From Rhizobium rhizogenes NBRC 13257 (lineage in GTDB: Bacteria > Pseudomonadota > Alphaproteobacteria > Rhizobiales > Rhizobiaceae), in the NCBI RefSeq assembly GCF_000696095.1, contig NZ_BAYX01000002.1, positions 372,001 to 436,000 on the forward strand: a DNA stretch of 64,000 nucleotides. The letters are read 5' to 3'. Positions within the stretch are counted from its first letter, which is position 1. The number at the start of each line of letters is the position of its first letter. The notes beneath the pieces are model-generated. The model was not told the DNA's origin and did no database searches. It worked only from the letters and a program-made list of their open reading frames with translations. Position numbers and translations under genes: made by a program. Below, piece after piece: positions 1 to 64,000 of the stretch.

Positions 1-686
1 GCCTTCGTCATGGCCCATAGCGCCAGGCCGTAGGATGCGATGGAACCGGCGCCGCCGATCAGGCCGCGCCACCAGTTGTAGCGGACATGAGCGGCCACGG
101 CATTCACTCCGCGCTGCGAGATCGCCCAGGTGAACAGCAGCACGGGCGGTAGCAGCGCCATCCACAGCGTATAGGATATGGAATTGCCCGATAGCCGTGC
201 CCCGATGCCGTCGACATAGGTATAGGTGGCGATCACCACGGAATTGGAAAGCGCGAGCTTGATGGCTGTCCGGCCGCCCTTCCGTGCCTCGAAGGCCAGC
301 GTCATGATGCCCGCGCAGATGGTCATGATGCCGAGGATGGCTCCACCCGACAGGCTCTCCTTAAGGATGAAGCCGCTGGTCGCCGCGATGATCATCGGCG
401 CAACGCCGCGCATCAGCGGGTAGACGAGGCCGATATCACCGGCGCGATAGGCGGCGGCCACCAGTTGGAAATAGGCGAATTGCAGGATCGCCGACGCGCC
501 GATGAAGGGCCAGGCGGCCGAGGCGGGCAACGGCAGAAACGACAGGAAGGGCAGGGCGGTGATTGCGCCGCCGGCTGCGACCAGAGCCGCATCCAGCGAT
601 TTATCGTTGCCGGCCTTGATGATCGCATTCCAGGTCGCGTGCAGCATGGCACCGAGAAGGACGAGAGCGATGACGTCAAGAGACAC
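1..686 (-). CDS. EamA/DMT-family transporter, C-terminus cut by window edge
   Basis: The minus-strand reading frame stays open from a GTG at 684-686 to the window edge, about 228 codons. The product is strongly hydrophobic. It begins with a helix carrying an HATWN motif, typical of EamA (drug/metabolite transporter) proteins, and continues through further membrane segments, including LVYPLMRGVAP. The family exports small metabolites across the inner membrane; the substrate cannot be told. The GTG start is favoured by a GAGG-type ribosome binding site about 6 bases upstream and because homologous sequence begins there. The last part of the second EamA repeat lies outside the window. Confidence 0.8.
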   Translation of the reverse strand, partial: MSLDVIALVLLGAMLHATWNAIIKAGNDKSLDAALVAAGGAITALPFLSFLPLPASAAWPFIGASAILQFAYFQLVAAAYRAGDIGLVYPLMRGVAPMIIAATSGFILKESLSGGAILGIMTICAGIMTLAFEARKGGRTAIKLALSNSVVIATYTYVDGIGARLSGNSISYTLWMALLPPVLLFTWAISQRGVNAVAAHVRYNWWRGLIGGAGSIASYGLALWAMTK

Positions 687-1142
687 GGAAACCTCGGGGG
701 AAATAGGCTATGGCGGGCAAAAAACTTGATAATTTGTGGTTATCGCGCCGTCATTTGATCCTCAATGCATCAAAAAGCAACAGACGAGCTGTTTGTGGAA
801 CGTTGCGGCCGTATCACCGTATTTCAGACCCACGGAAATATACGGGTCTTCTCGTTTCCTGTCCGTTCCATTTCCGGCTTACAACTATAAGGCGTTTCTA
901 ATGCATGTGAGTATGAAGCGAGAACAAAAATCGGATGTCGAGTGAACGCATTGTGGCAGCTTTTGTCGATAAGTTCCCAAAGCGCTGTGAAAATATGGGA
1001 GAGGAGTAGGTTAACTAATTGGACCATGCCGCTCCGTTCGGTCATCCGTCAGACGAAGCGGGACAAGTATAGCGCAGCATGAAGGGTGGTCAGCGAAAGC
1101 GGGGGCCGCAAAATTCAAGAACAATGCCTAATCGGCGCAACT

Positions 1143-1253
1143 CTAGCTTTTTCTGGGAAAATCGACTAACATTCCCAACAGAGACAATAAAAAGTAATAT
1201 TTATTTCGGAATAAGTGATTTTTAACCACGGTCTTTTTCTCTGAGAAATTCAT
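1143..1253 (-). CDS. Possible 36-residue microprotein downstream of a LexA-like site
   Basis: An ATG at 1251-1253 opens 36 codons ending in TAG (1143-1145). The peptide has a basic N-terminal half (KK, K, R, K) followed by a short hydrophobic stretch (YYFLLSLLGMLV). A GAAC-N7-GAAC site ends only 19 bases upstream of the ATG. There is no Shine-Dalgarno sequence and the composition is AT-rich, so this could be chance. It is listed because the position relative to the operator resembles that of dinB in this window. Confidence 0.22.
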   Translation of the reverse strand: MNFSEKKTVVKNHLFRNKYYFLLSLLGMLVDFPRKS

Positions 1254-1272
1254 GTGGTGGCATATATCGGCC

Positions 1273-1287
1273 GTTCGCAATCAGTTC
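1273..1287 (-). promoter_or_regulatory. LexA-like box, GTTC-N7-GTTC
   Basis: The plus strand reads GTTCGCAATCAGTTC, an exact match to the alphaproteobacterial LexA operator in its complementary form (GAAC-N7-GAAC on the minus strand). By chance about one match per orientation is expected in 64 kb, so a single isolated site is weak evidence. It lies in a gene-free region with only a small minus-strand ORF downstream. Confidence 0.35.
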
Positions 1288-1531
1288 TCATTTCCTCATG
1301 CATCATGAGTTCTTGCTAATTATCCTCTGAATGAACGGTGAACAAAAGTTGCATTTCATGAGAACGCAACCCGCCATCTGCGGGGAGCGTGACTGAAAGC
1401 GCTTTGGGCAATAACCGCAAAATCTATGCGCCAGAAACTATTTTGCGTTGCAACGGCCACCAACGGCGGCCTGACGATAGATAATGGCGGCTCCGATTCG
1501 AATCCGGGGGACGTATTCGAAAATGGAGAAA

Positions 1532-1561
1532 GGCCCGGAGCGATCAGATGCTTATCGGGCC
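1532..1561 (-). terminator. Weak hairpin after the small secreted-protein gene
   Basis: GGCCCG at 1532-1537 pairs with CGGGCC at 1556-1561, with an inner AGC/GCT pairing. Read on the minus strand it is followed by a T-rich tract (TTTCTCC). It sits about 30 bases past the stop of the gene at 1592-1918. The loop is long, so termination is only possible. Confidence 0.35.
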
Positions 1562-1591
1562 GTGATTGATCCGGCGACGATGCCAATCTCG

Positions 1592-1918
1592 TCAGCGCCG
1601 AAAGAGAATATCGTCGTCGTCGAAGTCGCTTGACGGTCGGCAAGTATAGACGGGGCAATTGGCCCGGTCTTTGGTCGGCATGTAGTCCTGGTAGGCATAG
1701 TAACCGGCATTGCAGGCATTGCTGTCCGAGACGTAGCGATCGTAGAGCGTCATGTTGCGCACCCTCGTGGACGGATAGCGCATGATGACGGCTCGCTCAC
1801 GGTTGATGACCGCCCTGGCCTCGGCACAGGTGAAAGACATGGCGTTATAGCGTGATATCGCCAGAGCCGGCGTGGCGGCCGAGGCGATCAGCAGGCTTAG
1901 CAGGATGAATTTTTTCAT
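1592..1918 (-). CDS. Small secreted protein of unknown function (108 aa)
   Basis: The ATG at 1916-1918 has an AGGGAGG ribosome binding site about 9 bases upstream, so the longer upstream frame is not used. The first 20 or so residues form a clear Sec signal peptide (KK, then a Leu/Ile/Ala core, cleavage after ALA). The mature part has about 85 residues with four cysteines (SFTCAEA, NACNAG, ANCPVYTC), suggesting two disulfides in the periplasm, and ends in an acidic DDDD stretch. No family is recognised with certainty. It stands alone, divergent from the CoA-binding gene. Confidence 0.75.
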   Translation of the reverse strand: MKKFILLSLLIASAATPALAISRYNAMSFTCAEARAVINRERAVIMRYPSTRVRNMTLYDRYVSDSNACNAGYYAYQDYMPTKDRANCPVYTCRPSSDFDDDDILFRR

Positions 1919-2031
1919 CGAGGCAATCCTCCCTGAAACTGTTATAATTCTTATATATACATCCAAAAGCGAAGCTTTGGCTTCTGGATTTGTGACAAAA
2001 CACAAGTGTGATCGAATAGGGAGGCTCCGTG

Positions 2032-2460
2032 ATGAACCACGACCGTTATGACGATTCCTATATCGCCGATATTCTTCTATCCGTGCGGACCATCGCGCTC
2101 GTCGGCGCATCGCCCAATCCCGAGCGCCCGAGCAACGGCGTCATGGCCTATCTGATGGCGCGGGGCTATCGCGTCATTCCGGTCAATCCCGGACAGGCCG
2201 GCAAGGAGATCCTCGGTCAATGGGTTTTCGGCCATCTGTCCGATATTCCGGAGCCGGTCGACATGGTCGATGTCTTTCGCGCCCCGGAATATCTGAGAAC
2301 GGTGGTCGAGGAGACGATCATGATCGAGCCGCGCCCGCCCGTCATCTGGGGTCAGCTTGGCGTGCGGGACGATGCTGCTGCAGCGAGAGCGGAAGCTGCC
2401 GGCGTCAAGGTCATCATGGACCGCTGCCCGGCAATCGAATATCCACGGCTGGTCGCCTGA
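2032..2460 (+). CDS. CoA-binding domain protein (YccU-like)
   Basis: A 142-residue cytoplasmic protein with a Rossmann-type CoA-binding fold. It shows the glycine motif VGASPNPERPSNGV near residue 24, the VIPVNPGQAG strand-loop and a conserved WGQLGV segment, as in E. coli YccU. The family binds CoA or a related nucleotide, but the reaction is unknown. A GTG lies one codon before the ATG; the ATG at 2032 is preferred because GGGAGG ends 7 bases before it. No operon partner is apparent: the next gene starts 171 bases on with its own ribosome binding site. Confidence 0.85.
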   Translation: MNHDRYDDSYIADILLSVRTIALVGASPNPERPSNGVMAYLMARGYRVIPVNPGQAGKEILGQWVFGHLSDIPEPVDMVDVFRAPEYLRTVVEETIMIEPRPPVIWGQLGVRDDAAAARAEAAGVKVIMDRCPAIEYPRLVA

Positions 2461-2631
2461 CTGAGGCATAGCGCTCGACCGCGACCGTTGGCCGTTTGTC
2501 GCGCGGTATCACCGAAAGAGAGCAAGTTTTTCCTGTAAGAGGAAGAGCTTGGAAAACTTCGCGGTTACCTTTCAGATCCCGGGCGCTATGATCCCGTTGC
2601 TGCAATAACAATCTCGACGGGAGGAAAAGGC

Positions 2632-3915
2632 ATGGCGACGAACAATCCAGGTTTCGACACACTGGCGATCCATGCGGGTGCGCAGCCGGACCCGACGACG
2701 GGTGCCCGCACGACGCCGATCTACCAGACGACCTCCTTCGTCTTTCAGGATGCGGATCATGCCGCTGCACTCTTCGGGTTGCAGCAGTTCGGCAATATCT
2801 ATACCCGCATCATGAACCCGACCCAGGCGGTGCTGGAGGAGAGGGTGGCGGCTCTCGAAGGCGGCACGGCGGGCCTTGCGGTTGCCTCCGGCCACGCCGC
2901 CCAGTTGCTTGTCTTCCACGCCATCATGCAGCCGGGCGATAATTTCGTCGCGGCCAAGCGTCTCTATGGCGGCTCGATCAATCAGTTCGGCCATTCCTTC
3001 CAGAATTTCGATTGGCATGTACGCTGGGCCGACAGCGATGATCCCGCCACCTTCGAGGCGCAGATCGACGGACGCACCCGCGCCATCTTCATCGAAAGTC
3101 TCGCAAATCCCGGCGGCACCTTCGTCGATATCGCGGCCATTGCCGCCATTGCCCGCAAGCACGGCCTGCCGCTGATCGTCGACAATACCCTGGCCAGTCC
3201 CTATCTCATCCGGCCACTGGAGCATGGCGCCGATATCGTCGTGCATTCGCTGACCAAATTCATCGGCGGTCACGGCAACTCCATGGGCGGCGTGATCATC
3301 GATGGCGGCACCTTCGACTGGTCCGCCTCGGGCAACTATCCGATGCTGTCAACGCCGCGGCCGGAATATAACGGCATCGTGCTGCACGCGACCTTCGGCA
3401 ATTTCGCCTTCGCCATCGCCTGCCGCGTCCTTGGCCTTCGCGATCTCGGCCCCGCCATTTCACCCTTCAACGCCTTCCTGATCCTGACCGGCATCGAGAC
3501 GCTGCCGCTGCGCATGCAGCGCCATTCCGACAATGCGATTGCCGTCGCCCGCTGGCTGAAGGGGCACGACAAGGTGGCCTGGGTAAATTATGCCGGCCTC
3601 GAGGATCACCCGAACCACGCGTTGCAGCAGCGCTATTCGCCAAAGGGGGCGGGCTCCGTCTTTACCTTCGGCCTGAAGGGCGGTTATGAGGCAGGCAAGG
3701 GCTTCGTGGAGGCTCTGGAACTGTTCTCCCATCTCGCCAATATCGGCGACACCCGCTCGCTGGTGATCCATCCGGCCTCGACGACGCACAAGCAGCTCAC
3801 CGACGAACAGAGGATTGGCGCCGGCGCCGGCCCCGATGTGGTGCGCCTGTCGATCGGCATCGAGGACGTCAAGGACATCATCGCCGACCTGGAGCAGGCC
3901 CTGGCGAAGGTTTGA
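2632..3915 (+). CDS. metY: O-acetylhomoserine sulfhydrylase (aminocarboxypropyltransferase)
   Basis: The product is 427 residues, the usual size for this PLP enzyme of the Cys/Met metabolism family. It would make homocysteine from O-acetylhomoserine and sulfide, the direct sulfhydrylation route to methionine. The PLP lysine is K209 in VVHSLTKFIGGHG, and an early TTPIYQTTSFVF segment is typical of the family. The start follows GGAGG by 8 bases. I looked for a SAM-responsive riboswitch in the 170-base leader and saw none. O-succinylhomoserine specificity (MetZ) cannot be excluded, but length and motifs fit the MetY type better. Confidence 0.88.
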   Translation: MATNNPGFDTLAIHAGAQPDPTTGARTTPIYQTTSFVFQDADHAAALFGLQQFGNIYTRIMNPTQAVLEERVAALEGGTAGLAVASGHAAQLLVFHAIMQPGDNFVAAKRLYGGSINQFGHSFQNFDWHVRWADSDDPATFEAQIDGRTRAIFIESLANPGGTFVDIAAIAAIARKHGLPLIVDNTLASPYLIRPLEHGADIVVHSLTKFIGGHGNSMGGVIIDGGTFDWSASGNYPMLSTPRPEYNGIVLHATFGNFAFAIACRVLGLRDLGPAISPFNAFLILTGIETLPLRMQRHSDNAIAVARWLKGHDKVAWVNYAGLEDHPNHALQQRYSPKGAGSVFTFGLKGGYEAGKGFVEALELFSHLANIGDTRSLVIHPASTTHKQLTDEQRIGAGAGPDVVRLSIGIEDVKDIIADLEQALAKV

Positions 3916-4024
3916 CGGGCTACAACTACTTTCTCGGTTCACGGCCTCCAGGAGATCTCAATTTCGTTACAATTGGTCCGCTACAACTTTAGCGACGAAT
4001 TGAAACGGTGAGCACCAGAAAACT

Positions 4025-5092
4025 ATGACCTCAAGATTGCGCGTAGCGGTCCTCTTCGGCGGACAGTCCTCTGAACACGATGTTTCCCTCATGTCCGCCC
4101 GCAACGTCATTAAAGCAATCGATGTCGACAAATACGAGATCGTGCCGATTGTCATCCGCCGCGATGGACAGTGGCTGCTGACCGCTTTGGAAGGGGGAGC
4201 GCTGCCGGACCCGGTCGTTTATGCGGGGAGCGAAGTTTGCCTGCTGCCGGGTGGTAAGGGCCGGATTCTCGCTGTCGGCGACCCGACCGGACCGCGCGAG
4301 CTGCCGGCGATAGACATCCTGTTCCCGGTTCTGCACGGTCTCTATGGCGAGGATGGCTCCATCCAGGGCCTCGCCCGAATGGTCGGCGTTCCGTTGGTCG
4401 GCTGCGGCATCCTGGGATCGGCAACCGCCATCGACAAGGATATCGCCAAGCGCCTGCTGCGCGACGCCGGCCTGCCGGTCGCCCGTTCGATCACCGTGAG
4501 ACCTGGCGATACTCTATCGTTTGAGGAGGCAGCGAGTGCCTTGGGCTCGCCCGTTTTCGTCAAGCCGGTGCGACAGGGCTCTTCCGTCGGCGTCAGCAAG
4601 GCGGCGAACGCCGAGGAATTTCGCGCGGCGCTCATCGAGGCGTTCAAGCATGACGACAAGGTGCTCATAGAAGAGTTCGTCAAGGCGCGCGAAATCGAAT
4701 GCGCCGTCCTGGAGCAGACCGATGGCACGCTGTTCGTTTCCCTGCCCGGCGAGATCGTCACCGGCCAGGACCACAGCTTCTATACCTATGACGCAAAGTA
4801 TATCGATGAGGATGGCGCCATAACCAGCGTTCCGGCACAATTGCCTGCCGATCTCACCCAGCATCTCCGCGAGCTCTCGCTGGACGCGTTTCGCGCATTG
4901 GGCTGCGAAGGTCTCGCGCGCGTCGATTTCTTCGTGAGGCCGGACATGAGCATGGTGGTGAACGAGGTCAATACGATGCCGGGCTTCACCAATATCAGCA
5001 TGTACCCGAAGGCCATGGAAGCGACGGGGATTTCCTATCCGGCGCTCGTCGACCGGCTAATCGAACACGGGCTTGCAAGAGGCGGTCGATAG
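4025..5092 (+). CDS. ddl: D-alanine--D-alanine ligase
   Basis: A 355-residue ATP-grasp ligase that joins two D-alanines for the peptidoglycan pentapeptide. Seen in order are the N-terminal [13 protein letters not shown] motif, the central [16 protein letters not shown]-binding loop and the C-terminal [18 protein letters not shown] magnesium- and substrate-binding motif. The FYTYDAKY segment matches the DdlA-type omega loop. It is not next to ftsQ/murB, where rhizobia usually keep ddlB, so this is probably a second ligase. The start has only a weak ribosome binding site. Confidence 0.88.
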
Positions 5093-5185
5093 CCAGGTCT
5101 TCAGGCCTGGTGTTCCTGAACGTCGCGAAGCCAACCGAATGCGGTGCACTACGACCGAGTGTTTCCAGATCGTCATGAGGGATTT

Positions 5186-5530
5186 ATGACAACATATTTA
5201 CGATTGGATACCGACGGCATCGAGCCGGAAACGGGTGCACCGGCCGACGATCGCATCATTTCCGGAGCACCGGAATTCCGCACCTGGAATGCCGAGGAGG
5301 CCGATGGCGGGCTCTATGCGGGCATCTGGGAAGCGACGCCCGGCAAATGGAAGATCGTCTATGACGAGTGGGAATATTTCCACATCCTCTCCGGTCATTC
5401 GGTGGTAACCGCCGAGAATGGCGAGACTTTTCACCTGCGCGCCGGTGACCGGATGATCCTAAAGCCCGGCTTCAAGGGGACGTGGGAAGTCATTGAAACG
5501 ACTCGCAAGGACTATGTGATCCGTCTCTGA
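5186..5530 (+). CDS. Cupin-domain protein (DUF861-like)
   Basis: A 114-residue cytoplasmic protein with one small cupin barrel. A GIWEATPGKWKI strand is followed by EYFHILSGHSVVTAENGE and RAGDRMILKPGFKGTWEV, as in the (S)-ureidoglycine aminohydrolase/DUF861 group. The ligand is unknown. An earlier in-frame ATG at 5144 is possible, but the ATG at 5186 has GAGGG 5 bases upstream and begins where family similarity starts. It is likely a single-gene transcript ended by the hairpin at 5575-5608. Confidence 0.75.
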   Translation: MTTYLRLDTDGIEPETGAPADDRIISGAPEFRTWNAEEADGGLYAGIWEATPGKWKIVYDEWEYFHILSGHSVVTAENGETFHLRAGDRMILKPGFKGTWEVIETTRKDYVIRL

Positions 5531-5574
5531 CGGCGCCTTGGATTTTGCCGCAAAGCCAGTTGAATCAAAACATG

Positions 5575-5608
5575 AAGACCGGTGCCGCTTCGATTGCGCG
5601 CCGGTCTT
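5575..5608 (+). terminator. Hairpin after the cupin gene
   Basis: AAGACCGGTGC (5575-5585) pairs with GCGCCGGTCTT (5598-5608) with one T-G pair, giving an 11-bp stem. The following T-run is short (TTT). It separates the cupin gene from the pst promoter. Confidence 0.55.
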
Positions 5609-5651
5609 TGCCGTGCCGTCCGCGCGATAACCATTTCCATTGCCACAGGTT

Positions 5652-5691
5652 GTGTCACCGGGCTTTCACCAAACTGTCATCAAACTGAAAC
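5652..5691 (+). promoter_or_regulatory. PhoB-binding array (Pho boxes) upstream of pstS
   Basis: Four 7-base half-sites follow one another at an exact 11-base spacing: GTGTCAC (5652), CTTTCAC (5663), CTGTCAT (5674) and CTGAAAC (5685), separated by CGGG, CAAA and CAAA. The consensus Pho box is two CTGTCAT-type half-sites 11 bases apart, so the last three units make two overlapping boxes and the first may make a third. The array ends 122 bases before the pstS start, as expected for a phosphate-starvation promoter. Confidence 0.8.
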
Positions 5692-5812
5692 ACTGCGCCT
5701 TTAGACGCATCACTGTCGCCAGGAGATTCAGGTGGGCGTTACCAACCGATGGGACACCCCGCGCCGGACTCCTGCTCGCCATCCTTTCATCACTTGAGGA
5801 AGTGAGTCTAAC

Positions 5813-6838
5813 ATGCTGAACCAGAAATTTCGTTCGCTTTGCCTGACGGCAGGCTTCATCGCTGCCATGTCCGTTTCGGCCTCGGCTGCCGACATCACAG
5901 GCGCTGGCTCGAGCTTCATCGCGCCGGTTCTGTCCAAGTGGGCTGAAGGCTACAAGGCTGCGACGAACAATGTCGTCAACTACCAGTCTGTCGGTTCGGG
6001 CGCCGGCATCAAGCAGCTCCTCGACAAGACCATCGTATTCGGCGCTTCGGACAAGCCGATGAGCGACGCTGACCTCGAGAAGAACGGCATTGCCCAGTTC
6101 CCGATGATCTCCGGCGGCATCGTCGTTTCCTATAATGTTGAAGGCGTAAAGCCGGGCGAACTCGTTCTCGACGGCAAGACGCTGTCCGACATCTTCCTCG
6201 GCAAGATCGCCAAGTGGGACGATGCGGCCATCAAGGCCCTCAACCCCGACGTCAAGCTGCCTTCCACGCCGATCTCCGTCGTTTATCGCGCCGACAGCTC
6301 GGGCACGACCTTCAACTTCACCGACTACCTGGCGAAGGTTTCGCCGGAGTGGAAGGAAAAGGTTGGTTCGAACACGGCGGTTGAATGGCCGGTCGGCTTC
6401 GGCGCCAAGGGTTCCGAAGGCGTTTCCACCACTGTCAACCAGACAGCTGGTTCGATCTCCTACGTTGAATATTCCTACGTCATCGCCAACCACATTGGTT
6501 TCGCGAAGATGAAGAATGCTGCCGGCAAGGTTATCGAGCCGAGCCTCGAGACATTCAAGGCTGCTGCTTCCAACGCCGATTGGGCCAACGCCAAGAACTT
6601 CAACCTCATCATCACCAATCAGCCGGGCGATCAGAGCTGGCCGATTGCAGCTTCGACCTGGGTTCTGCTCTACAAGAAGCCGGCCGATCCTGCTCTCAAC
6701 GAAGAAGCGCTGAAATTCTTCAAGTGGTCCTATGAGCACGGACAGAAGGACGCGACCGCCCTGTCCTATCTTGCGATCCCGGAGAGTGTTGCCGCGGTTG
6801 TCGAGAAGTCCTGGACGAAGGACTTTGGCGCGAAGTAA
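5813..6838 (+). CDS. pstS: Periplasmic phosphate-binding protein PstS
   Basis: A 341-residue protein with a Sec signal peptide (cleavage about residue 24, SASA-A). The mature N-terminus DITGAGSSF is a phosphate-binding loop of PstS, as is the later [13 protein letters not shown] segment. It captures inorganic phosphate in the periplasm and passes it to PstCAB. It is the first gene of the operon behind the Pho boxes. A perfect hairpin separates it from pstC, which should make the binding protein more abundant than the membrane parts. Codon use is strongly optimised, fitting high expression. Confidence 0.95.
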
Positions 6839-6860
6839 TTTGTGCTAGCTGAGAAGTTAC

Positions 6861-6887
6861 GGCGGACAGGGCACGGCCCTGTCCGCC
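6861..6887 (+). terminator. Perfect 12-bp hairpin between pstS and pstC (attenuator or mRNA stabiliser)
   Basis: GGCGGACAGGGC (6861-6872) and GCCCTGTCCGCC (6876-6887) are perfectly complementary around an ACG loop and are followed by TTT. It lies 22 bases after the pstS stop. It may partly terminate transcription or protect the pstS message from 3' decay. Confidence 0.75.
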
Positions 6888-6913
6888 TTTCGTGACAGGA
6901 CAAGGGGAAATCG

Positions 6914-7885
6914 ATGGCTGACGCGACTCAGACGGCTGGCTTCCAGGCACTGGATACCAGCGCCGTCACCAGAAAATTCCGGATACAGGATCGAATTTTC
7001 TATTTTATGACGTTTGGCTCGGCTGCTCTTGTCGTGCTTCTGCTGCTGGCAATCATCGTGGTTCTCATCATCGATGCCTTGCCAACCTTCCAGGCCTTCG
7101 GGTTTTCGTTCCTCTGGGGCACGAAGTGGAGCGCTCCCGCCGATATTTATGGTGCTGTCCCTGCCGTGGTCGGTACGCTGGTGAGTTCGCTCATCGCCAT
7201 GCTGATCGCCGTTCCCCTGGGCATCGGCATCGCCATCTTCCTCACGGAACTTTGCCCCGGCAGCCTGCGACGTCCGATCAGTACGGCCATCGAGCTTCTG
7301 GCCGGTATTCCCTCCATTATCTACGGCATCGTCGGCCTCTTCATTCTCGTGCCGCTGATGCAGACCTATATCCTGCCCTTCCTTATGATGACGATCGGCC
7401 AGGTGCCGGTGATCGGCCTGCTGTTCCAGCCGCCGGCGCCGGGCGTCGGCCTGTTGACGGCAAGCCTCGTGCTGGCCATCATGATCCTGCCGTTCATCAC
7501 CGCGATCTCCCGCGACGTGTTCAGCACCGTGCCGCCGATGCTGCGTGAATCCGCTTACGGCACGGGCATGACCACATGGGAAGTGGCCCGCCACATCCTG
7601 ATCCCCTATACACGTCGCGGCCTCGTCGGCGGCATCATGCTCGGCCTCGGCCGCGCGCTTGGCGAAACCATGGCCGTCACGTTCGTCATAGGTTCGGTCA
7701 GCCGTCTGCAATCGTCGATCATCTCGCCGTCCACCACCATTTCCGCCCAGATCGCGAACAACTTCGGCGACGCCGACGGTCTGCAATTGTCGAGCCTGAT
7801 TGCGCTCGGCCTGCTCCTGTTCGTCCTTTCCTTCTGCGTGCTTGCGGTGGCGAGGTGGATGATCGGTCGCGGCAACGCGCTTTGA
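6914..7885 (+). CDS. pstC: Phosphate ABC transporter permease PstC
   Basis: A 323-residue inner-membrane protein with about six transmembrane helices, the normal length for PstC. The binding-protein-dependent transport motif (EAA loop contacting PstB) is near LRESAYGTGMTTWEVARHILIPYTRRG. It pairs with PstA to form the phosphate channel. The frame begins at an ATG behind CAAGGGGAAAT and ends 11 bases before pstA. The rest of the operon follows on the same strand. Confidence 0.93.
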   Translation: MADATQTAGFQALDTSAVTRKFRIQDRIFYFMTFGSAALVVLLLLAIIVVLIIDALPTFQAFGFSFLWGTKWSAPADIYGAVPAVVGTLVSSLIAMLIAVPLGIGIAIFLTELCPGSLRRPISTAIELLAGIPSIIYGIVGLFILVPLMQTYILPFLMMTIGQVPVIGLLFQPPAPGVGLLTASLVLAIMILPFITAISRDVFSTVPPMLRESAYGTGMTTWEVARHILIPYTRRGLVGGIMLGLGRALGETMAVTFVIGSVSRLQSSIISPSTTISAQIANNFGDADGLQLSSLIALGLLLFVLSFCVLAVARWMIGRGNAL

Positions 7886-7896
7886 GGAATAAACCC

Positions 7897-8748
7897 ATGG
7901 ACAATGCAATTCGTCAGAACCTCGTCTCGAGGCGTTATGGGAAGAACCGGGTGATGATGGTCTTGTGCCTCATCGCGGCCATTCTCGGCATATTCTTTCT
8001 CAGCGTGATCCTTGGAACCCTGGTTTATCGCGGTGTATCGGCGCTCAGCCTTGACGTGTTCACCATGTCGATCCCGGCCCAGGGTTCGCGCGGTGGCCTG
8101 ATCAACGCAATCTACGGAACAGTACTGGTCACGGGCTGCGCCATCCTGATCGCCGCGCCGATCGGCATTCTCGCCGCCACCTATCTGGTGGAGTATGCCA
8201 ACGGCACCAAGCTTGCCGAGGCCGCCAAGTTCCTGAACGACATCCTGCTGTCCGCACCCTCGATCATCATCGGCGTGTTTGTCTACGGCGCCGTGGTCGT
8301 GCCCATGCACGGCAACTCTGCCTTCGCCGGCATCCTCGCGCTGGCGCTGATCGCCCTTCCGGTCGTCAACCGCACGACGCAGGATATGCTGTTGCTAGTG
8401 CCAAACGAGCTTCGTGAGGCGACCGCTGCGCTCGGCGCGCCGCGCTGGAAGTCCATGACGATGGTGATCTACCGGTCCGCCTGGACAGGCATCCTCACCG
8501 GCATCCTGCTGGCCATAGCCCGTATCAGCGGTGAAACTGCGCCGCTCCTCTTCACGGCCGGTTACAGCAAATTCATGAATGCAGGCCTGACCGGTCCAAT
8601 CGCCACGCTGCCGGTTGCCATCAATACGCTCGCCGCCGATGCAGGCGAGGATCTCAAACAACTGGCCTGGGCCGGCGCGCTGATCATCACCGTTGCCATC
8701 CTCGCCCTCAACATCCTTGCCCGTGTCTTGAGTGGACGCCGCCAATGA
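7897..8748 (+). CDS. pstA: Phosphate ABC transporter permease PstA
   Basis: A 283-residue membrane protein with six predicted helices and the EAA-type loop [25 protein letters not shown]. It forms the second half of the phosphate channel. The open frame reaches further upstream, but there it overlaps pstC out of frame. The ATG at 7897, behind TTTGAGGAAT, gives the usual PstA length. Its stop is close to, or overlaps, the possible pstB starts. Confidence 0.92.
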
Positions 8749-8774
8749 CGCCGCCGAACGATAGGAATGAGACC

Positions 8775-9611
8775 ATGAACATGAGCGACAACAATTTCCA
8801 GAGCGTCAACGCACAGCCGGGGAAGGACGCCGTTTCTCAGTCGGATCTCGGCATGATCGCGAAACTTGAGGTGAAGAACCTCGATTTCACCTATCAGAAC
8901 GGCCATCGCGTTCTGAAGGGTGTGAATATGAACATTCGCAAAAATGCGGTTACCGCCTTCATCGGCCCTTCGGGTTGCGGTAAGTCCACGCTGCTGCGCA
9001 CGTTCAACCGGATGTATGATCTCTATCCGGGTCAGACGGTTGGGGGTGAGATCCTGCTGGACGGTCGCAATATTCTTGCCAAGGACGTCGATCTGAACGA
9101 TTTGCGCGCCAAGGTCGGCATGGTGTTCCAGAAGCCCACGCCGTTCCCGATGTCGATCTATGAAAACGTCGCTTTCGGCATCCGGCTCTACGAGAAGATT
9201 TCCAAGGCGGAAATGGACGCCCGCGTCGAAGCGGCGCTGACGGAAACAGCCTTATGGAGCGAAGTGAAGGAAAAGCTGCACCAGAGCGGACTTGGCCTTT
9301 CCGGCGGTCAGCAGCAGCGCCTCTGCATCGCCCGTGCCATCGCCTTGCGTCCGGAAGTCCTGCTCCTCGACGAGCCGACCTCGGCGCTTGACCCGATCTC
9401 GACCGCCAAGATCGAGGAGCTGGTATCTCAGCTGAAGGGCGAGTTCACCATCGTCATCGTGACGCACAACATGCAGCAGGCAAGCCGCATCTCCGACAGC
9501 ACCGCCTTCATGTATCTGGGCGATCTGATCGAATACGGCCCGACCGAGCAGATCTTCCAGGCGCCGAAGGTGAAGCGCACGGAAGACTACATCACCGGCC
9601 GTTACGGCTGA
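8775..9611 (+). CDS. pstB: Phosphate ABC transporter ATP-binding protein PstB
   Basis: A 278-residue ABC ATPase with Walker [10 protein letters not shown], a Q-loop ([17 protein letters not shown], characteristic of PstB), signature LSGGQQQR, Walker B VLLLDEP and an H-loop in VTHNMQQA. It powers phosphate uptake. An ATG at 8745 overlapping the pstA stop would add ten residues; the ATG at 8775 is preferred because of AGGA 8 bases upstream. Unlike many rhizobial pst operons, no phoU or phoB follows: a strong terminator and a convergent P450 gene close the operon. Confidence 0.93.
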
Positions 9612-9652
9612 TACGACAAAAGCGGGTATCGCCCGCTGCCGGCAATTTTGCG

Positions 9653-9681
9653 ATGGCGCGCCCGCTTGGCGCGCCATTTTT
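9653..9681 (+). terminator. Rho-independent terminator of pstSCAB
   Basis: ATGGCGCGCC (9653-9662) pairs perfectly with GGCGCGCCAT (9668-9677) around a 5-base loop and runs into TTTTT. It lies 41 bases past pstB and also faces the convergent P450 gene. Confidence 0.88.
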
Positions 9682-9729
9682 CGTTTTGGGGCATGATCGA
9701 GCGAACCGACAGGCTCGCGCCCGCCAAGC

Positions 9730-10974
9730 TCACCAGCTCAGTTCGAGCTTGTCGAGGCCGTGGAAGTGATAGACGTCCTTGACCTCGGGCGTCTTCTGAA
9801 GCTTCAGGCCGGGCAGGCGCTCGAACAGGATCGGCAGCACCACGTTCAGCTCCAGTCGAGCCAGCGGCGCGCCTATGCAGAAATGGATGCCGGCCCCGAA
9901 GGAGAGGTTCGGCGCTTCATTGCGGTCGGGCTTGAAGGTGAGGGGATCGGAGAATTTCTTGGGGTCCAGATTGGCGGCGGCGAGAATCATCGCCACCTTG
10001 TCGCCGCGCTGGAAGGAGACGCCGTCTATTTCCGTCGGCTCCAGGCACCAGCGGTCGAAGATATGCACCGGCGCGCAGATGCGCAGCGTCTCTTCCACGG
10101 TGCGCTCGGTCGTTGCCTCGTCCTTGAAAAGTGCCGATGGCGCATAGCCGCTTTCGAGGATGACGCGGACGGAATTGCCGATCTGATGCACGGTCGCCTC
10201 GTGCCCGGCGTTCAGCAGCACGATCGTCGTCGACACCAGCTCGTCCTCGGTCAGATACTGGCTCTTATGCTCGGTAGTGATCATATGCGTCAGGAGATCG
10301 TCGCGCGGATTGGCGCGGCGTTCGCGGATGACGGATTTCACATAGTCGGAGAATTCCTTCGCCGCCTGATCCGCTGCGTCCTCATCCTCGCGCGTGCGGC
10401 CGAACATGTACATGCGGACATAGGCATGCGACCACTTCAAGAGTTGTGGCCCCATCTCCTCCGGGATACCGATCATCCGCGCGATCATGGTGACGGGGAT
10501 GATATCGGCAAAGGCCGAGAGCAGCTCCACTTCGCCGTTCTTCTCGAATTTATCGATCAGCCGATTGGCCAGCTCAGCCAGCTCCGGCTTCATTTTCTCG
10601 ACATGGCGGGAGACGAAGGCGCGGTTGACGAGGGTGCGAAGTCGCGTGTGTTCCGGTGGCTCGATTTCGAGCAGAGAATGTTGTTCGGAGAGATCGAAAT
10701 TTTTCAGGTGTGGCAGCGGCGCGGGCATGCCGAGCTCTTCGCGGTTGGCGATATGCAGGATCTGCCGGCCGAAGCGGCGGTCGCGCAGCAGCCCGTTCAC
10801 ATGGTCGTAGCCGATGAAATACCATCGCCTCTGCTCTTCCCAATAGAATGTGGGACATTCGGCATGCAAGGCGGCGTAGACCGCGTTCGGGTTGCTGTAG
10901 AAAGCGGGATCGCGGCCGTTGAGGGAGAGGCGGCGCGAGACGGGATCGATGGAGAAGACGGAAGATATGGTCAT
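9730..10974 (-). CDS. Cytochrome P450 monooxygenase
   Basis: A 414-residue soluble bacterial P450. The heme-binding loop FGAGIHFCIGAPLARLEL carries the cysteine ligand near the C-terminus, the I-helix shows LLNAGHEAT (oxygen activation) and the K-helix ExxR lies in EETLRICAPVH. It needs an external ferredoxin and reductase, none of which is nearby. The substrate is unknown. The ATG at 10972-10974 starts the family similarity; the frame upstream of it overlaps the cyclase gene out of frame. It lies 41 bases downstream of the diguanylate cyclase on the same strand, so the two may be co-transcribed. Confidence 0.9.
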   Translation of the reverse strand: MTISSVFSIDPVSRRLSLNGRDPAFYSNPNAVYAALHAECPTFYWEEQRRWYFIGYDHVNGLLRDRRFGRQILHIANREELGMPAPLPHLKNFDLSEQHSLLEIEPPEHTRLRTLVNRAFVSRHVEKMKPELAELANRLIDKFEKNGEVELLSAFADIIPVTMIARMIGIPEEMGPQLLKWSHAYVRMYMFGRTREDEDAADQAAKEFSDYVKSVIRERRANPRDDLLTHMITTEHKSQYLTEDELVSTTIVLLNAGHEATVHQIGNSVRVILESGYAPSALFKDEATTERTVEETLRICAPVHIFDRWCLEPTEIDGVSFQRGDKVAMILAAANLDPKKFSDPLTFKPDRNEAPNLSFGAGIHFCIGAPLARLELNVVLPILFERLPGLKLQKTPEVKDVYHFHGLDKLELSW

Positions 10975-11015
10975 GACGAGAGGATTATCGGAATAAATCG
11001 AATGGGAAAAGACCG

Positions 11016-12269
11016 TTACATCTGGGCGAGCGTACCGAGACGACGGAGCGCATGAATCTGGTCGTCGAGCGTCGGCACCAGTTCGCCGCCGTTCGGATCC
11101 GGCGGCATGTCGGTCGCCGTCGACGCTTCCGCCTCGCCGAAGACGACGGTGCAGTTGCGGCCCGCGCGTTTGGCGGCATAAAGCGCCCGATCGGCGGCGG
11201 AAACGAGCCGGTCCCAATTAGCGCTGCCGCAGGGCATGATCGCCAGCCCGACGCTGACCGTCGCCGATACGAACGATTGGCCGGCAAGCAGCGGCGCACG
11301 GCAGACTTCCGCACGGACCGTCTCGGCGATCGCCTCGGCCTCGGCCTGATCGGCGACTGGGATGAAGGCGATGAATTCCTCGCCGCCCATGCGGCCGAAT
11401 GCGCCGCTTTCGGGTATGAACTGCCGACCGATGCGGGCAAATTCGGCAAGCACGGTGTCGCCGGTCTGATGGCCATAACGATCGTTGATCGCCTTGAAGT
11501 GGTCGAGATCGAACAGCAGCACGGCAATCTTGTGCGAACCCCTTGCTGCCTTTTTGACGACAAGGGGCAAATAATCCTGCAGGCCGCGCCGGTTCAGGAC
11601 GCCCGTCAGCATGTCCGTGATCGAAATCGTTCGCCAGTGCCGCTCGGCGCGCTCCATCAGCAACCGGCCGCTGAGCGCAATGGCCGTAGTGATCAGCAAC
11701 GCATATCCAAGGGCGGAATAGCCGCGATAGATCAACGCCTCTTCGAAGCTCGGTCTGAGAAGTATCATCGACATGGAGGAGATGAGGCAGGCGCAGGCGA
11801 GAGCCATCAACACGAGACCAAGCAGACCGCGTGTTGCCTCGCGCCGGCCTTCCGCCGGGCGCACTGCGCGAGCCATCAGCATCGCACCGACAGCGCCCGC
11901 CAGGTCATACAGGAAGACTCGGTTGGCATAGCTCTCATGGATCCATGGCAGCCCGATGCCGGCGATCCAGATCGCCGGTGGCAGCAGCGACGACCACTGG
12001 AGCTTGCGCTTGTCCATCCGGTGAAACCCAGCGATCCAGGCGCTCTCGCCGAGGAGAGCGATCCCATTGCCGAATTCGATCGACAGTGGATCCGGAATGA
12101 GGCCACGCGCCGCCACGAGACCGAACCCGACGGCGCTGAAGGCGAAGCCCAGCGCCCACATCAGATAGGCCGGCATCTGGCGATTGTGCCGCCAGGCGAG
12201 AAAAAGCACGGCAGCGAGCGTGATCGCTTCCGAGCACCAGATGGTCAGTCCCGTGGTGATATTGAGCAC
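11016..12269 (-). CDS. Membrane-bound GGDEF diguanylate cyclase
   Basis: About 417 residues: an N-terminal module of six or more transmembrane helices (roughly residues 5-215), then a GGDEF domain that makes cyclic di-GMP from two GTP. The active-site motif reads MGGEEF and the substrate segment FDLDHFKAINDRYGHQTGD is intact, so it should be catalytically active. An RxxD inhibitory site is not obvious. The membrane part resembles no sensor domain I can name. The start is uncertain: GTG at 12269 places the first helix close to the N-terminus, while an ATG at 12416 would add a basic 49-residue leader. Confidence 0.85.
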   Translation of the reverse strand: MLNITTGLTIWCSEAITLAAVLFLAWRHNRQMPAYLMWALGFAFSAVGFGLVAARGLIPDPLSIEFGNGIALLGESAWIAGFHRMDKRKLQWSSLLPPAIWIAGIGLPWIHESYANRVFLYDLAGAVGAMLMARAVRPAEGRREATRGLLGLVLMALACACLISSMSMILLRPSFEEALIYRGYSALGYALLITTAIALSGRLLMERAERHWRTISITDMLTGVLNRRGLQDYLPLVVKKAARGSHKIAVLLFDLDHFKAINDRYGHQTGDTVLAEFARIGRQFIPESGAFGRMGGEEFIAFIPVADQAEAEAIAETVRAEVCRAPLLAGQSFVSATVSVGLAIMPCGSANWDRLVSAADRALYAAKRAGRNCTVVFGEAEASTATDMPPDPNGGELVPTLDDQIHALRRLGTLAQM

Positions 12270-12664
12270 GGTCGGCGTTTCTCCCTTTCCGCGGCGCGGA
12301 TAGCGACGGCGTAAGGGGACAGGGCAACGCTTGCAATCGTCGCCGAGTAAGATGATGAGTTTCTTGAGCCGCTTGGTAAATTTTAGCTGCGCTTGTGGCA
12401 GGCGCTGTGCCAACATCGCCTGGATTTCACCCTTCCTTCACCTTTTGGTTGGGAAATGTGGTGGAGTACGCGTATCACGTCATCGGATCTATTGGCATCG
12501 GCGGTTGGAAACGCTTCTTCAACATCTAATGAGCATTAGGCCTTTTTGGCGTTATCCCTTCGGGCGTCTTGAAGTGTAGGGCAGGGACACTCTATGTAGG
12601 GATAAAGGATTTTATTCGATTCCCGGCGTTATCGCCGTCGGGGCAAGCTTGGTAAAGGACGCAC
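12270..12664. other. Divergent intergenic region between the cyclase and clpP
   Basis: About 395 bases without a convincing gene, unless the cyclase starts at 12416. It contains the heat-shock-type promoter of clpP and otherwise only GC-poor sequence with no repeats that I can see. Confidence 0.6.
12568..12597 (+). promoter_or_regulatory. RpoH-type heat-shock promoter for clpP
   Basis: CTTGAA at 12568-12573 and TCTATGT at 12591-12597 are 17 bases apart. The alphaproteobacterial RpoH consensus is close to CTTGAA, a 16-17 base spacer and CYTATNT; only the first base of the -10 differs. clpP is a known RpoH target in related rhizobia. The clpP start lies 68 bases downstream. Confidence 0.6.
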
Positions 12665-13297
12665 ATGAGAAATCCAGTCGATACAGCTATGGCTCTGGTG
12701 CCGATGGTTGTTGAGCAGACTAACCGCGGGGAACGGTCCTACGATATCTATTCCCGCCTGCTGAAGGAACGCATCATCTTCCTGACCGGCCCGGTCGAAG
12801 ATCACATGGCGACGCTGGTCTGCGCCCAGCTTCTTTTCCTCGAGGCTGAAAACCCGAAGAAGGAAATCGCGCTCTACATCAATTCGCCGGGTGGCGTCGT
12901 GACCGCCGGTATGGCGATTTACGATACGATGCAGTTCATCAAGCCGGCAATTTCGACGCTTTGCATCGGCCAGGCTGCGTCCATGGGCTCGCTGCTGCTT
13001 GCCGCTGGTGACAAGGACATGCGTTTCGCAACGCCGAATTCCCGCATCATGGTTCACCAGCCGTCGGGCGGTTTCCAAGGGCAGGCTTCGGACATCGAAC
13101 GGCATGCTCGCGACATCATCAAGATGAAGCGTCGCCTGAACGAAATTTACGTCAAGCATTGCGGCCGGACCTATGAAGAGGTCGAGCAGACGCTGGATCG
13201 TGACCACTTCATGTCCTCCGACGAGGCCAAGGATTGGGGTCTGATCGACAAGGTGCTGACGTCGCGTACCGAAATGGAAGGTGAAGCCGCTACGTGA
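12665..13297 (+). CDS. clpP: ATP-dependent Clp protease proteolytic subunit
   Basis: A 210-residue serine peptidase with the catalytic triad visible: S106 in [12 protein letters not shown]131 in MVHQPSGG and D180 in DRDHF. The C-terminal EGEAAT tail lies outside the barrel. ClpP forms two stacked heptamers and degrades substrates unfolded by ClpX or ClpA in the cytoplasm. It precedes clpX and lon, the standard order in Rhizobiales, and has its own heat-shock promoter. Confidence 0.96.
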
Positions 13298-13600
13298 GTT
13301 ATCCACGCAGCGGTGACTTCTACGCCACAGTTCTATCCCATTTGTGATCGAATAGGGGTTTAATGTGGAGCGGAACACGGTAATAGTACGCATTCATGCT
13401 ATGTAGCGTTTTTATGACATGGCATTCGGCATTCGAAGGGGGATTCGTTGCCACCGCGGCCCGGTATGATTGCTGGGCTGCGTTCAGTACCCCGAAGAGC
13501 GCCGCGATCTGCTGATGAAACGAGGGGCAGGTCCGGCGGGCGCATTGAGTGGACCGCGATTTCGATTGGAAAATCCGCGGCGTGCTGGAAGGAAAAGGAT
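13298..13600. other. clpP-clpX intergenic region
   Basis: About 303 bases. An open frame runs into clpX from the left but has no plausible start or family similarity before 13601. There is no obvious terminator after clpP, so readthrough into clpX is possible, and clpX may also have its own promoter here. I see no other feature. Confidence 0.5.
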
Positions 13601-14878
<1,278 letters not shown>

Positions 14879-14902
14879 TCGACAGATCTGCAGCTTAAAT
14901 AC

Positions 14903-14930
14903 AGGGGCTCGTCGTTGACGGGCCCCTTTC
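14903..14930 (+). terminator. Terminator after clpX
   Basis: AGGGGCTCGTC (14903-14913) pairs with GACGGGCCCCT (14917-14927) around GTT, with one T-G pair, followed by TTTC. It lies 25 bases past the clpX stop. Confidence 0.75.
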
Positions 14931-15296
14931 TATTTGAAAAATCGTACAGTTTCCTGATAAAGTCCGGGATAAGCTTATGGGAACGCCGTCCAAACCGGTT
15001 GTGAAGAGCGCCCGCCGCAGCCATGATGGCATGATTCCGGAATCGTCGGTGGATCGGGTTTTTGCTCGGCTGTGGTCCTCCGCGGCCTGCGTTGCCGGCA
15101 GTGTTCGAGTAGCCGGGGTCCGGTGTTTGTTGTTGCGTTCCTCCTTGTGAATTCGTGTCTCGCTGCCTCACGGCGCGCGTCCTGCACGACTTGAAATAGA
15201 TAATGTGAAGCTCCACTTCTAACCCAAGTGAGAGAGCCGGCTAATCCCCCAAGGCCGGCAGAGAGCCCGGGAACGGGACGACGGAAAGGAAATGAC
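14931..15296. other. clpX-lon intergenic region with possible heat-shock promoter
   Basis: A stretch of 366 bases without a gene. CTTGAA at 15190-15195 could be an RpoH-type -35 for lon, but the expected -10 position (CCACTTC around 15213) fits the consensus poorly, so this is only a suggestion. The lon ribosome binding site (GGAAAGGAAA) ends 4 bases before its ATG. Confidence 0.4.
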
Positions 15297-17717
15297 ATGA
15301 CTAAGAAAACGTCTGCGGCAAATGAGAGCATTGCCTATCCGGTATTGCCGTTGCGCGACATCGTGGTTTTCCCCCACATGATCGTGCCGCTGTTCGTCGG
15401 ACGGGAAAAATCCATCCGCGCGCTGGAAGAGGTCATGGGGTCTGACAAGCAGATCATGCTGCTGACCCAGATCAATGCCAGCGACGACGATCCGGCCCCG
15501 GATGCGATCCACAAGGTCGGCACCGTGGCGAATGTACTGCAGCTCCTGAAGCTTCCCGACGGCACCGTTAAGGTGCTGGTCGAAGGCAAGGCACGCGCGG
15601 AGGTCGACACCTATACGGCGCGCGAGGATTTCTACGAGGCCCTCGGCCACGTCCTGCATGAGCCAGCGGAAGATCCGGTCGAACTGGAGGCGCTGAGCCG
15701 CTCGGTCGTTTCGGAGTTCGAGAGCTATGTGAAGCTCAACAAGAAGATTTCGCCGGAAGTAGTCGGTGCGGCCAGCCAGATCGAAGACTATTCGAAGCTC
15801 GCCGATACGGTTGCCTCGCACCTGTCGATCAAGATCACCGAGAAGCAGGAGATGCTGGAAACCACCAGCGTCAAGGGCCGCCTCGAAAAGGCGCTCGGCT
15901 TCATGGAAGGCGAGATTTCGGTCCTGCAGGTCGAAAAGCGCATCCGCTCGCGCGTCAAGCGCCAGATGGAGAAGACCCAGCGCGAATACTATCTGAATGA
16001 GCAGATGAAGGCGATCCAGAAGGAGCTCGGCGACGGCGAGGAAGGCCGCGACGAGATGGCCGAACTGGAAGAGCGCATCTCCAAGACGAAGCTATCCAAG
16101 GAAGCCAAGGAAAAGGCCGATGCGGAGCTGAAGAAGCTGCGCCAGATGAGCCCGATGTCGGCGGAAGCCACTGTCGTGCGCAACTATCTCGACTGGCTGC
16201 TGGGCATTCCGTGGCACAAAAAGTCGAAGATCAAGACCGATCTGGGCAATGCCGAGAAGATCCTCGAAGCGGATCACTTCGGTCTGGACAAGGTCAAGGA
16301 GCGCATCGTCGAATATCTGGCCGTCCAGGCCCGCGCGACCAAGATCAAGGGCCCGATCCTGTGCCTCGTCGGCCCTCCGGGCGTCGGCAAGACCTCGCTT
16401 GCCCAGTCGATCGCCAAGGCGACCGGCCGCGAGTATGTCCGCATGGCGCTTGGCGGCGTTCGTGACGAAGCCGAAATCCGTGGTCACCGCCGTACCTATA
16501 TCGGCTCGATGCCCGGCAAGGTCATCCAGTCGATGAAGAAGGCCAAGAAGTCCAACCCGCTCTTCCTGCTCGATGAAATCGACAAGATGGGCATGGATTT
16601 CCGTGGCGACCCGTCTTCGGCCCTGCTCGAAGTGCTGGATCCGGCGCAGAACTCGACCTTCATGGATCACTACCTGGAAGTCGAATACGACCTGTCGGAC
16701 GTGATGTTCATCACGACGGCGAACACGTTGAACATTCCGGCTCCGCTAATGGACCGCATGGAAGTCATCCGTATCGCCGGCTACACCGAAGACGAGAAGC
16801 GCGAAATCGCCAAGCGGCACCTGCTGCCGAAGGCCATCAAGGAACATGCGTTGCAGCCGCAGGAATTCTCGGTCAGCGACGATGCCCTGATGGCAATTAG
16901 CCAGCAGTACACCCGCGAAGCCGGTGTTCGTAACTTCGAACGCGAATTGATGAAGCTCGCCCGCAAGGCGGTCACCGAGATCATCAAGGGCAAGAGCAAG
17001 TCCGTTGCGGTCACCGCTGCGAATATCGACCAGTATCTCGGCGTTCCGCGCTTCCGCCACGGCGAAGCCGAGCGTGAAGACCAGGTCGGTGTCGTCACCG
17101 GTCTCGCCTGGACGGAAGTTGGTGGCGAGCTGCTGACGATCGAAGGCGTGCTGATGCCGGGCAAGGGTCGCATGACCGTGACCGGCAACCTGAAGGAAGT
17201 GATGAAGGAATCGATCTCCGCCGCGGCCTCCTATGTCCGTTCGCGCGCTGTCGACTTCGGCATCGAGCCGCCTCGCTTCGACAAGAGCGACATCCACGTC
17301 CACGTACCGGAAGCGGCAACGCCGAAGGATGGTCCGTCGGCCGGTGTCGCGATGGCAACCGCCATGGTCTCGATCATGACCGGCATCCCGGTTTCCAAGG
17401 ATGTCGCCATGACCGGCGAAATCACGCTGCGCGGCCGTGTCCTACCGATTGGCGGACTGAAGGAAAAGCTGCTCGCAGCACTTCGCGGCGGCATCAAGAT
17501 CGTGCTCATTCCGGAGGAAAACGCCAAGGACCTGGCGGAGATCCCGGACAACGTGAAGAACAACATGGAGATCATCCCGGTATCCCGCATGGGCGAGGTG
17601 ATCAAGCATGCGCTGGTTCGCCGGCCCGAGCCGATCGAATGGGACGGCACCGTCGAAACACCGGTGATTGCAACGGTCGAGGGTGTGGACGATGTCGGAG
17701 CGACGATCGCGCATTAA
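15297..17717 (+). CDS. lon: ATP-dependent protease Lon
   Basis: An 806-residue protease. It has the N-terminal substrate-binding LON domain (YPVLPLRDIVVFPHMIVPLFVGR), a central coiled coil, an AAA+ module with Walker A GPPGVGKT at 359-366, and a C-terminal peptidase with catalytic S681 in PKDGPSAG and a lysine about 43 residues on in GGLKEKLLAA. It degrades misfolded and regulatory proteins, including cell-cycle factors, in alphaproteobacteria. The frame is open 23 codons upstream, but the ATG at 15297 matches the conserved N-terminus and has a good ribosome binding site. Confidence 0.96.
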   Translation: MTKKTSAANESIAYPVLPLRDIVVFPHMIVPLFVGREKSIRALEEVMGSDKQIMLLTQINASDDDPAPDAIHKVGTVANVLQLLKLPDGTVKVLVEGKARAEVDTYTAREDFYEALGHVLHEPAEDPVELEALSRSVVSEFESYVKLNKKISPEVVGAASQIEDYSKLADTVASHLSIKITEKQEMLETTSVKGRLEKALGFMEGEISVLQVEKRIRSRVKRQMEKTQREYYLNEQMKAIQKELGDGEEGRDEMAELEERISKTKLSKEAKEKADAELKKLRQMSPMSAEATVVRNYLDWLLGIPWHKKSKIKTDLGNAEKILEADHFGLDKVKERIVEYLAVQARATKIKGPILCLVGPPGVGKTSLAQSIAKATGREYVRMALGGVRDEAEIRGHRRTYIGSMPGKVIQSMKKAKKSNPLFLLDEIDKMGMDFRGDPSSALLEVLDPAQNSTFMDHYLEVEYDLSDVMFITTANTLNIPAPLMDRMEVIRIAGYTEDEKREIAKRHLLPKAIKEHALQPQEFSVSDDALMAISQQYTREAGVRNFERELMKLARKAVTEIIKGKSKSVAVTAANIDQYLGVPRFRHGEAEREDQVGVVTGLAWTEVGGELLTIEGVLMPGKGRMTVTGNLKEVMKESISAAASYVRSRAVDFGIEPPRFDKSDIHVHVPEAATPKDGPSAGVAMATAMVSIMTGIPVSKDVAMTGEITLRGRVLPIGGLKEKLLAALRGGIKIVLIPEENAKDLAEIPDNVKNNMEIIPVSRMGEVIKHALVRRPEPIEWDGTVETPVIATVEGVDDVGATIAH

Positions 17718-17760
17718 GTGCGGTTTCGCCTGATTTATGACAAATTGACATAAAACGAGA

Positions 17761-17790
17761 AAAGACCGGCGTTTTTGCCGGTCTTTTTTT
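17761..17790 (+). terminator. Strong terminator after lon
   Basis: AAAGACCGGC (17761-17770) pairs with GCCGGTCTTT (17777-17786) and is followed by an unbroken T-run to 17790. It separates lon from hupB. Confidence 0.9.
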
Positions 17791-17922
17791 GTGAAAAGCT
17801 TTTGGCGGCGCTTGCTTTTCCTTGATTTGCAGGGCTTTTGGGGTTGCGGCGGGCCGGAGCATACGTATTCTGCGCCCCGCTAACAGACTAGTCGTTTCAT
17901 ACCAGTAGAAAGGGGTGGAAAC

Positions 17923-18198
17923 ATGAATAAGAATGAGCTCGTGTCCGCAGTGGCCGAGAAGGCCGGTATTACGAAGGCCGACGCTGCTTCCGCTGTTGAC
18001 GCTGTTTTCGATGCCGTGCAGGCTGAACTGAAGAAGGGCGGCGACATTCGTCTCGCAGGTTTCGGTAGCTTCACCGTTTCTCACCGTGCAGCCTCCAAGG
18101 GTCGCAACCCGTCGACCGGCGCTGAAGTTGACATCGCGGCCCGTAACGTGCCGAAGTTCACGCCCGGCAAGGGCCTGAAGGACGCTGTTAACAGCTGA
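17923..18198 (+). CDS. hupB: DNA-binding protein HU
   Basis: A 91-residue histone-like protein of exact HU length. It starts MNKNELVSAVAEKAG and carries the signature GFGSFTVSHRAASKGRNPSTG, whose arm contains the intercalating proline. It bends and compacts DNA without sequence specificity. It lies downstream of lon, as in many proteobacteria, but a terminator lies between them, so it has its own promoter. Codons are highly optimised. The ribosome binding site AAAGGGG is 9 bases before the start, and a perfect terminator follows. Confidence 0.96.
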   Translation: MNKNELVSAVAEKAGITKADAASAVDAVFDAVQAELKKGGDIRLAGFGSFTVSHRAASKGRNPSTGAEVDIAARNVPKFTPGKGLKDAVNS

Positions 18199-18246
18199 TC
18201 CGTTTTCACCCGCCGTCGGAGCGGTTGCTCCATGGCGGACGATATG

Positions 18247-18277
18247 AGGGGTTCGAATCATTTCGAACCCCTTTTTT
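18247..18277 (+). terminator. Terminator of hupB
   Basis: AGGGGTTCGAA (18247-18257) pairs perfectly with TTCGAACCCCT (18262-18272) around a 4-base loop and runs into TTTTTT. It also faces the convergent SDR gene. Confidence 0.9.
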
Positions 18278-18292
18278 GTTGGCACGCGGCGA

Positions 18293-19030
18293 TCAGAGAA
18301 GCGTGCGTCCGCCGTTGACTGCAAATTTCTGACCCGTCAGGAAGTCTGCCTTGTTCGAGGCGAGGAATACCACCATGTGGGCGATGTCCTCCGGTGTTCC
18401 GAAATGCCCAAGCGGAGTTTGGGCGAGATAGTCATCGATCGACTGCTGGGACGATCCGACATGGCGTTCGACGGGAATCCAGCCGGGAGCGACCAGATTG
18501 ACCGTAATCCCTTCGGGCGCCAATTCCCGAGCCCAGGAGCGGGTCATGGAAAGCATGGCGCCTTTTGCCGCCGCATAGTTCCCGACATTGGGATTGCCGA
18601 GCTCTGCTATTTCCGAGCCGATATTGATAATTCGTCCCGACTTGCGCTGGCGCCAATCCGACAGCACCGCCTGAAGCAGTTCGAGGGGGGCTTTGACGAA
18701 GAACTCGAGCTGATCGAGATAGGTCCGCCAGGATTGCTCCATCAAGGGCATGCTTGGCTGCGGACCCGTTGCGTTGTTGACGATCAGGTCGACGGGGCCG
18801 ATCGCGTCCCTGATTGCATCCAGCCCCGCGGTCAGCTGAGCCTTGTCGATCACGCTGAATTTTGCCGCATAGGCTTGGCCGCCCTGCTGCCGGATCGCAT
18901 CAACTACCGCTTCCGCTCCAGGGGTATCGTTCGCATAATTAACTGCAACGGCCCAACCGTCCTGCGCCAATCCGCGCGCGATGACCGCGCCAAGCCCGCG
19001 GGATGCACCCGTTACAAGCGCTACTTTCAT
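18293..19030 (-). CDS. Short-chain dehydrogenase/reductase (FabG-like)
   Basis: A 245-residue classical SDR. It shows the cofactor-binding TGASRGLG (residues 7-14), the NNATG structural motif and a Ser/Tyr/Lys active site in NIGSEIAELG and YAAAK. The C-terminal FLTGQKFAVNGG is typical of 3-oxoacyl-ACP reductase-like enzymes. It reduces or oxidises an unidentified carbonyl/alcohol using NAD(P)H. The start at 19030 has GGAG 6-9 bases upstream and fits the conserved MKVALVTGAS N-terminus. It is transcribed in the same direction as the aldo/keto reductase upstream of it. Confidence 0.85.
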   Translation of the reverse strand: MKVALVTGASRGLGAVIARGLAQDGWAVAVNYANDTPGAEAVVDAIRQQGGQAYAAKFSVIDKAQLTAGLDAIRDAIGPVDLIVNNATGPQPSMPLMEQSWRTYLDQLEFFVKAPLELLQAVLSDWRQRKSGRIINIGSEIAELGNPNVGNYAAAKGAMLSMTRSWARELAPEGITVNLVAPGWIPVERHVGSSQQSIDDYLAQTPLGHFGTPEDIAHMVVFLASNKADFLTGQKFAVNGGRTLL

Positions 19031-19104
19031 TGAATTCTCCTCCCGTGTCTCCCGTTCGTGGCCGGGTCTGCACCCGACCACCAGTTTTCTAGAGGCCTTT
19101 GCTC

Positions 19105-20091
19105 TTACCAGCGGTGATGGACGTGCGGGGCGATCAGACGCTCGTAGATTTCGCGCGTTGCCGCCATGACGTCGGCAGGCAGCGGTGCGAGATCGGCGGC
19201 GGCCGCATTGGCCTTGGCCTGCTCGGCATTGCGGGCACCGGGGATGACGACGGTGACCGCCTCGTGCATCAGGATCCAGCGTAGCGCAAAGGCGGCCATG
19301 CTAGCACCGGCTGGAACAAGCTTGCGCACTTCTTCCACCGCCTGCAGGCCGACCTCGAAGGGCACGCCGGCAAAGGTCTCGCCGACATCGAAGGCTTCGC
19401 CGTTGCGGTTGAAGTTGCGGTGATCGTCGCTGGCGAAGTGCGTGTCACGGGTGATCTTGCCGGAGAGCAGGCCGGAGGCCAGCGGCACGCGGGCGATGAC
19501 GGCGACCTGCTTCCGCTTGGCTTCCTTGAAGAACAGATGGTCAGGACGCTGGCGGAAGATGTTGTAGATGATCTGGATGCTGACGACGCCGGGATATTCG
19601 ATTGCCTTCAGTGCTTCCTCGACCTTCTCAACGCTGACGCCATATCCCTTGATCTTGCCGGCCTTCTGCAGCTCGTCGAGACCTGCGAAGACTTCGGGGC
19701 GGTAGAGCACTTCCGTCGGCGGGCAATGCAGCTGTACGAGATCCAGGCTGTCGACGCCGAGGTTCTTCAGGCTGCGGTCGATGAAGCCTTCGAGATTGGC
19801 CTTGGTGTAGCCGTCGGCCACATGCGGGTTGAGGCGTCGGCCAGCCTTGCTGGCAACCATCGGGCGCTCGCCGCCGCGATCCTTCAGCACGTCGGCGATG
19901 ATCTTTTCGGAGCGGCCGTCGCCATAGACGTCGGCAGTGTCGATGAAGGTCATGCCAGCATCGAGTGCTGCGTTCAGTGCCGCGCGGCCATCGGCCTCGC
20001 TGACATCGCCCCAGGCGCCGCCGATTTGCCAGGCGCCGAAGCCGACATCCGTGACGGTGAAGGGCGTGCGGCCGAAAGCATGGTGTCTCAT
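19105..20091 (-). CDS. Aldo/keto reductase
   Basis: A 328-residue TIM-barrel oxidoreductase with the catalytic tetrad D51, Y56, K82 and H122, seen in FIDTADVYGDG, ASKAG and LVQLHCPP. The NADPH-binding C-terminal segment VVIPGARNAEQAKAN is intact. It reduces aldehydes or ketones; the physiological substrate is unknown. It starts with MRHHAFGRTPFTVTDVGFG, close to YajO/YdjG-type enzymes. A 74-base gap separates it from the SDR gene downstream, so the two may share a transcript. Confidence 0.88.
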   Translation of the reverse strand: MRHHAFGRTPFTVTDVGFGAWQIGGAWGDVSEADGRAALNAALDAGMTFIDTADVYGDGRSEKIIADVLKDRGGERPMVASKAGRRLNPHVADGYTKANLEGFIDRSLKNLGVDSLDLVQLHCPPTEVLYRPEVFAGLDELQKAGKIKGYGVSVEKVEEALKAIEYPGVVSIQIIYNIFRQRPDHLFFKEAKRKQVAVIARVPLASGLLSGKITRDTHFASDDHRNFNRNGEAFDVGETFAGVPFEVGLQAVEEVRKLVPAGASMAAFALRWILMHEAVTVVIPGARNAEQAKANAAAADLAPLPADVMAATREIYERLIAPHVHHRW

Positions 20092-20308
20092 GAAAATCTC
20101 TCCGTTCGTACTGAAAGTCTAGCGCAGTAGCAGCCGTCTGAAGTCGCGGCAAGCGCGTGAGGATGGCGCAGGATCGCAATCGTGTGACATAGGAATATGA
20201 CAGCGTTCGGCAATCCACGAAAGCATGGGATGACCGCTGCCGGCAGGTATTCATTGCCTCCGTATTTGCCTAAAAGGGATGCCAGATATCTGACATCGAC
20301 TGGAGCCT

Positions 20309-21544
20309 ATGGCCTCTTTCAGCTTCATCCACGCCGCCGACCTGCATCTCGGCAGTCCTTTCCAGGGGCTGGCTCTGAAGGATGCCGCGATCGCCTCGAT
20401 CTTCGTGGAGGCGAGCCGCAAGGCCTTCTCGACGCTGGTGGGGCTGGCGATCGAGAAACGGGTCGATTTCTTCCTCATTGCCGGCGATGTCTATGACGGC
20501 GATTGGAAGGACAACAAGATCGGCCTGTTCTTCAACCGCGAAATGGCGCGCCTGGAACGAGCCGGAATCCCGGTCTATCTGCTGCGCGGCAATCACGATG
20601 CGGCGAGCGTCATCACCAAGACCATCACGCTGCCGGCCAATGTCCATGAATTCCCAACCAGCAAGCCGGGCTCCGTCAAGCTGGAGGCTTTGCGGGTGGC
20701 GCTGCACGGGCAGGGCTTTGCCGAACGCTCGGCCAATGACAATCTGGCGATAAACTATCCGGCACCCGTATCCGGCTGGTTCAACATCGGTGTTCTCCAC
20801 ACCTCGCTCACCGGCCGCGAGCCGCATGCGCCCTATGCGCCGTGCTCGGTCGATGACCTGCGTTCGCGCGGCTACGACTATTGGGCGCTTGGCCATGTCC
20901 ATGACTATGAAGTGGTGGCAACCGATCCGCTGGTGATCTTTCCCGGCAATCTACAGGGCCGCAGCATTCGCGAACGTGGCGCCAAGGGCGCCGTGCTCGT
21001 CACCGTCGAGGATGGCCGCATCAGCCACGAACGCCTGATCGTCGACGAGGCGCGTTTTGCGCAGGTCGATATCACAGTCGATCCCGAGGACGATCAGGCC
21101 GCGATCCTGCGCCACGTCGAGCAGGCGGTGCAATTGCTGGCCGATGAGATGGCAGGGCGGATGACAGCGTTGAGGGTGCGGCTGTCGGGCATCACACCGC
21201 TGCAGGGTGCTATCGCCGCCAATCGCCAGCAGTGGCGCGATGAAGTCGAGGCAGCCTGCCATCGCGTGCACGAGGATATCTGGCTGGAAAAGCTTGAACT
21301 GCGGCTCGAAGCGCCCTCTGCGGCTGCTGTCGAGGCCAATGGCACGCTTGATCTTGGGCAATTGCTCTCCGAGCATGCCGGTGACGCGGATATCGTGGCC
21401 GAAGCAAGCCGGCTGGTCGGAGAGATCGCGGTCCGCCTGCCGGGCGGGTTGGGCGCGGCAGAGCTGCCGCTGGACGACTCAATCGAGACCTTGATCGAAG
21501 AGGCGCGGCAATTGCTGCTGGCACGCGGGCAGGGAGCGGGCTGA
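20309..21544 (+). CDS. YhaO-like metallophosphoesterase (SbcD-type nuclease subunit)
   Basis: A 411-residue calcineurin-like phosphoesterase. The two-metal motifs are D11/H13 in HAADLHLG, D60 in IAGDVYDGD, N95/H96 in RGNHDA and a later GHVHD. It resembles Bacillus YhaO and the Mre11/SbcD nuclease, with a C-terminal accessory region after residue 270. It overlaps no neighbour, but the ATPase gene begins only 3 bases after its stop, so the pair is translationally linked. It probably acts in DNA end processing or repair; the exact role is inferred. Confidence 0.85.
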   Translation: MASFSFIHAADLHLGSPFQGLALKDAAIASIFVEASRKAFSTLVGLAIEKRVDFFLIAGDVYDGDWKDNKIGLFFNREMARLERAGIPVYLLRGNHDAASVITKTITLPANVHEFPTSKPGSVKLEALRVALHGQGFAERSANDNLAINYPAPVSGWFNIGVLHTSLTGREPHAPYAPCSVDDLRSRGYDYWALGHVHDYEVVATDPLVIFPGNLQGRSIRERGAKGAVLVTVEDGRISHERLIVDEARFAQVDITVDPEDDQAAILRHVEQAVQLLADEMAGRMTALRVRLSGITPLQGAIAANRQQWRDEVEAACHRVHEDIWLEKLELRLEAPSAAAVEANGTLDLGQLLSEHAGDADIVAEASRLVGEIAVRLPGGLGAAELPLDDSIETLIEEARQLLLARGQGAG

Positions 21545-21547
21545 CCC

Positions 21548-24500
21548 ATGCGCTTTAACCGGCTCGATATTCTTCGCTACGGCGCGCTGACCGACCGCAC
21601 GCTCGATTTTCGCACGGGCGCCAGGCTGCACGTCATTTACGGGCCAAACGAAGCGGGCAAGTCGTCGGCGTTGAGCGCGATTTCCGACCTGCTGTTTGGC
21701 TTTCCGACTGCCGCTGAGCAAAGCTTTCTGCACGAGCCGACGACCCTGCGCGTCGGCGCGTCGATCGCCACGCGCGATGGTGCAACGCTCGCCTTTCGTC
21801 GGCGTCGCGGACGAAAGAACACGCTGCTTGCACCTGATGACAAGGAAACGCCGCTTGCAGAAGATGCCCTGGCGCCATTTCTCGGCAATCTGAGCCGTGA
21901 TGTCTTCGAGCGCGCCTTCGGCCTCGATTCCCTCCGATTGCGGCAAGGGGCGACGGCGATGCTGCGCAGCGGCGGCGAGATAGGCAGTCTGCTGTTTTCC
22001 GCTGCCTCCGGTCTCACCGGCCTCTCTCGCCTGCGCCAGTCGCTGGAAGGCGAAGCCGATGGCATCTATGCGCAGCGCCGCTCCAAGGATCGAAGTTTTT
22101 ATCAGGCGCTGGACCGCCACGACGAGGCTCGCAAAGCCGAACGCGACAACGAGCTCAAATCCGGCGACTGGAAGAAGCTGCTCGCCGAAGCCGCCGAGAT
22201 CGAGGCCGAGTTGGAGCGTTTGCAGGATGAGCGTCATCAGACGCGGCAGGCCCTCGACCGGCTGCAAAAGCTGAAGACGCTGCAGCCTCTACTGGCCGAA
22301 ATCGATGCGGAGAGGGCGGCCCTTGAGGACCTCGCTGATCTCGCGGCAATACCGGACAGTTTTGCCGATCGGCTGGAGCGGGGCCTGAACGACAAGCGCA
22401 CCGCCGAAGAGGAACTACACCGCGCCCAGCAACTGGCCACGCGCACCGGCGAAGAACTGTCGATGATCCGCATCGACGAAACCGTGCTGCAATTAGCCGA
22501 CGATATCACCCAGCTCTTTGCCGATACCGGCAATTATCGCAGCCAGCGCCAGGATCTGCCGCGCGTCGATCAGGAACTGGCCGGCTATGAGGCGACGCTT
22601 GCGCAACTCGGCCGCCGCCTTGGCTTTGCCGATGTATCACAGTTGGAAAAGCAGCAGCCCAGCGACGCCGATCGCGTCCGCCTCTCCGAACTGGTCGAGG
22701 AAGGCAGGCGGCTGTTGCAGCAGGGCCAGGGAAATGCCGAGCAATTGGACAGCGAGCGCCGGCAGCTGGCATCGTTGGAGAAGGACGGCTCCGCGGGCCG
22801 CCTGATCGATCCGAGGCCGTACACAGATCAGCTGGAAGCATTGGCAAGTGATCTCGCTAGCCTTGCCCGTCTTGATGGGCTTGAGACGCAGATCAGCCGT
22901 ATCGTGACGGATCTTCGCGAGGCCGCGGGCCGCCTGCGCCCGGCGGTCGCCGATATCGACGCGCTCTTTGCTACATCGTTGCCGGATGGCGCCGAGATCG
23001 CCGCGCATCGGGAGACCATAGATGCGGCCCGCGCCGGCGTACGCGAAGCATCCGACAAGCTGCGCGGCTATGATGAGCAATTGGCAGAGATCGAACAGGC
23101 GCTGGCAGATGCGGAGCGGACCGGCCCGATCGTCACCCGTGAACAGATCGCCGGCGCGCGTGAAGCGCGTGATGTCCAATGGCGATCGATCCGCGATGGG
23201 CTGACGGATGCCGGCCAATCTCCGGACGGCAAAGCGATCGCCGCTTTTGCGGCAACCCTGGCTGAAGCGGATCGACTGGCCGATGCGGCATTGAGCGATG
23301 CGGATCGCGTCTCGCGCCATGCCGATAACCGCCTGCGTCAGGCACGATTGCTGCAGGAGTGCGAGGAGGCCGCAAAACGATTGCAGCAGCGCGAGGAAGC
23401 CTCGGCAAAGGCGCTGGCCGCTTTCGCGGCACTCTTCGATGCATCGGGTGTTTCCGCTCTCGATCCGGCAGCCATGCTGGAATGGCGGCGTGGGGTCGAG
23501 GCTTTGTTCCGCGAGCGCCGGGCTCTCCGTGATCTGCAGGATGAGCGGAGTGAGGCTGGCTTGGCGGAGACGCGTATCTCGCCGGCGCTGAAGGATATTG
23601 CTGATGCCACCGGCTACAAGAGCGGCCGCCTGCCGCCGGGCGCAATGGCGGAAGGTTTGAGAAAACATCTCCGTTTGCTGTCGGAGCATTGGAGCGAGAG
23701 CCGGACGCGCGAAGGCGAGATCGGCGCGGCGCGGGACCGGCTGACGCGGCTTGGCGAGCAGCAACAGGTTATCGAGCGGCGTCAAGCCGTTTGGCGCGAT
23801 GCCTTCGGCAAGGCAGTCCTGTCGCTCGGTCTTTCCGCCGATGCGACGCTGGAAATGGCTGCCGCAGCCTTGAAGGCATGGACGGAGTTGCCGGATGTTC
23901 TGGCTGAGCATGACAATCGCCAGCGCCGCGTCAGCGGCATGCGCCGTGACATGGCCGATTTCGAGCGGCGGCTCGCTACCCTTGCCGCAACCGCTGGATA
24001 CGAGGTGGATCATCTGCCGCCGGATGCCGCCGCCGAGGCATTGCACGCCCGTGTCAGCGCGGTGCGTGGCGAGCAGAAGAAGCATGACCGGCTCGAGGAG
24101 GAGCGCCAACGCGCGGAGGCGCAGGCCGCCCATTGTGGCGAGGCGCTTGCGACGGTCACGGCCGCCCTTGCCGATCTAACAGCGGATTTGCCCGAGGACA
24201 CCGATCTGCCGGCTCTGCTCTCGCGCCTGCGCGATCGCGCCCGCTTGCATGCGCGGCTCGCCGAAAGCCGCGACCGCTTGCGTCAGCAGTCGGAAGGCGA
24301 TGGCGAAGAGGTGATTCGTGCCGAACTCGTCGGCTTCGAACGCGTCGCCGCCGGACTGGAGATCGAGCGGCTATCTGCAGAGGACCAGAGGCAGTTCAGC
24401 GCTAACGGTGCGCTCGCGGCCCGCCTGGCGGAAAACCAGCGGCAACGGAGCGCGCTTGAAACCGGCGTCAGCGCCGAATACGCCGTCTTCGAAAAGCTTT

Positions 24501-25009
24501 CCGCCGAGCAGGAAGCCAAGGACCTGGCGCGGCAATGGGTGGTGCTGAAGCTTGCCGCACAGATGCTGGCAAGCTCGATGGAGGCCTATCGCGAACAGCA
24601 GGCCGATCCGGTGATCACGCGGGCAGGGGAACTCTTCTCGCTGCTGACCGGCCATGGCTTCACGCGGCTGGTCGAGGAACACGACGACGCGGATACGCTG
24701 CAGTTGCTGGCCGAACGCTCCGGCGGCGAGCGCGTGCCGCTAGCAGGCTTGAGCGAGGGAACCGGCGATCAACTCTACCTCGCCTTGCGGCTTGCCTTCC
24801 TCGAAGACTATTCCGCCCGCAACGAACCGGCCCCTCTGATCGTCGACGATATCTTCCAGACCTTCGACGACGAGCGCGCCAGCGCCGGATTGAAGGCGCT
24901 CGCCGGCACGGCGGAGCGTTTCCAGACCATTCTCTTCACCCATGAGATGAGCGTGGTCGAGATCGCCAAGCGGGAGATCGGTGGGGGTTTGGACCTGATC
25001 CGGCTTTGA
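21548..25009 (+). CDS. YhaN-like AAA ATPase with long coiled coils (SbcC/Rad50-type)
   Basis: A 1153-residue SMC-like protein. Walker A GPNEAGKSS lies at residues 32-40, followed by about 900 residues rich in Glu, Arg, Ala and Leu, predicted as coiled coil. The C-terminal ATPase half has signature LSEGTGDQLYLALRLAF and Walker B LIVDDIFQTFDD, and a THEM histidine switch follows. It should partner the nuclease encoded just upstream, in the manner of Rad50 with Mre11. It is about the same size as Bacillus YhaN and lacks an obvious zinc-hook CxxC in the coiled-coil middle. Confidence 0.87.
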   Translation: MRFNRLDILRYGALTDRTLDFRTGARLHVIYGPNEAGKSSALSAISDLLFGFPTAAEQSFLHEPTTLRVGASIATRDGATLAFRRRRGRKNTLLAPDDKETPLAEDALAPFLGNLSRDVFERAFGLDSLRLRQGATAMLRSGGEIGSLLFSAASGLTGLSRLRQSLEGEADGIYAQRRSKDRSFYQALDRHDEARKAERDNELKSGDWKKLLAEAAEIEAELERLQDERHQTRQALDRLQKLKTLQPLLAEIDAERAALEDLADLAAIPDSFADRLERGLNDKRTAEEELHRAQQLATRTGEELSMIRIDETVLQLADDITQLFADTGNYRSQRQDLPRVDQELAGYEATLAQLGRRLGFADVSQLEKQQPSDADRVRLSELVEEGRRLLQQGQGNAEQLDSERRQLASLEKDGSAGRLIDPRPYTDQLEALASDLASLARLDGLETQISRIVTDLREAAGRLRPAVADIDALFATSLPDGAEIAAHRETIDAARAGVREASDKLRGYDEQLAEIEQALADAERTGPIVTREQIAGAREARDVQWRSIRDGLTDAGQSPDGKAIAAFAATLAEADRLADAALSDADRVSRHADNRLRQARLLQECEEAAKRLQQREEASAKALAAFAALFDASGVSALDPAAMLEWRRGVEALFRERRALRDLQDERSEAGLAETRISPALKDIADATGYKSGRLPPGAMAEGLRKHLRLLSEHWSESRTREGEIGAARDRLTRLGEQQQVIERRQAVWRDAFGKAVLSLGLSADATLEMAAAALKAWTELPDVLAEHDNRQRRVSGMRRDMADFERRLATLAATAGYEVDHLPPDAAAEALHARVSAVRGEQKKHDRLEEERQRAEAQAAHCGEALATVTAALADLTADLPEDTDLPALLSRLRDRARLHARLAESRDRLRQQSEGDGEEVIRAELVGFERVAAGLEIERLSAEDQRQFSANGALAARLAENQRQRSALETGVSAEYAVFEKLSAEQEAKDLARQWVVLKLAAQMLASSMEAYREQQADPVITRAGELFSLLTGHGFTRLVEEHDDADTLQLLAERSGGERVPLAGLSEGTGDQLYLALRLAFLEDYSARNEPAPLIVDDIFQTFDDERASAGLKALAGTAERFQTILFTHEMSVVEIAKREIGGGLDLIRL

Positions 25010-25029
25010 GCGCCCGGCAGAATGTCGGC

Positions 25030-25176
25030 CTTGGATGATTTCACCGAATGGCATAGGCTGGCAGTAGGAGCGAGACGCGGCGAGCGCCGGTCAAAGCAGG
25101 AGAAAAGCCGTGGAAATTAAGCCTAATGGATCACGCCCAACGCTGAAGGCACCGGCGGAGTATTTTACCGGCGAGG
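25030..25176 (+). repeat. Copy A of a diverged duplicated cupin leader
   Basis: This stretch covers about 80 bases upstream of the cupin gene plus its first 22 codons. It is clearly similar to 27109-27251: 23 of the first 27 positions are identical by eye, and both encode xEIKxNG followed by APxxYFTGE. The similarity extends into the noncoding leader, so it reflects duplication rather than a shared protein motif alone. This copy leads into the intact cupin gene. Confidence 0.7.
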
Positions 25177-25505
25177 TGCGCCAGGAGCCGTTGATGCAAG
25201 CGCCGGCGCCAGCCCGCGTCCAGGTCGTCAGCGTCAGCTTCGAGCCGGGCGCCCGCACCGCCTGGCATACTCATCCTTTCGGACAGACCCTGGTGATAAC
25301 CGCGGGCAAGGGGGTCGCGCAGAGCTGGGGCGGCGACATCCGGGAGATCAATGCCGGTGATGTCCTCTGGTTCGAGCCCGGCGAAAAACATTGGCACGGT
25401 GCGGGACCAGAGACCGCACTCACCCATATCGCTATTCAAGAGACGCAGGATGGCAAGGCTGCGGATTGGATGGAATATGTGAGCGAGGAACAGTATCGCG
25501 CCTAA
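25110..25505 (+). CDS. Metal-binding cupin of the hydroxynitrile-lyase-like family
   Basis: A 131-residue single-barrel cupin with GTG start and an AGGAGA ribosome binding site. The metal ligands read H53, H55, Q59 and H94 (AWHTHPFGQ and GEKHWHG). These are the same positions as in the manganese hydroxynitrile lyase of Granulicella. Family members are widespread in rhizobia and most have no proven substrate, so lyase activity is only a possibility. The gene sits directly after the YhaN-like ATPase gene and before a truncated glycosyltransferase. Its 5' region recurs in diverged form 2 kb downstream. Confidence 0.82.
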   Translation: MEIKPNGSRPTLKAPAEYFTGEVRQEPLMQAPAPARVQVVSVSFEPGARTAWHTHPFGQTLVITAGKGVAQSWGGDIREINAGDVLWFEPGEKHWHGAGPETALTHIAIQETQDGKAADWMEYVSEEQYRA

Positions 25506-25542
25506 CGACGCGATAAGACATCGATCCGGCCGGATCGTGAAC

Positions 25543-27123
25543 TCATTGTGGCGTGTGCAATTTCGTCGGGATCAGGATCTTGGGGGCCGATTTGTCCCGG
25601 CTATAGGCAGGATTGAGGGCGCGATCCACGAAGGTCCGCGTCTCGTCTAGCCTGCGCAAATTATCCTTCTCCCGCTCGAAGCGCTTTTTCCGCTCTCCCG
25701 AGTTGTCGGACCCGCGCGACACCAATTCATGGCGGTAGAGGCAGGCGAACGGCGTCCATATGATGCGGAACCCGGCCTTGTGGGCACGCACGCAATAGTC
25801 GACGTCATTATAGGCGACCGCGAAATTCTCTTCGTCAAATGCGCCGATGGCGCGGGCGCAGTCGCCGGAAATCAGCATCACCGCGCCTGTGACGCAGGTC
25901 ATCGAATTGCGGACATGCAGCCTGTTCATCGGGCCGCCAAATTCCCTAGGCTTGTTCATATACCAATGACCGGCCAGCCCGCCGAAGCCGACGATGACAC
26001 CGGCATGCTGGAGCTTGTTATTGCCATAGAGCAGCTTGGCGCCGACAATGCCGGTTCCCTCATAGGCGAGGCAGGTCACCTTCTCTTTCAGCCAGCCCGG
26101 CTCGATGATTTCGACGTCATTGTTGAGGATCAGATAGTGTTCGCCTGTAGCGGCACTGAGGCCTCGATTGACCGAACGAGAGAAGTTGAACGGTTCCGGT
26201 ATGATCGACGCGGAGAACTGCGGGTAGGTCCGACGATAATGGTCGTAGAGATCGAGGACAGCCTGATCCGAGGAGCCGTTGTCGACGACCAGCACCTCGA
26301 AATTGGGGTAATCCGTGCGTTCGAAGATATCCTTCAGCACCCTCGAGATCAGGTCGAGGCTGTCCTTGCTGGGGATGATGATCGAAACCTTGGGCCAGGC
26401 AGCCTCCGGCCGCTCGAACATGACGCGATGGAGGGTGTCCGTCAGCGCCTCTTCCGTGCGAATGGGCTGCTGCCGGTGCGCGAATCGTTCGGAAAGCGTC
26501 TTGCGGGCATTGGTGGTCGCCGCATCCATGAACTTGCGCGAATAGGTGCGGCCATTGCGCCGCCACCAATAGGCCGGGTAGGGCAAGTGCAGGATTGTAT
26601 CGTCGGGCAATCCATCCAGATAGCGCAACAGCAAGTCATAATCCTGAGAGCCGTCATATCCGGTGCGCAGATAGCCGATCTCCTGGAGCCGGCCGCGGCG
26701 ATAGATGGAGAAATGATTGATGTAGTTGACGCCCGTCAGGAGAACGGGATCGTAGGCCGGTTTCAGCATCAGTCCTGTTGCCTTCAGCATATCGTCGACC
26801 ACCAATTCGTCGGTATAGAGAAAATTCGCGCGTGGATTTTGTTTGAAGACATGCCGCACGACCTTGAACGTATGCGGCGCGATCATGTCGTCATGGTCCA
26901 GAAAGGCAACCCATAGGCCACGGGTCTGAGACAGCCCGGCATTGGAGGCAGCCGCTATGCCGCCATTCCTGCCGTTCAGAACGAACCGGATATTGCCCTT
27001 CAACTTCTGCGTCTCATACCATCGCCTCGTTTCTTCCGAAGTCGATCCGTCGTCGCTGAGAATCAGTTCTTTGCCCTGCTCGTTTTGCGGTGCTGGCATG
27101 CTACAAGACTTGGATGACGTCAT
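25543..27123 (-). pseudogene. Glycosyltransferase family 2, 5'-truncated remnant
   Basis: The frame encodes 526 residues. From residue about 19 it matches a two-domain GT2 enzyme: ELILSDDGSTSEETRRWY, then a DHDD motif, then a second GT2 domain starting VSIIIPSKDSLDLI with NNDVEI and a C-terminal NDVDYC. The first domain begins in the middle of its nucleotide-binding fold: the usual N-terminal beta strand and roughly 30 or more residues before ELILSDD are absent and replaced by unrelated sequence. The apparent ATG lies inside the duplicated cupin leader. I infer a deletion or rearrangement breakpoint near 27070-27109. The remaining frame has no internal stops, so decay is recent or a fragment is still made. 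Confidence 0.7.
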
Positions 27124-27251
27124 CGAATGGCATAAGTTGGGGAGGGACGAAGCGTGGCGAGCGCCGTCGAAGCTGGAGCGTGGCCTTGGAGATTAAGCTT
27201 AATGGATTAAGTCCGCTGCCGACGGCACCGGTTAAATATTTCACTGGTGAA
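27109..27251 (+). repeat. Copy B of the diverged cupin leader, feeding into the acyltransferase frame
   Basis: This is the counterpart of 25030-25176. The initiation codon homologous to the cupin GTG is TTG at 27186, and the coded start LEIKLNG matches the cupin MEIKPNG. Similarity ends after YFTGE, where polyketide-synthase sequence takes over. The divergence (roughly a quarter to a third of positions) shows that this is not a very recent event. Confidence 0.68.
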
Positions 27252-28247
27252 TTGCCGGCCCAACCGATCAAAATTGCCTTCGTCTTCTCTGGTAACGGTT
27301 CGCAATGGGCGGGAATGGGCGTCGAGGCTTATCAAGAGAACCGCCATTTCCGGCAATGTTTCCAGTCGTTCAGTGCTCTCTTTGAATACTATCTTGGCGA
27401 GAGGCTGACGGATATCCTGGTGTCCGCTGACCTGTCTTCGCGGCTTGCCGATACGAAGGTTGCGCAGCCCCTGCTGTTTGCCGTTCAAGTTTCCCTCTCG
27501 GACTGCCTCTCGGCGCTTGGTGTAAAGCCTGATGTTGTCCTCGGCCATTCGGTTGGTGAAATAGCAGCCGCCTATGTGGCCAAAGCACTGACGGCTGCCG
27601 AGGCGGTCGCCATCATCGCTAAACGCTCGCTGCATCAGGATCTTCTTGCCGGTGAAGGCAAGATGGCAGCCGTTGTTCTCGATGAGGATGGCGCACTCGC
27701 CTTTGCCAAGGCACACGACCTAGACGATATTTGCATCGCGGCGATCAATGCACCGAATTCGGTTACGATTTCCGGTCCTGTCCACCAGATCGAGGCATTC
27801 AAGAATACTGCCCGCCAGGCGCACATTGTCGTGCACATACTCGACATCAACTATCCCTTTCATCATCCGATCATCGACCGGGCAAAGGATGCCTTCCTCG
27901 CGGATCTGCTAGATGTCGCGCCGGACGCTGGCACGGCCTCTTTCATTTCGACGGTGACAGGTGAGCTCTATGATGGGCGTCTGCTGGACACCAAATATTG
28001 GTGGCGCAATGTTCGCGATCCTGTGCTTTTCAAGGTTGCCTGTCAGGCGGCGATGGCGATGGGGTGCAACTTGTTTATCGAGATCGCGCCGCGCCCGATT
28101 CTCTCGAACTATGTTACGGAAATCGCCAAGGAGGCATCCATCCAGGCGGTCGCGGTCCCTACGTTGCTGCGTGAGGTGCCGCTCCCCGGTCGTGATCCGG
28201 TCTCGCAGTCCTTCGCGCGAGCTGTTGCTCATGGCGCACCAGCTTAA
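27186..28247 (+). CDS. Chimeric gene: cupin leader fused to a polyketide-synthase acyltransferase domain
   Basis: The open frame extends from 27090; I place the start at TTG 27186, homologous to the cupin start (353 residues). Residues 1-22 resemble the cupin N-terminus. From about residue 23 the protein is a complete PKS acyltransferase domain: FVFSGNGSQWAGMG at 32-45, nucleophile S122 in GHSVGE, AINAPNSVTISG, catalytic H226 in YPFHHP, and IEIAPRPIL near residue 300. Such domains load an acyl-CoA onto an acyl carrier protein. No ketosynthase, carrier or other PKS domain is present, so it is probably a fragment of a lost megasynthase. The active site is intact, so a free-standing acyltransferase cannot be ruled out. 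Confidence 0.72.
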   Translation: MEIKLNGLSPLPTAPVKYFTGELPAQPIKIAFVFSGNGSQWAGMGVEAYQENRHFRQCFQSFSALFEYYLGERLTDILVSADLSSRLADTKVAQPLLFAVQVSLSDCLSALGVKPDVVLGHSVGEIAAAYVAKALTAAEAVAIIAKRSLHQDLLAGEGKMAAVVLDEDGALAFAKAHDLDDICIAAINAPNSVTISGPVHQIEAFKNTARQAHIVVHILDINYPFHHPIIDRAKDAFLADLLDVAPDAGTASFISTVTGELYDGRLLDTKYWWRNVRDPVLFKVACQAAMAMGCNLFIEIAPRPILSNYVTEIAKEASIQAVAVPTLLREVPLPGRDPVSQSFARAVAHGAPA

Positions 28248-28297
28248 AGGAGCTGGTTCAAGGACGCGGCACAAAAGATTTGGTCTTCATCGCCTCC

Positions 28298-28390
28298 ATG
28301 GCGAATCACTGGCCATGGGAGTTGGCCATCGCAGCTCTCGTGCTTGTTTCGGCAGTGCTTTTGACGATCGTCATCACGGGCAACTACTGA
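28298..28390 (+). CDS. Possible 30-residue membrane microprotein
   Basis: ATG at 28298 opens 30 codons ending TGA at 28388-28390. After a short polar start (ANHWPWE) the peptide is one hydrophobic helix of about 20 residues ending ITGNY. A stable UUCG hairpin begins 2 bases after the stop. There is no clear ribosome binding site, and the frame is open upstream as well, so translation is unproven. It follows the acyltransferase gene by 50 bases. Confidence 0.4.
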   Translation: MANHWPWELAIAALVLVSAVLLTIVITGNY

Positions 28391-28392
28391 GC

Positions 28393-28410
28393 GGCACGCT
28401 TCGGCGTGCC
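28393..28410 (+). terminator. UUCG tetraloop hairpin
   Basis: GGCACGC and GCGTGCC pair perfectly around TTCG, an especially stable RNA loop when closed by C-G as here. No T-run follows, so it may be a 3'-end stabiliser rather than an intrinsic terminator. Confidence 0.5.
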
Positions 28411-28518
28411 CGGTTCCATTCGTGCGCAAGATATAGAGGGCGCGCTCTCCCCGAAGTGAGAACGAGCGTTGAACAATTGCCAAGCGCGGCTTTGCCTATT
28501 CATCTTTTTTTGAAAAAA

Positions 28519-28594
28519 TGGTGGGCGATGAGAGACTCGAACTCCCGACATCCTCGGTGTAAACGAGGCGCTCTACCAACTGAGCTAATCGCCC
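28519..28594 (-). tRNA. tRNA-Val (anticodon TAC)
   Basis: On the minus strand a 76-base cloverleaf is complete. It has acceptor arms GGGCGAT/ATCGCCC, D-arm GCTCAGTTGGTAGAGC, anticodon stem CCTCG/CGAGG with loop TTTACAC (anticodon TAC, valine), a TTCGAGT T-loop and an encoded CCA. It marks the right edge of the scarred accessory patch; tRNA genes are common integration sites. Confidence 0.96.
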
Positions 28595-28987
28595 TTCAGC
28601 GAAGCGGTGCAATTGCCCGCCGCGTTTCGGTGGCCGTGATCTATGCGGAACGACGAAAAACCGCAAGAGTGTTTGTGAAGATTTTTTGATTTTTTTGTTC
28701 GCGCCGTCTCGGCGCAGGTTATCAACAATATGTGCTTTCTCGAAAGCAGGCCGGGGGAGGGCGGGGCGTATCAGCCGTTTTAGAAATGCGTGGGGCGCGA
28801 ACCAGCCATGCTAAATCGATGGAACCGAAACGCGCCGGCGTCGCTTCTGAAAACAATTCGCAATCTGTCACGGATTTGTATTCAAACCTGCTTGACACCC
28901 AAACACGAACCCCGTAGTTAGCCGCTCATCGAACGGCTAAGGCCGCTTTGATGGGTGCGAAAGCATCCGGAACGCTTTGAAATGAAT
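28595..28987. other. Intergenic region between tRNA-Val and tRNA-Asp
   Basis: A stretch of 393 bases with no convincing gene. It contains a T-rich tract near 28680-28700 and the probable tRNA-Asp promoter at its right end. Nothing else is recognisable. Confidence 0.6.
28892..28920 (+). promoter_or_regulatory. Probable promoter of the tRNA-Asp genes
   Basis: TTGACA (28892-28897) is a perfect -35 element. TAGTTA (28915-28920) follows after 17 bases as a weak -10. The first tRNA-Asp begins 67 bases further on. Confidence 0.5.
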
Positions 28988-29064
28988 GCGGGTGTAGCTC
29001 AGTTGGTTAGAGTGCCGGCCTGTCACGCCGGAGGTCGCGGGTTCGAGCCCCGTCACTCGCGCCA
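28988..29064 (+). tRNA. tRNA-Asp (anticodon GTC), copy 1
   Basis: A 77-base cloverleaf with anticodon stem CCGGC/GCCGG and loop CTGTCAC (anticodon GTC), T-loop TTCGAGC and encoded CCA. It is the first of two tandem copies. Confidence 0.97.
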
Positions 29065-29115
29065 TTTCAAAGAATGAATTCCGGGCTTTTGCCGGGCCGT
29101 AAGGTCAAACAATGC

Positions 29116-29192
29116 GCGGGTGTAGCTCAGTCGGTTAGAGTGCCGGCCTGTCACGCCGGAGGTCGCGGGTTCGAGCCCCGTCACTCGCGCCA
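29116..29192 (+). tRNA. tRNA-Asp (anticodon GTC), copy 2
   Basis: A 77-base tRNA nearly identical to copy 1, with one visible difference in the D-loop (CAGTCGG instead of CAGTTGG). It lies 51 bases downstream and is presumably on the same transcript. Confidence 0.97.
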
Positions 29193-29239
29193 TTTCGCTT
29201 CAAGTAACTACAATCAATCATCTATTTGCTGCGAGTGCG

Positions 29240-29258
29240 AAAGGCCCTTTTAGCCTTT
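29240..29258 (+). terminator. Short hairpin after the tRNA-Asp pair
   Basis: AAAGGC (29240-29245) pairs with GCCTTT (29253-29258) around a T-rich loop. The stem is short and the following T-tract weak. It could end the tRNA transcript before the nuo operon. Confidence 0.35.
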
Positions 29259-29450
29259 GTGCCGATTTGTCGCGATATCGTTGCAACACATTGATAAGTC
29301 CGCTTCGCTAGTGCTTGAAGCGAGACATTCAAAAGGCTTGCGCCCGCGCTCCGGCTGCGCTAACCACGGCTTTGTTGCAACGCTCTTTCGCTTGGCTTGG
29401 GCATTTGCTCAAAGGCGCCGCCCCGGCGCTCATGGCAGGCAGGGATGGAC

Positions 29451-29819
29451 ATGATGACTGGACTGCTCAGTTCCTATATTCCGATAGCGATTTTCATTGG
29501 TATTGCCGTAGTGATCGGCCTGGCGTTGTTGATCACGCCGTTTGCCGTTGCTTTCAAGGCGCCCGATTCGGAAAAGCTCTCGGCCTATGAGTGCGGCTTT
29601 AACGCATTCGATGACGCCCGTATGAAGTTCGATATCCGGTTCTACCTGGTGTCGATCCTCTTCATCATCTTTGACCTGGAAGTCGCCTTCCTCTTTCCCT
29701 GGGCCGTATCCTTCAGTGCGATCGGCTGGCTCGGGTTCTGGTCGATGATGGTGTTCCTCGCGGTGCTGACCATCGGCTTTATTTATGAATGGAAAAAGGG
29801 AGCCCTGGAATGGGAGTAG
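29451..29819 (+). CDS. nuoA: NADH-quinone oxidoreductase subunit A
   Basis: A 122-residue membrane subunit with three helices and the conserved loop [20 protein letters not shown] between helices 1 and 2. It belongs to the membrane arm of complex I near the quinone site. Two adjacent ATGs (29451, 29454) follow AGGG; longer frames upstream have no similarity. It opens the nuo operon and its end overlaps nuoB. The 258-base leader shows no clear promoter. Confidence 0.95.
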
Positions 29820-30391
29820 CCCAAAGCAACACAACGCTCGTTGCGCCGCAGCCGAAGGGGATCATCGATCCCGCAACCGGTAAACCGGTTGGCAGCAACG
29901 ATCCGTTCTTCGGCGAGATCAACAACGAGCTCGCCGACAAGGGTTTCCTGGTCACCTCGACCGATGAGCTGATCAATTGGGCTCGTACCGGTTCGCTGAT
30001 GTGGATGACCTTCGGTCTTGCATGCTGCGCCGTCGAAATGATGCAGGTTTCCATGCCGCGTTACGACGTCGAGCGTTTCGGTTTCGCGCCGCGCGCCTCG
30101 CCGCGCCAGTCGGACGTCATGATCGTTGCCGGCACGCTGACCAATAAGATGGCTCCGGCGCTGCGCAAGGTCTATGACCAGATGCCGGAACCGCGTTACG
30201 TCATCTCGATGGGCTCCTGCGCCAATGGCGGCGGCTACTATCACTATTCCTATTCGGTTGTGCGCGGCTGCGACCGCATCGTGCCGATCGATATCTATAT
30301 ACCGGGCTGTCCTCCCACGGCGGAGGCGCTGCTTTACGGCGTGCTTCTGCTGCAGAAGAAAATCCGGCGCACCGGCACGATCGAACGGTAA
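29810..30391 (+). CDS. nuoB: NADH-quinone oxidoreductase subunit B
   Basis: A 193-residue peripheral-arm subunit that carries the terminal N2 [4Fe-4S] cluster, which reduces quinone. The ligands are C72 and C73 (GLACCAVE), C137 (MGSCANGG) and C167 (PGCPP). Its start overlaps nuoA by 10 bases behind GGAG, so translation is coupled. The first 40 residues form a less conserved N-terminal extension. Confidence 0.96.
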
Positions 30392-30409
30392 GGCAGGGGA
30401 CAAGGTATT

Positions 30410-31012
30410 ATGAGTGAAGCCCTGAACGAGCTCGCCACCTATCTCACGGAAGTTCGTGGCGCCCTGATTTCGTCCAGCGAGATCAAGTATGGCGAGCTGA
30501 ACGTGACGACGACGGCCGAAAACGTTATCGCACTGCTGACGTTCCTGCGTGATGATGCCAAGTGCGGCTTCGTCAACATGACGGATATTTGCGGCGTCGA
30601 CTGGCCTCAGCGCCCCGATCGTTTCGATGTTGTCTATCATCTGCTGTCGCCGAAGAAGAACCTGCGTATCCGCATCAAGGTTCCGGTCGCTGAAGATCAG
30701 CCTGTTCCGTCGGCCTGCGGCATCTATCCGGGCGCCGACTGGTTCGAGCGCGAAACCTGGGACATGTACGGTGTTCTCTTCACCGGCCATCCGGATCTGC
30801 GCCGCATCCTGACCGACTATGGTTTTGAAGGCCACCCGCTGCGCAAGGATTTCCCGACCACCGGCTTCGTTGAAGTTCGTTACGATGACGCTGCCAAGCG
30901 CGTCGTCTACGAGCCGGTCGAGCTGAAGCAGGAATTCCGTAACTTCGATTTCTTGTCTCCCTGGGAAGGCACGGACTACGTGCTGCCGGGCGATGAGAAA
31001 GCAAAGGCATAA
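30410..31012 (+). CDS. nuoC: NADH-quinone oxidoreductase subunit C
   Basis: A 200-residue peripheral-arm subunit (30-kDa family), separate from NuoD rather than fused as in E. coli. The family signature [37 protein letters not shown] is present in full. It stabilises the junction of NuoB and NuoD. An 18-base gap with AGGGGACAAGG separates it from nuoB. Confidence 0.96.
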
Positions 31013-31025
31013 TTTGATGGTGTGT

Positions 31026-31044
31026 GGCGGGCTTTCAGCCTGCC
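31026..31044 (+). other. Hairpin between nuoC and nuoD
   Basis: GGCGGGCT (31026-31033) and AGCCTGCC (31037-31044) pair over 8 positions with one G-T around TTC. It lies in the 68-base nuoC-nuoD gap, has no T-run, and is likely an RNA processing or stability element. Confidence 0.5.
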
Positions 31045-31080
31045 ATTCTCTAGAATACCTGAAAACGCGAGCCCGTCGCC

Positions 31081-32271
31081 ATGACAGAACATAACGTCCG
31101 CAACTTCAACATCAATTTCGGTCCGCAGCACCCGGCTGCGCACGGCGTTTTGCGTCTTGTCCTCGAGTTGGACGGCGAAATTGTGGAACGCGTCGATCCG
31201 CATATCGGCCTGCTGCATCGCGGCACGGAAAAGCTGATCGAGACCAAGACCTATCTGCAGGCCGTTCCTTACTTCGATCGCCTCGACTATGTGGCGCCGA
31301 TGAACCAGGAACATGCCTATGCGCTGTCCGTCGAAAAGCTGCTCGGCATCGAAATTCCGATCCGTGGTCAGCTGATCCGCGTGCTCTACTCGGAAATCGG
31401 CCGTATCCTTTCGCATCTCTTGAACGTCACGACGCAGGCCATGGACGTCGGTGCGCTGACGCCACCGCTCTGGGGCTTTGAAGAGCGCGAAAAGCTGATG
31501 GTGTTCTATGAACGCGCTTCGGGCTCGCGCATGCATGCTGCCTACATTCGTCCGGGCGGCGTTCACCAGGATCTGCCGGAAAAGCTGGTCCAGGATATCG
31601 GCGATTGGTGCGATCCCTTCCTGAAGGCACTCGACGATATCGACGACCTTCTGACCGGAAACCGCATTTTCAAGCAGCGCAACGTCGACATCGGCGTCGT
31701 CTCGCTGGAAGACTGTTGGGCCTGGGGCTTCTCTGGCGTCATGGTTCGCGGCTCGGGTGCCGCCTGGGACCTGCGCCGCTCGCAGCCCTATGAGTGCTAT
31801 TCGGATCTGGAATTCGACATTCCGATCGGCAAGAACGGCGACTGCTACGACCGGTATCTGATCCGTATGATCGAGATGCGCGAATCCGTCCGTATCATGA
31901 AGCAGTGCGTCAACCGTCTGCTCGGCGATGCCAAGACCGGTCCGGTTTCTTCGCTCGATGGTAAGGTCGTACCGCCGAAGCGTGGCGAGATGAAGCGTTC
32001 GATGGAAGCGTTGATCCACCACTTCAAGCTCTACACCGAAGGTTATCACGTCCCGGCTGGCGAGGTTTATTGCGCCGTCGAAGCGCCGAAGGGCGAGTTC
32101 GGCGTCTACCTCGTCTCCGACGGTTCGAACAAGCCGTATCGCTGCAAGATCCGCGCCCCGGGCTACGCGCATCTGCAGGCCATGGATTTCATGTGCCGCG
32201 GCCATCAGCTTGCCGACGTCGCGGCCGTACTCGGTTCGCTCGACATCGTGTTCGGTGAGGTGGATCGCTGA
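31081..32271 (+). CDS. nuoD: NADH-quinone oxidoreductase subunit D
   Basis: A 396-residue 49-kDa-family subunit that lines the quinone pocket with NuoB. The start [22 protein letters not shown] contains the conserved GPQHPAAHG loop, and the C-terminus ends [11 protein letters not shown], as is standard. It lacks the hydrogenase nickel ligands, as in all complex I. Its TGA overlaps the ATG of a small secreted-protein gene by one base. Confidence 0.97.
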
Positions 32272-32588
32272 TGCAGCAATGGCTGGTCATCGCTGCTGTG
32301 CTGCTTGTTGCTTCGGGCGCTTCCGCCCAGCAGGTCGGCAAGACGCAGACGTTGCCCAGCATCTCTCTGCAAGGTTCGAATGCCAAAAGCCCGAATGTTG
32401 CAAAGGGTGACAATGCAATCCCGCCAGGCACGGAATCGACCATGGCCGATCTCGTGTCACGCGGTTATGAAATCAAGGCCGCTGTGCCGAACGGCGGAAA
32501 GTTTGTTGTGTTTATGCAAAAAGACCAGTCGGCCTATGCCTGCGAATTCCTGTCCCTGACGGATACGCGGTGTGGGTCCATAAACTGA
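32271..32588 (+). CDS. Small secreted protein lodged between nuoD and nuoE (105 aa)
   Basis: The ATG overlaps the nuoD stop (TGATG), so it is translationally coupled to a complex I gene. The N-terminus is a clean Sec signal peptide ending GASA-QQ. The mature part has about 85 residues and two cysteines (YACEF, TRCGS), which could form one disulfide in the periplasm. I recognise no family. Similar small ORFs may occur at this place in related rhizobial nuo operons, but I cannot check that here. Confidence 0.75.
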   Translation: MQQWLVIAAVLLVASGASAQQVGKTQTLPSISLQGSNAKSPNVAKGDNAIPPGTESTMADLVSRGYEIKAAVPNGGKFVVFMQKDQSAYACEFLSLTDTRCGSIN

Positions 32589-32603
32589 GATAAGGCGTGA
32601 AAG

Positions 32604-33749
32604 ATGTCCGTTCGTCGACTAGCCGAAGATCAATTCCAGCCAGCAGCCTTCGCCTTCAACAAGGAGAACGCGGTCTGGGCGGAAAAGACGATCAAGAAAT
32701 ATCCAGAGGGCCGCCAGCAATCCGCGATCATCCCGCTGATGATGCGCGCGCAGGAGCAGGAAGGCTGGGTCACCAGGGCGGCTATCGAGACGATCGCCGA
32801 TATGCTGGATATGGCCCACATCCGTGCGCTTGAAGTCGCGACCTTCTACACGCAGTTCCAGCTCAACCCGGTCGGCACCAAGGCGCATATCCAGGTCTGC
32901 GGCACGACGCCGTGCATGCTGCGCGGCGCCGAAGGGCTGGTGAAGGTCTGCAAGAGCAAGATCAATGGCCACGCCTTCGAACGCAATGCCGACGGCACGC
33001 TCTCCTGGGAAGAGGTCGAATGTCAGGGCGCCTGCGTCAATGCACCGATGGTCGTGATCGGCAAGGATACCTATGAGGATCTGACGCCGGAACGTCTCGA
33101 AGAGATCATCGATGCATTCTCAGCAGGCGAGGGCAGCAAGGTTCCGACCGGTCCGCAGATCGACCGCGTCTTCTCCGCGCCGGAAGGTGGCCTGACGTCG
33201 CTGACGACGGAGGCCCCGAAGGCAAAGAGCGCGAGCGGCAAGGCTTCCGCCAAGGTCGATGCAGCTCCGGTTCCGCCATCCGAAGCGGCTCGCCCAAAGA
33301 GCACCGACGCTGAAACCAACGCAGCGCTGAAGACACCGGCGACCGCGCCGGCAGCCGCCGCCAAGAATGTCAAGGCAGCCGAAGCGCAGCCGCTTTCAGG
33401 AACTGCCGCCGCCGAGCCTGTCAAGGCGCCGGCCAGCAAGGCCGAAAGCGCGCAGAAGCCGGCATTGACCGACAAGAACCGTCCGGCCGGCATCGAGAAG
33501 CCGGCGACCCCGGACGACTTGAAGCTGATTTCCGGCGTCGGTCCCAAGATCGAAGCCATCCTGCACGAGTTGGGTATTTTCACCTTCGCGCAGGTCGCAA
33601 AGTGGAAGAAGGCCGAACGCGAATGGGTCGACGGCTATCTGAATTTCAAGGGCCGCATCGAGCGCGACGACTGGATCAATCAGGCCAAGGCACTCGCTAA
33701 GGGTGGCGAAGCGGAATATATCAAGGTCTTCGGCAAGAAGCCGCGGTAA
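32604..33749 (+). CDS. nuoE: NADH-quinone oxidoreductase subunit E with C-terminal helix-hairpin-helix extension
   Basis: The first 165 residues are the 24-kDa subunit with the [2Fe-2S] N1a ligands C99, C104, C140 and C144 (CGTTPC, CQGAC). After about residue 185 comes a 115-residue Ala/Pro/Lys/Ser-rich linker, then from residue about 304 a compact domain starting [21 protein letters not shown] and containing [15 protein letters not shown]. The whole protein is 381 residues, more than twice the enteric NuoE. The extension resembles the C-terminus of the hypothetical protein encoded at 35073-35774. The role of the added domain is unknown. Confidence 0.94.
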
Positions 33750-33759
33750 GAGGTGAAGC

Positions 33760-35064
33760 ATGTTACAAGATCAAGATCGCATCTTTACCAATATCTACGG
33801 CCACAAGGACAAGTCCCTGAAGGGCGCAATGTCGCGCGGCCATTGGGACGGCACCAAGCAGATCCTCGAAAAGGGTCGTGACTGGATCATCAACGAGATG
33901 AAGGCCTCCGGTCTTCGCGGTCGTGGCGGCGCAGGCTTCCCGACCGGCCTCAAGTGGTCCTTCATGCCGAAGGAAAACGACGGCCGTCCGCACTACCTCG
34001 TCGTCAATGCCGACGAGTCGGAGCCTGGCACCTGCAAGGACCGCGACATCATGCGCCATGATCCGCATACGCTGATCGAAGGCTGCGTCATCGCCGGGTT
34101 CGCCATGGGTGCCAACACCGCTTACATCTACGTTCGCGGCGAATATATGCGTGAGCGTGAAGCGCTGCAGGCGGCGATCGACGAATGCTACGATGCCGGA
34201 CTTCTCGGCAAAAACAATAAGTTGGGCTGGGATTATGATGTTTACGTTCATCATGGCGCCGGCGCTTACATCTGCGGCGAGGAAACTGCGCTGCTCGAAA
34301 GCCTGGAAGGCAAGAAGGGCCAGCCGCGCCTGAAGCCGCCATTCCCGGCCAATATGGGTCTCTACGGCTGCCCGACCACCGTCAACAACGTCGAGTCGAT
34401 CGCCGTTGCCCCGACGATCCTGCGTCGCGGCGCCGGTTGGTTCTCTTCCTTCGGCCGTCCGAACAATGTCGGCACGAAGCTGTTCATGCTGTCCGGTCAC
34501 GTCAATCGTCCGTGCACGGTCGAGGAAACGATGGGCATCACCTTCCGCGAGCTGGTCGACAAGCATGGCGGCGGTATTCGCGGCGGCTGGGACAATCTCC
34601 TTGCCGTCATTCCCGGCGGCGCGTCGTGCCCAATCGTTCCGGCGGCTGACATCATCGATTGCCCGATGGATTTCGACGGCCTGCGCGAAGTCAAGTCGTC
34701 CTTCGGTACGGCGGCGGCCATCGTCATGGACAAGTCCACCGACGTCATCAAGGCGATCGCCCGCATCTCGGCCTTCTTCAAGCATGAAAGCTGCGGCCAG
34801 TGCACGCCGTGCCGAGAAGGCACCGGCTGGATGTGGCGCGTGCTGGAACGTATGGCCAAGGGCAATGCGCAGAAGCGCGAGATCGACATGCTGTTCCAGG
34901 TGACGAAGCAGATCGAAGGCCATACCATCTGTGCGCTCGGCGATGCCGCCGCATGGCCGGTACAGGGTCTGATCCGCAACTTCCGCCCGGAAATCGAAAA
35001 GCGCATCGACCAGTACACGGCCAATGCGACGAGTCACGGCGCAGTGCTGGAAGCAGCCGAGTAA
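33760..35064 (+). CDS. nuoF: NADH-quinone oxidoreductase subunit F
   Basis: A 434-residue NADH-binding subunit. It has the NADH/FMN loop [14 protein letters not shown], the FMN motif [20 protein letters not shown] and the N3 [4Fe-4S] ligands in [13 protein letters not shown]. It oxidises NADH and passes electrons to NuoE and NuoG. It starts 10 bases after nuoE, with AAGAGGTG before the ATG. Confidence 0.97.
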
Positions 35065-35072
35065 GGATGACG

Positions 35073-35774
35073 ATGGCGAAGACCTCAGATACCAGGCAAG
35101 ACAGCGGAGCGGCCGATGCATCGGCTGATCTCGGCCGTATTGCTGCGGATATGCTGCGGAACGCGCCGGTCATGCCGATCCATCCGTTGATGGCGCATCC
35201 CGCGGCGGCATTCGCCGCGGCTGCTGCCATCGGTTTCGGTTTCACGTCGCAGATCGCCGGAGCGTTCTTCGGCGCGCTGCAGGGCGCGGTCGAAGCGACG
35301 AACAGGCAATCTGTTGTGCCGGATGAAGAAAAGCCGGCGGCAAAGAAGGACGGGGCAGGGGAAGCGAAGCCGGTCAAGGCGTCGCCCGGTGCCAAGCCCA
35401 TCGTTGCAAAGCAGGCAGCGGTGAAGAAGGTCGAGCCGAAGCTGGCCGCGGTGAAAACTGCGCCAGCAAAGGTGCCGGCGAAGGCCAAAGCCAAGATTGC
35501 CGTTGAGGCGCCGGTTGCGGCTAAGCCAGCGGCGGTTCCGGTGCGTAGCCGCAAGGCTGCCGTGAAGACGGATGACCTGAAGCGGATTTCGGGCATTGGT
35601 CCGAAGCTTGAGCAGGTTCTGAACGGGCGCGGCATTCTGCGGGTTGCCGATATCGCCGCCTGGAGCGACGCGGATATCGATCGGATCGATGCGGATCTCG
35701 GTTTCGACGGCCGTATCCGCCGTGACGATTGGGTCGGCCAGGCAAAGGCGCTCCAGCCGAAAGGCCGGGCTTGA
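35073..35774 (+). CDS. Hypothetical protein with membrane segment and NuoE-like C-terminal domain
   Basis: A 233-residue protein encoded between nuoF and nuoG. The N-terminal 50 residues are soluble. An Ala/Gly/Phe-rich hydrophobic segment (about residues 48-75) may cross the membrane. A Lys/Ala/Pro-rich linker follows, and the last 70 residues (DDLKRISGIGPKLEQVLNGRG ... RIRRDDWVGQAKAL) closely match the extension of NuoE. I place the start at the second ATG, 5 bases after AAGGA. Its place in the operon suggests an accessory factor of complex I; that is inference. Confidence 0.8.
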   Translation: MAKTSDTRQDSGAADASADLGRIAADMLRNAPVMPIHPLMAHPAAAFAAAAAIGFGFTSQIAGAFFGALQGAVEATNRQSVVPDEEKPAAKKDGAGEAKPVKASPGAKPIVAKQAAVKKVEPKLAAVKTAPAKVPAKAKAKIAVEAPVAAKPAAVPVRSRKAAVKTDDLKRISGIGPKLEQVLNGRGILRVADIAAWSDADIDRIDADLGFDGRIRRDDWVGQAKALQPKGRA

Positions 35775-35809
35775 GAGTTTTCCACGGCTGATCCAGCCTT
35801 GGAGTGAGA

Positions 35810-35947
35810 ATGAGCGGTGGACATGGTGCAGGTGCTGCCCGTGATAGTTCGCCGGAATGCGGATCTTGTGGGGGACAAGGTTCGGCAAAGGTGATTGTGA
35901 GCAAGACTGGTGCCACGCGGCTCAAATGCCGTGCCGGTGGCGAGTAG
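35810..35947 (+). CDS. 45-residue Gly/Cys-containing microprotein in the nuo operon
   Basis: An ATG at 35810 with GGAG 5 bases upstream opens 45 codons to TAG at 35945-35947. The peptide has C17 and C20 (ECGSCGG) and C40 (LKCRAGG), resembling a small zinc ribbon that has kept the first CxxC and half of the second. It lies between the HhH-type gene and nuoG in the same direction. No function is known to me; a metal- or Fe-S-related role would be speculation. Confidence 0.55.
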   Translation: MSGGHGAGAARDSSPECGSCGGQGSAKVIVSKTGATRLKCRAGGE

Positions 35948-36014
35948 GTGTTGCGGTCATGAAATTGTCTGTGGCCAGGTTCGGCGGCAGACGTGACATA
36001 GGACTGAGTGGACG

Positions 36015-38096
36015 ATGGCAAAACTGAAGATTGACGGCAAAGAGATCGAAGTCCCGGATCACTACACGCTTATCCAGGCGTGCGAGGAAGCCGGCGCCGA
36101 AGTCCCGCGCTTCTGCTTCCATGAACGACTGTCGGTGGCCGGCAATTGCCGCATGTGCCTCGTCGAAGTGAAGGGTGGCCCGCCGAAGCCGCAGGCTTCC
36201 TGCGCCATGGGCGTGCGCGATATCCGCGGCGGCCCGAACGGCGAGCTTCCGGAAGTCTTCACCAACACGCCGATGGTCAAGAAGGCCCGCGAAGGCGTGA
36301 TGGAATTCCTGCTGATCAACCATCCGCTGGATTGCCCGATCTGCGACCAGGGCGGCGAATGCGACCTGCAGGACCAGGCCATGGCCTTCGGTATCGACTC
36401 GTCGCGCTATCAGGAAGACAAGCGCGCCGTCGAAGACAAGTATATCGGCCCGCTCGTCAGCACCGTGATGAACCGCTGCATCCACTGCACGCGCTGCGTC
36501 CGCTTCACGACGGAAGTCGCCGGCATCTCCGAACTTGGCCTGATCGGCCGTGGCGAAGACGCCGAAATCACCACCTATCTCGAGCAGGCGATGACCTCCG
36601 AGTTGCAGGGCAACGTTGTCGACCTTTGCCCGGTCGGCGCGCTGACCTCGAAGCCCTTCGCCTTCACGGCTCGTCCGTGGGAACTGAACAAGACCGAATC
36701 GGTCGACGTCATGGACGCACTCGGCTCGGCTATCCGCGTCGACACCCGCGGCCGCGAAGTCATGCGCGTGCTGCCGCGCGTCAATGAGCAGATCAATGAA
36801 GAATGGATCTCCGACAAGACCCGCTTCATCTGGGACGGTCTGAAGACGCAGCGCCTCGACAAGCCTTACGTCCGCAAGGACGGCCGCCTGCAGCCGGCGA
36901 CCTGGGGCGATGCCTTCGCTGCCATAAAGTCTGCGGTCGCTGCTACGAGCGGCGACAAGATCGGCGCGATCGCTGGCGACCTCGCATCCGTCGAGGAAAT
37001 GTACGCTCTCTCCGAGCTGCTGAAATCGCTGGGATCGGAGAATCTCGACTGTCGCCAGGACGGGACGGCGCTTGATCCGTCGCTTGGCCGTGCAAGCTAC
37101 ATCTTCAATCCGAGCATCGAAGGCATCGAAGCCGCCGATGCGCTGCTGATCGTCGGCGCCAATCCGCGCGTCGAAGCAGCCGTGATGAATTCGCGTATCC
37201 GTAAGCGCTGGCGTCGTGGCAAGTTCCCGATCGGTGTGATCGGCGAACATGGCGACCTGCGTTACCCCTACGACTATCTCGGCGCCGGTCCGGAGACGCT
37301 TGCCGATCTCGTCAGCGGCTCGCACAGCTTCGCCGACGTTCTGAAGACCGCGCAGAAGCCGATGATCATCATCGGCCAGGGCGCGCTCATCCGCGAAGAC
37401 GGCGCCAAGGTGCTGGCGAATGCCGCCAAGCTCGCCGCTGCCGTCGGCGTGGTCAAGGATGACTGGAACGGCTTTGCAGTGCTGCACACCGCAGCATCCC
37501 GCGTCGGCGGCCTCGATCTCGGCTTCGTGCCGGGCGAAAAGGGCGTCAACGCTCAGGCAATGCTCTCTTCGATGGACGTTCTCTTCCTGCTCGGCGCCGA
37601 CGAACTCGACTTCAGCAGCAAGGGCGCGAAGTTCACCGTCTACATCGGCTCGCATGGCGACAACGGCGCACACAACGCCGACGTCATCCTGCCGGCGGCC
37701 ACCTACACGGAGAAGTCGGGCACCTGGGTCAACACCGAGGGCCGCGTACAGGTCGGCAACCGCGCAGGCTTCGCCCCGGGCGACGCCCGCGAAGACTGGG
37801 CTGTCATCCGCGCTCTTTCCGACGTACTCGGCAAGAAGCTTCCCTTTGATTCGCTGAGAGAATTGCGCGTCAAGCTCTATGCCGCTTTCCCGCATTTCGC
37901 CGGTATTGACGAGATCGCCGAAGGCGATAGCGCTCAAATTGTCGCACTTGCGAAAAAAGCCGGCGCGATGGGCAAATCCGCGTTTGCTTCGCCGATCAAA
38001 GACTTCTATTTGACGAACCCGATAGCGCGTGCCTCGGCGGTTATGGCCGAGTGCTCCGCATTGGCCCGCAACAATTTCCAGGCTGCGGCAGAGTAA
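36015..38096 (+). CDS. nuoG: NADH-quinone oxidoreductase subunit G
   Basis: A 693-residue peripheral-arm subunit. The N-terminal ferredoxin domain holds [2Fe-2S] ligands in PRFCFHERLSVAGNCRMCLVE, followed by His-Cys cluster motifs (CPICDQGGECDLQDQ) and CIHCTRCVRF. The rest is the molybdopterin-oxidoreductase-like domain, which carries no cofactor in complex I. The length fits the mitochondrial-type 75-kDa subunit rather than the longer enteric NuoG. A 67-base gap separates it from the 45-codon ORF. Confidence 0.97.
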   Translation: MAKLKIDGKEIEVPDHYTLIQACEEAGAEVPRFCFHERLSVAGNCRMCLVEVKGGPPKPQASCAMGVRDIRGGPNGELPEVFTNTPMVKKAREGVMEFLLINHPLDCPICDQGGECDLQDQAMAFGIDSSRYQEDKRAVEDKYIGPLVSTVMNRCIHCTRCVRFTTEVAGISELGLIGRGEDAEITTYLEQAMTSELQGNVVDLCPVGALTSKPFAFTARPWELNKTESVDVMDALGSAIRVDTRGREVMRVLPRVNEQINEEWISDKTRFIWDGLKTQRLDKPYVRKDGRLQPATWGDAFAAIKSAVAATSGDKIGAIAGDLASVEEMYALSELLKSLGSENLDCRQDGTALDPSLGRASYIFNPSIEGIEAADALLIVGANPRVEAAVMNSRIRKRWRRGKFPIGVIGEHGDLRYPYDYLGAGPETLADLVSGSHSFADVLKTAQKPMIIIGQGALIREDGAKVLANAAKLAAAVGVVKDDWNGFAVLHTAASRVGGLDLGFVPGEKGVNAQAMLSSMDVLFLLGADELDFSSKGAKFTVYIGSHGDNGAHNADVILPAATYTEKSGTWVNTEGRVQVGNRAGFAPGDAREDWAVIRALSDVLGKKLPFDSLRELRVKLYAAFPHFAGIDEIAEGDSAQIVALAKKAGAMGKSAFASPIKDFYLTNPIARASAVMAECSALARNNFQAAAE

Positions 38097-38108
38097 GGGC
38101 AGAGGACC

Positions 38109-39152
38109 ATGGATTCATTCGTTTCGACCTATCTCTGGCCGGCGCTGATTATGATTGGTCAGTCCCTGCTGCTTCTGGTCTGCCTGCTGGTCTTCATCGC
38201 CTACATCCTTCTTGCCGACCGCAAGATCTGGGCGGCCGTTCAGTTGCGCCGCGGCCCGAACGTCGTCGGTCCCTTCGGCCTTTTCCAGTCCTTCGCCGAC
38301 CTTTTGAAGTTCATGGTCAAGGAGCCGATCATTCCGGCCGGCGCCAACAAGGCAGTGTTCCTGCTGGCGCCGTTGGTTTCCGTGGTGTTGGCGCTCTCCA
38401 CCTGGGCCGTCGTGCCGGTGGCGAACGGCTGGGTTATCGCCAACATCAATGTCGGCATTCTCTACATTCTGGCGATCTCGTCGCTCGAAGTGTACGGCAT
38501 CATCATGGGCGGCTGGGCTTCGAACTCGAAGTATCCGTTCCTCGGCGCGCTGCGTTCGGCCGCGCAGATGGTGTCCTACGAAGTCTCGATCGGCCTGGTC
38601 ATCGTCACCGTGCTGCTCTGCGTCGGTTCGCTCAACCTGACGGATATCGTCATGTCGCAGCAGACCGGCCTCGGCACCAAGCTCGGCCTGCCAGCCTCGT
38701 TCCTCGACTGGCACTGGCTGTCGCTGTTCCCGATGTTCATCGTGTTCTTCATTTCGGCTCTGGCTGAAACGAACCGTCCGCCCTTCGATCTTCCTGAAGC
38801 GGAATCGGAACTGGTTGCCGGCTTCATGGTCGAATACGGTTCCGCGCCGTACATGATGTTCATGCTCGGTGAATATGCCGCCGTCGTTCTGATGTGCTCG
38901 CTGACCACGATCCTTTTCCTCGGCGGCTGGTTGCCTCCGGTCGATATCTGGATCCTGAGCTGGGTTCCGGGCATCATCTGGTTCATGCTGAAGGCATGCT
39001 TCGTCTTCTTCATGTTCGCGATGGTCAAGGCTTTCGTGCCACGCTACCGCTACGACCAGCTCATGCGTCTCGGCTGGAAGGTATTCCTGCCACTGTCGCT
39101 CGCCATGGTCGTCATTGTTGCATTCGTGCTGAAGCTGACGGGATGGGCATGA
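38109..39152 (+). CDS. nuoH: NADH-quinone oxidoreductase subunit H
   Basis: A 347-residue membrane subunit with eight or nine helices. It connects the peripheral and membrane arms and forms part of the quinone chamber. Family signatures are [26 protein letters not shown] and [25 protein letters not shown], whose charged residues are thought to couple quinone reduction to proton movement. It starts 12 bases after nuoG. Confidence 0.97.
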
Positions 39153-39192
39153 TGATGTCGATCCTCGCTTCAAGCAGATTTGGAGGTTGAAG

Positions 39193-39684
39193 ATGGCCGG
39201 ATTTTCCAACGCCGTCAGCTCGGTGTTCCTCAAGGAATTCGTCGGCGCATTCTTTCTGTCGATGCGTTACTTCTTCAAACAGAAGGCGACGATCAATTAT
39301 CCCTTCGAAAAGGGACCGGTCAGCCCGCGCTTCCGTGGCGAACACGCCCTGCGTCGCTATCCGAACGGCGAAGAGCGCTGCATCGCCTGCAAGCTTTGCG
39401 AGGCGATCTGTCCTGCCCAGGCTATCACCATCGAAGCCGGGCCGCGCCGCAATGACGGCACCCGCCGCACGGTGCGTTACGACATCGATATGGTGAAGTG
39501 CATCTATTGCGGCTTCTGCCAGGAAGCTTGCCCGGTCGACGCCATTGTCGAAGGGCCGAACTTCGAATTCGCCACCGAAACCCGCGAAGAGCTTTATTTC
39601 GACAAGGCGCGGCTTCTGGAAAATGGCGACCGCTGGGAACGCGAAATCGCGCGCAACATCGCGATCGACTCGCCGTACCGCTAA
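39193..39684 (+). CDS. nuoI: NADH-quinone oxidoreductase subunit I
   Basis: A 163-residue ferredoxin-like subunit carrying clusters N6a and N6b: [12 protein letters not shown] and [12 protein letters not shown]. An amphipathic N-terminal stretch lies on the membrane. A TTG two codons earlier is possible, but the ATG at 39193 follows GGAGG by 6 bases and is preferred. A 152-base gap with two hairpins follows before nuoJ. Confidence 0.96.
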
Positions 39685-39758
39685 GCGGAACTTTGAATAT
39701 GCCGTGACGGGCGACTGAGATTGTCGCCGTCGCGGTTGAATAGAGACCGGGGCTTTGT

Positions 39759-39812
39759 GCCGGACATGTGTCCGGCCAAGTCCCATCGGGCAGGGACACT
39801 CCCGGCTGCCCG
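39759..39812 (+). other. Two hairpins in the nuoI-nuoJ gap
   Basis: GCCGGAC/GTCCGGC (39759-39776) closes around ATGT. CGGGCAG/CTGCCCG (39787-39812) closes around a 12-base segment that can pair further. Neither has a T-run. They split the operon at the boundary between peripheral-arm and membrane-arm genes and may be processing or stability signals. Confidence 0.5.
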
Positions 39813-39836
39813 GGGGAAGACGAAAAAGGCACCAAC

Positions 39837-40451
39837 ATGGGTCTGCAGGCTCTTTTTTTCTATATCTTCGCCTTTGTCGCGGTGGCGTCGGCGTTCATGG
39901 TTATCTCGGCGCGGAATCCGGTCCACTCGGTCCTGTTCCTCATCCTGGTCTTCTTTAATGCCGCTGGCCTCTTCCTCCTCCTGGGGGCGGAATTCCTGGC
40001 GATGATCCTGCTGGTCGTCTATGTCGGCGCGGTTGCGGTTCTCTTCCTCTTCGTCGTCATGATGCTCGACATCGACTTCTCGGAGCTGAGGGCTGGCATT
40101 CTGGAATATGCCCCGATCGGCGCGCTGATCGGCATCATCCTTGCCGCCGAACTTATCGTCGTCGTCGGTGGCAGCGTGATTTCGCCCGAGATCGCCAAGT
40201 CGGTCGCCATGCCGATCCCGGCTTTGACGGAGCGGACGAACACCGCCGCGCTCGGCGACGTGCTCTATACCAACTACGTTTATTTCTTCGAGATCGCCGG
40301 CCTTGTGCTGCTGGTCGCGATGATCGGCGCTATCGTTCTGACGCTGAGACATCGCACGCACATCAAGCGCCAGAATATTTCCCAACAGGTCGCCCGCACG
40401 CCCGCGACCGCCGTCGAGGTGGTCAAGGTCAAGCCGGGGCAGGGCGTCTGA
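39837..40451 (+). CDS. nuoJ: NADH-quinone oxidoreductase subunit J
   Basis: A 204-residue membrane subunit with five helices. The conserved third helix region [29 protein letters not shown] is present, including the segment that interconverts between alpha and pi helix. It belongs to the proton pathway near the quinone site. The ATG at 39837 starts the homologous part; upstream codons in frame are not conserved. Confidence 0.95.
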
Positions 40452-40482
40452 GGCGAGGCACGAGGGTCAAAGGAACAAGAAC

Positions 40483-40791
40483 ATGGTCATCGGACTTTCC
40501 CACTACCTCACGGTCAGCGCCATCCTTTTCGTGCTCGGCGTCTTCGGTATCTTCCTGAACCGCAAGAACGTGATCATCATCCTGATGTCGGTCGAGCTCA
40601 TCCTGCTCGCGGTCAACATCAACATGGTCGCCTTCTCGTCGTTCCTCAACGACATCGTCGGCCAGGTCTTCGCTCTGTTCATTCTGACCGTTGCTGCTGC
40701 CGAAGCGGCCATCGGTCTGGCAATTCTCGTCGTCTTCTACCGTAACCGCGGCTCCATCGCCGTCGAAGACGTCAACGTGATGAAGGGCTGA
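40483..40791 (+). CDS. nuoK: NADH-quinone oxidoreductase subunit K
   Basis: A 102-residue, three-helix membrane subunit of standard length. Conserved glutamates in [17 protein letters not shown] and [11 protein letters not shown] belong to the central hydrophilic axis for proton transfer. AAAGGAACAAGAAC precedes the ATG. Confidence 0.96.
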
Positions 40792-40798
40792 TAAAGCT

Positions 40799-42793
40799 AT
40801 GTTCCTATATAAGGCTATCGTCTTTCTTCCCCTAATTGGCGCGATCATCGCGGGCCTGTTCGGCCGCGGCATCGGTGCCAAGGCGTCGGAATACGTCACT
40901 ACCGGCTTGATGATCATTGCCGCGATCCTGTCCTGGGTCGCCTTCTTTACCGTGGCGCTCGGCCACGTCGAAGGCCCGATCAAGGTCGACGTGCTGCGCT
41001 GGATCCAGTCCGGCGGCATCGACGTCGCCTGGTCGCTGCGCATCGATACGCTGACCTCGGTGATGCTGATCGTCGTGAACTCGGTTTCGACCCTCGTTCA
41101 CGTCTATTCGATCGGGTACATGCACCACGATCCGCATCGTCCGCGCTTCTTCGCCTATCTCTCGCTCTTCACCTTCGCCATGCTGATGCTGGTGACCTCC
41201 GACAACCTCGCCCAGATGTTCTTCGGCTGGGAAGGCGTTGGTCTCGCCTCGTATCTGCTCATCGGCTTCTGGTTTAAGAAGCCGTCGGCGTCCGCGGCCG
41301 CGATGAAGGCCTTCATCGTCAACCGTGTCGGCGACTTCGGTTTCGTGCTCGGCATTGCCGGCGTCTTCGTGCTCTTCGGCTCGATCAACTTCGACGTCAT
41401 CTTCGGCAATGCCCAGGCATTTGCCGCGGGGCAGGGCGGTCAGCCGGGCGATATCGTTCTGAACCTCTTCGGCATGCATCTTGATCGCGGCCATGCGCTC
41501 ACCGGCGTCTGCCTGCTGCTGTTCATGGGCGCCATGGGTAAGTCGGCGCAGTTCCTGCTGCACACCTGGCTGCCGGACGCCATGGAAGGCCCGACACCGG
41601 TGTCGGCGCTCATTCATGCCGCGACCATGGTTACCGCCGGCGTCTTCCTCGTCGCCCGTATGTCGCCGATCTTCGAACTCTCGCCGGATGCGCTGACCGT
41701 CGTCACCATCATCGGCGCGATCACCGCCTTCTTCGCGGCAACCGTTGGCCTCGTGCAGAACGACATCAAGCGCGTCATCGCCTATTCGACCTGTTCGCAG
41801 CTCGGCTACATGTTCGTGGCGCTGGGTGTCGGCGCTTACGGCGCGGCCATCTTCCACCTGTTCACGCACGCCTTCTTTAAGGCTCTGCTCTTCCTTTGCG
41901 CCGGCTCGGTCATCCATGCCGTCGATGGCGAGCAGGACATGCGCTTCATGGGCGGCCTTCGTCCGCACATCCAGAAGACCTTCTGGATGATGGTCATCGG
42001 CACGCTGGCGATCACCGGCGTCGGCATTCCCCTGACGCATATCGGTTTTGCCGGGTTCCTCTCGAAGGACGCGATCATCCTCGCTGCCTTCTCCTCGCAT
42101 AATCCGGCCGCTGGTTTTGCCTTCACGCTGCTGGTCATCGCCGCGATGTTCACCAGCTTCTATTCCTGGCGCCTGATTTTCATGACCTTCTTCGGCAAGC
42201 CTCGCGCTTCGCATGAGGTCATGCATCATGTCCATGAATCGCCGAACGTCATGCTGATCCCGCTCTACCTGCTGGCCATCGGCGCTGTCGCCGCCGGCAT
42301 GTATTTCCATGCCGATTTCGTCGGTCATGAATATGAGGAGTTCTGGAAGCACGCGCTCTTCACGCTGCCGGACAACAAGATCCTCGAAGAGATGGAGCAT
42401 GCACCGCATTGGGTTGAGCTCAGCCCGTTCATCGCGATGCTGCTTGGTCTGGTCACTGCCTGGTACATGTACATCAAGTCGCCGGAAACGCCGAAGGCGC
42501 TCGCAAAGCAGCATCGTGCGCTCTACGAGTTCCTCTTGAACAAGTGGTACTTCGACGAACTCTATGACTTCCTCTTCGTCCGGTCGGCCAAGGCGCTTGG
42601 TCGCTTCCTCTGGAAGAAGGGTGACGTCGGGGTCATCGATACCTACGGTCCCAATGGTATTGCGGCCCGCGTCTCTGATGTTACCAACCGGGTCGTTCGC
42701 CTGCAGACCGGTTACCTCTATCACTATGCCTTCGCGATGCTGCTCGGTATTGCAGCCCTCGTTACCTGGATGATGCTCGGGAGTTCCCTCTGA
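40799..42793 (+). CDS. nuoL: NADH-quinone oxidoreductase subunit L
   Basis: A 664-residue antiporter-like subunit, the distal proton pump, with about 16 helices and the C-terminal lateral helix. The conserved lysine and histidine residues lie in [50 protein letters not shown] and [13 protein letters not shown]. Its TGA overlaps the nuoM ATG. Confidence 0.97.
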
Positions 42794-44304
42794 TGACCGA
42801 TTGGCCTATTCTTTCAACGGTCACGTTCCTGCCGCTGGTCGGCGTTCTCATCCTGCTGTTCATGCGGGATGACGGACCCAATGGCCGCCGCAATATCCTG
42901 AACGTTTCGCTGCTGACGACGGTCTTCACCTTCATCATTTCTCTATTCATCTGGATCGGCTTCGACAACGCCAATCCGGGCTTCCAGATGATCGAGAAGC
43001 ATGGCTGGCTCGGCACCGGCATCAGCTATCACCTGGGTGTCGACGGCATCTCCATGCTGTTCGTCATCCTGTCGACCTTCCTGATGCCCTTCTGCGTGCT
43101 GGCAAGCTGGCTCTCGGTCGAGAAGCGCCTGAAGGACTACATGATCGCCTTCCTCGTCCTTGAGACGATGATGATCGGCGTCTTCGTGTCGCTGGATATC
43201 GTGCTGTTCTACGTCTTCTTCGAAGCTGGCCTCATCCCGATGTTCCTGATCATCGGCGTCTGGGGCGGCAAGGACCGCGTCTACGCGAGCTACAAGTTCT
43301 TCCTCTATACGCTGCTCGGCTCGGTTCTGATGCTGCTCGCCATCATGGCGATGTACTGGCAGGCCGGTACGACGGATATCCCGGCGCTGCTTGCCTACAA
43401 GTTCCCGCCGCATATGCAGACATGGCTATGGCTTGCCTTCTTCGCCTCCTTCGCGGTGAAGATGCCGATGTGGCCGGTCCATACCTGGCTTCCCGACGCG
43501 CACGTCCAGGCGCCGACGGCGGGCTCGGTCATCCTGGCCGGCATTCTTCTGAAGCTCGGCGGCTACGGTCTCATCCGCTTCTCGCTCGGCATGTTCCCGA
43601 ACGCGTCGGAATATTTCGCACCGCTCGTCTTTGCGATGTCGGTCATCGCCATCATCTACACCTCGCTGGTGGCGCTGATGCAGGAAGACATCAAGAAGCT
43701 GATCGCCTACTCCTCGGTCGCGCACATGGGCTATGTCACCATGGGCATCTTTGCGGCCAACCAGCAGGGCGTGCAGGGCGCGATCTTCCAGATGCTGTCG
43801 CACGGCATCGTCTCGGGCGCTCTCTTCCTCTGCGTCGGCGTGATCTATGACCGTACCCATACCCGCGAAATCGCGGCCTATGGCGGCCTGGTCAACAACA
43901 TGCCGAAATATGCGGTCGCGATGATGGTCTTCACCATGGCCAATGTCGGTCTGCCCGGCACCTCCGGCTTCATCGGTGAATTCCTGACCCTGATCGGCGT
44001 CTTCCGCGCCAATACCTGGGTTGCGCTGTTTGCCGCCACCGGTGTCATCCTTTCGGCCGCTTACGCGCTTTGGCTTTACCGCCGCGTCATCTTCGGCGCG
44101 CTGGAAAAGGAAAACCTGAAGAAGCTGCTGGATCTGTCGCCGCGCGAACAGCTGATCCTCTATCCGCTGATCGCGTTGACGATCCTCTTCGGCGTCTATC
44201 CGGCTCCGATATTCGATGCGACGGCCGCTTCGGTGGATCTGCTTGTGAACAACTACACCGCAGCCCTGCACGCCGCGCAGAATGTTGCGCTGTCGATGAA
44301 TTGA
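42793..44304 (+). CDS. nuoM: NADH-quinone oxidoreductase subunit M
   Basis: A 503-residue antiporter-like proton-pumping subunit with 14 helices. The conserved glutamate lies in [21 protein letters not shown], and the lysine-bearing helix in [27 protein letters not shown]. One base of the start overlaps nuoL, implying coupled translation. Confidence 0.97.
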
Positions 44305-44322
44305 TGACGGGACTTATTCGAC

Positions 44323-45765
44323 ATGACTGCTGACACAATTCTTGCAAGCCTGCATCTTTCCATCCCGGAGCTCATCCTCGCGGTCGGTGCGCTTGTGCTG
44401 CTCATGATCGGCGTCTTCTCAGGCGAACGGTCCGGTCCCACGGTCACCGGTCTTGCCATCGCGGTTCTCGCGGTGGCCGGTCTCTGGATCATCTTTGTGC
44501 CGGGCGAAGGCTTGGCCTACGGCGGCGCCTATCTCGCCGACGGCTTCTCGCGCTTCATGAAGATTGTCGCGCTGGTCGGCTCGATCGTCGCCATGTTCAT
44601 GAGCATGGGGCAGGCGCGCGAGCAGCAGCTCGATCGCTTTGAATTCCCGGTGCTCCTGTTGCTGGCGACCCTCGGCATCTTGCTGATGATCTCGGCGCAT
44701 GACCTGATCTCGCTCTATCTGTCGCTGGAGCTGCAGTCGCTGGCGCTCTACGTCGTCGCTGCCATCAACCGCGACAGCCTGAAGTCGACGGAAGCGGGCC
44801 TGAAGTATTTCGTGCTCGGTGCGCTGTCCTCGGGCATGCTGCTCTACGGCATGTCGCTGGTCTACGGTTTCACCGGCCACACGACCTTCGATGCGATTGC
44901 GACCGCGCTCAGCGCCGAGACCCGTTCGCTCGGCCTAGTCTTCGGTCTGGTCTTCGTTCTCGCCGGCCTTGCCTTCAAGATCTCCGCCGTGCCGTTTCAC
45001 ATGTGGACACCGGACGTCTATGAAGGCGCGCCGACCCCGGTGACCGCCTTCTTCGCGGCTGCTCCGAAGGTTGCGGCTATGGCGATCCTGACCCGCATCG
45101 TGATCACCGCTTTCCATCCGGTGCTCGCCGATTGGCAGCAGATCATCGTCTTCATCTCGATCGCCTCGATGGTGCTAGGCGCCTTTGCAGCAATTGGGCA
45201 GCGCAACTTCAAGCGACTGATGGCCTATTCCTCCATCGGCCACATGGGCTATGCGCTGGTTGGTCTTGCCGCCGGCAACCAGACCGGCGTCTCCGGTGTG
45301 ATGCTCTATATGGTCATCTACATGGTCATGACCCTCGGCGTCTTCGCCATTATCATGGCGATGCGCCGCAAGGATGGACGTCAGGTTGAAAATGTCGACG
45401 ATCTCGCCGGCCTTTCGACGACTAACCCGTTCATGGCGGTCGTGCTGACGGCGCTGATGTTCTCGCTGGCAGGCATCCCGCCGCTTGCAGGCTTCTTCGG
45501 GAAGTACTTCGTTTTCGTCGCGGCCATCCAGGCCCATCTCTATGCGCTTGCCATTATCGGCGTTCTCTCGTCGGTCGTCGGCGCCTACTACTATCTGCGC
45601 GTTATCAAGCTGATGTGGTTCGATGAAGCCAAGGACGAGTTCGTCCGCACGGACGGTTCGCTGCGTCTGGTCTTCGGCCTCTCGGGTCTCTTCGTCATCA
45701 CCTACATCTTCTTTGGTGGTGCTATCGGTGGTGCTGCCGATCTTGCCGCCGCGACGCTGTTTTGA
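44323..45765 (+). CDS. nuoN: NADH-quinone oxidoreductase subunit N
   Basis: A 480-residue antiporter-like subunit next to NuoK. It shows [18 protein letters not shown] with its conserved glutamate and [29 protein letters not shown]. It completes the 14-subunit set in canonical order. Its stop overlaps the birA start, so the operon probably continues. Confidence 0.97.
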
Positions 45766-46532
45766 TGGCGACTGACATGAACAGCCGGAAGTCGCTTGCC
45801 GACTTCCGGCATGATGCTCTCTCGGAGACTGCGTCCACCAATAGCGAATGCCTGGAGCGGGCGCGGGCTGGTGACGCCGGAAATCTCTGGGTGACGGCGG
45901 CCCGCCAGACCGGCGGTCGTGGACGCCGCGGGCGTCCCTGGGTGTCCGAACCCGGCAATCTCTACGCTTCTCTTCTTCTCATCGATCCAGCCCCCATGGA
46001 TCGCCTCGGCTCGTTGCCTCTGGCTGTCGCCGTCGGTGTACATCAGGCGGTGGGCGGCGTGCTGCCTCTGGCGGCGGAGCCCGTCGAGGTCAAGTGGCCG
46101 AACGACATCCTGATCGGCCGCAAGAAGACCTGCGGCATTCTGATCGAAGGCGAAGCGCTCCCCGACGGGCGCTACGCGCTGGTCATCGGCATTGGCATCA
46201 ATGTCACCTTTATGCCCGACAATCCGATGTATCCGGTCACCTGCCTGCGCGAGCAAGGCTCCACGGTGTCGCCGGAAGAACTGTTTGCACATCTCTACGC
46301 CTCCATGGCCGAGGCGTTGGCCGTCTGGAACAGCGGCAAGGGTGTTCGCGAAACAACGGCGCGCTGGCGCGAAGTTGCTTGCGGCATTGGTGAAAAGATC
46401 ACAGTGAATCTGCCGGACCGTTCGATTTCCGGGCATTTTGCCGGAATTGATGATAATGGCTTGTTGATGCTCGACGCCGGCGGCGGCAAGGTTTTGCCGA
46501 TCGCGGCGGGCGACGTTTTTTTCAGATCGTAG
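45765..46532 (+). CDS. birA: Biotin--protein ligase (BirA), without DNA-binding domain
   Basis: A 255-residue group I biotin protein ligase that makes biotinyl-AMP and attaches biotin to acetyl-CoA carboxylase and related carboxylases. The ATP/biotin loop TGGRGRRGRPWVS and KWPNDIL are intact. There is no N-terminal helix-turn-helix, so it cannot act as a biotin repressor as in E. coli. The ATG overlaps the nuoN TGA by one base. This nuoN-birA arrangement is common in Rhizobiales. Confidence 0.94.
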   Translation: MATDMNSRKSLADFRHDALSETASTNSECLERARAGDAGNLWVTAARQTGGRGRRGRPWVSEPGNLYASLLLIDPAPMDRLGSLPLAVAVGVHQAVGGVLPLAAEPVEVKWPNDILIGRKKTCGILIEGEALPDGRYALVIGIGINVTFMPDNPMYPVTCLREQGSTVSPEELFAHLYASMAEALAVWNSGKGVRETTARWREVACGIGEKITVNLPDRSISGHFAGIDDNGLLMLDAGGGKVLPIAAGDVFFRS

Positions 46533-46545
46533 GTAAAAGATAGAT

Positions 46546-48219
46546 ATGGCGAAGCAAGACGAACTGGTGTTTCTGCCTCTCGGCGGCGTCGGCGAGATCG
46601 GCATGAACCTCGCCCTTTACGGCTATGGAACGCCGGAACATCGTCAGTGGATCATGGTCGATTGTGGCGTCACCTTTCCGGGGCCGGATCTGCCGGGCGT
46701 CGATCTCGTGCTCCCCGACATCCGTTTTCTCGCCAAGGAACGCAAGAACCTCAAGGGCATCATCATCACGCACGCCCATGAGGATCATTACGGCGCTCTG
46801 AGCGATCTCTGGCCGGGCCTGAACGTCCCGGTCTATGCCTCTGGCTTTACCGCCGGCCTGCTGGAAGCCAAGCGCGACTATGAGAGGACGATGGGCCAGA
46901 TCCCGATCACCCCGTTCAAGGCTGGTGACCGCATCAACGTCGGCCCCTTCAACATCGAAGGCGTCGCCGTCAATCACTCCATTCCCGAGCCGATGTCGCT
47001 GATGATCCGCACGCCGGTCGGCAATGTCATCCATACCGGTGACTGGAAAATCGACCACGAGCCGTCGCTTGGGCCGCTCACCGACGAGGCGCGCTTCCGC
47101 CAGCTTGGCGACGAGGGCGTGCTGGCGCTGATGTGCGATTCCACCAACGCCCTGCGTGACGGTGTATCGCCCTCGGAAAAGGATGTTTCCGCAAGCCTGC
47201 GCAAGATCATCGAGAATGCCGAGGGCAGGGTAGCGATCACCACCTTCTCCTCGAATGTCGGCCGCATTCGCACCATTGCCGAGGCAGCCGAGGCCGCGGG
47301 CCGCGAGATTTTGCTGCTCGGCAGTTCGCTGAAGCGCGTGGTCGACGTCTCCCGCGATATCGGCATCATGGAAGGCCTCAAGCCGTTCATTGCCGAGGAC
47401 GAGTATGGCTATATCCCGCGCGACAAGGTCGTCATCATCCTGACGGGCAGCCAGGGCGAACCCCGCGCCGCCCTTGCCAAGCTCTCACGCGATGAGATGC
47501 GCCACGTCGCGCTCGCCGCCGGCGATATCGTCGTTTTCTCCTCGCGCGCCATCCCTGGCAACGAGAAGGCGATCCAGGATATCAAGAACGGTCTCACCGA
47601 GCAGGGCGTGCATGTGGTGACGGACGCCGAAGCATTGGTCCACGTATCCGGCCACCCCCGTCGCAACGAGTTGCAGAAGATGTACGAATGGACGCGGCCG
47701 AAAGTCGTCGTGCCGGTGCATGGCGAGCCGACGCATCTGGCAGCGCATAAGGAATTGGCCGAGCAGTCGGGCATCGCCATTGTGCCTAAAGTCCGCAACG
47801 GCGATATATTGCGGCTGGCGCCCGGTTCGGTCGAAGTGATCGGCCAGGCCCCGCATGGCCGCATCTTCAAGGACGGCATACTGATCGGTGATTTTGACGA
47901 GATGGGTATCGGCGAGCGCAAGAAGCTCTCCTATGTCGGTCATGTCGCCGTCAACGTCGTGCTCGATGCCCGTTACGACATCGTCGGCGATCCGGATATC
48001 GTCGCGATCGGCCTGCCGGCCTATGACGACGAGGGCGAGGAGATGGAAGATACGCTCTTCGACGCTGTCGTCAGCGCCATCGAGAGCATTCCGCGCGCTC
48101 GCCGCAAGGATATCGACATGCTGCAGGAAGCCGCGCGCCGCGCCGTGCGCGCTGCCGCCAATCATGGCTGGGGCAAGAAGCCTGTCGTGACCGTCTTCGT
48201 CACGCGCATGGCGGGTTGA
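46546..48219 (+). CDS. rnj: Ribonuclease J
   Basis: A 557-residue metallo-beta-lactamase/beta-CASP RNase. The zinc motif is H76, H78, D80, H81 in THAHEDHYGAL, with the later GDWKIDHEPS and SGHPRRNE motifs of the beta-CASP fold. It is a 5'-to-3' exo- and endoribonuclease that matures 16S and 23S rRNA ends and degrades mRNA in alphaproteobacteria. It begins 13 bases after birA. Confidence 0.95.
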   Translation: MAKQDELVFLPLGGVGEIGMNLALYGYGTPEHRQWIMVDCGVTFPGPDLPGVDLVLPDIRFLAKERKNLKGIIITHAHEDHYGALSDLWPGLNVPVYASGFTAGLLEAKRDYERTMGQIPITPFKAGDRINVGPFNIEGVAVNHSIPEPMSLMIRTPVGNVIHTGDWKIDHEPSLGPLTDEARFRQLGDEGVLALMCDSTNALRDGVSPSEKDVSASLRKIIENAEGRVAITTFSSNVGRIRTIAEAAEAAGREILLLGSSLKRVVDVSRDIGIMEGLKPFIAEDEYGYIPRDKVVIILTGSQGEPRAALAKLSRDEMRHVALAAGDIVVFSSRAIPGNEKAIQDIKNGLTEQGVHVVTDAEALVHVSGHPRRNELQKMYEWTRPKVVVPVHGEPTHLAAHKELAEQSGIAIVPKVRNGDILRLAPGSVEVIGQAPHGRIFKDGILIGDFDEMGIGERKKLSYVGHVAVNVVLDARYDIVGDPDIVAIGLPAYDDEGEEMEDTLFDAVVSAIESIPRARRKDIDMLQEAARRAVRAAANHGWGKKPVVTVFVTRMAG

Positions 48220-48257
48220 TCCACGGTTTCGATCCGATCAAGGAAGAGAGAACAGCC

Positions 48258-48662
48258 ATGCTCGGACGCATCAATCATATTGCGATTGCGGTTCCTGATA
48301 TTGCCGCCGCCGCCGCCATCTATCGCGAAACGCTGGACGCCAAGGTATCCGAGCCGCAATCCCTGCCGGAACATGGCGTCACCGTCGTTTTCGTCGAGCT
48401 GCCGAACAGCAAGGTCGAGCTCGTGGAGCCGCTTGGCGATGCCTCGCCGTTGTTGAAATTCCTTGCTAAGCATCCCACTGGCGGCATGCATCACATCTGC
48501 TACGAGGTGGAGAATATCCTTGCGGCGCGCGATCGGCTGATCGCAGGCGGCGCGCGGGTGCTGGGCGATGGCGAACCCATGATCGGCGCCCATGGCAAGC
48601 CGGTGCTCTTCCTGCATCCGAAGGACTTCTTCGGGACGCTCATCGAGCTTGAGCAAGTGTGA
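48258..48662 (+). CDS. mce: Methylmalonyl-CoA epimerase
   Basis: A 134-residue vicinal-oxygen-chelate enzyme that interconverts the R and S forms of methylmalonyl-CoA in propionate and branched-chain breakdown. Metal ligands are the first His in INHIAIAVPD, the His in GGMHHICYEV and the C-terminal Glu in GTLIELEQ. The ATG at 48258 follows AGGAAGAGAG; the longer frame begins within the rnj stop region and is not used. Confidence 0.93.
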   Translation: MLGRINHIAIAVPDIAAAAAIYRETLDAKVSEPQSLPEHGVTVVFVELPNSKVELVEPLGDASPLLKFLAKHPTGGMHHICYEVENILAARDRLIAGGARVLGDGEPMIGAHGKPVLFLHPKDFFGTLIELEQV

Positions 48663-48766
48663 CATTAGGGCGCTGGGCCGCGCTTTGAAACCTGGCGGCT
48701 TTGGCTCTATAAGCTGTTGTGGATGAGGAGGAGACGGGTCGATCTTGGCCTGTCTTGAGGGAGCAT

Positions 48767-49045
48767 ATGGCCCAGCAGATTTTCTCGACTTGCGCCGTCT
48801 ATTTCGTTGTCTGGTGGATCACGCTGTTCGCCGTCCTGCCGTTTGGCCTGCGCACGCAAGCTGAGGACAATCATGTCATCCTCGGCACGATCGAAAGCGC
48901 GCCGACGAAATTCCGGGGTTTGCGAGTGGTGCTGATCACGACGCTGGTATCCGCCGTGATCTATGCGGCATGGTATGTCAGCGCGCATTATTTCGGCTTC
49001 GGTTTCAACTCCATGCCGCAGATCATTCCACATTATGACGACTAA
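48767..49045 (+). CDS. DUF1467-family small membrane protein
   Basis: A 92-residue inner-membrane protein with two helices. The N-terminal one contains VYFVVWWITLFAVLPFGLRTQ and the second LVSAVIYAAWYVSA, matching the DUF1467 family that regularly sits between mce and proS in Rhizobiales. Its function is unknown. The start has GAGGGAG 3-9 bases upstream. Confidence 0.85.
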   Translation: MAQQIFSTCAVYFVVWWITLFAVLPFGLRTQAEDNHVILGTIESAPTKFRGLRVVLITTLVSAVIYAAWYVSAHYFGFGFNSMPQIIPHYDD

Positions 49046-49255
49046 GGCCCATGCCCGGAAATTTCCGGGATGCAGGACTGGAAATCCTATGTCATTGAAT
49101 AGCCCGGAAACTGTCACACCTTCGTCATGTGACTGGGGCAAAGAGACTGCGCAACAAGGGGCGTCGCACCGTGCCGGCTGACCGGCCCAAAGGGGCGCTT
49201 CAAAGCCTGGTTTTTGAGAAGATTCTGTGGCTGCTTGAAACGAGAAAGCAAAAAA

Positions 49256-49280
49256 AAACAAGGCGGTAAGCCTTGTTTTT
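49256..49280. terminator. Bidirectional terminator
   Basis: AAACAAGGC (49256-49264) pairs with GCCTTGTTT (49270-49278). It is flanked by an A-run on the left and a T-run on the right, so it works in either direction. It ends the birA-rnj-mce-DUF1467 transcript. Confidence 0.85.
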
Positions 49281-49393
49281 AAGTATCGCGTGATCCTTAT
49301 CCGTTGCCGGGGCAGCGACGAGCGCGCCTAAGATCTGATCCTCCCAAGACTTGACCGCGAAACGACAAGAATTTAGCCTTCCTGCCTCTTTTG

Positions 49394-49422
49394 TGAGCTA
49401 AAATTAGCTCAAAGAATGAGCT
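49394..49422. promoter_or_regulatory. Palindromic operator candidate upstream of the proS promoter
   Basis: TGAGCTAA and TTAGCTCA form a perfect inverted repeat with two A's between them (49394-49411). A further TGAGCT begins at 49417. The site lies about 60 bases upstream of the -35 element, which suits an activator or a distal repressor site. The protein that binds it is unknown. Confidence 0.45.
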
Positions 49423-49472
49423 TTGTCATCTGTTTTTTTGCTTTTTTGTTACAGTCGCGCAGAATTTTTCTG

Positions 49473-49502
49473 TTGACAGTTTCTCGCCACAAATCCTTAT
49501 AA
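49473..49502 (+). promoter_or_regulatory. Sigma-70-type promoter of proS
   Basis: TTGACA at 49473-49478 and CTTATA at 49496-49501 are 17 bases apart (TTATAA with spacer 18 is equally possible). This gives a leader of about 180 bases before the proS start. Confidence 0.7.
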
Positions 49503-49686
49503 ACATGCATTTTTTCGAATTCGCGAAAATGGTTGATGGCGTCCGGTATTTGCGGGCGCGCGCCGGATTCGCGCCGCGCAAATGCGGGTTTCCTTCCTGC
49601 CCCGAAGCAGTTATGAACTGCCTCCAGCATTCAATTTTTTAACGATTCCGCCGGACGCGGAACGTCAAACCATCTGGAATCAACCC

Positions 49687-51009
49687 ATGCGCCTGTCTCG
49701 TTACTTCATGCCCATCCTGAAGGAAAATCCCAAGGAGGCGGAAATCGTTTCCCACCGGCTGATGCTGCGTGCCGGCATGATCCGTCAGCAGTCGCAAGGC
49801 ATCTATTCCTGGCTGCCGTTGGGCAAGCGTGTTCTCGACAAGGTCAACAAGATTATCCGTGAGGAGCAGAACCGTTCCGGCGCCATCGAGCTGTCGATGC
49901 CGACCTTGCAGTCGGCCGAGCTCTGGCAGGAAAGCGGTCGTTACGACGCTTATGGCAAGGAGATGCTACGCATCAAGGACCGTCAGGACCGGCCCATGCT
50001 CTACGGTCCGACCAACGAGGAGATGATCACCGACATCTTCCGTTCCTCCGTCAAGTCCTACAAGGACCTGCCGCTGAACCTCTACCATATCCAGCTGAAG
50101 TTCCGCGACGAGATCCGTCCGCGCTTCGGCACGATGCGCTCGCGTGAGTTCATGATGAAGGATGCCTATTCCTTCGATCTGACGCAGGAAGGCGCCGTGA
50201 TCGCCTACAACAAGATGTTCGCGGCCTATCTGCGCACCTTCGATCGTCTTGGTCTGAGGGCAATTCCGATGCGTGCCGACACCGGCCCCATCGGCGGCGA
50301 GCTCAGCCATGAGTTCATCATCCTCGCTGATACCGGCGAATCCGAAGTCTTCTGCCATAAGGATTTCGTCAATTTCGACATTCCATCGGAAGACACGAAC
50401 TTTGATGACGTCGCCGGCCTGAAGGGCATCTTCGACAAATGGACGTCGCTTTATGCGGCAACCTCCGAAATGCACGACGAGGCGACCTTCAACGCTATCC
50501 CCGAAGGCGAGCGCCTGTCGGCCCGCGGCATCGAAGTCGGCCACATCTTCTATTTCGGCACGAAATATTCCGAGCCGATGGGTGCGAAAGTGCAGGGTCC
50601 GGATGGCAAGGAACACGCCGTCCACATGGGATCTTACGGTATCGGCCCGACACGCCTTGTTCCCGCCATCATCGAAGCATCGCATGACGAGAACGGAATC
50701 ATCTGGCCGGCCTCGGTCGCGCCCTTTGATGTCGTCGTGATCAACATGAAGTCCGGCGACCAGGCCTGCGACGCCGCTTGCGAGACGATCTACGCGGCTC
50801 TGTCCAAGGCTGGCAAGGATGTCCTGTTCGACGATCGGGACGATCGTGCCGGAACGAAGTTCGCGACGGCCGATCTGATCGGCGTGCCCGTGCAGATCAT
50901 CGTCGGGCCGCGTTCGATCGCGGGCGGCGAAGTGGAAGTCAAGGACCGCAAGACGGGCGCCCGCGAGACGATGACCGTCGAAGCGGCGATCAATAAACTG
51001 GCAGGCTGA
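49687..51009 (+). CDS. proS: Prolyl-tRNA synthetase (alphaproteobacterial short form)
   Basis: A 440-residue class II aminoacyl-tRNA synthetase. Motif 2/3 regions [26 protein letters not shown] and [16 protein letters not shown] are clear. The editing insertion present in the 570-residue enteric enzyme is missing, as in the alphaproteobacterial form. It charges tRNA-Pro. The ATG at 49687 begins [15 protein letters not shown], the conserved N-terminus; upstream codons are untranslated leader. lolC and lolD follow closely and are probably co-transcribed. Confidence 0.95.
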
Positions 51010-51032
51010 TACAGGAATAGGATGAGAAGCGA

Positions 51033-52343
51033 ATGGCGGTAACCGCGGCAGCCGAGCAGCAGGAAAAGTCTTTCACGACTGGTCCGTCATCGCGTCCATT
51101 CTCCGGTTTCGAGCGGCTTGTCGCCTGGCGCTATCTGCGCTCCCGGCGCAAGGAAGCATCGATTTCGGTCATTGCCGGCTTCTCGCTGGTCGGCATCATG
51201 CTCGGCGTCGCGGCGCTGATCATCGTCATGGCCGTGATGAACGGTTTTCGCGCCGAGCTTTTCAAGCAGATTCTCGGCTTCAACGGCCATGTCATTGTCC
51301 AGCCAATCGATTCACCGCTGAATGACTATGCCTCGCTCGCTCAGAAATTTGCAGCCGTTCCCGGCGTCACCATGGCTTTGCCGTTGGTCGAGGGCGAGAC
51401 GCTCGCCTCCGGTCGCGGCGGCTCCGGCACAGGCGCGCTTGTGCGCGGCATCCGCTCCGAGGACCTGACGAAGCTCAAGACGGTTTCGGACCATATCGTC
51501 GATGGCGACATGGTCGGCTTTGCCGCCGGCCAAGGCGTCATGGTGGGGTCGCGCCTGGCACGGCAACTCGGCCTCACGGTCGGCGACCAGATCACGCTGA
51601 CCGCGCCCGACGGCGATGTCACGCCGTTCGGGGTCAATCCGCGCGTCAAGGCCTATAGTATTTCCGGCATCTTCGAAGTGGGCATGTCGGAATATGATTC
51701 CTCCGTGGTCTTCATGCCGCTCGAAGAGGCGCAGCTGTTTTTCAATGCCGAAGGGATCGTCGAGAAGATCGAGCTCTTCATCAGCAATCCCGATGATGTC
51801 GACCTCTTGAGGCCGAAGATCGAAGCGGCGGCGGGTCGTCAGATTTTTCTGACCGACTGGCGGCAGGTCAACGCCACCTTCTTCTCGGCGCTCCAGGTCG
51901 AACGCAACACCATGTTCATGATCCTGACGCTGATCGTCATCGTCGCAGCGCTCAATATCATCTCCGGCCTGATCATGCTGGTGAAGGATAAGGGAAGCGA
52001 TATTGCCATCCTTCGCACCATGGGCGCGACATCGGGCGCGATCATGCGTATCTTCTTCATGACGGGCGCCGCGATCGGCGTTGTCGGCACTCTCGCCGGC
52101 GTCGCGCTTGGCGTTCTCGTCTGCCTCAACATTGAATCGATCCGCCAGTTCTTCTCCTGGATATCGGGCACGGTGATCTTCAATCCCGAGGTCTATTTCC
52201 TCAGCAAGCTGCCGGCCCAGATGAACCTGAGCGAGACCATCTCCGTGGTCGTGATGGCGCTGACGCTATCCTTCCTCGCCACGATCTTCCCGGCCTGGCG
52301 TGCCTCGCGGCTCGATCCGGTGCAGGCGCTACGGTACGAATAA
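51033..52343 (+). CDS. lolC: Lipoprotein-releasing system permease LolC/E
   Basis: A 436-residue permease with one N-terminal helix, a periplasmic domain (about residues 60-280) and three C-terminal helices, the MacB/FtsX-like arrangement. It begins FERLVAWRYLRSRRKEASISVIAGFSLVGIMLGV and ends WRASRLDPVQALRYE, both typical. With LolD it extracts lipoproteins from the inner membrane. Alphaproteobacteria use a single LolC/E-type permease, probably as a homodimer. It starts 23 bases after proS. Confidence 0.94.
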   Translation: MAVTAAAEQQEKSFTTGPSSRPFSGFERLVAWRYLRSRRKEASISVIAGFSLVGIMLGVAALIIVMAVMNGFRAELFKQILGFNGHVIVQPIDSPLNDYASLAQKFAAVPGVTMALPLVEGETLASGRGGSGTGALVRGIRSEDLTKLKTVSDHIVDGDMVGFAAGQGVMVGSRLARQLGLTVGDQITLTAPDGDVTPFGVNPRVKAYSISGIFEVGMSEYDSSVVFMPLEEAQLFFNAEGIVEKIELFISNPDDVDLLRPKIEAAAGRQIFLTDWRQVNATFFSALQVERNTMFMILTLIVIVAALNIISGLIMLVKDKGSDIAILRTMGATSGAIMRIFFMTGAAIGVVGTLAGVALGVLVCLNIESIRQFFSWISGTVIFNPEVYFLSKLPAQMNLSETISVVVMALTLSFLATIFPAWRASRLDPVQALRYE

Positions 52344-52358
52344 GGAATTCCACATTTG

Positions 52359-53042
52359 ATGAAACGCAACGTCGTTCTCCAGCTCTCGGGCGTGGAGCGT
52401 CATTACGGGCAGGGCGATACCCGGCTGTCGATCCTGAAGAGCGCTGATTTCGCCCTGCATAGCGGCGAGATCGTCGCCCTGGTCGCGCCGTCCGGGACAG
52501 GTAAGTCGACGCTCCTGCATGTCGCCGGCCTGCTGGAACATCCCGATGCCGGCGAGGTGACGATCAACGGCCATGCCTGTGAAGGACTGTCCGATGAAAA
52601 GCGCACGGCCGTTCGCCGCAGCGAAATCGGTTTCGTCTATCAGTTTCATCATTTGCTGCCGGAGTTTTCAGCGCTTGAAAATATCATGATGCCGCAGCTG
52701 ATTTCCGGCCTCTCGCGGAAGGAGGCAAGCGTCCGCGCTGCCCAGCTTCTCGATTACATGCGTATCGGCCACCGTGCCGATCACCGCCCGGCAGAACTGT
52801 CCGGCGGCGAGCAGCAGCGCGTCGCCATCGCCCGCGCCGTTGCCAATGCGCCGCTGGTGCTGCTGGCCGACGAGCCGACCGGCAACCTCGACCCTGAAAC
52901 CGCGCATTATGTCTTCGACGCGCTCGAAGCGCTGGTGCGGCAGTCGGGTCTTGCAGCGCTGATCGCCACGCACAATCACGACCTTGCGGCCCGCATGGAT
53001 CGTCGCGTTACCATCAACGACGGCAAGGTCGTCGAGTTCTGA
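52359..53042 (+). CDS. lolD: Lipoprotein-releasing system ATP-binding protein LolD
   Basis: A 227-residue ABC ATPase with Walker [10 protein letters not shown], the Q-loop [19 protein letters not shown] characteristic of LolD, signature LSGGEQQR and Walker [12 protein letters not shown]. The ATG at 52359 (a TTG precedes it) lies 15 bases after lolC. It powers lipoprotein release from the inner membrane. Confidence 0.94.
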
Positions 53043-53049
53043 TCGTCCG

Positions 53050-53529
53050 TCAGGGGACGATCAGCCCGCCGCGATAGTCCAGCTCGTAAGCCTTGCGCTC
53101 ATTCACCAGGATGACTTCGTGGCCGATGAAGTGATCGCAGCCGCCGGTGCTGCGGTCGACATAGCGGCCGAGCGGATGGTCGAATTCGAAGCCGCCGAGA
53201 AAGCGCTTCTCATCGAGATAGAGCCGCAGCAGCGACGCCTTGATGATCATCCCCGCCGTCGTGCCGTCGATCAGATCGGGCTCGACGATGCGTCCGAAAT
53301 AATTCATCGCCCAGACCGGCTTATCATCGAGCCAGACAATTTCCTGTCCGGCGAAATCCGTCCCGCCGAAATAGCTGTCGAGGTAGCGCCAGCGGCCGCT
53401 GGCATAACCGATATCATGTGAACCGCTGCGGCAGGACGGCAGTCTTTCGCCATCGCCGACATAGGTTTCGGCCTTCGCGGTGACAATGAAATGATTCAGC
53501 TCGGCAGGATCCGGCACGGTTCTCTCCAT
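53050..53529 (-). CDS. DUF5680-family protein, candidate SOS gene
   Basis: A 159-residue soluble protein. The start ELNHFIVTAKAETYVGDGERLPSCRSGSHDIGY and the central YLDSYFGGTDFAGQEIVW with WAMNYFGRI are the hallmarks of the DUF5680 domain, also found fused to XRE-type regulators; here it stands alone with no DNA-binding part. Its function is unknown. An exact GAAC-N7-GAAC LexA-type site ends 45 bases upstream of the start, so it may be induced by DNA damage. It converges with lolD across an 8-base gap. Confidence 0.8.
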   Translation of the reverse strand: MERTVPDPAELNHFIVTAKAETYVGDGERLPSCRSGSHDIGYASGRWRYLDSYFGGTDFAGQEIVWLDDKPVWAMNYFGRIVEPDLIDGTTAGMIIKASLLRLYLDEKRFLGGFEFDHPLGRYVDRSTGGCDHFIGHEVILVNERKAYELDYRGGLIVP

Positions 53530-53573
53530 TCATGGTGAGCGATCAACATGTCACGTGCACCACGATTTGTAAA

Positions 53574-53588
53574 GAACATATAGTGAAC
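53574..53588 (-). promoter_or_regulatory. LexA box upstream of the DUF5680 gene
   Basis: The sequence GAACATATAGTGAAC is an exact GAAC-N7-GAAC operator. It lies between the end of the secreted-protein gene (53602) and the start of the DUF5680 gene (53529), both on the minus strand. It can therefore only control the latter. Confidence 0.7.
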
Positions 53589-53601
53589 AAATAGGGTGTT
53601 G

Positions 53602-54198
53602 TTACTGGCTGACGCCGCAGCCTTTTTGGCCGAGATCGTCCTCCCAGTCCTCGATCTTGACGGTCTTGCCTTCGGTCTTGAGGTCTTTGCCGCCCTTCGT
53701 CGCCTTGCCGGTCAGGACATTGTAATCGCAGCTATAGCCGCCATCGGGGTTCAGCGTGTCGCGGTACACATAGGTGTATCCGGCAACGACGAAGGCGTTG
53801 TTGCGGAAGGCGAGCGTGAGCGTCTGCTCCCAGCGGTCGCGTCCGATGGCATCATTCTGCGAGGTGACGGCGAGCGAGCCGTTCGGGAGCGCCTTGATGG
53901 AGGGTTCCTGGCCAAAGATGCCGTCGGGCTCCGTACTGCCCCACACCTTGTTCGGTGCGGCCGCCGCAAGCCTCAGCAGGGAGTGTTCGCCGTCGCGCAG
54001 GTAGATGTAGATACCGATGGAACTGTCCGCCTGATCATCAGGCGCCGGCGCCACCAGCAAAGCGAGATCCGGTTTGCCGTCCTTGTTCCAGTCGCCGATT
54101 GCGGCATCGACGATACGCCCGGGCGCGACGGCGGTTTCGGCGGCGGCCGCCGTGGCGGCAGAAATCGAAATGAGGGCTGCGACAGCAAGCGGTTTCAT
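53602..54198 (-). CDS. Secreted protein with calcium-binding-like repeat (198 aa)
   Basis: The start at 54198 has GGGAG upstream and opens a Sec signal peptide (KPLAVAAL ... AAAAETAV). The mature protein carries a DWNKDGKPDLALL motif near its N-terminus, as in FG-GAP/VCBS or dockerin-like calcium loops, and a C-terminal half with two cysteines (YSCDYN, KGCGVSQ). It is likely periplasmic or exported, with unknown function. It is divergent from the SOS-type promoter at 54295 and ends just before the LexA box of the DUF5680 gene. Confidence 0.78.
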   Translation of the reverse strand: MKPLAVAALISISAATAAAAETAVAPGRIVDAAIGDWNKDGKPDLALLVAPAPDDQADSSIGIYIYLRDGEHSLLRLAAAAPNKVWGSTEPDGIFGQEPSIKALPNGSLAVTSQNDAIGRDRWEQTLTLAFRNNAFVVAGYTYVYRDTLNPDGGYSCDYNVLTGKATKGGKDLKTEGKTVKIEDWEDDLGQKGCGVSQ

Positions 54199-54294
54199 GG
54201 TGGTCTCCCCGTTCATTCTCTCTTAGCTGCGGCTGGTTCTTCCGTCCATTGGCATGCAGGCAAACATCGATGATGAAATTTATTGATGGTCCTA

Positions 54295-54323
54295 TTGACT
54301 CTCGAACAAAAATAGAACAAATA
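54295..54323 (+). promoter_or_regulatory. SOS promoter with LexA box between -35 and -10
   Basis: TTGACT (54295-54300) and CAAATA (54318-54323) are 17 bases apart. The exact operator GAACAAAAATAGAAC occupies 54304-54318, covering the spacer. LexA bound here would block RNA polymerase. Transcription would start just before the 28-codon ORF at 54352. Confidence 0.75.
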
Positions 54324-54351
54324 AGAAACATAACGAGTAAGGAGCGCGTAA

Positions 54352-54438
54352 ATGACCGATATCATTCGAGACGTTGCAGCATTCACCTCCATCGTGATGT
54401 TCGTCGCCAGCTTTTCCCTGATCATGATGGCGATGTGA
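54352..54438 (+). CDS. 28-residue membrane peptide under a LexA-type operator
   Basis: ATG at 54352 with AAGGAG 7 bases upstream opens 28 codons ending TGA (54436-54438). The first eight residues are polar and charged (TDIIRD), and the remainder is a single hydrophobic helix of about 20 residues rich in Met, Phe, Val, Ser and Ile. Size, topology and SOS-type control match SidA of Caulobacter (29 residues, inhibits division through FtsW/FtsN) and TisB of E. coli (29 residues, depolarises the membrane). No sequence identity with either is claimed. A CACGGG/CCCGTG hairpin lies 10 bases after the stop. dnaE begins 117 bases downstream. Confidence 0.72.
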   Translation: MTDIIRDVAAFTSIVMFVASFSLIMMAM

Positions 54439-54555
54439 ATCTTATCCCCACGGGTGTTGCGATGCGCCCGTGAATCATGAGGACAGCTTCTGGACTTTAT
54501 CGTCCGCTATGCCGACAATGCAGCCGATTCATTTGGGCATGCGGAAGGGCATAAA

Positions 54556-58049
<3,494 letters not shown>

Positions 58050-58053
<4 letters not shown>

Positions 58054-59318
58054 CCCTTCTTGCCCAAAGCGCCTTTATTGGTGATGGTGATGAAATCGGT
58101 GCCGTTGCCGGTTTCAGGGCCGACGCCGGTGTCGGAAATCGTCAGGGACGATCCTGCCGTCAGCAGATCGCCGATCCTGCGCCTGATGTCGTCGGGGATG
58201 GTAATGCGGTTCAGCGCGCGGTCGGCGGCGTCGAATGATTGCGCCTGCTCTTCGCTGGTGATGCCGAGCCGCTTCTTGGTATCCTTGGAAAGATCGTCTT
58301 CCAGCGTCACGCCGAACCAGTCCGTCTTGCCGTTTATCCTGTCGACCGTATTTGCGGTGAAGAAATGTGTGCCGAGCGCTTCCTGCGGCTCGGCGATGAT
58401 TGCCGGTGCTTCGAACAGCGGCTTGAAGTTCTGGCGAACCATGATAGCGCCGTTCGGCGGCTCGCCCTTGCCGGCAGCGGCATAGACGGCCTTCATCAGC
58501 GCGGGGCTGACAAGGCTGCCCGATGTCGTGATGCCGTGGGCTTTCTTGAAGTCGCCGATCGCCTGCACGGTCGCCGGTCCAAGCAGTCCGTCCGGGGTGC
58601 CGGTCGCAAAACCCAAGGCGTTCAACAGGCCCTGCAGATCACGAACGTTTTCGCGTAGCCCCCGGCGGGTCATCAGGATGCTGAGTGGTGCCTGGTCGAC
58701 CGGCGGTGCTGTCCGCACAGCTGGTGGCACAGGCAAGGCGGCGGCATCGTTGGTGGCGACCTGCACCGGCTGCGCCTGCGGTATGAAGACGGCTGTCGTC
58801 GGACGTAATTCGAGATCGGAGAACAGCACGGAGGCGGGCGCTGCCTCGGGCTGGAACAGCATGGCATGCTGGAAAGGCTGCGGCACCAGCGGATGGTCGG
58901 CTATGACGACGTGCACGCCGCGCTCGGTCATCTGATAGAGCATCTTGGCAAAGGCCTTCGGCATACGCACGCAGCCATGCGAGGCAGGATAGTTCGGCAC
59001 CGAACTCGATTCGTGCAGCGCGATGCCGGACCAGGTCAGGCGCTGCATGAAGGGCATCGGCGCGTTCGAATAGAGATTGGATTCGTGATAGACCTCCTTC
59101 TCCAGAATGGAGAAGATGCCGCTCGGTGTCGTGTGGCCGCGCTTGCCGGTCGAAACCTTCGATGTCGCCACCACCTTGTCGCCGTCATAGACGGCCAGCG
59201 ACTGCCGGTCCTTCGACACGACGATCTGCAAGGTGCGGACATCGTCCGCCGCAAGGGCAGGGTGAACGAGGGCTGTGGCCGACAACAGGCCAAGTCCGAA
59301 AAGAAAACGCGGCTTCAT
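58050..59318 (-). CDS. L,D-transpeptidase (YkuD) with peptidoglycan-binding domain
   Basis: A 422-residue periplasmic enzyme. A Sec signal peptide (cleavage after ALA, about residue 23) is followed by a YkuD domain with active-site C116 in HESSSVPNYPASHGCVRM. A Pro/Ala-rich linker and a PG_binding_1 domain (LQGLLNALGFATGTPDGLLGPATVQAIGDFKKAHG) follow. It would form 3-3 crosslinks, which dominate polar growth in Rhizobiales, or attach proteins to peptidoglycan. A GTG two codons upstream is possible, but the ATG at 59318 fits the signal peptide. Confidence 0.9.
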
Positions 59319-59516
59319 ACACACATACCAAACGCAATACTCGTATTGATGTAGACTAGACTTCGAAGTTTAAGGAAGACTTGAAGACAAGCCTTCAGTT
59401 CGAAATGCTTTTTCGGCGATTCACCAGGAAAAGACCGCTCAATGAGCGCAATTGCGGTAGGAAGTATTTTATGTAATTCTTAAGTTACGGATTGTGGGGC
59501 CGTGTGGGGGTTCGAC

Positions 59517-61268
59517 ATGCAAGTGGACGTGATCGAAACGCTGGAAGATCTGCAAGCGCTGAAAGGCAACTGGGATCGGATCTACGAGATCGACCCGGAA
59601 GCGCACTGCTTTTTGTCCTCGACATGGATAATGAGCTGGTTTGCCTCGCGCACCTTGCCCTGGTTCGTACTGGCGGCGAGGGAGGAGGCTGACGGCGCCT
59701 ATGTGGCTTTCCTCCCGATCCAGATCGGTACGGGCCTCGATCGGGGCAAGGGCTTTTACAATATCGTCGTCATGGGCGGCTCCTACTTCGCACCCTATAC
59801 CGGCATTCTCAGCGATCCCGCCTATGCCGACGCATCGGCCCTGGCCTTTGCCGAGCATATCCGCAGCTTTCATTGGCGCAGCCTGCATCTGGACGGCATC
59901 GATCGATCATCTGTGCGGATCGGACTATTCCTTGACCATTTCCCGCCCAAGGATTTTACCGGCGATAGGGTCAGGCACCCCGCGCGGATCCAGAATGCCA
60001 CAGACCGGGTCGATCCGGAGATCCATCTCCATGTGACGCTGCCGGCGGATTTCGAATCCTTCCTCAGCGAAAAACTGCGTCCGCGCGTGCGGCGCAATGT
60101 CCGCCTTGGCCTGCGCAAGCTGGATGGCTCGACGACGCTGCGGGTGACGCATGGCGACAGTGGAGCCGGTGAGAAGGACTTGGCGACGCTGCTGGGCCTC
60201 TGGGAGAAGCAATGGGGACAGCGCGATCCGGGCCATGCGAGCTACATTCTCGACAATGCGCGGTCGGTTCTGCCGGATTGCATCCGCGATGGCGATCTCT
60301 TTTTGCCGATCCTGTGGCAGGACGAGACGCCGATCGCGGCTGCTGCCATCCTTCTCGACCGACCCAGGAAGAGCTTGATCTGTTTCCTGAGCGCACGCGA
60401 CGCGGCAATCCGGGATATGTCCCCAGGCTTGATGCTACATGCCTATACGATCCGCTGGGCGATCGAGAACGGCTTTCGCATCTACGATCTCGGTGCCGGC
60501 AATTATGCCCATAAGTATATTTTTGGTTCCGTCAGTCGGCGCCTGGAGCACTATAGGATCGACACAAGGACGGGGTGGAACCTCGGCGAGCGGCTGGATC
60601 CGCATAGTCTGCCGCTTGTGCTTGCCCGTGTGAAAGGCCTTCATGCTGACGGCGATCAGAGCGATGTCGAGATCGGCTGCCGGCAGATCCTTGCCGTCGA
60701 GCCTGCGCATCGCGAGGCATTGGCGCTCTATCGCGATATCGCAGCGTCGCGGACTCTCTGGCAGACACTCTGGTCCGATGATGCCCCGGCTGGTGAGCAG
60801 GGATCTACCGATCGCGTCCAGGCGGAAAGGCAATGCCGCGCCGCGATCGCTGAAAATCCCGGAGATTTCGATGCCGCGCGCCGGCTGAGCATACTCCTGC
60901 TGCTGCGCGGCGAGGCCGGGGAGGCGGAGGCCGAGATCGCGCGGGCGCTGGAGCTTCGCCCCGATTCCGCTGCCGCCCATTGCACCTACGGCAATATCCT
61001 TGCCGCGACCCGGAATTTCGAGCCGGCCGTCATCCGTTATGATCGCGCGATCGCCCTGGAGCCGGACCATGCGGTTGCCCACAACAACAAGGGCAACGCC
61101 TTGCGCCATCTGGGACGTCCTGACGAGGCGCTGGCGAGCTATGACGACGCGATTGCGGTCAGGCCGGACTACGAACAGGCGCTTGCCAATCGCGCAGCAC
61201 TTTTCGATGAGGAGCCGGACATGCTGCCGCCCCTCTCTCACGTCCCGCGCTTGCCGCCGAATGTGTAG
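59517..61268 (+). CDS. BioF2/CelD-like acyltransferase fused to TPR repeats
   Basis: A 583-residue cytoplasmic protein. Residues 1-330 form a double GNAT-type fold (CelD/BioF2-like, as in polysaccharide or lipid N-acyltransferases), with [18 protein letters not shown] and the acceptor-like [14 protein letters not shown] segment. Residues about 370-565 contain TPR repeats ([54 protein letters not shown]). The substrate is unknown. The ATG at 59517 is chosen over a GTG at 59502 because similarity starts there. The 3' end overlaps the dinB 3' end by 31 bases on the opposite strand. Confidence 0.8.
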
Positions 61269-62527
61269 CCGGTTTCCACCGTCTTGTTGCCGAATTTTTC
61301 CCTGAGCTTGTCCATTGCCGCCTCGGCTGCCGCGCGGCGGCTCGCCTGTTCGTCGATCAGATCCGGCGGATCGGCGCGGGCGGCATCGCAGAGATCGGTG
61401 ACGCCGATGCCGATCAGGCGGAATTTCGTGCCATCGGTCTCATGTTCGAGGAGCCGCAGGCCGGTACGAAAAATGCGGTCGGCAAGCTGGGTCGGGTCTT
61501 CCAGGCGGCGGTTGCGGGTCCGGCTTTTGAAATCCGCCGATTTCAGCTTCAACACGACGGTGTGCCCGGCAATGTCGCCGCGTTTCAGGCGTCGCGATAC
61601 TTTTTCCGAGAGATCGCGCAGGATCGGCACAAGATCTTCATGGCGTGAGATATCCTCAAAGAAGGTCGTCTCTGCCGATACACTTTTGGCCGCTTCGTTC
61701 GGATGCACCGTGCGGTCATCGACGCCGCGCGACAGGCGGTAAAGTCGCTGGCCGATGACGCCATAGCGGCGCATCAGGTCGCCTTCGTCCATGGTCTGCA
61801 ACTGGCCGATGGTGCGGATGCCGTCGCGCTCCAGGGTCGCGGCAAAGGCCTTGCCGACGCCCCAGATGGTCGTCACCGAACGCGGCTCCAGAAACGACAA
61901 TGCCTCCTCGCGGCCGATCACGGAAAAGCCGCGCGGCTTCTGCAAGTCGGAGGCGACCTTGGCGAGAAACTTGCAATAGGAAAGACCGACCGAGATGGTG
62001 ATGCCGATCTCGCTCTCGATACGCTTGACGAATTTGGCGAGGATCCGCGCCGGCGGATCATGATGCAGGCGCTGCGTGCCCTCAAGCTCGAGAAAGGCCT
62101 CGTCGATCGAAAGCGGCTGCACCAGCGGCGTCAGTTCCTGCATCAGCGTGCGTACCTCGCGGCCGACGCGGACATATTTCTCCATGTTCGGGCGAATGAC
62201 GACCGCCTGCGGACAGGCCTCCAGCGCCTTGAACATCGGCATGGCCGATCGGACACCATGGATGCGGGCGATATAGCAGGCAGTGGATACGACACCGCGC
62301 TTGCCGCCGCCGATGATGACTGGCTTGTCGACCAACTCCGGATTGTCACGCTTCTCGATTGAGGCATAGAAGGCGTCACAATCGATATGCGCCAGCGTCA
62401 GGTCGTAGAGTTCGCGGTGATAGACGAGGCGCGGACTGCCGCAGGCACGACAGCGCGCACGCTCGCTCAATTGCTCGCTCAAGCAATCGCGGCAAAAACC
62501 GGAAATTTTGTCGGGCGCGCTGGTCAT
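61238..62527 (-). CDS. dinB: DNA polymerase IV (Y family) with N-terminal zinc motif
   Basis: A 429-residue translesion polymerase. The catalytic aspartate D49 lies in [15 protein letters not shown] and the second acidic pair in [11 protein letters not shown]. The little-finger domain ends with GIGVTDL. Before the polymerase domain are C12/C15 and C26/C29 (CRDC, CRAC), a four-Cys zinc ribbon not found in the 350-residue enteric enzyme. The ATG at 62527 lies only 7 bases from a LexA box and lacks a Shine-Dalgarno sequence, so the mRNA may be nearly leaderless. It is divergent from a GNAT gene. Confidence 0.93.
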
Positions 62528-62534
62528 GAAACGA

Positions 62535-62549
62535 GAACAAAAATTGAAC
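62535..62549 (-). promoter_or_regulatory. LexA box of dinB
   Basis: GAACAAAAATTGAAC is an exact GAAC-N7-GAAC operator, 7 bases upstream of the dinB start. It differs at only two spacer positions from the site in front of the 28-residue peptide gene. Confidence 0.85.
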
Positions 62550-62608
62550 ATCGCTACCTTATGTTCTAAGCTCGCGAGTCTCAAGGCGGAAAAACGCCAA
62601 AGGAGGGG

Positions 62609-63190
62609 ATGTTGGAGGAATTGAAAGTGCTGCCCCTGACGTCGGATCGCTGGGGTGATTTCGAGACGCTCTTCGGCCCGAGCGGCGCCTGCTATGGTTG
62701 CTGGTGCACCCATTTCCGCATTCCGACATCTGAGCGGAAGACGATGGATGGTGATGGCAAGAAGGCGTTCATGCAGGCAAGGGTCGCTGCCGGTCCGTCG
62801 CCCGGCATTCTCGGCTATATCGGCGAACGCCCGGTCGCCTGGGCACAGGTCGGCCCGCGCTCGGAACTGCCGAAATGGAATTCCCCGAAAACCGTGTCAC
62901 GGCCGCTCGATCCCGCCGATGCCGAAGACGACTCGGTCTGGGCCGTGAGCTGCTTCTTCATGAATTCACGCGATCGCGGCAAGGGATATAGCCACCGCAT
63001 GCTGTCGGAGGCGGTGAATTTCGCCAAGGCATCCGGCGCGCGCATTCTTGAAGGCTGTCCCATCGAACGGACGAAACAGTCGAAATCCGTCGGCCTCTAT
63101 GTCGGATCGCTGCGGATATTCGAGGCGGCCGGATTTTCCGAGGTGGCAAAACGAAAGGATGGGCGACCCTTGATGCGCCTTGTTCTCTGA
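62609..63190 (+). CDS. GNAT-family acetyltransferase
   Basis: A 193-residue N-acetyltransferase. The acetyl-CoA loop reads [12 protein letters not shown], and [16 protein letters not shown] is the usual C-terminal strand-helix. The N-terminal part has a Cys-rich [12 protein letters not shown] segment, as in a group of GNAT proteins often annotated as hypothetical. AAGGAGGGG lies just upstream of the ATG. It is divergently transcribed from dinB across 81 bases, so the LexA site might also affect it. The substrate is unknown. Confidence 0.85.
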
Positions 63191-63207
63191 TGGCGCCGCA
63201 GCGGGGC

Positions 63208-63855
63208 TCAGCGGGCGATGTGGGCGTGGATCAATGGCGCGGCCTCAGCCCAGTCGTTCGTCTGGGGAATATCGGCGGCCACGGTCGGGGCCATGCGATG
63301 CACGATCGAATCCGGCCTCAGATTGATCAGCAGGCAGCTTTCGACATGATCGCGAACCGAATGCAGATTGTGCGCCATATCGTCGACGAAGGCGACGGGA
63401 AGAGGGCGGCCGCCATGCAGGGTTTGCAGGATCGGCCCCTTCGGCTGCAGCGAGGCTATGAGCGGATAGACAAGGCCGAGCCTGTCGAGAAGGCGGCGGC
63501 GCTGGGCCGAGAATTGCGGCGGCATGGCGGTGAGAAAAACGACATCGGCGTTCTTGGAAAAGTCACCGAGGGCATCGACGACGCGGTCCAGAGGCGTCTG
63601 CCACTGTTCCTGCGCTTCGAAAAAGGCCTCGATCAGGCGATGGACGTCCTTTTCCTCCAAAGCGGTGCCGTTGGCCTTCGAAATGATATTGCCAGTCAGC
63701 CGGAAGGAACGCGGCAGGAATTCATGGCCCTCGGCATCAAGAAAGACCAGGAAAGGCGCGAAGAAATGCAGCACGACATCATCGACGTCGCAGACGACCA
63801 GCGGCCGGTCTCCCAGGCGCACATGCGACATATCAAGTTCGAGCGGGGCGTCCAT
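63208..63855 (-). CDS. HAD-superfamily hydrolase-like protein
   Basis: A 215-residue protein with HAD motif I in VVCDVDDVVLHFF (DxD nucleophile and acid), motif II in VVFLTAMPP and motif III/IV in VAFVDDMAHNLHSV. Probably a phosphatase acting on a small molecule. The ATG at 63855 lies two bases after the stop of the upstream DUF3572 gene, so translation is coupled. A GGGGGAA purine stretch serves as ribosome binding site inside the end of that gene. Confidence 0.8.
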   Translation of the reverse strand: MDAPLELDMSHVRLGDRPLVVCDVDDVVLHFFAPFLVFLDAEGHEFLPRSFRLTGNIISKANGTALEEKDVHRLIEAFFEAQEQWQTPLDRVVDALGDFSKNADVVFLTAMPPQFSAQRRRLLDRLGLVYPLIASLQPKGPILQTLHGGRPLPVAFVDDMAHNLHSVRDHVESCLLINLRPDSIVHRMAPTVAADIPQTNDWAEAAPLIHAHIAR

Positions 63856-63857
63856 GG

Positions 63858-64000
63858 TCAATATTCCCCCGAGGAGAGGCCAGGTGGCGAGAAATGCGCA
63901 GCGGCCGCCATAACGGTTTCCGGTGCCATCCCGCTTGCCTCGCAGAAGGCAAGCAAGGTCGGCTCATGGTTCATCAGGAAATCCAGCATGCCCGCGAGAA
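63858..64000 (-). CDS. DUF3572-family protein, N-terminus beyond window edge
   Basis: The minus-strand frame from the window end to TGA at 63858-63860 encodes the last 46 residues. These read LAGMLDFLMNHEPTLLAFCE, then ASGMAPETVMAAAAHFSPPG to a GEY end, the pattern of the short DUF3572 proteins of alphaproteobacteria (about 90 residues in all). It is the upstream partner of the HAD gene. Its function is unknown. Confidence 0.72.
   Translation of the reverse strand, partial: LAGMLDFLMNHEPTLLAFCEASGMAPETVMAAAAHFSPPGLSSGEY

Follow-up and report, generated by a model that had tools for sequence, protein, structure and literature searches.

TisB of Escherichia coli is an SOS-controlled small membrane peptide. 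It is amphipathic, with a helix that has a charged face, and the tisB gene is accompanied by an antisense RNA and a structured leader. YneA, SosA, ChiZ and DivS, which are damage-induced membrane division inhibitors, are larger proteins found in Gram-positive bacteria and mycobacteria. The described system that lies closest to the locus reported here is SidA of Caulobacter. In the excerpts of PMC4211646, SidA is a 29-amino-acid (aa) inner-membrane protein that acts on FtsW and thereby halts late division; suppressors occur in ftsW and ftsI, and the FtsW substitution A31K, which suppresses SidA but not DidA, likely prevents binding. DidA, also of Caulobacter, is another small membrane protein that is induced by damage and inhibits the FtsW/I/N complex; it is described as induced by DriD rather than LexA and as binding FtsN (PMC4211646, in part). 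The same excerpts call yneA, divS, chiZ and sidA unrelated. Co-fold models of low confidence place SidA on TM7 of FtsW, and ChiZ, SosA and SidA have been modelled, again with low confidence, on FtsW beside YneA (PMC13396833, in part).

In rhizobia, a translated novel small ORF, sORF25, has been described in the dnaE1 5′UTR of S. meliloti and a role as an upstream ORF (uORF) suggested for it; the main text makes no mention of SidA, SOS or LexA (PMC10117765). Among the literature matches listed, which are open-licence papers and so make weak evidence of absence, there is no report of SidA in rhizobia, of an SOS inhibitor of division in rhizobia or agrobacteria, or of induction, membrane location or a division effect of the rhizobial peptide described below.

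Layout of the locus

The window, a stretch of 64,000 nucleotides from the genome of Rhizobium rhizogenes NBRC 13257, contains an ORF of 28 codons on the forward strand (54352–54438), with its ATG at 54352 and its stop codon at 54436–54438. The encoded peptide, MTDIIRDVAAFTSIVMFVASFSLIMMAM, is a predicted single-helix membrane peptide of 28 aa, and the ORF itself, the selection acting on it and the profiles described below mark it as a putative sidA orthologue. The ATG is preceded at a distance of 7 bases by a Shine–Dalgarno sequence, AAGGAG (54339–54344, +), which was compared among relatives. Further upstream a −35 element, TTGACT (54295–54300, +), can be read from the sequence, and TTGAC is found 4 bases ahead of the LexA box in 57/63 Rhizobiaceae-type loci. 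The predicted LexA operator, an exact GAAC-N7-GAAC (GAACAAAAATAGAAC, 54304–54318, +), lies within the promoter spacer. A third half-site, AAAC (54326–54329, +), which is GAAC in some relatives, follows at the next 11-base step. The putative −10 element, CAAATA (54318–54323, +), is weak and was placed by eye, with a 17-base spacer separating it from the −35.

Downstream, a gap of 117 bases separates the peptide ORF from the ATG (54556) of dnaE (54556–58053, +), which encodes the 1165-aa alpha subunit of DNA polymerase III (TIGR00594). The conserved upstream neighbour is an ABC ATPase gene (52356–53042, +; PF00005) that we take to be lolD-like; it is itself preceded by a permease gene (51033–52343, +; PF12704, PF02687), presumably lolC/E-like. 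An Rfam scan of 50000–60000 gave no match. The initial annotation had described the TTGACT/GAAC-N7-GAAC layout, the AAGGAG and the 28-codon ORF before dnaE, and direct reading together with conservation in relatives confirms these elements. Of the promoter that it proposed, the −35 and the operator are borne out, but the weak CAAATA is insecure as a −10 because a sigma-70 consensus scan calls no promoter at the peptide gene. With one mismatch allowed, the box pattern occurs 51 times in the 64-kb window against 48.1 expected from shuffles, which is no enrichment; the case therefore rests on position and conservation, the motif alone being insufficient.

Conservation and selection among rhizobia

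A DNA query of 361 bases around the peptide ORF was run against same-genus genomes and against genomes from the order's other families. It matched 36/37 of the former, with R. rhizogenes itself included and G025 as the genome without a match, and 0/24 of the latter. The weakest same-genus matches still cover 54290 to 54436–54438, that is, the −35 region through the end of the ORF. Named dnaE loci were taken as the best 80 of 593 matches, and among these the peptide is found ahead of dnaE in loci of Rhizobium, Agrobacterium, Neorhizobium, Sinorhizobium/Ensifer and Shinella, and also of Brucella, Bartonella, Phyllobacterium and Bradyrhizobium. S. meliloti sORF25 occupies the same place before dnaE1, where the Sinorhizobium/Ensifer loci L045, L046 and L049 carry a homologue. 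Equated by position, sORF25 is probably the rhizobial SidA homologue gene; if it is the same gene, its expected peptide would be like M(A/T)DFVRDLAAFASMSLFIASISVIALG(I/L).

Selection on the ORF was estimated from 49 distinct ORFs, drawn from the 60/63 Rhizobiaceae-type loci whose ORF fitted the start pattern. The dN/dS is 0.157 (ratio of means; mean dN 0.152, mean dS 0.972) over 980/1176 pairs, which remained after removal of any whose dS was 0 or ≥2, and the start-pattern selection somewhat lowers dN. The entropies at codon positions 1, 2 and 3 of the same ORFs are 0.51, 0.16 and 1.04. This pattern, with the low dN/dS, indicates that the amino-acid sequence of the peptide is what selection preserves. 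The initial annotation had named conservation in relatives as one point on which its reading would turn; box and ORF are both kept there, and codon-level constraint is present (dN/dS about 0.16). The peptide contains a single hydrophobic segment, with a maximal 17-residue Kyte–Doolittle mean of 2.24 as against 2.22 for the Caulobacter peptide discussed below. No family model in Pfam or NCBIfam matches it (four family peptides tested), and PHROGs gave matches only at E 0.015 or weaker, for 1–2 of 35 members.

Homology to the Caulobacteraceae peptides

The Caulobacteraceae were reached via the holdfast protein HfaD (G123); dnaE was sought in 99 members of the family and 30 loci were examined, at which comparable small ORFs stand directly ahead of dnaE. 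An iterated HMM search, seeded with ten Rhizobiaceae peptides only, was run against 25,045 six-frame ORFs from 169 loci, position being unused. It gave 111 matches at E<1e-3, from 52/80 named loci, 30/30 same-genus loci and 29/30 Caulobacteraceae loci. At E<0.5 there are 120 matches (116 distinct sequences, four locus pairs being the same contig twice), lying ahead of dnaE on the dnaE strand: 113 are at most 450 bp from dnaE, two are at 484 and 623 bp, and five were placed by coordinates. The first match away from dnaE has E=5.6. A harsher search over 57,588 overlapping sequence windows included 104 of these in its last round, made up of 101 of the same ORFs (25 from Caulobacteraceae) and another 3 windows drawn from these ORFs. 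After six rounds it had thus reached 25 Caulobacteraceae, compared with 29 in the ORF-based search. Twenty column-permuted seed sets put through the same 57,588-window search returned zero matches.

A comparison of profile with profile, built from 16 Hyphomicrobiales and 12 Caulobacteraceae peptides, gave a probability of 92.3% and E=5.6e-7 as a single comparison, with an alignment that spans columns 1–20 only. BLASTP of the rhizobial against the Caulobacter peptide, as two sequences, produced no alignment, so that homology rests on the profiles and on the intermediates. These support homology of the rhizobial peptide to the 29-aa peptide encoded next to dnaE in Caulobacter, and the shared position supports orthology; the Caulobacter peptide was matched in 72/75 Caulobacter genomes (E≤1).

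The Caulobacter peptide was identified in the genome G326. The GcrA of this genome is identical to PDB chain 7ye1_G, from an entry that we take to be GcrA of Caulobacter crescentus, and the three other Caulobacter genomes checked differ. In its FtsW, A31, F145 and A246 carry the numbers used in PMC4211646. On the GcrA identity and these FtsW residues G326 is taken as Caulobacter vibrioides/crescentus. The dnaE-adjacent ORF of G326 has 29 residues, behind a LexA box, GAACATCTTGTGAAC, and the lexA and dnaE genes of this genome share a contig, with about 25 kb between them. In what follows CC1926 is assumed to correspond to CCNA_02003. The SidA locus is given as CCNA_02004 in the available text of PMC10769358, and Caulobacter dnaE and lexA as CC1926 and CC1902 in that of PMC1839093. 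The naming of the G326 ORF as SidA draws on its size, its place, its LexA box and the locus numbers rather than on sequence letters.

The rhizobial peptide resembles SidA (CCNA_02004) in its size of about 29 aa, its one hydrophobic helix, R6, an acidic residue 7 and F17, as well as in its close flanking by a LexA box upstream and by dnaE downstream (the place of SidA being inferred from locus numbers) and in profile homology. It differs in having 28 aa and an MTD start, where the Caulobacter peptide has MIR, in lacking W19/M20 and in having another C-terminal half.

Conserved operators and probable LexA control

When both orientations are counted and one mismatch is allowed, a GAAC-N7-GAAC box is present in the ~110 bp ahead of the ORF in 120/120 homologues and is exact in 102. 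Control stretches of equal length had such a box in 7/120 cases (1 exact) further upstream, and in 12/120 (0 exact) downstream in dnaE. The Caulobacteraceae boxes are exact in 16/29 and have one mismatch in 13/29. A third half-site, (G/A)AAC, whose spacing is identical or differs by a single base, is seen in 54/63 Rhizobiaceae-type loci. Co-occurrence was tabulated for 159 loci, 10/169 being excluded because of a short upstream stretch or an unlocated dnaE start. Both a profile match and an exact box were found at 96; a match but no exact box is seen at 17 (4 named, 13 Caulobacteraceae), the reverse at 12 (4 named, 8 class) and neither at 34, the limit of 450 bp meaning that the matches of L097 and L110 (484 and 623 bp) are counted as no match. 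The lexA gene of the R. rhizogenes genome has a GAAC-N7-GAAC box of its own. Together with the operators conserved in 120/120 homologues, this supports LexA control of the peptide gene, as the initial annotation had claimed.

Other boxes of this type were noted. In two Mesorhizobium loci (L293 and L295), both among the eight dnaE-less candidates described below, two overlapping exact LexA boxes, equivalent to three GAAC half-sites 11 bases apart, lie 37–48 bases ahead of the peptide start, and such a triple operator may allow cooperative LexA binding. The gene adjoining the peptide gene (53050–53529, −) encodes a DUF5680 protein (PF18931) and has a box at 53574–53588. An exact GTTC-N7-GTTC box is present upstream of this gene in 43/43 loci with a tblastn match (four pairs are the same contig), and its operator suggests that it is another SOS gene, as yet uncharacterised. 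L007, L015 and L021 have a second box ~90–100 bp further up from the DUF5680 gene, which probably belongs to the peptide gene. The same LexA box is also found, exact (62535–62549), ahead of a gene for a Y-family polymerase with IMS domains, of dinB type (61238–62713, −). It lies just ahead of the probable start near 62529 and could also serve an ORF at 62609 (+).

Loci at which the peptide is not followed by dnaE

The position of the ORF could also be explained if it were a leader or upstream ORF that tunes dnaE by being translated and whose product has no function. The peptide is directly ahead of dnaE at most loci, no terminator-like site was found in 54200–54600, and uORF roles have been suggested for sORF25 in the dnaE1 5′UTR of S. 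meliloti (PMC10117765, in part). Against such a leader stands the selection on the amino acids of the peptide, and also its behaviour where dnaE lies elsewhere. At 23/80 named loci there is no profile match ahead of dnaE, including those of Mesorhizobium, Nitratireductor, Aquibium and Chelativorans. Eight of these genomes (five Mesorhizobium and one each of Nitratireductor, Aquibium and Chelativorans) were searched genome-wide with a family profile that contained none of their sequences. A candidate peptide was found elsewhere in 8/8, with E of 1.3e-5 to 0.025 and alignment over 18–28 of 29 positions.

In 0/8 of these genomes is dnaE within 1.5 kb of the candidate, yet an exact LexA box is present within 130 bp of it in 7/8, and an ABC ATPase gene is still upstream in 7/8. 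A role as dnaE leader that is always tied to dnaE is contradicted by these loci. The candidates thus argue that the peptide is not merely a dnaE leader, a reading that we regard as highly improbable, and from the candidate sequences and boxes the peptide and its operator appear to have stayed together where dnaE lies elsewhere. The weakest candidate (L297, Chelativorans sp. ZYF759; E 0.025) has no exact box and sits downstream of a gene that we take to be ssb-like. G419 has a second profile match (L298, E 0.0017), which is without a box.

Proposed function and the FtsW target

The analysis establishes the gene, selection at the protein level, a conserved operator, homology to the Caulobacter peptide and a shared position. 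We consider it likely, from these comparisons, that the peptide is a rhizobial SidA orthologue that is induced in the SOS response and inhibits late division, with FtsW as its probable target. We infer that LexA, bound to the GAAC-N7-GAAC operator inside the promoter with a further half-site in tandem, would keep the gene off. On DNA damage, active RecA would lead to cleavage of LexA and the peptide would be made, from an mRNA that probably continues into dnaE. The peptide, with one helix and a short charged head, would then insert in the inner membrane and hold the late divisome (FtsW/FtsI/FtsN) inactive, such that cells grow without division until repair is complete.

The initial annotation had proposed an analogue of SidA or TisB. 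A TisB-like SOS peptide would depolarize the membrane to slow the cell, with no inhibition of the divisome, and the size of the rhizobial peptide, its one hydrophobic helix and its LexA operator are all compatible with this. However, a charged residue within residues 9–25 is found in 0/35 aligned members, so the peptide, unlike the amphipathic TisB, has no charged face, and the likeness was rejected on this charge pattern. The profile homology points instead to the Caulobacter family, and the promoter position implies a predicted leader of ~20–25 bases, which is short of the structured tisB leader. Membrane depolarization is accordingly very unlikely as the function. The SidA half of the earlier proposal is supported, by profile homology and the same place, more strongly than was put forward, as homology and not only analogy; the TisB half is not supported. 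As SidA acts via FtsW and no charged residue occurs in 9–25, inhibition of division is the most likely reading.

FtsW is present in the R. rhizogenes genome, with 175/373 aligned residues identical. F145 and A246 are kept; residue 31 is Leu, where Caulobacter has Ala. Because A31K blocks SidA and residue 31 is Leu here, this FtsW contact may differ. A peptide of the SidA family could in principle have moved to another target, for example another part of the polar growth and division machinery of the Rhizobiales, which grow from the pole. The change at residue 31 would be in keeping with such a move, as would the difference between the rhizobial peptide and that of Caulobacter in their C-terminal half; the N-terminal half and the F17 column, on the other hand, are common to both peptides, and FtsW retains F145 and A246. 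We judge a moved target possible but unlikely, and FtsW remains the probable target of the rhizobial peptide.

Distribution in the Alphaproteobacteria

A survey of the class, with the R. rhizogenes genome and the Caulobacteraceae set apart and some families represented twice, covered 118 of the 183 genomes that have a dnaE match. Of the 118 upstream stretches, 19 have an exact box and then a small membrane ORF and 5 have the box alone, while most (94/118) have neither the pair nor a box ahead of dnaE. Among 107 stretches, a small membrane ORF follows the box in 18/23 of those with a box; when the same box positions were laid on 84 box-less stretches, such an ORF was met in 123/2100 tests (5.9%). 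The small membrane ORF is thus tied to the box ahead of dnaE in the class draws. A class-wide profile search matched 49/190 genomes at E≤1 and only 2/190 at E<0.01. The profile being too weak to extend the family, the case for a wider spread is built on the box together with a small membrane ORF, and the family appears secure by sequence profile in Hyphomicrobiales and Caulobacteraceae only.

At distant loci (L112–L127 and L319–L377) dnaE is preceded by a LexA box and by an ORF for a small membrane peptide, often with an (R/K)(D/E) head; that of L377, MTNFLKDFLALSSVVGVLWAVTVWSAIVGSALT, is an example. These ORFs are possibly diverged SidA. It is plausible that they go back to an early alphaproteobacterial ancestor. 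We lean, with some reserve, towards SidA being an old alphaproteobacterial SOS checkpoint, passed on vertically in a lolD-sidA-dnaE neighbourhood in Caulobacterales and Hyphomicrobiales, more diverged in further families, and with its FtsW contact re-tuned in the Rhizobiales, which grow at the pole.

Implications for the rhizobia

The nitrogen-fixing rhizobia and their relatives appear to share a checkpoint so far described in a single genus. If this is true, two large orders have the SidA-type checkpoint in common, and the peptide would fill the place of the SOS division inhibitor that has been missing in rhizobia, agrobacteria and related bacteria. A translated small ORF, hitherto a possible uORF, would gain a function. 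The natural variation in the peptide and in FtsW would help to map how a peptide of 28 residues stops septal wall synthesis. Rhizobia are filamentous and polyploid in some nodules, and a possible role there for a peptide that stops division is for this reason of interest.
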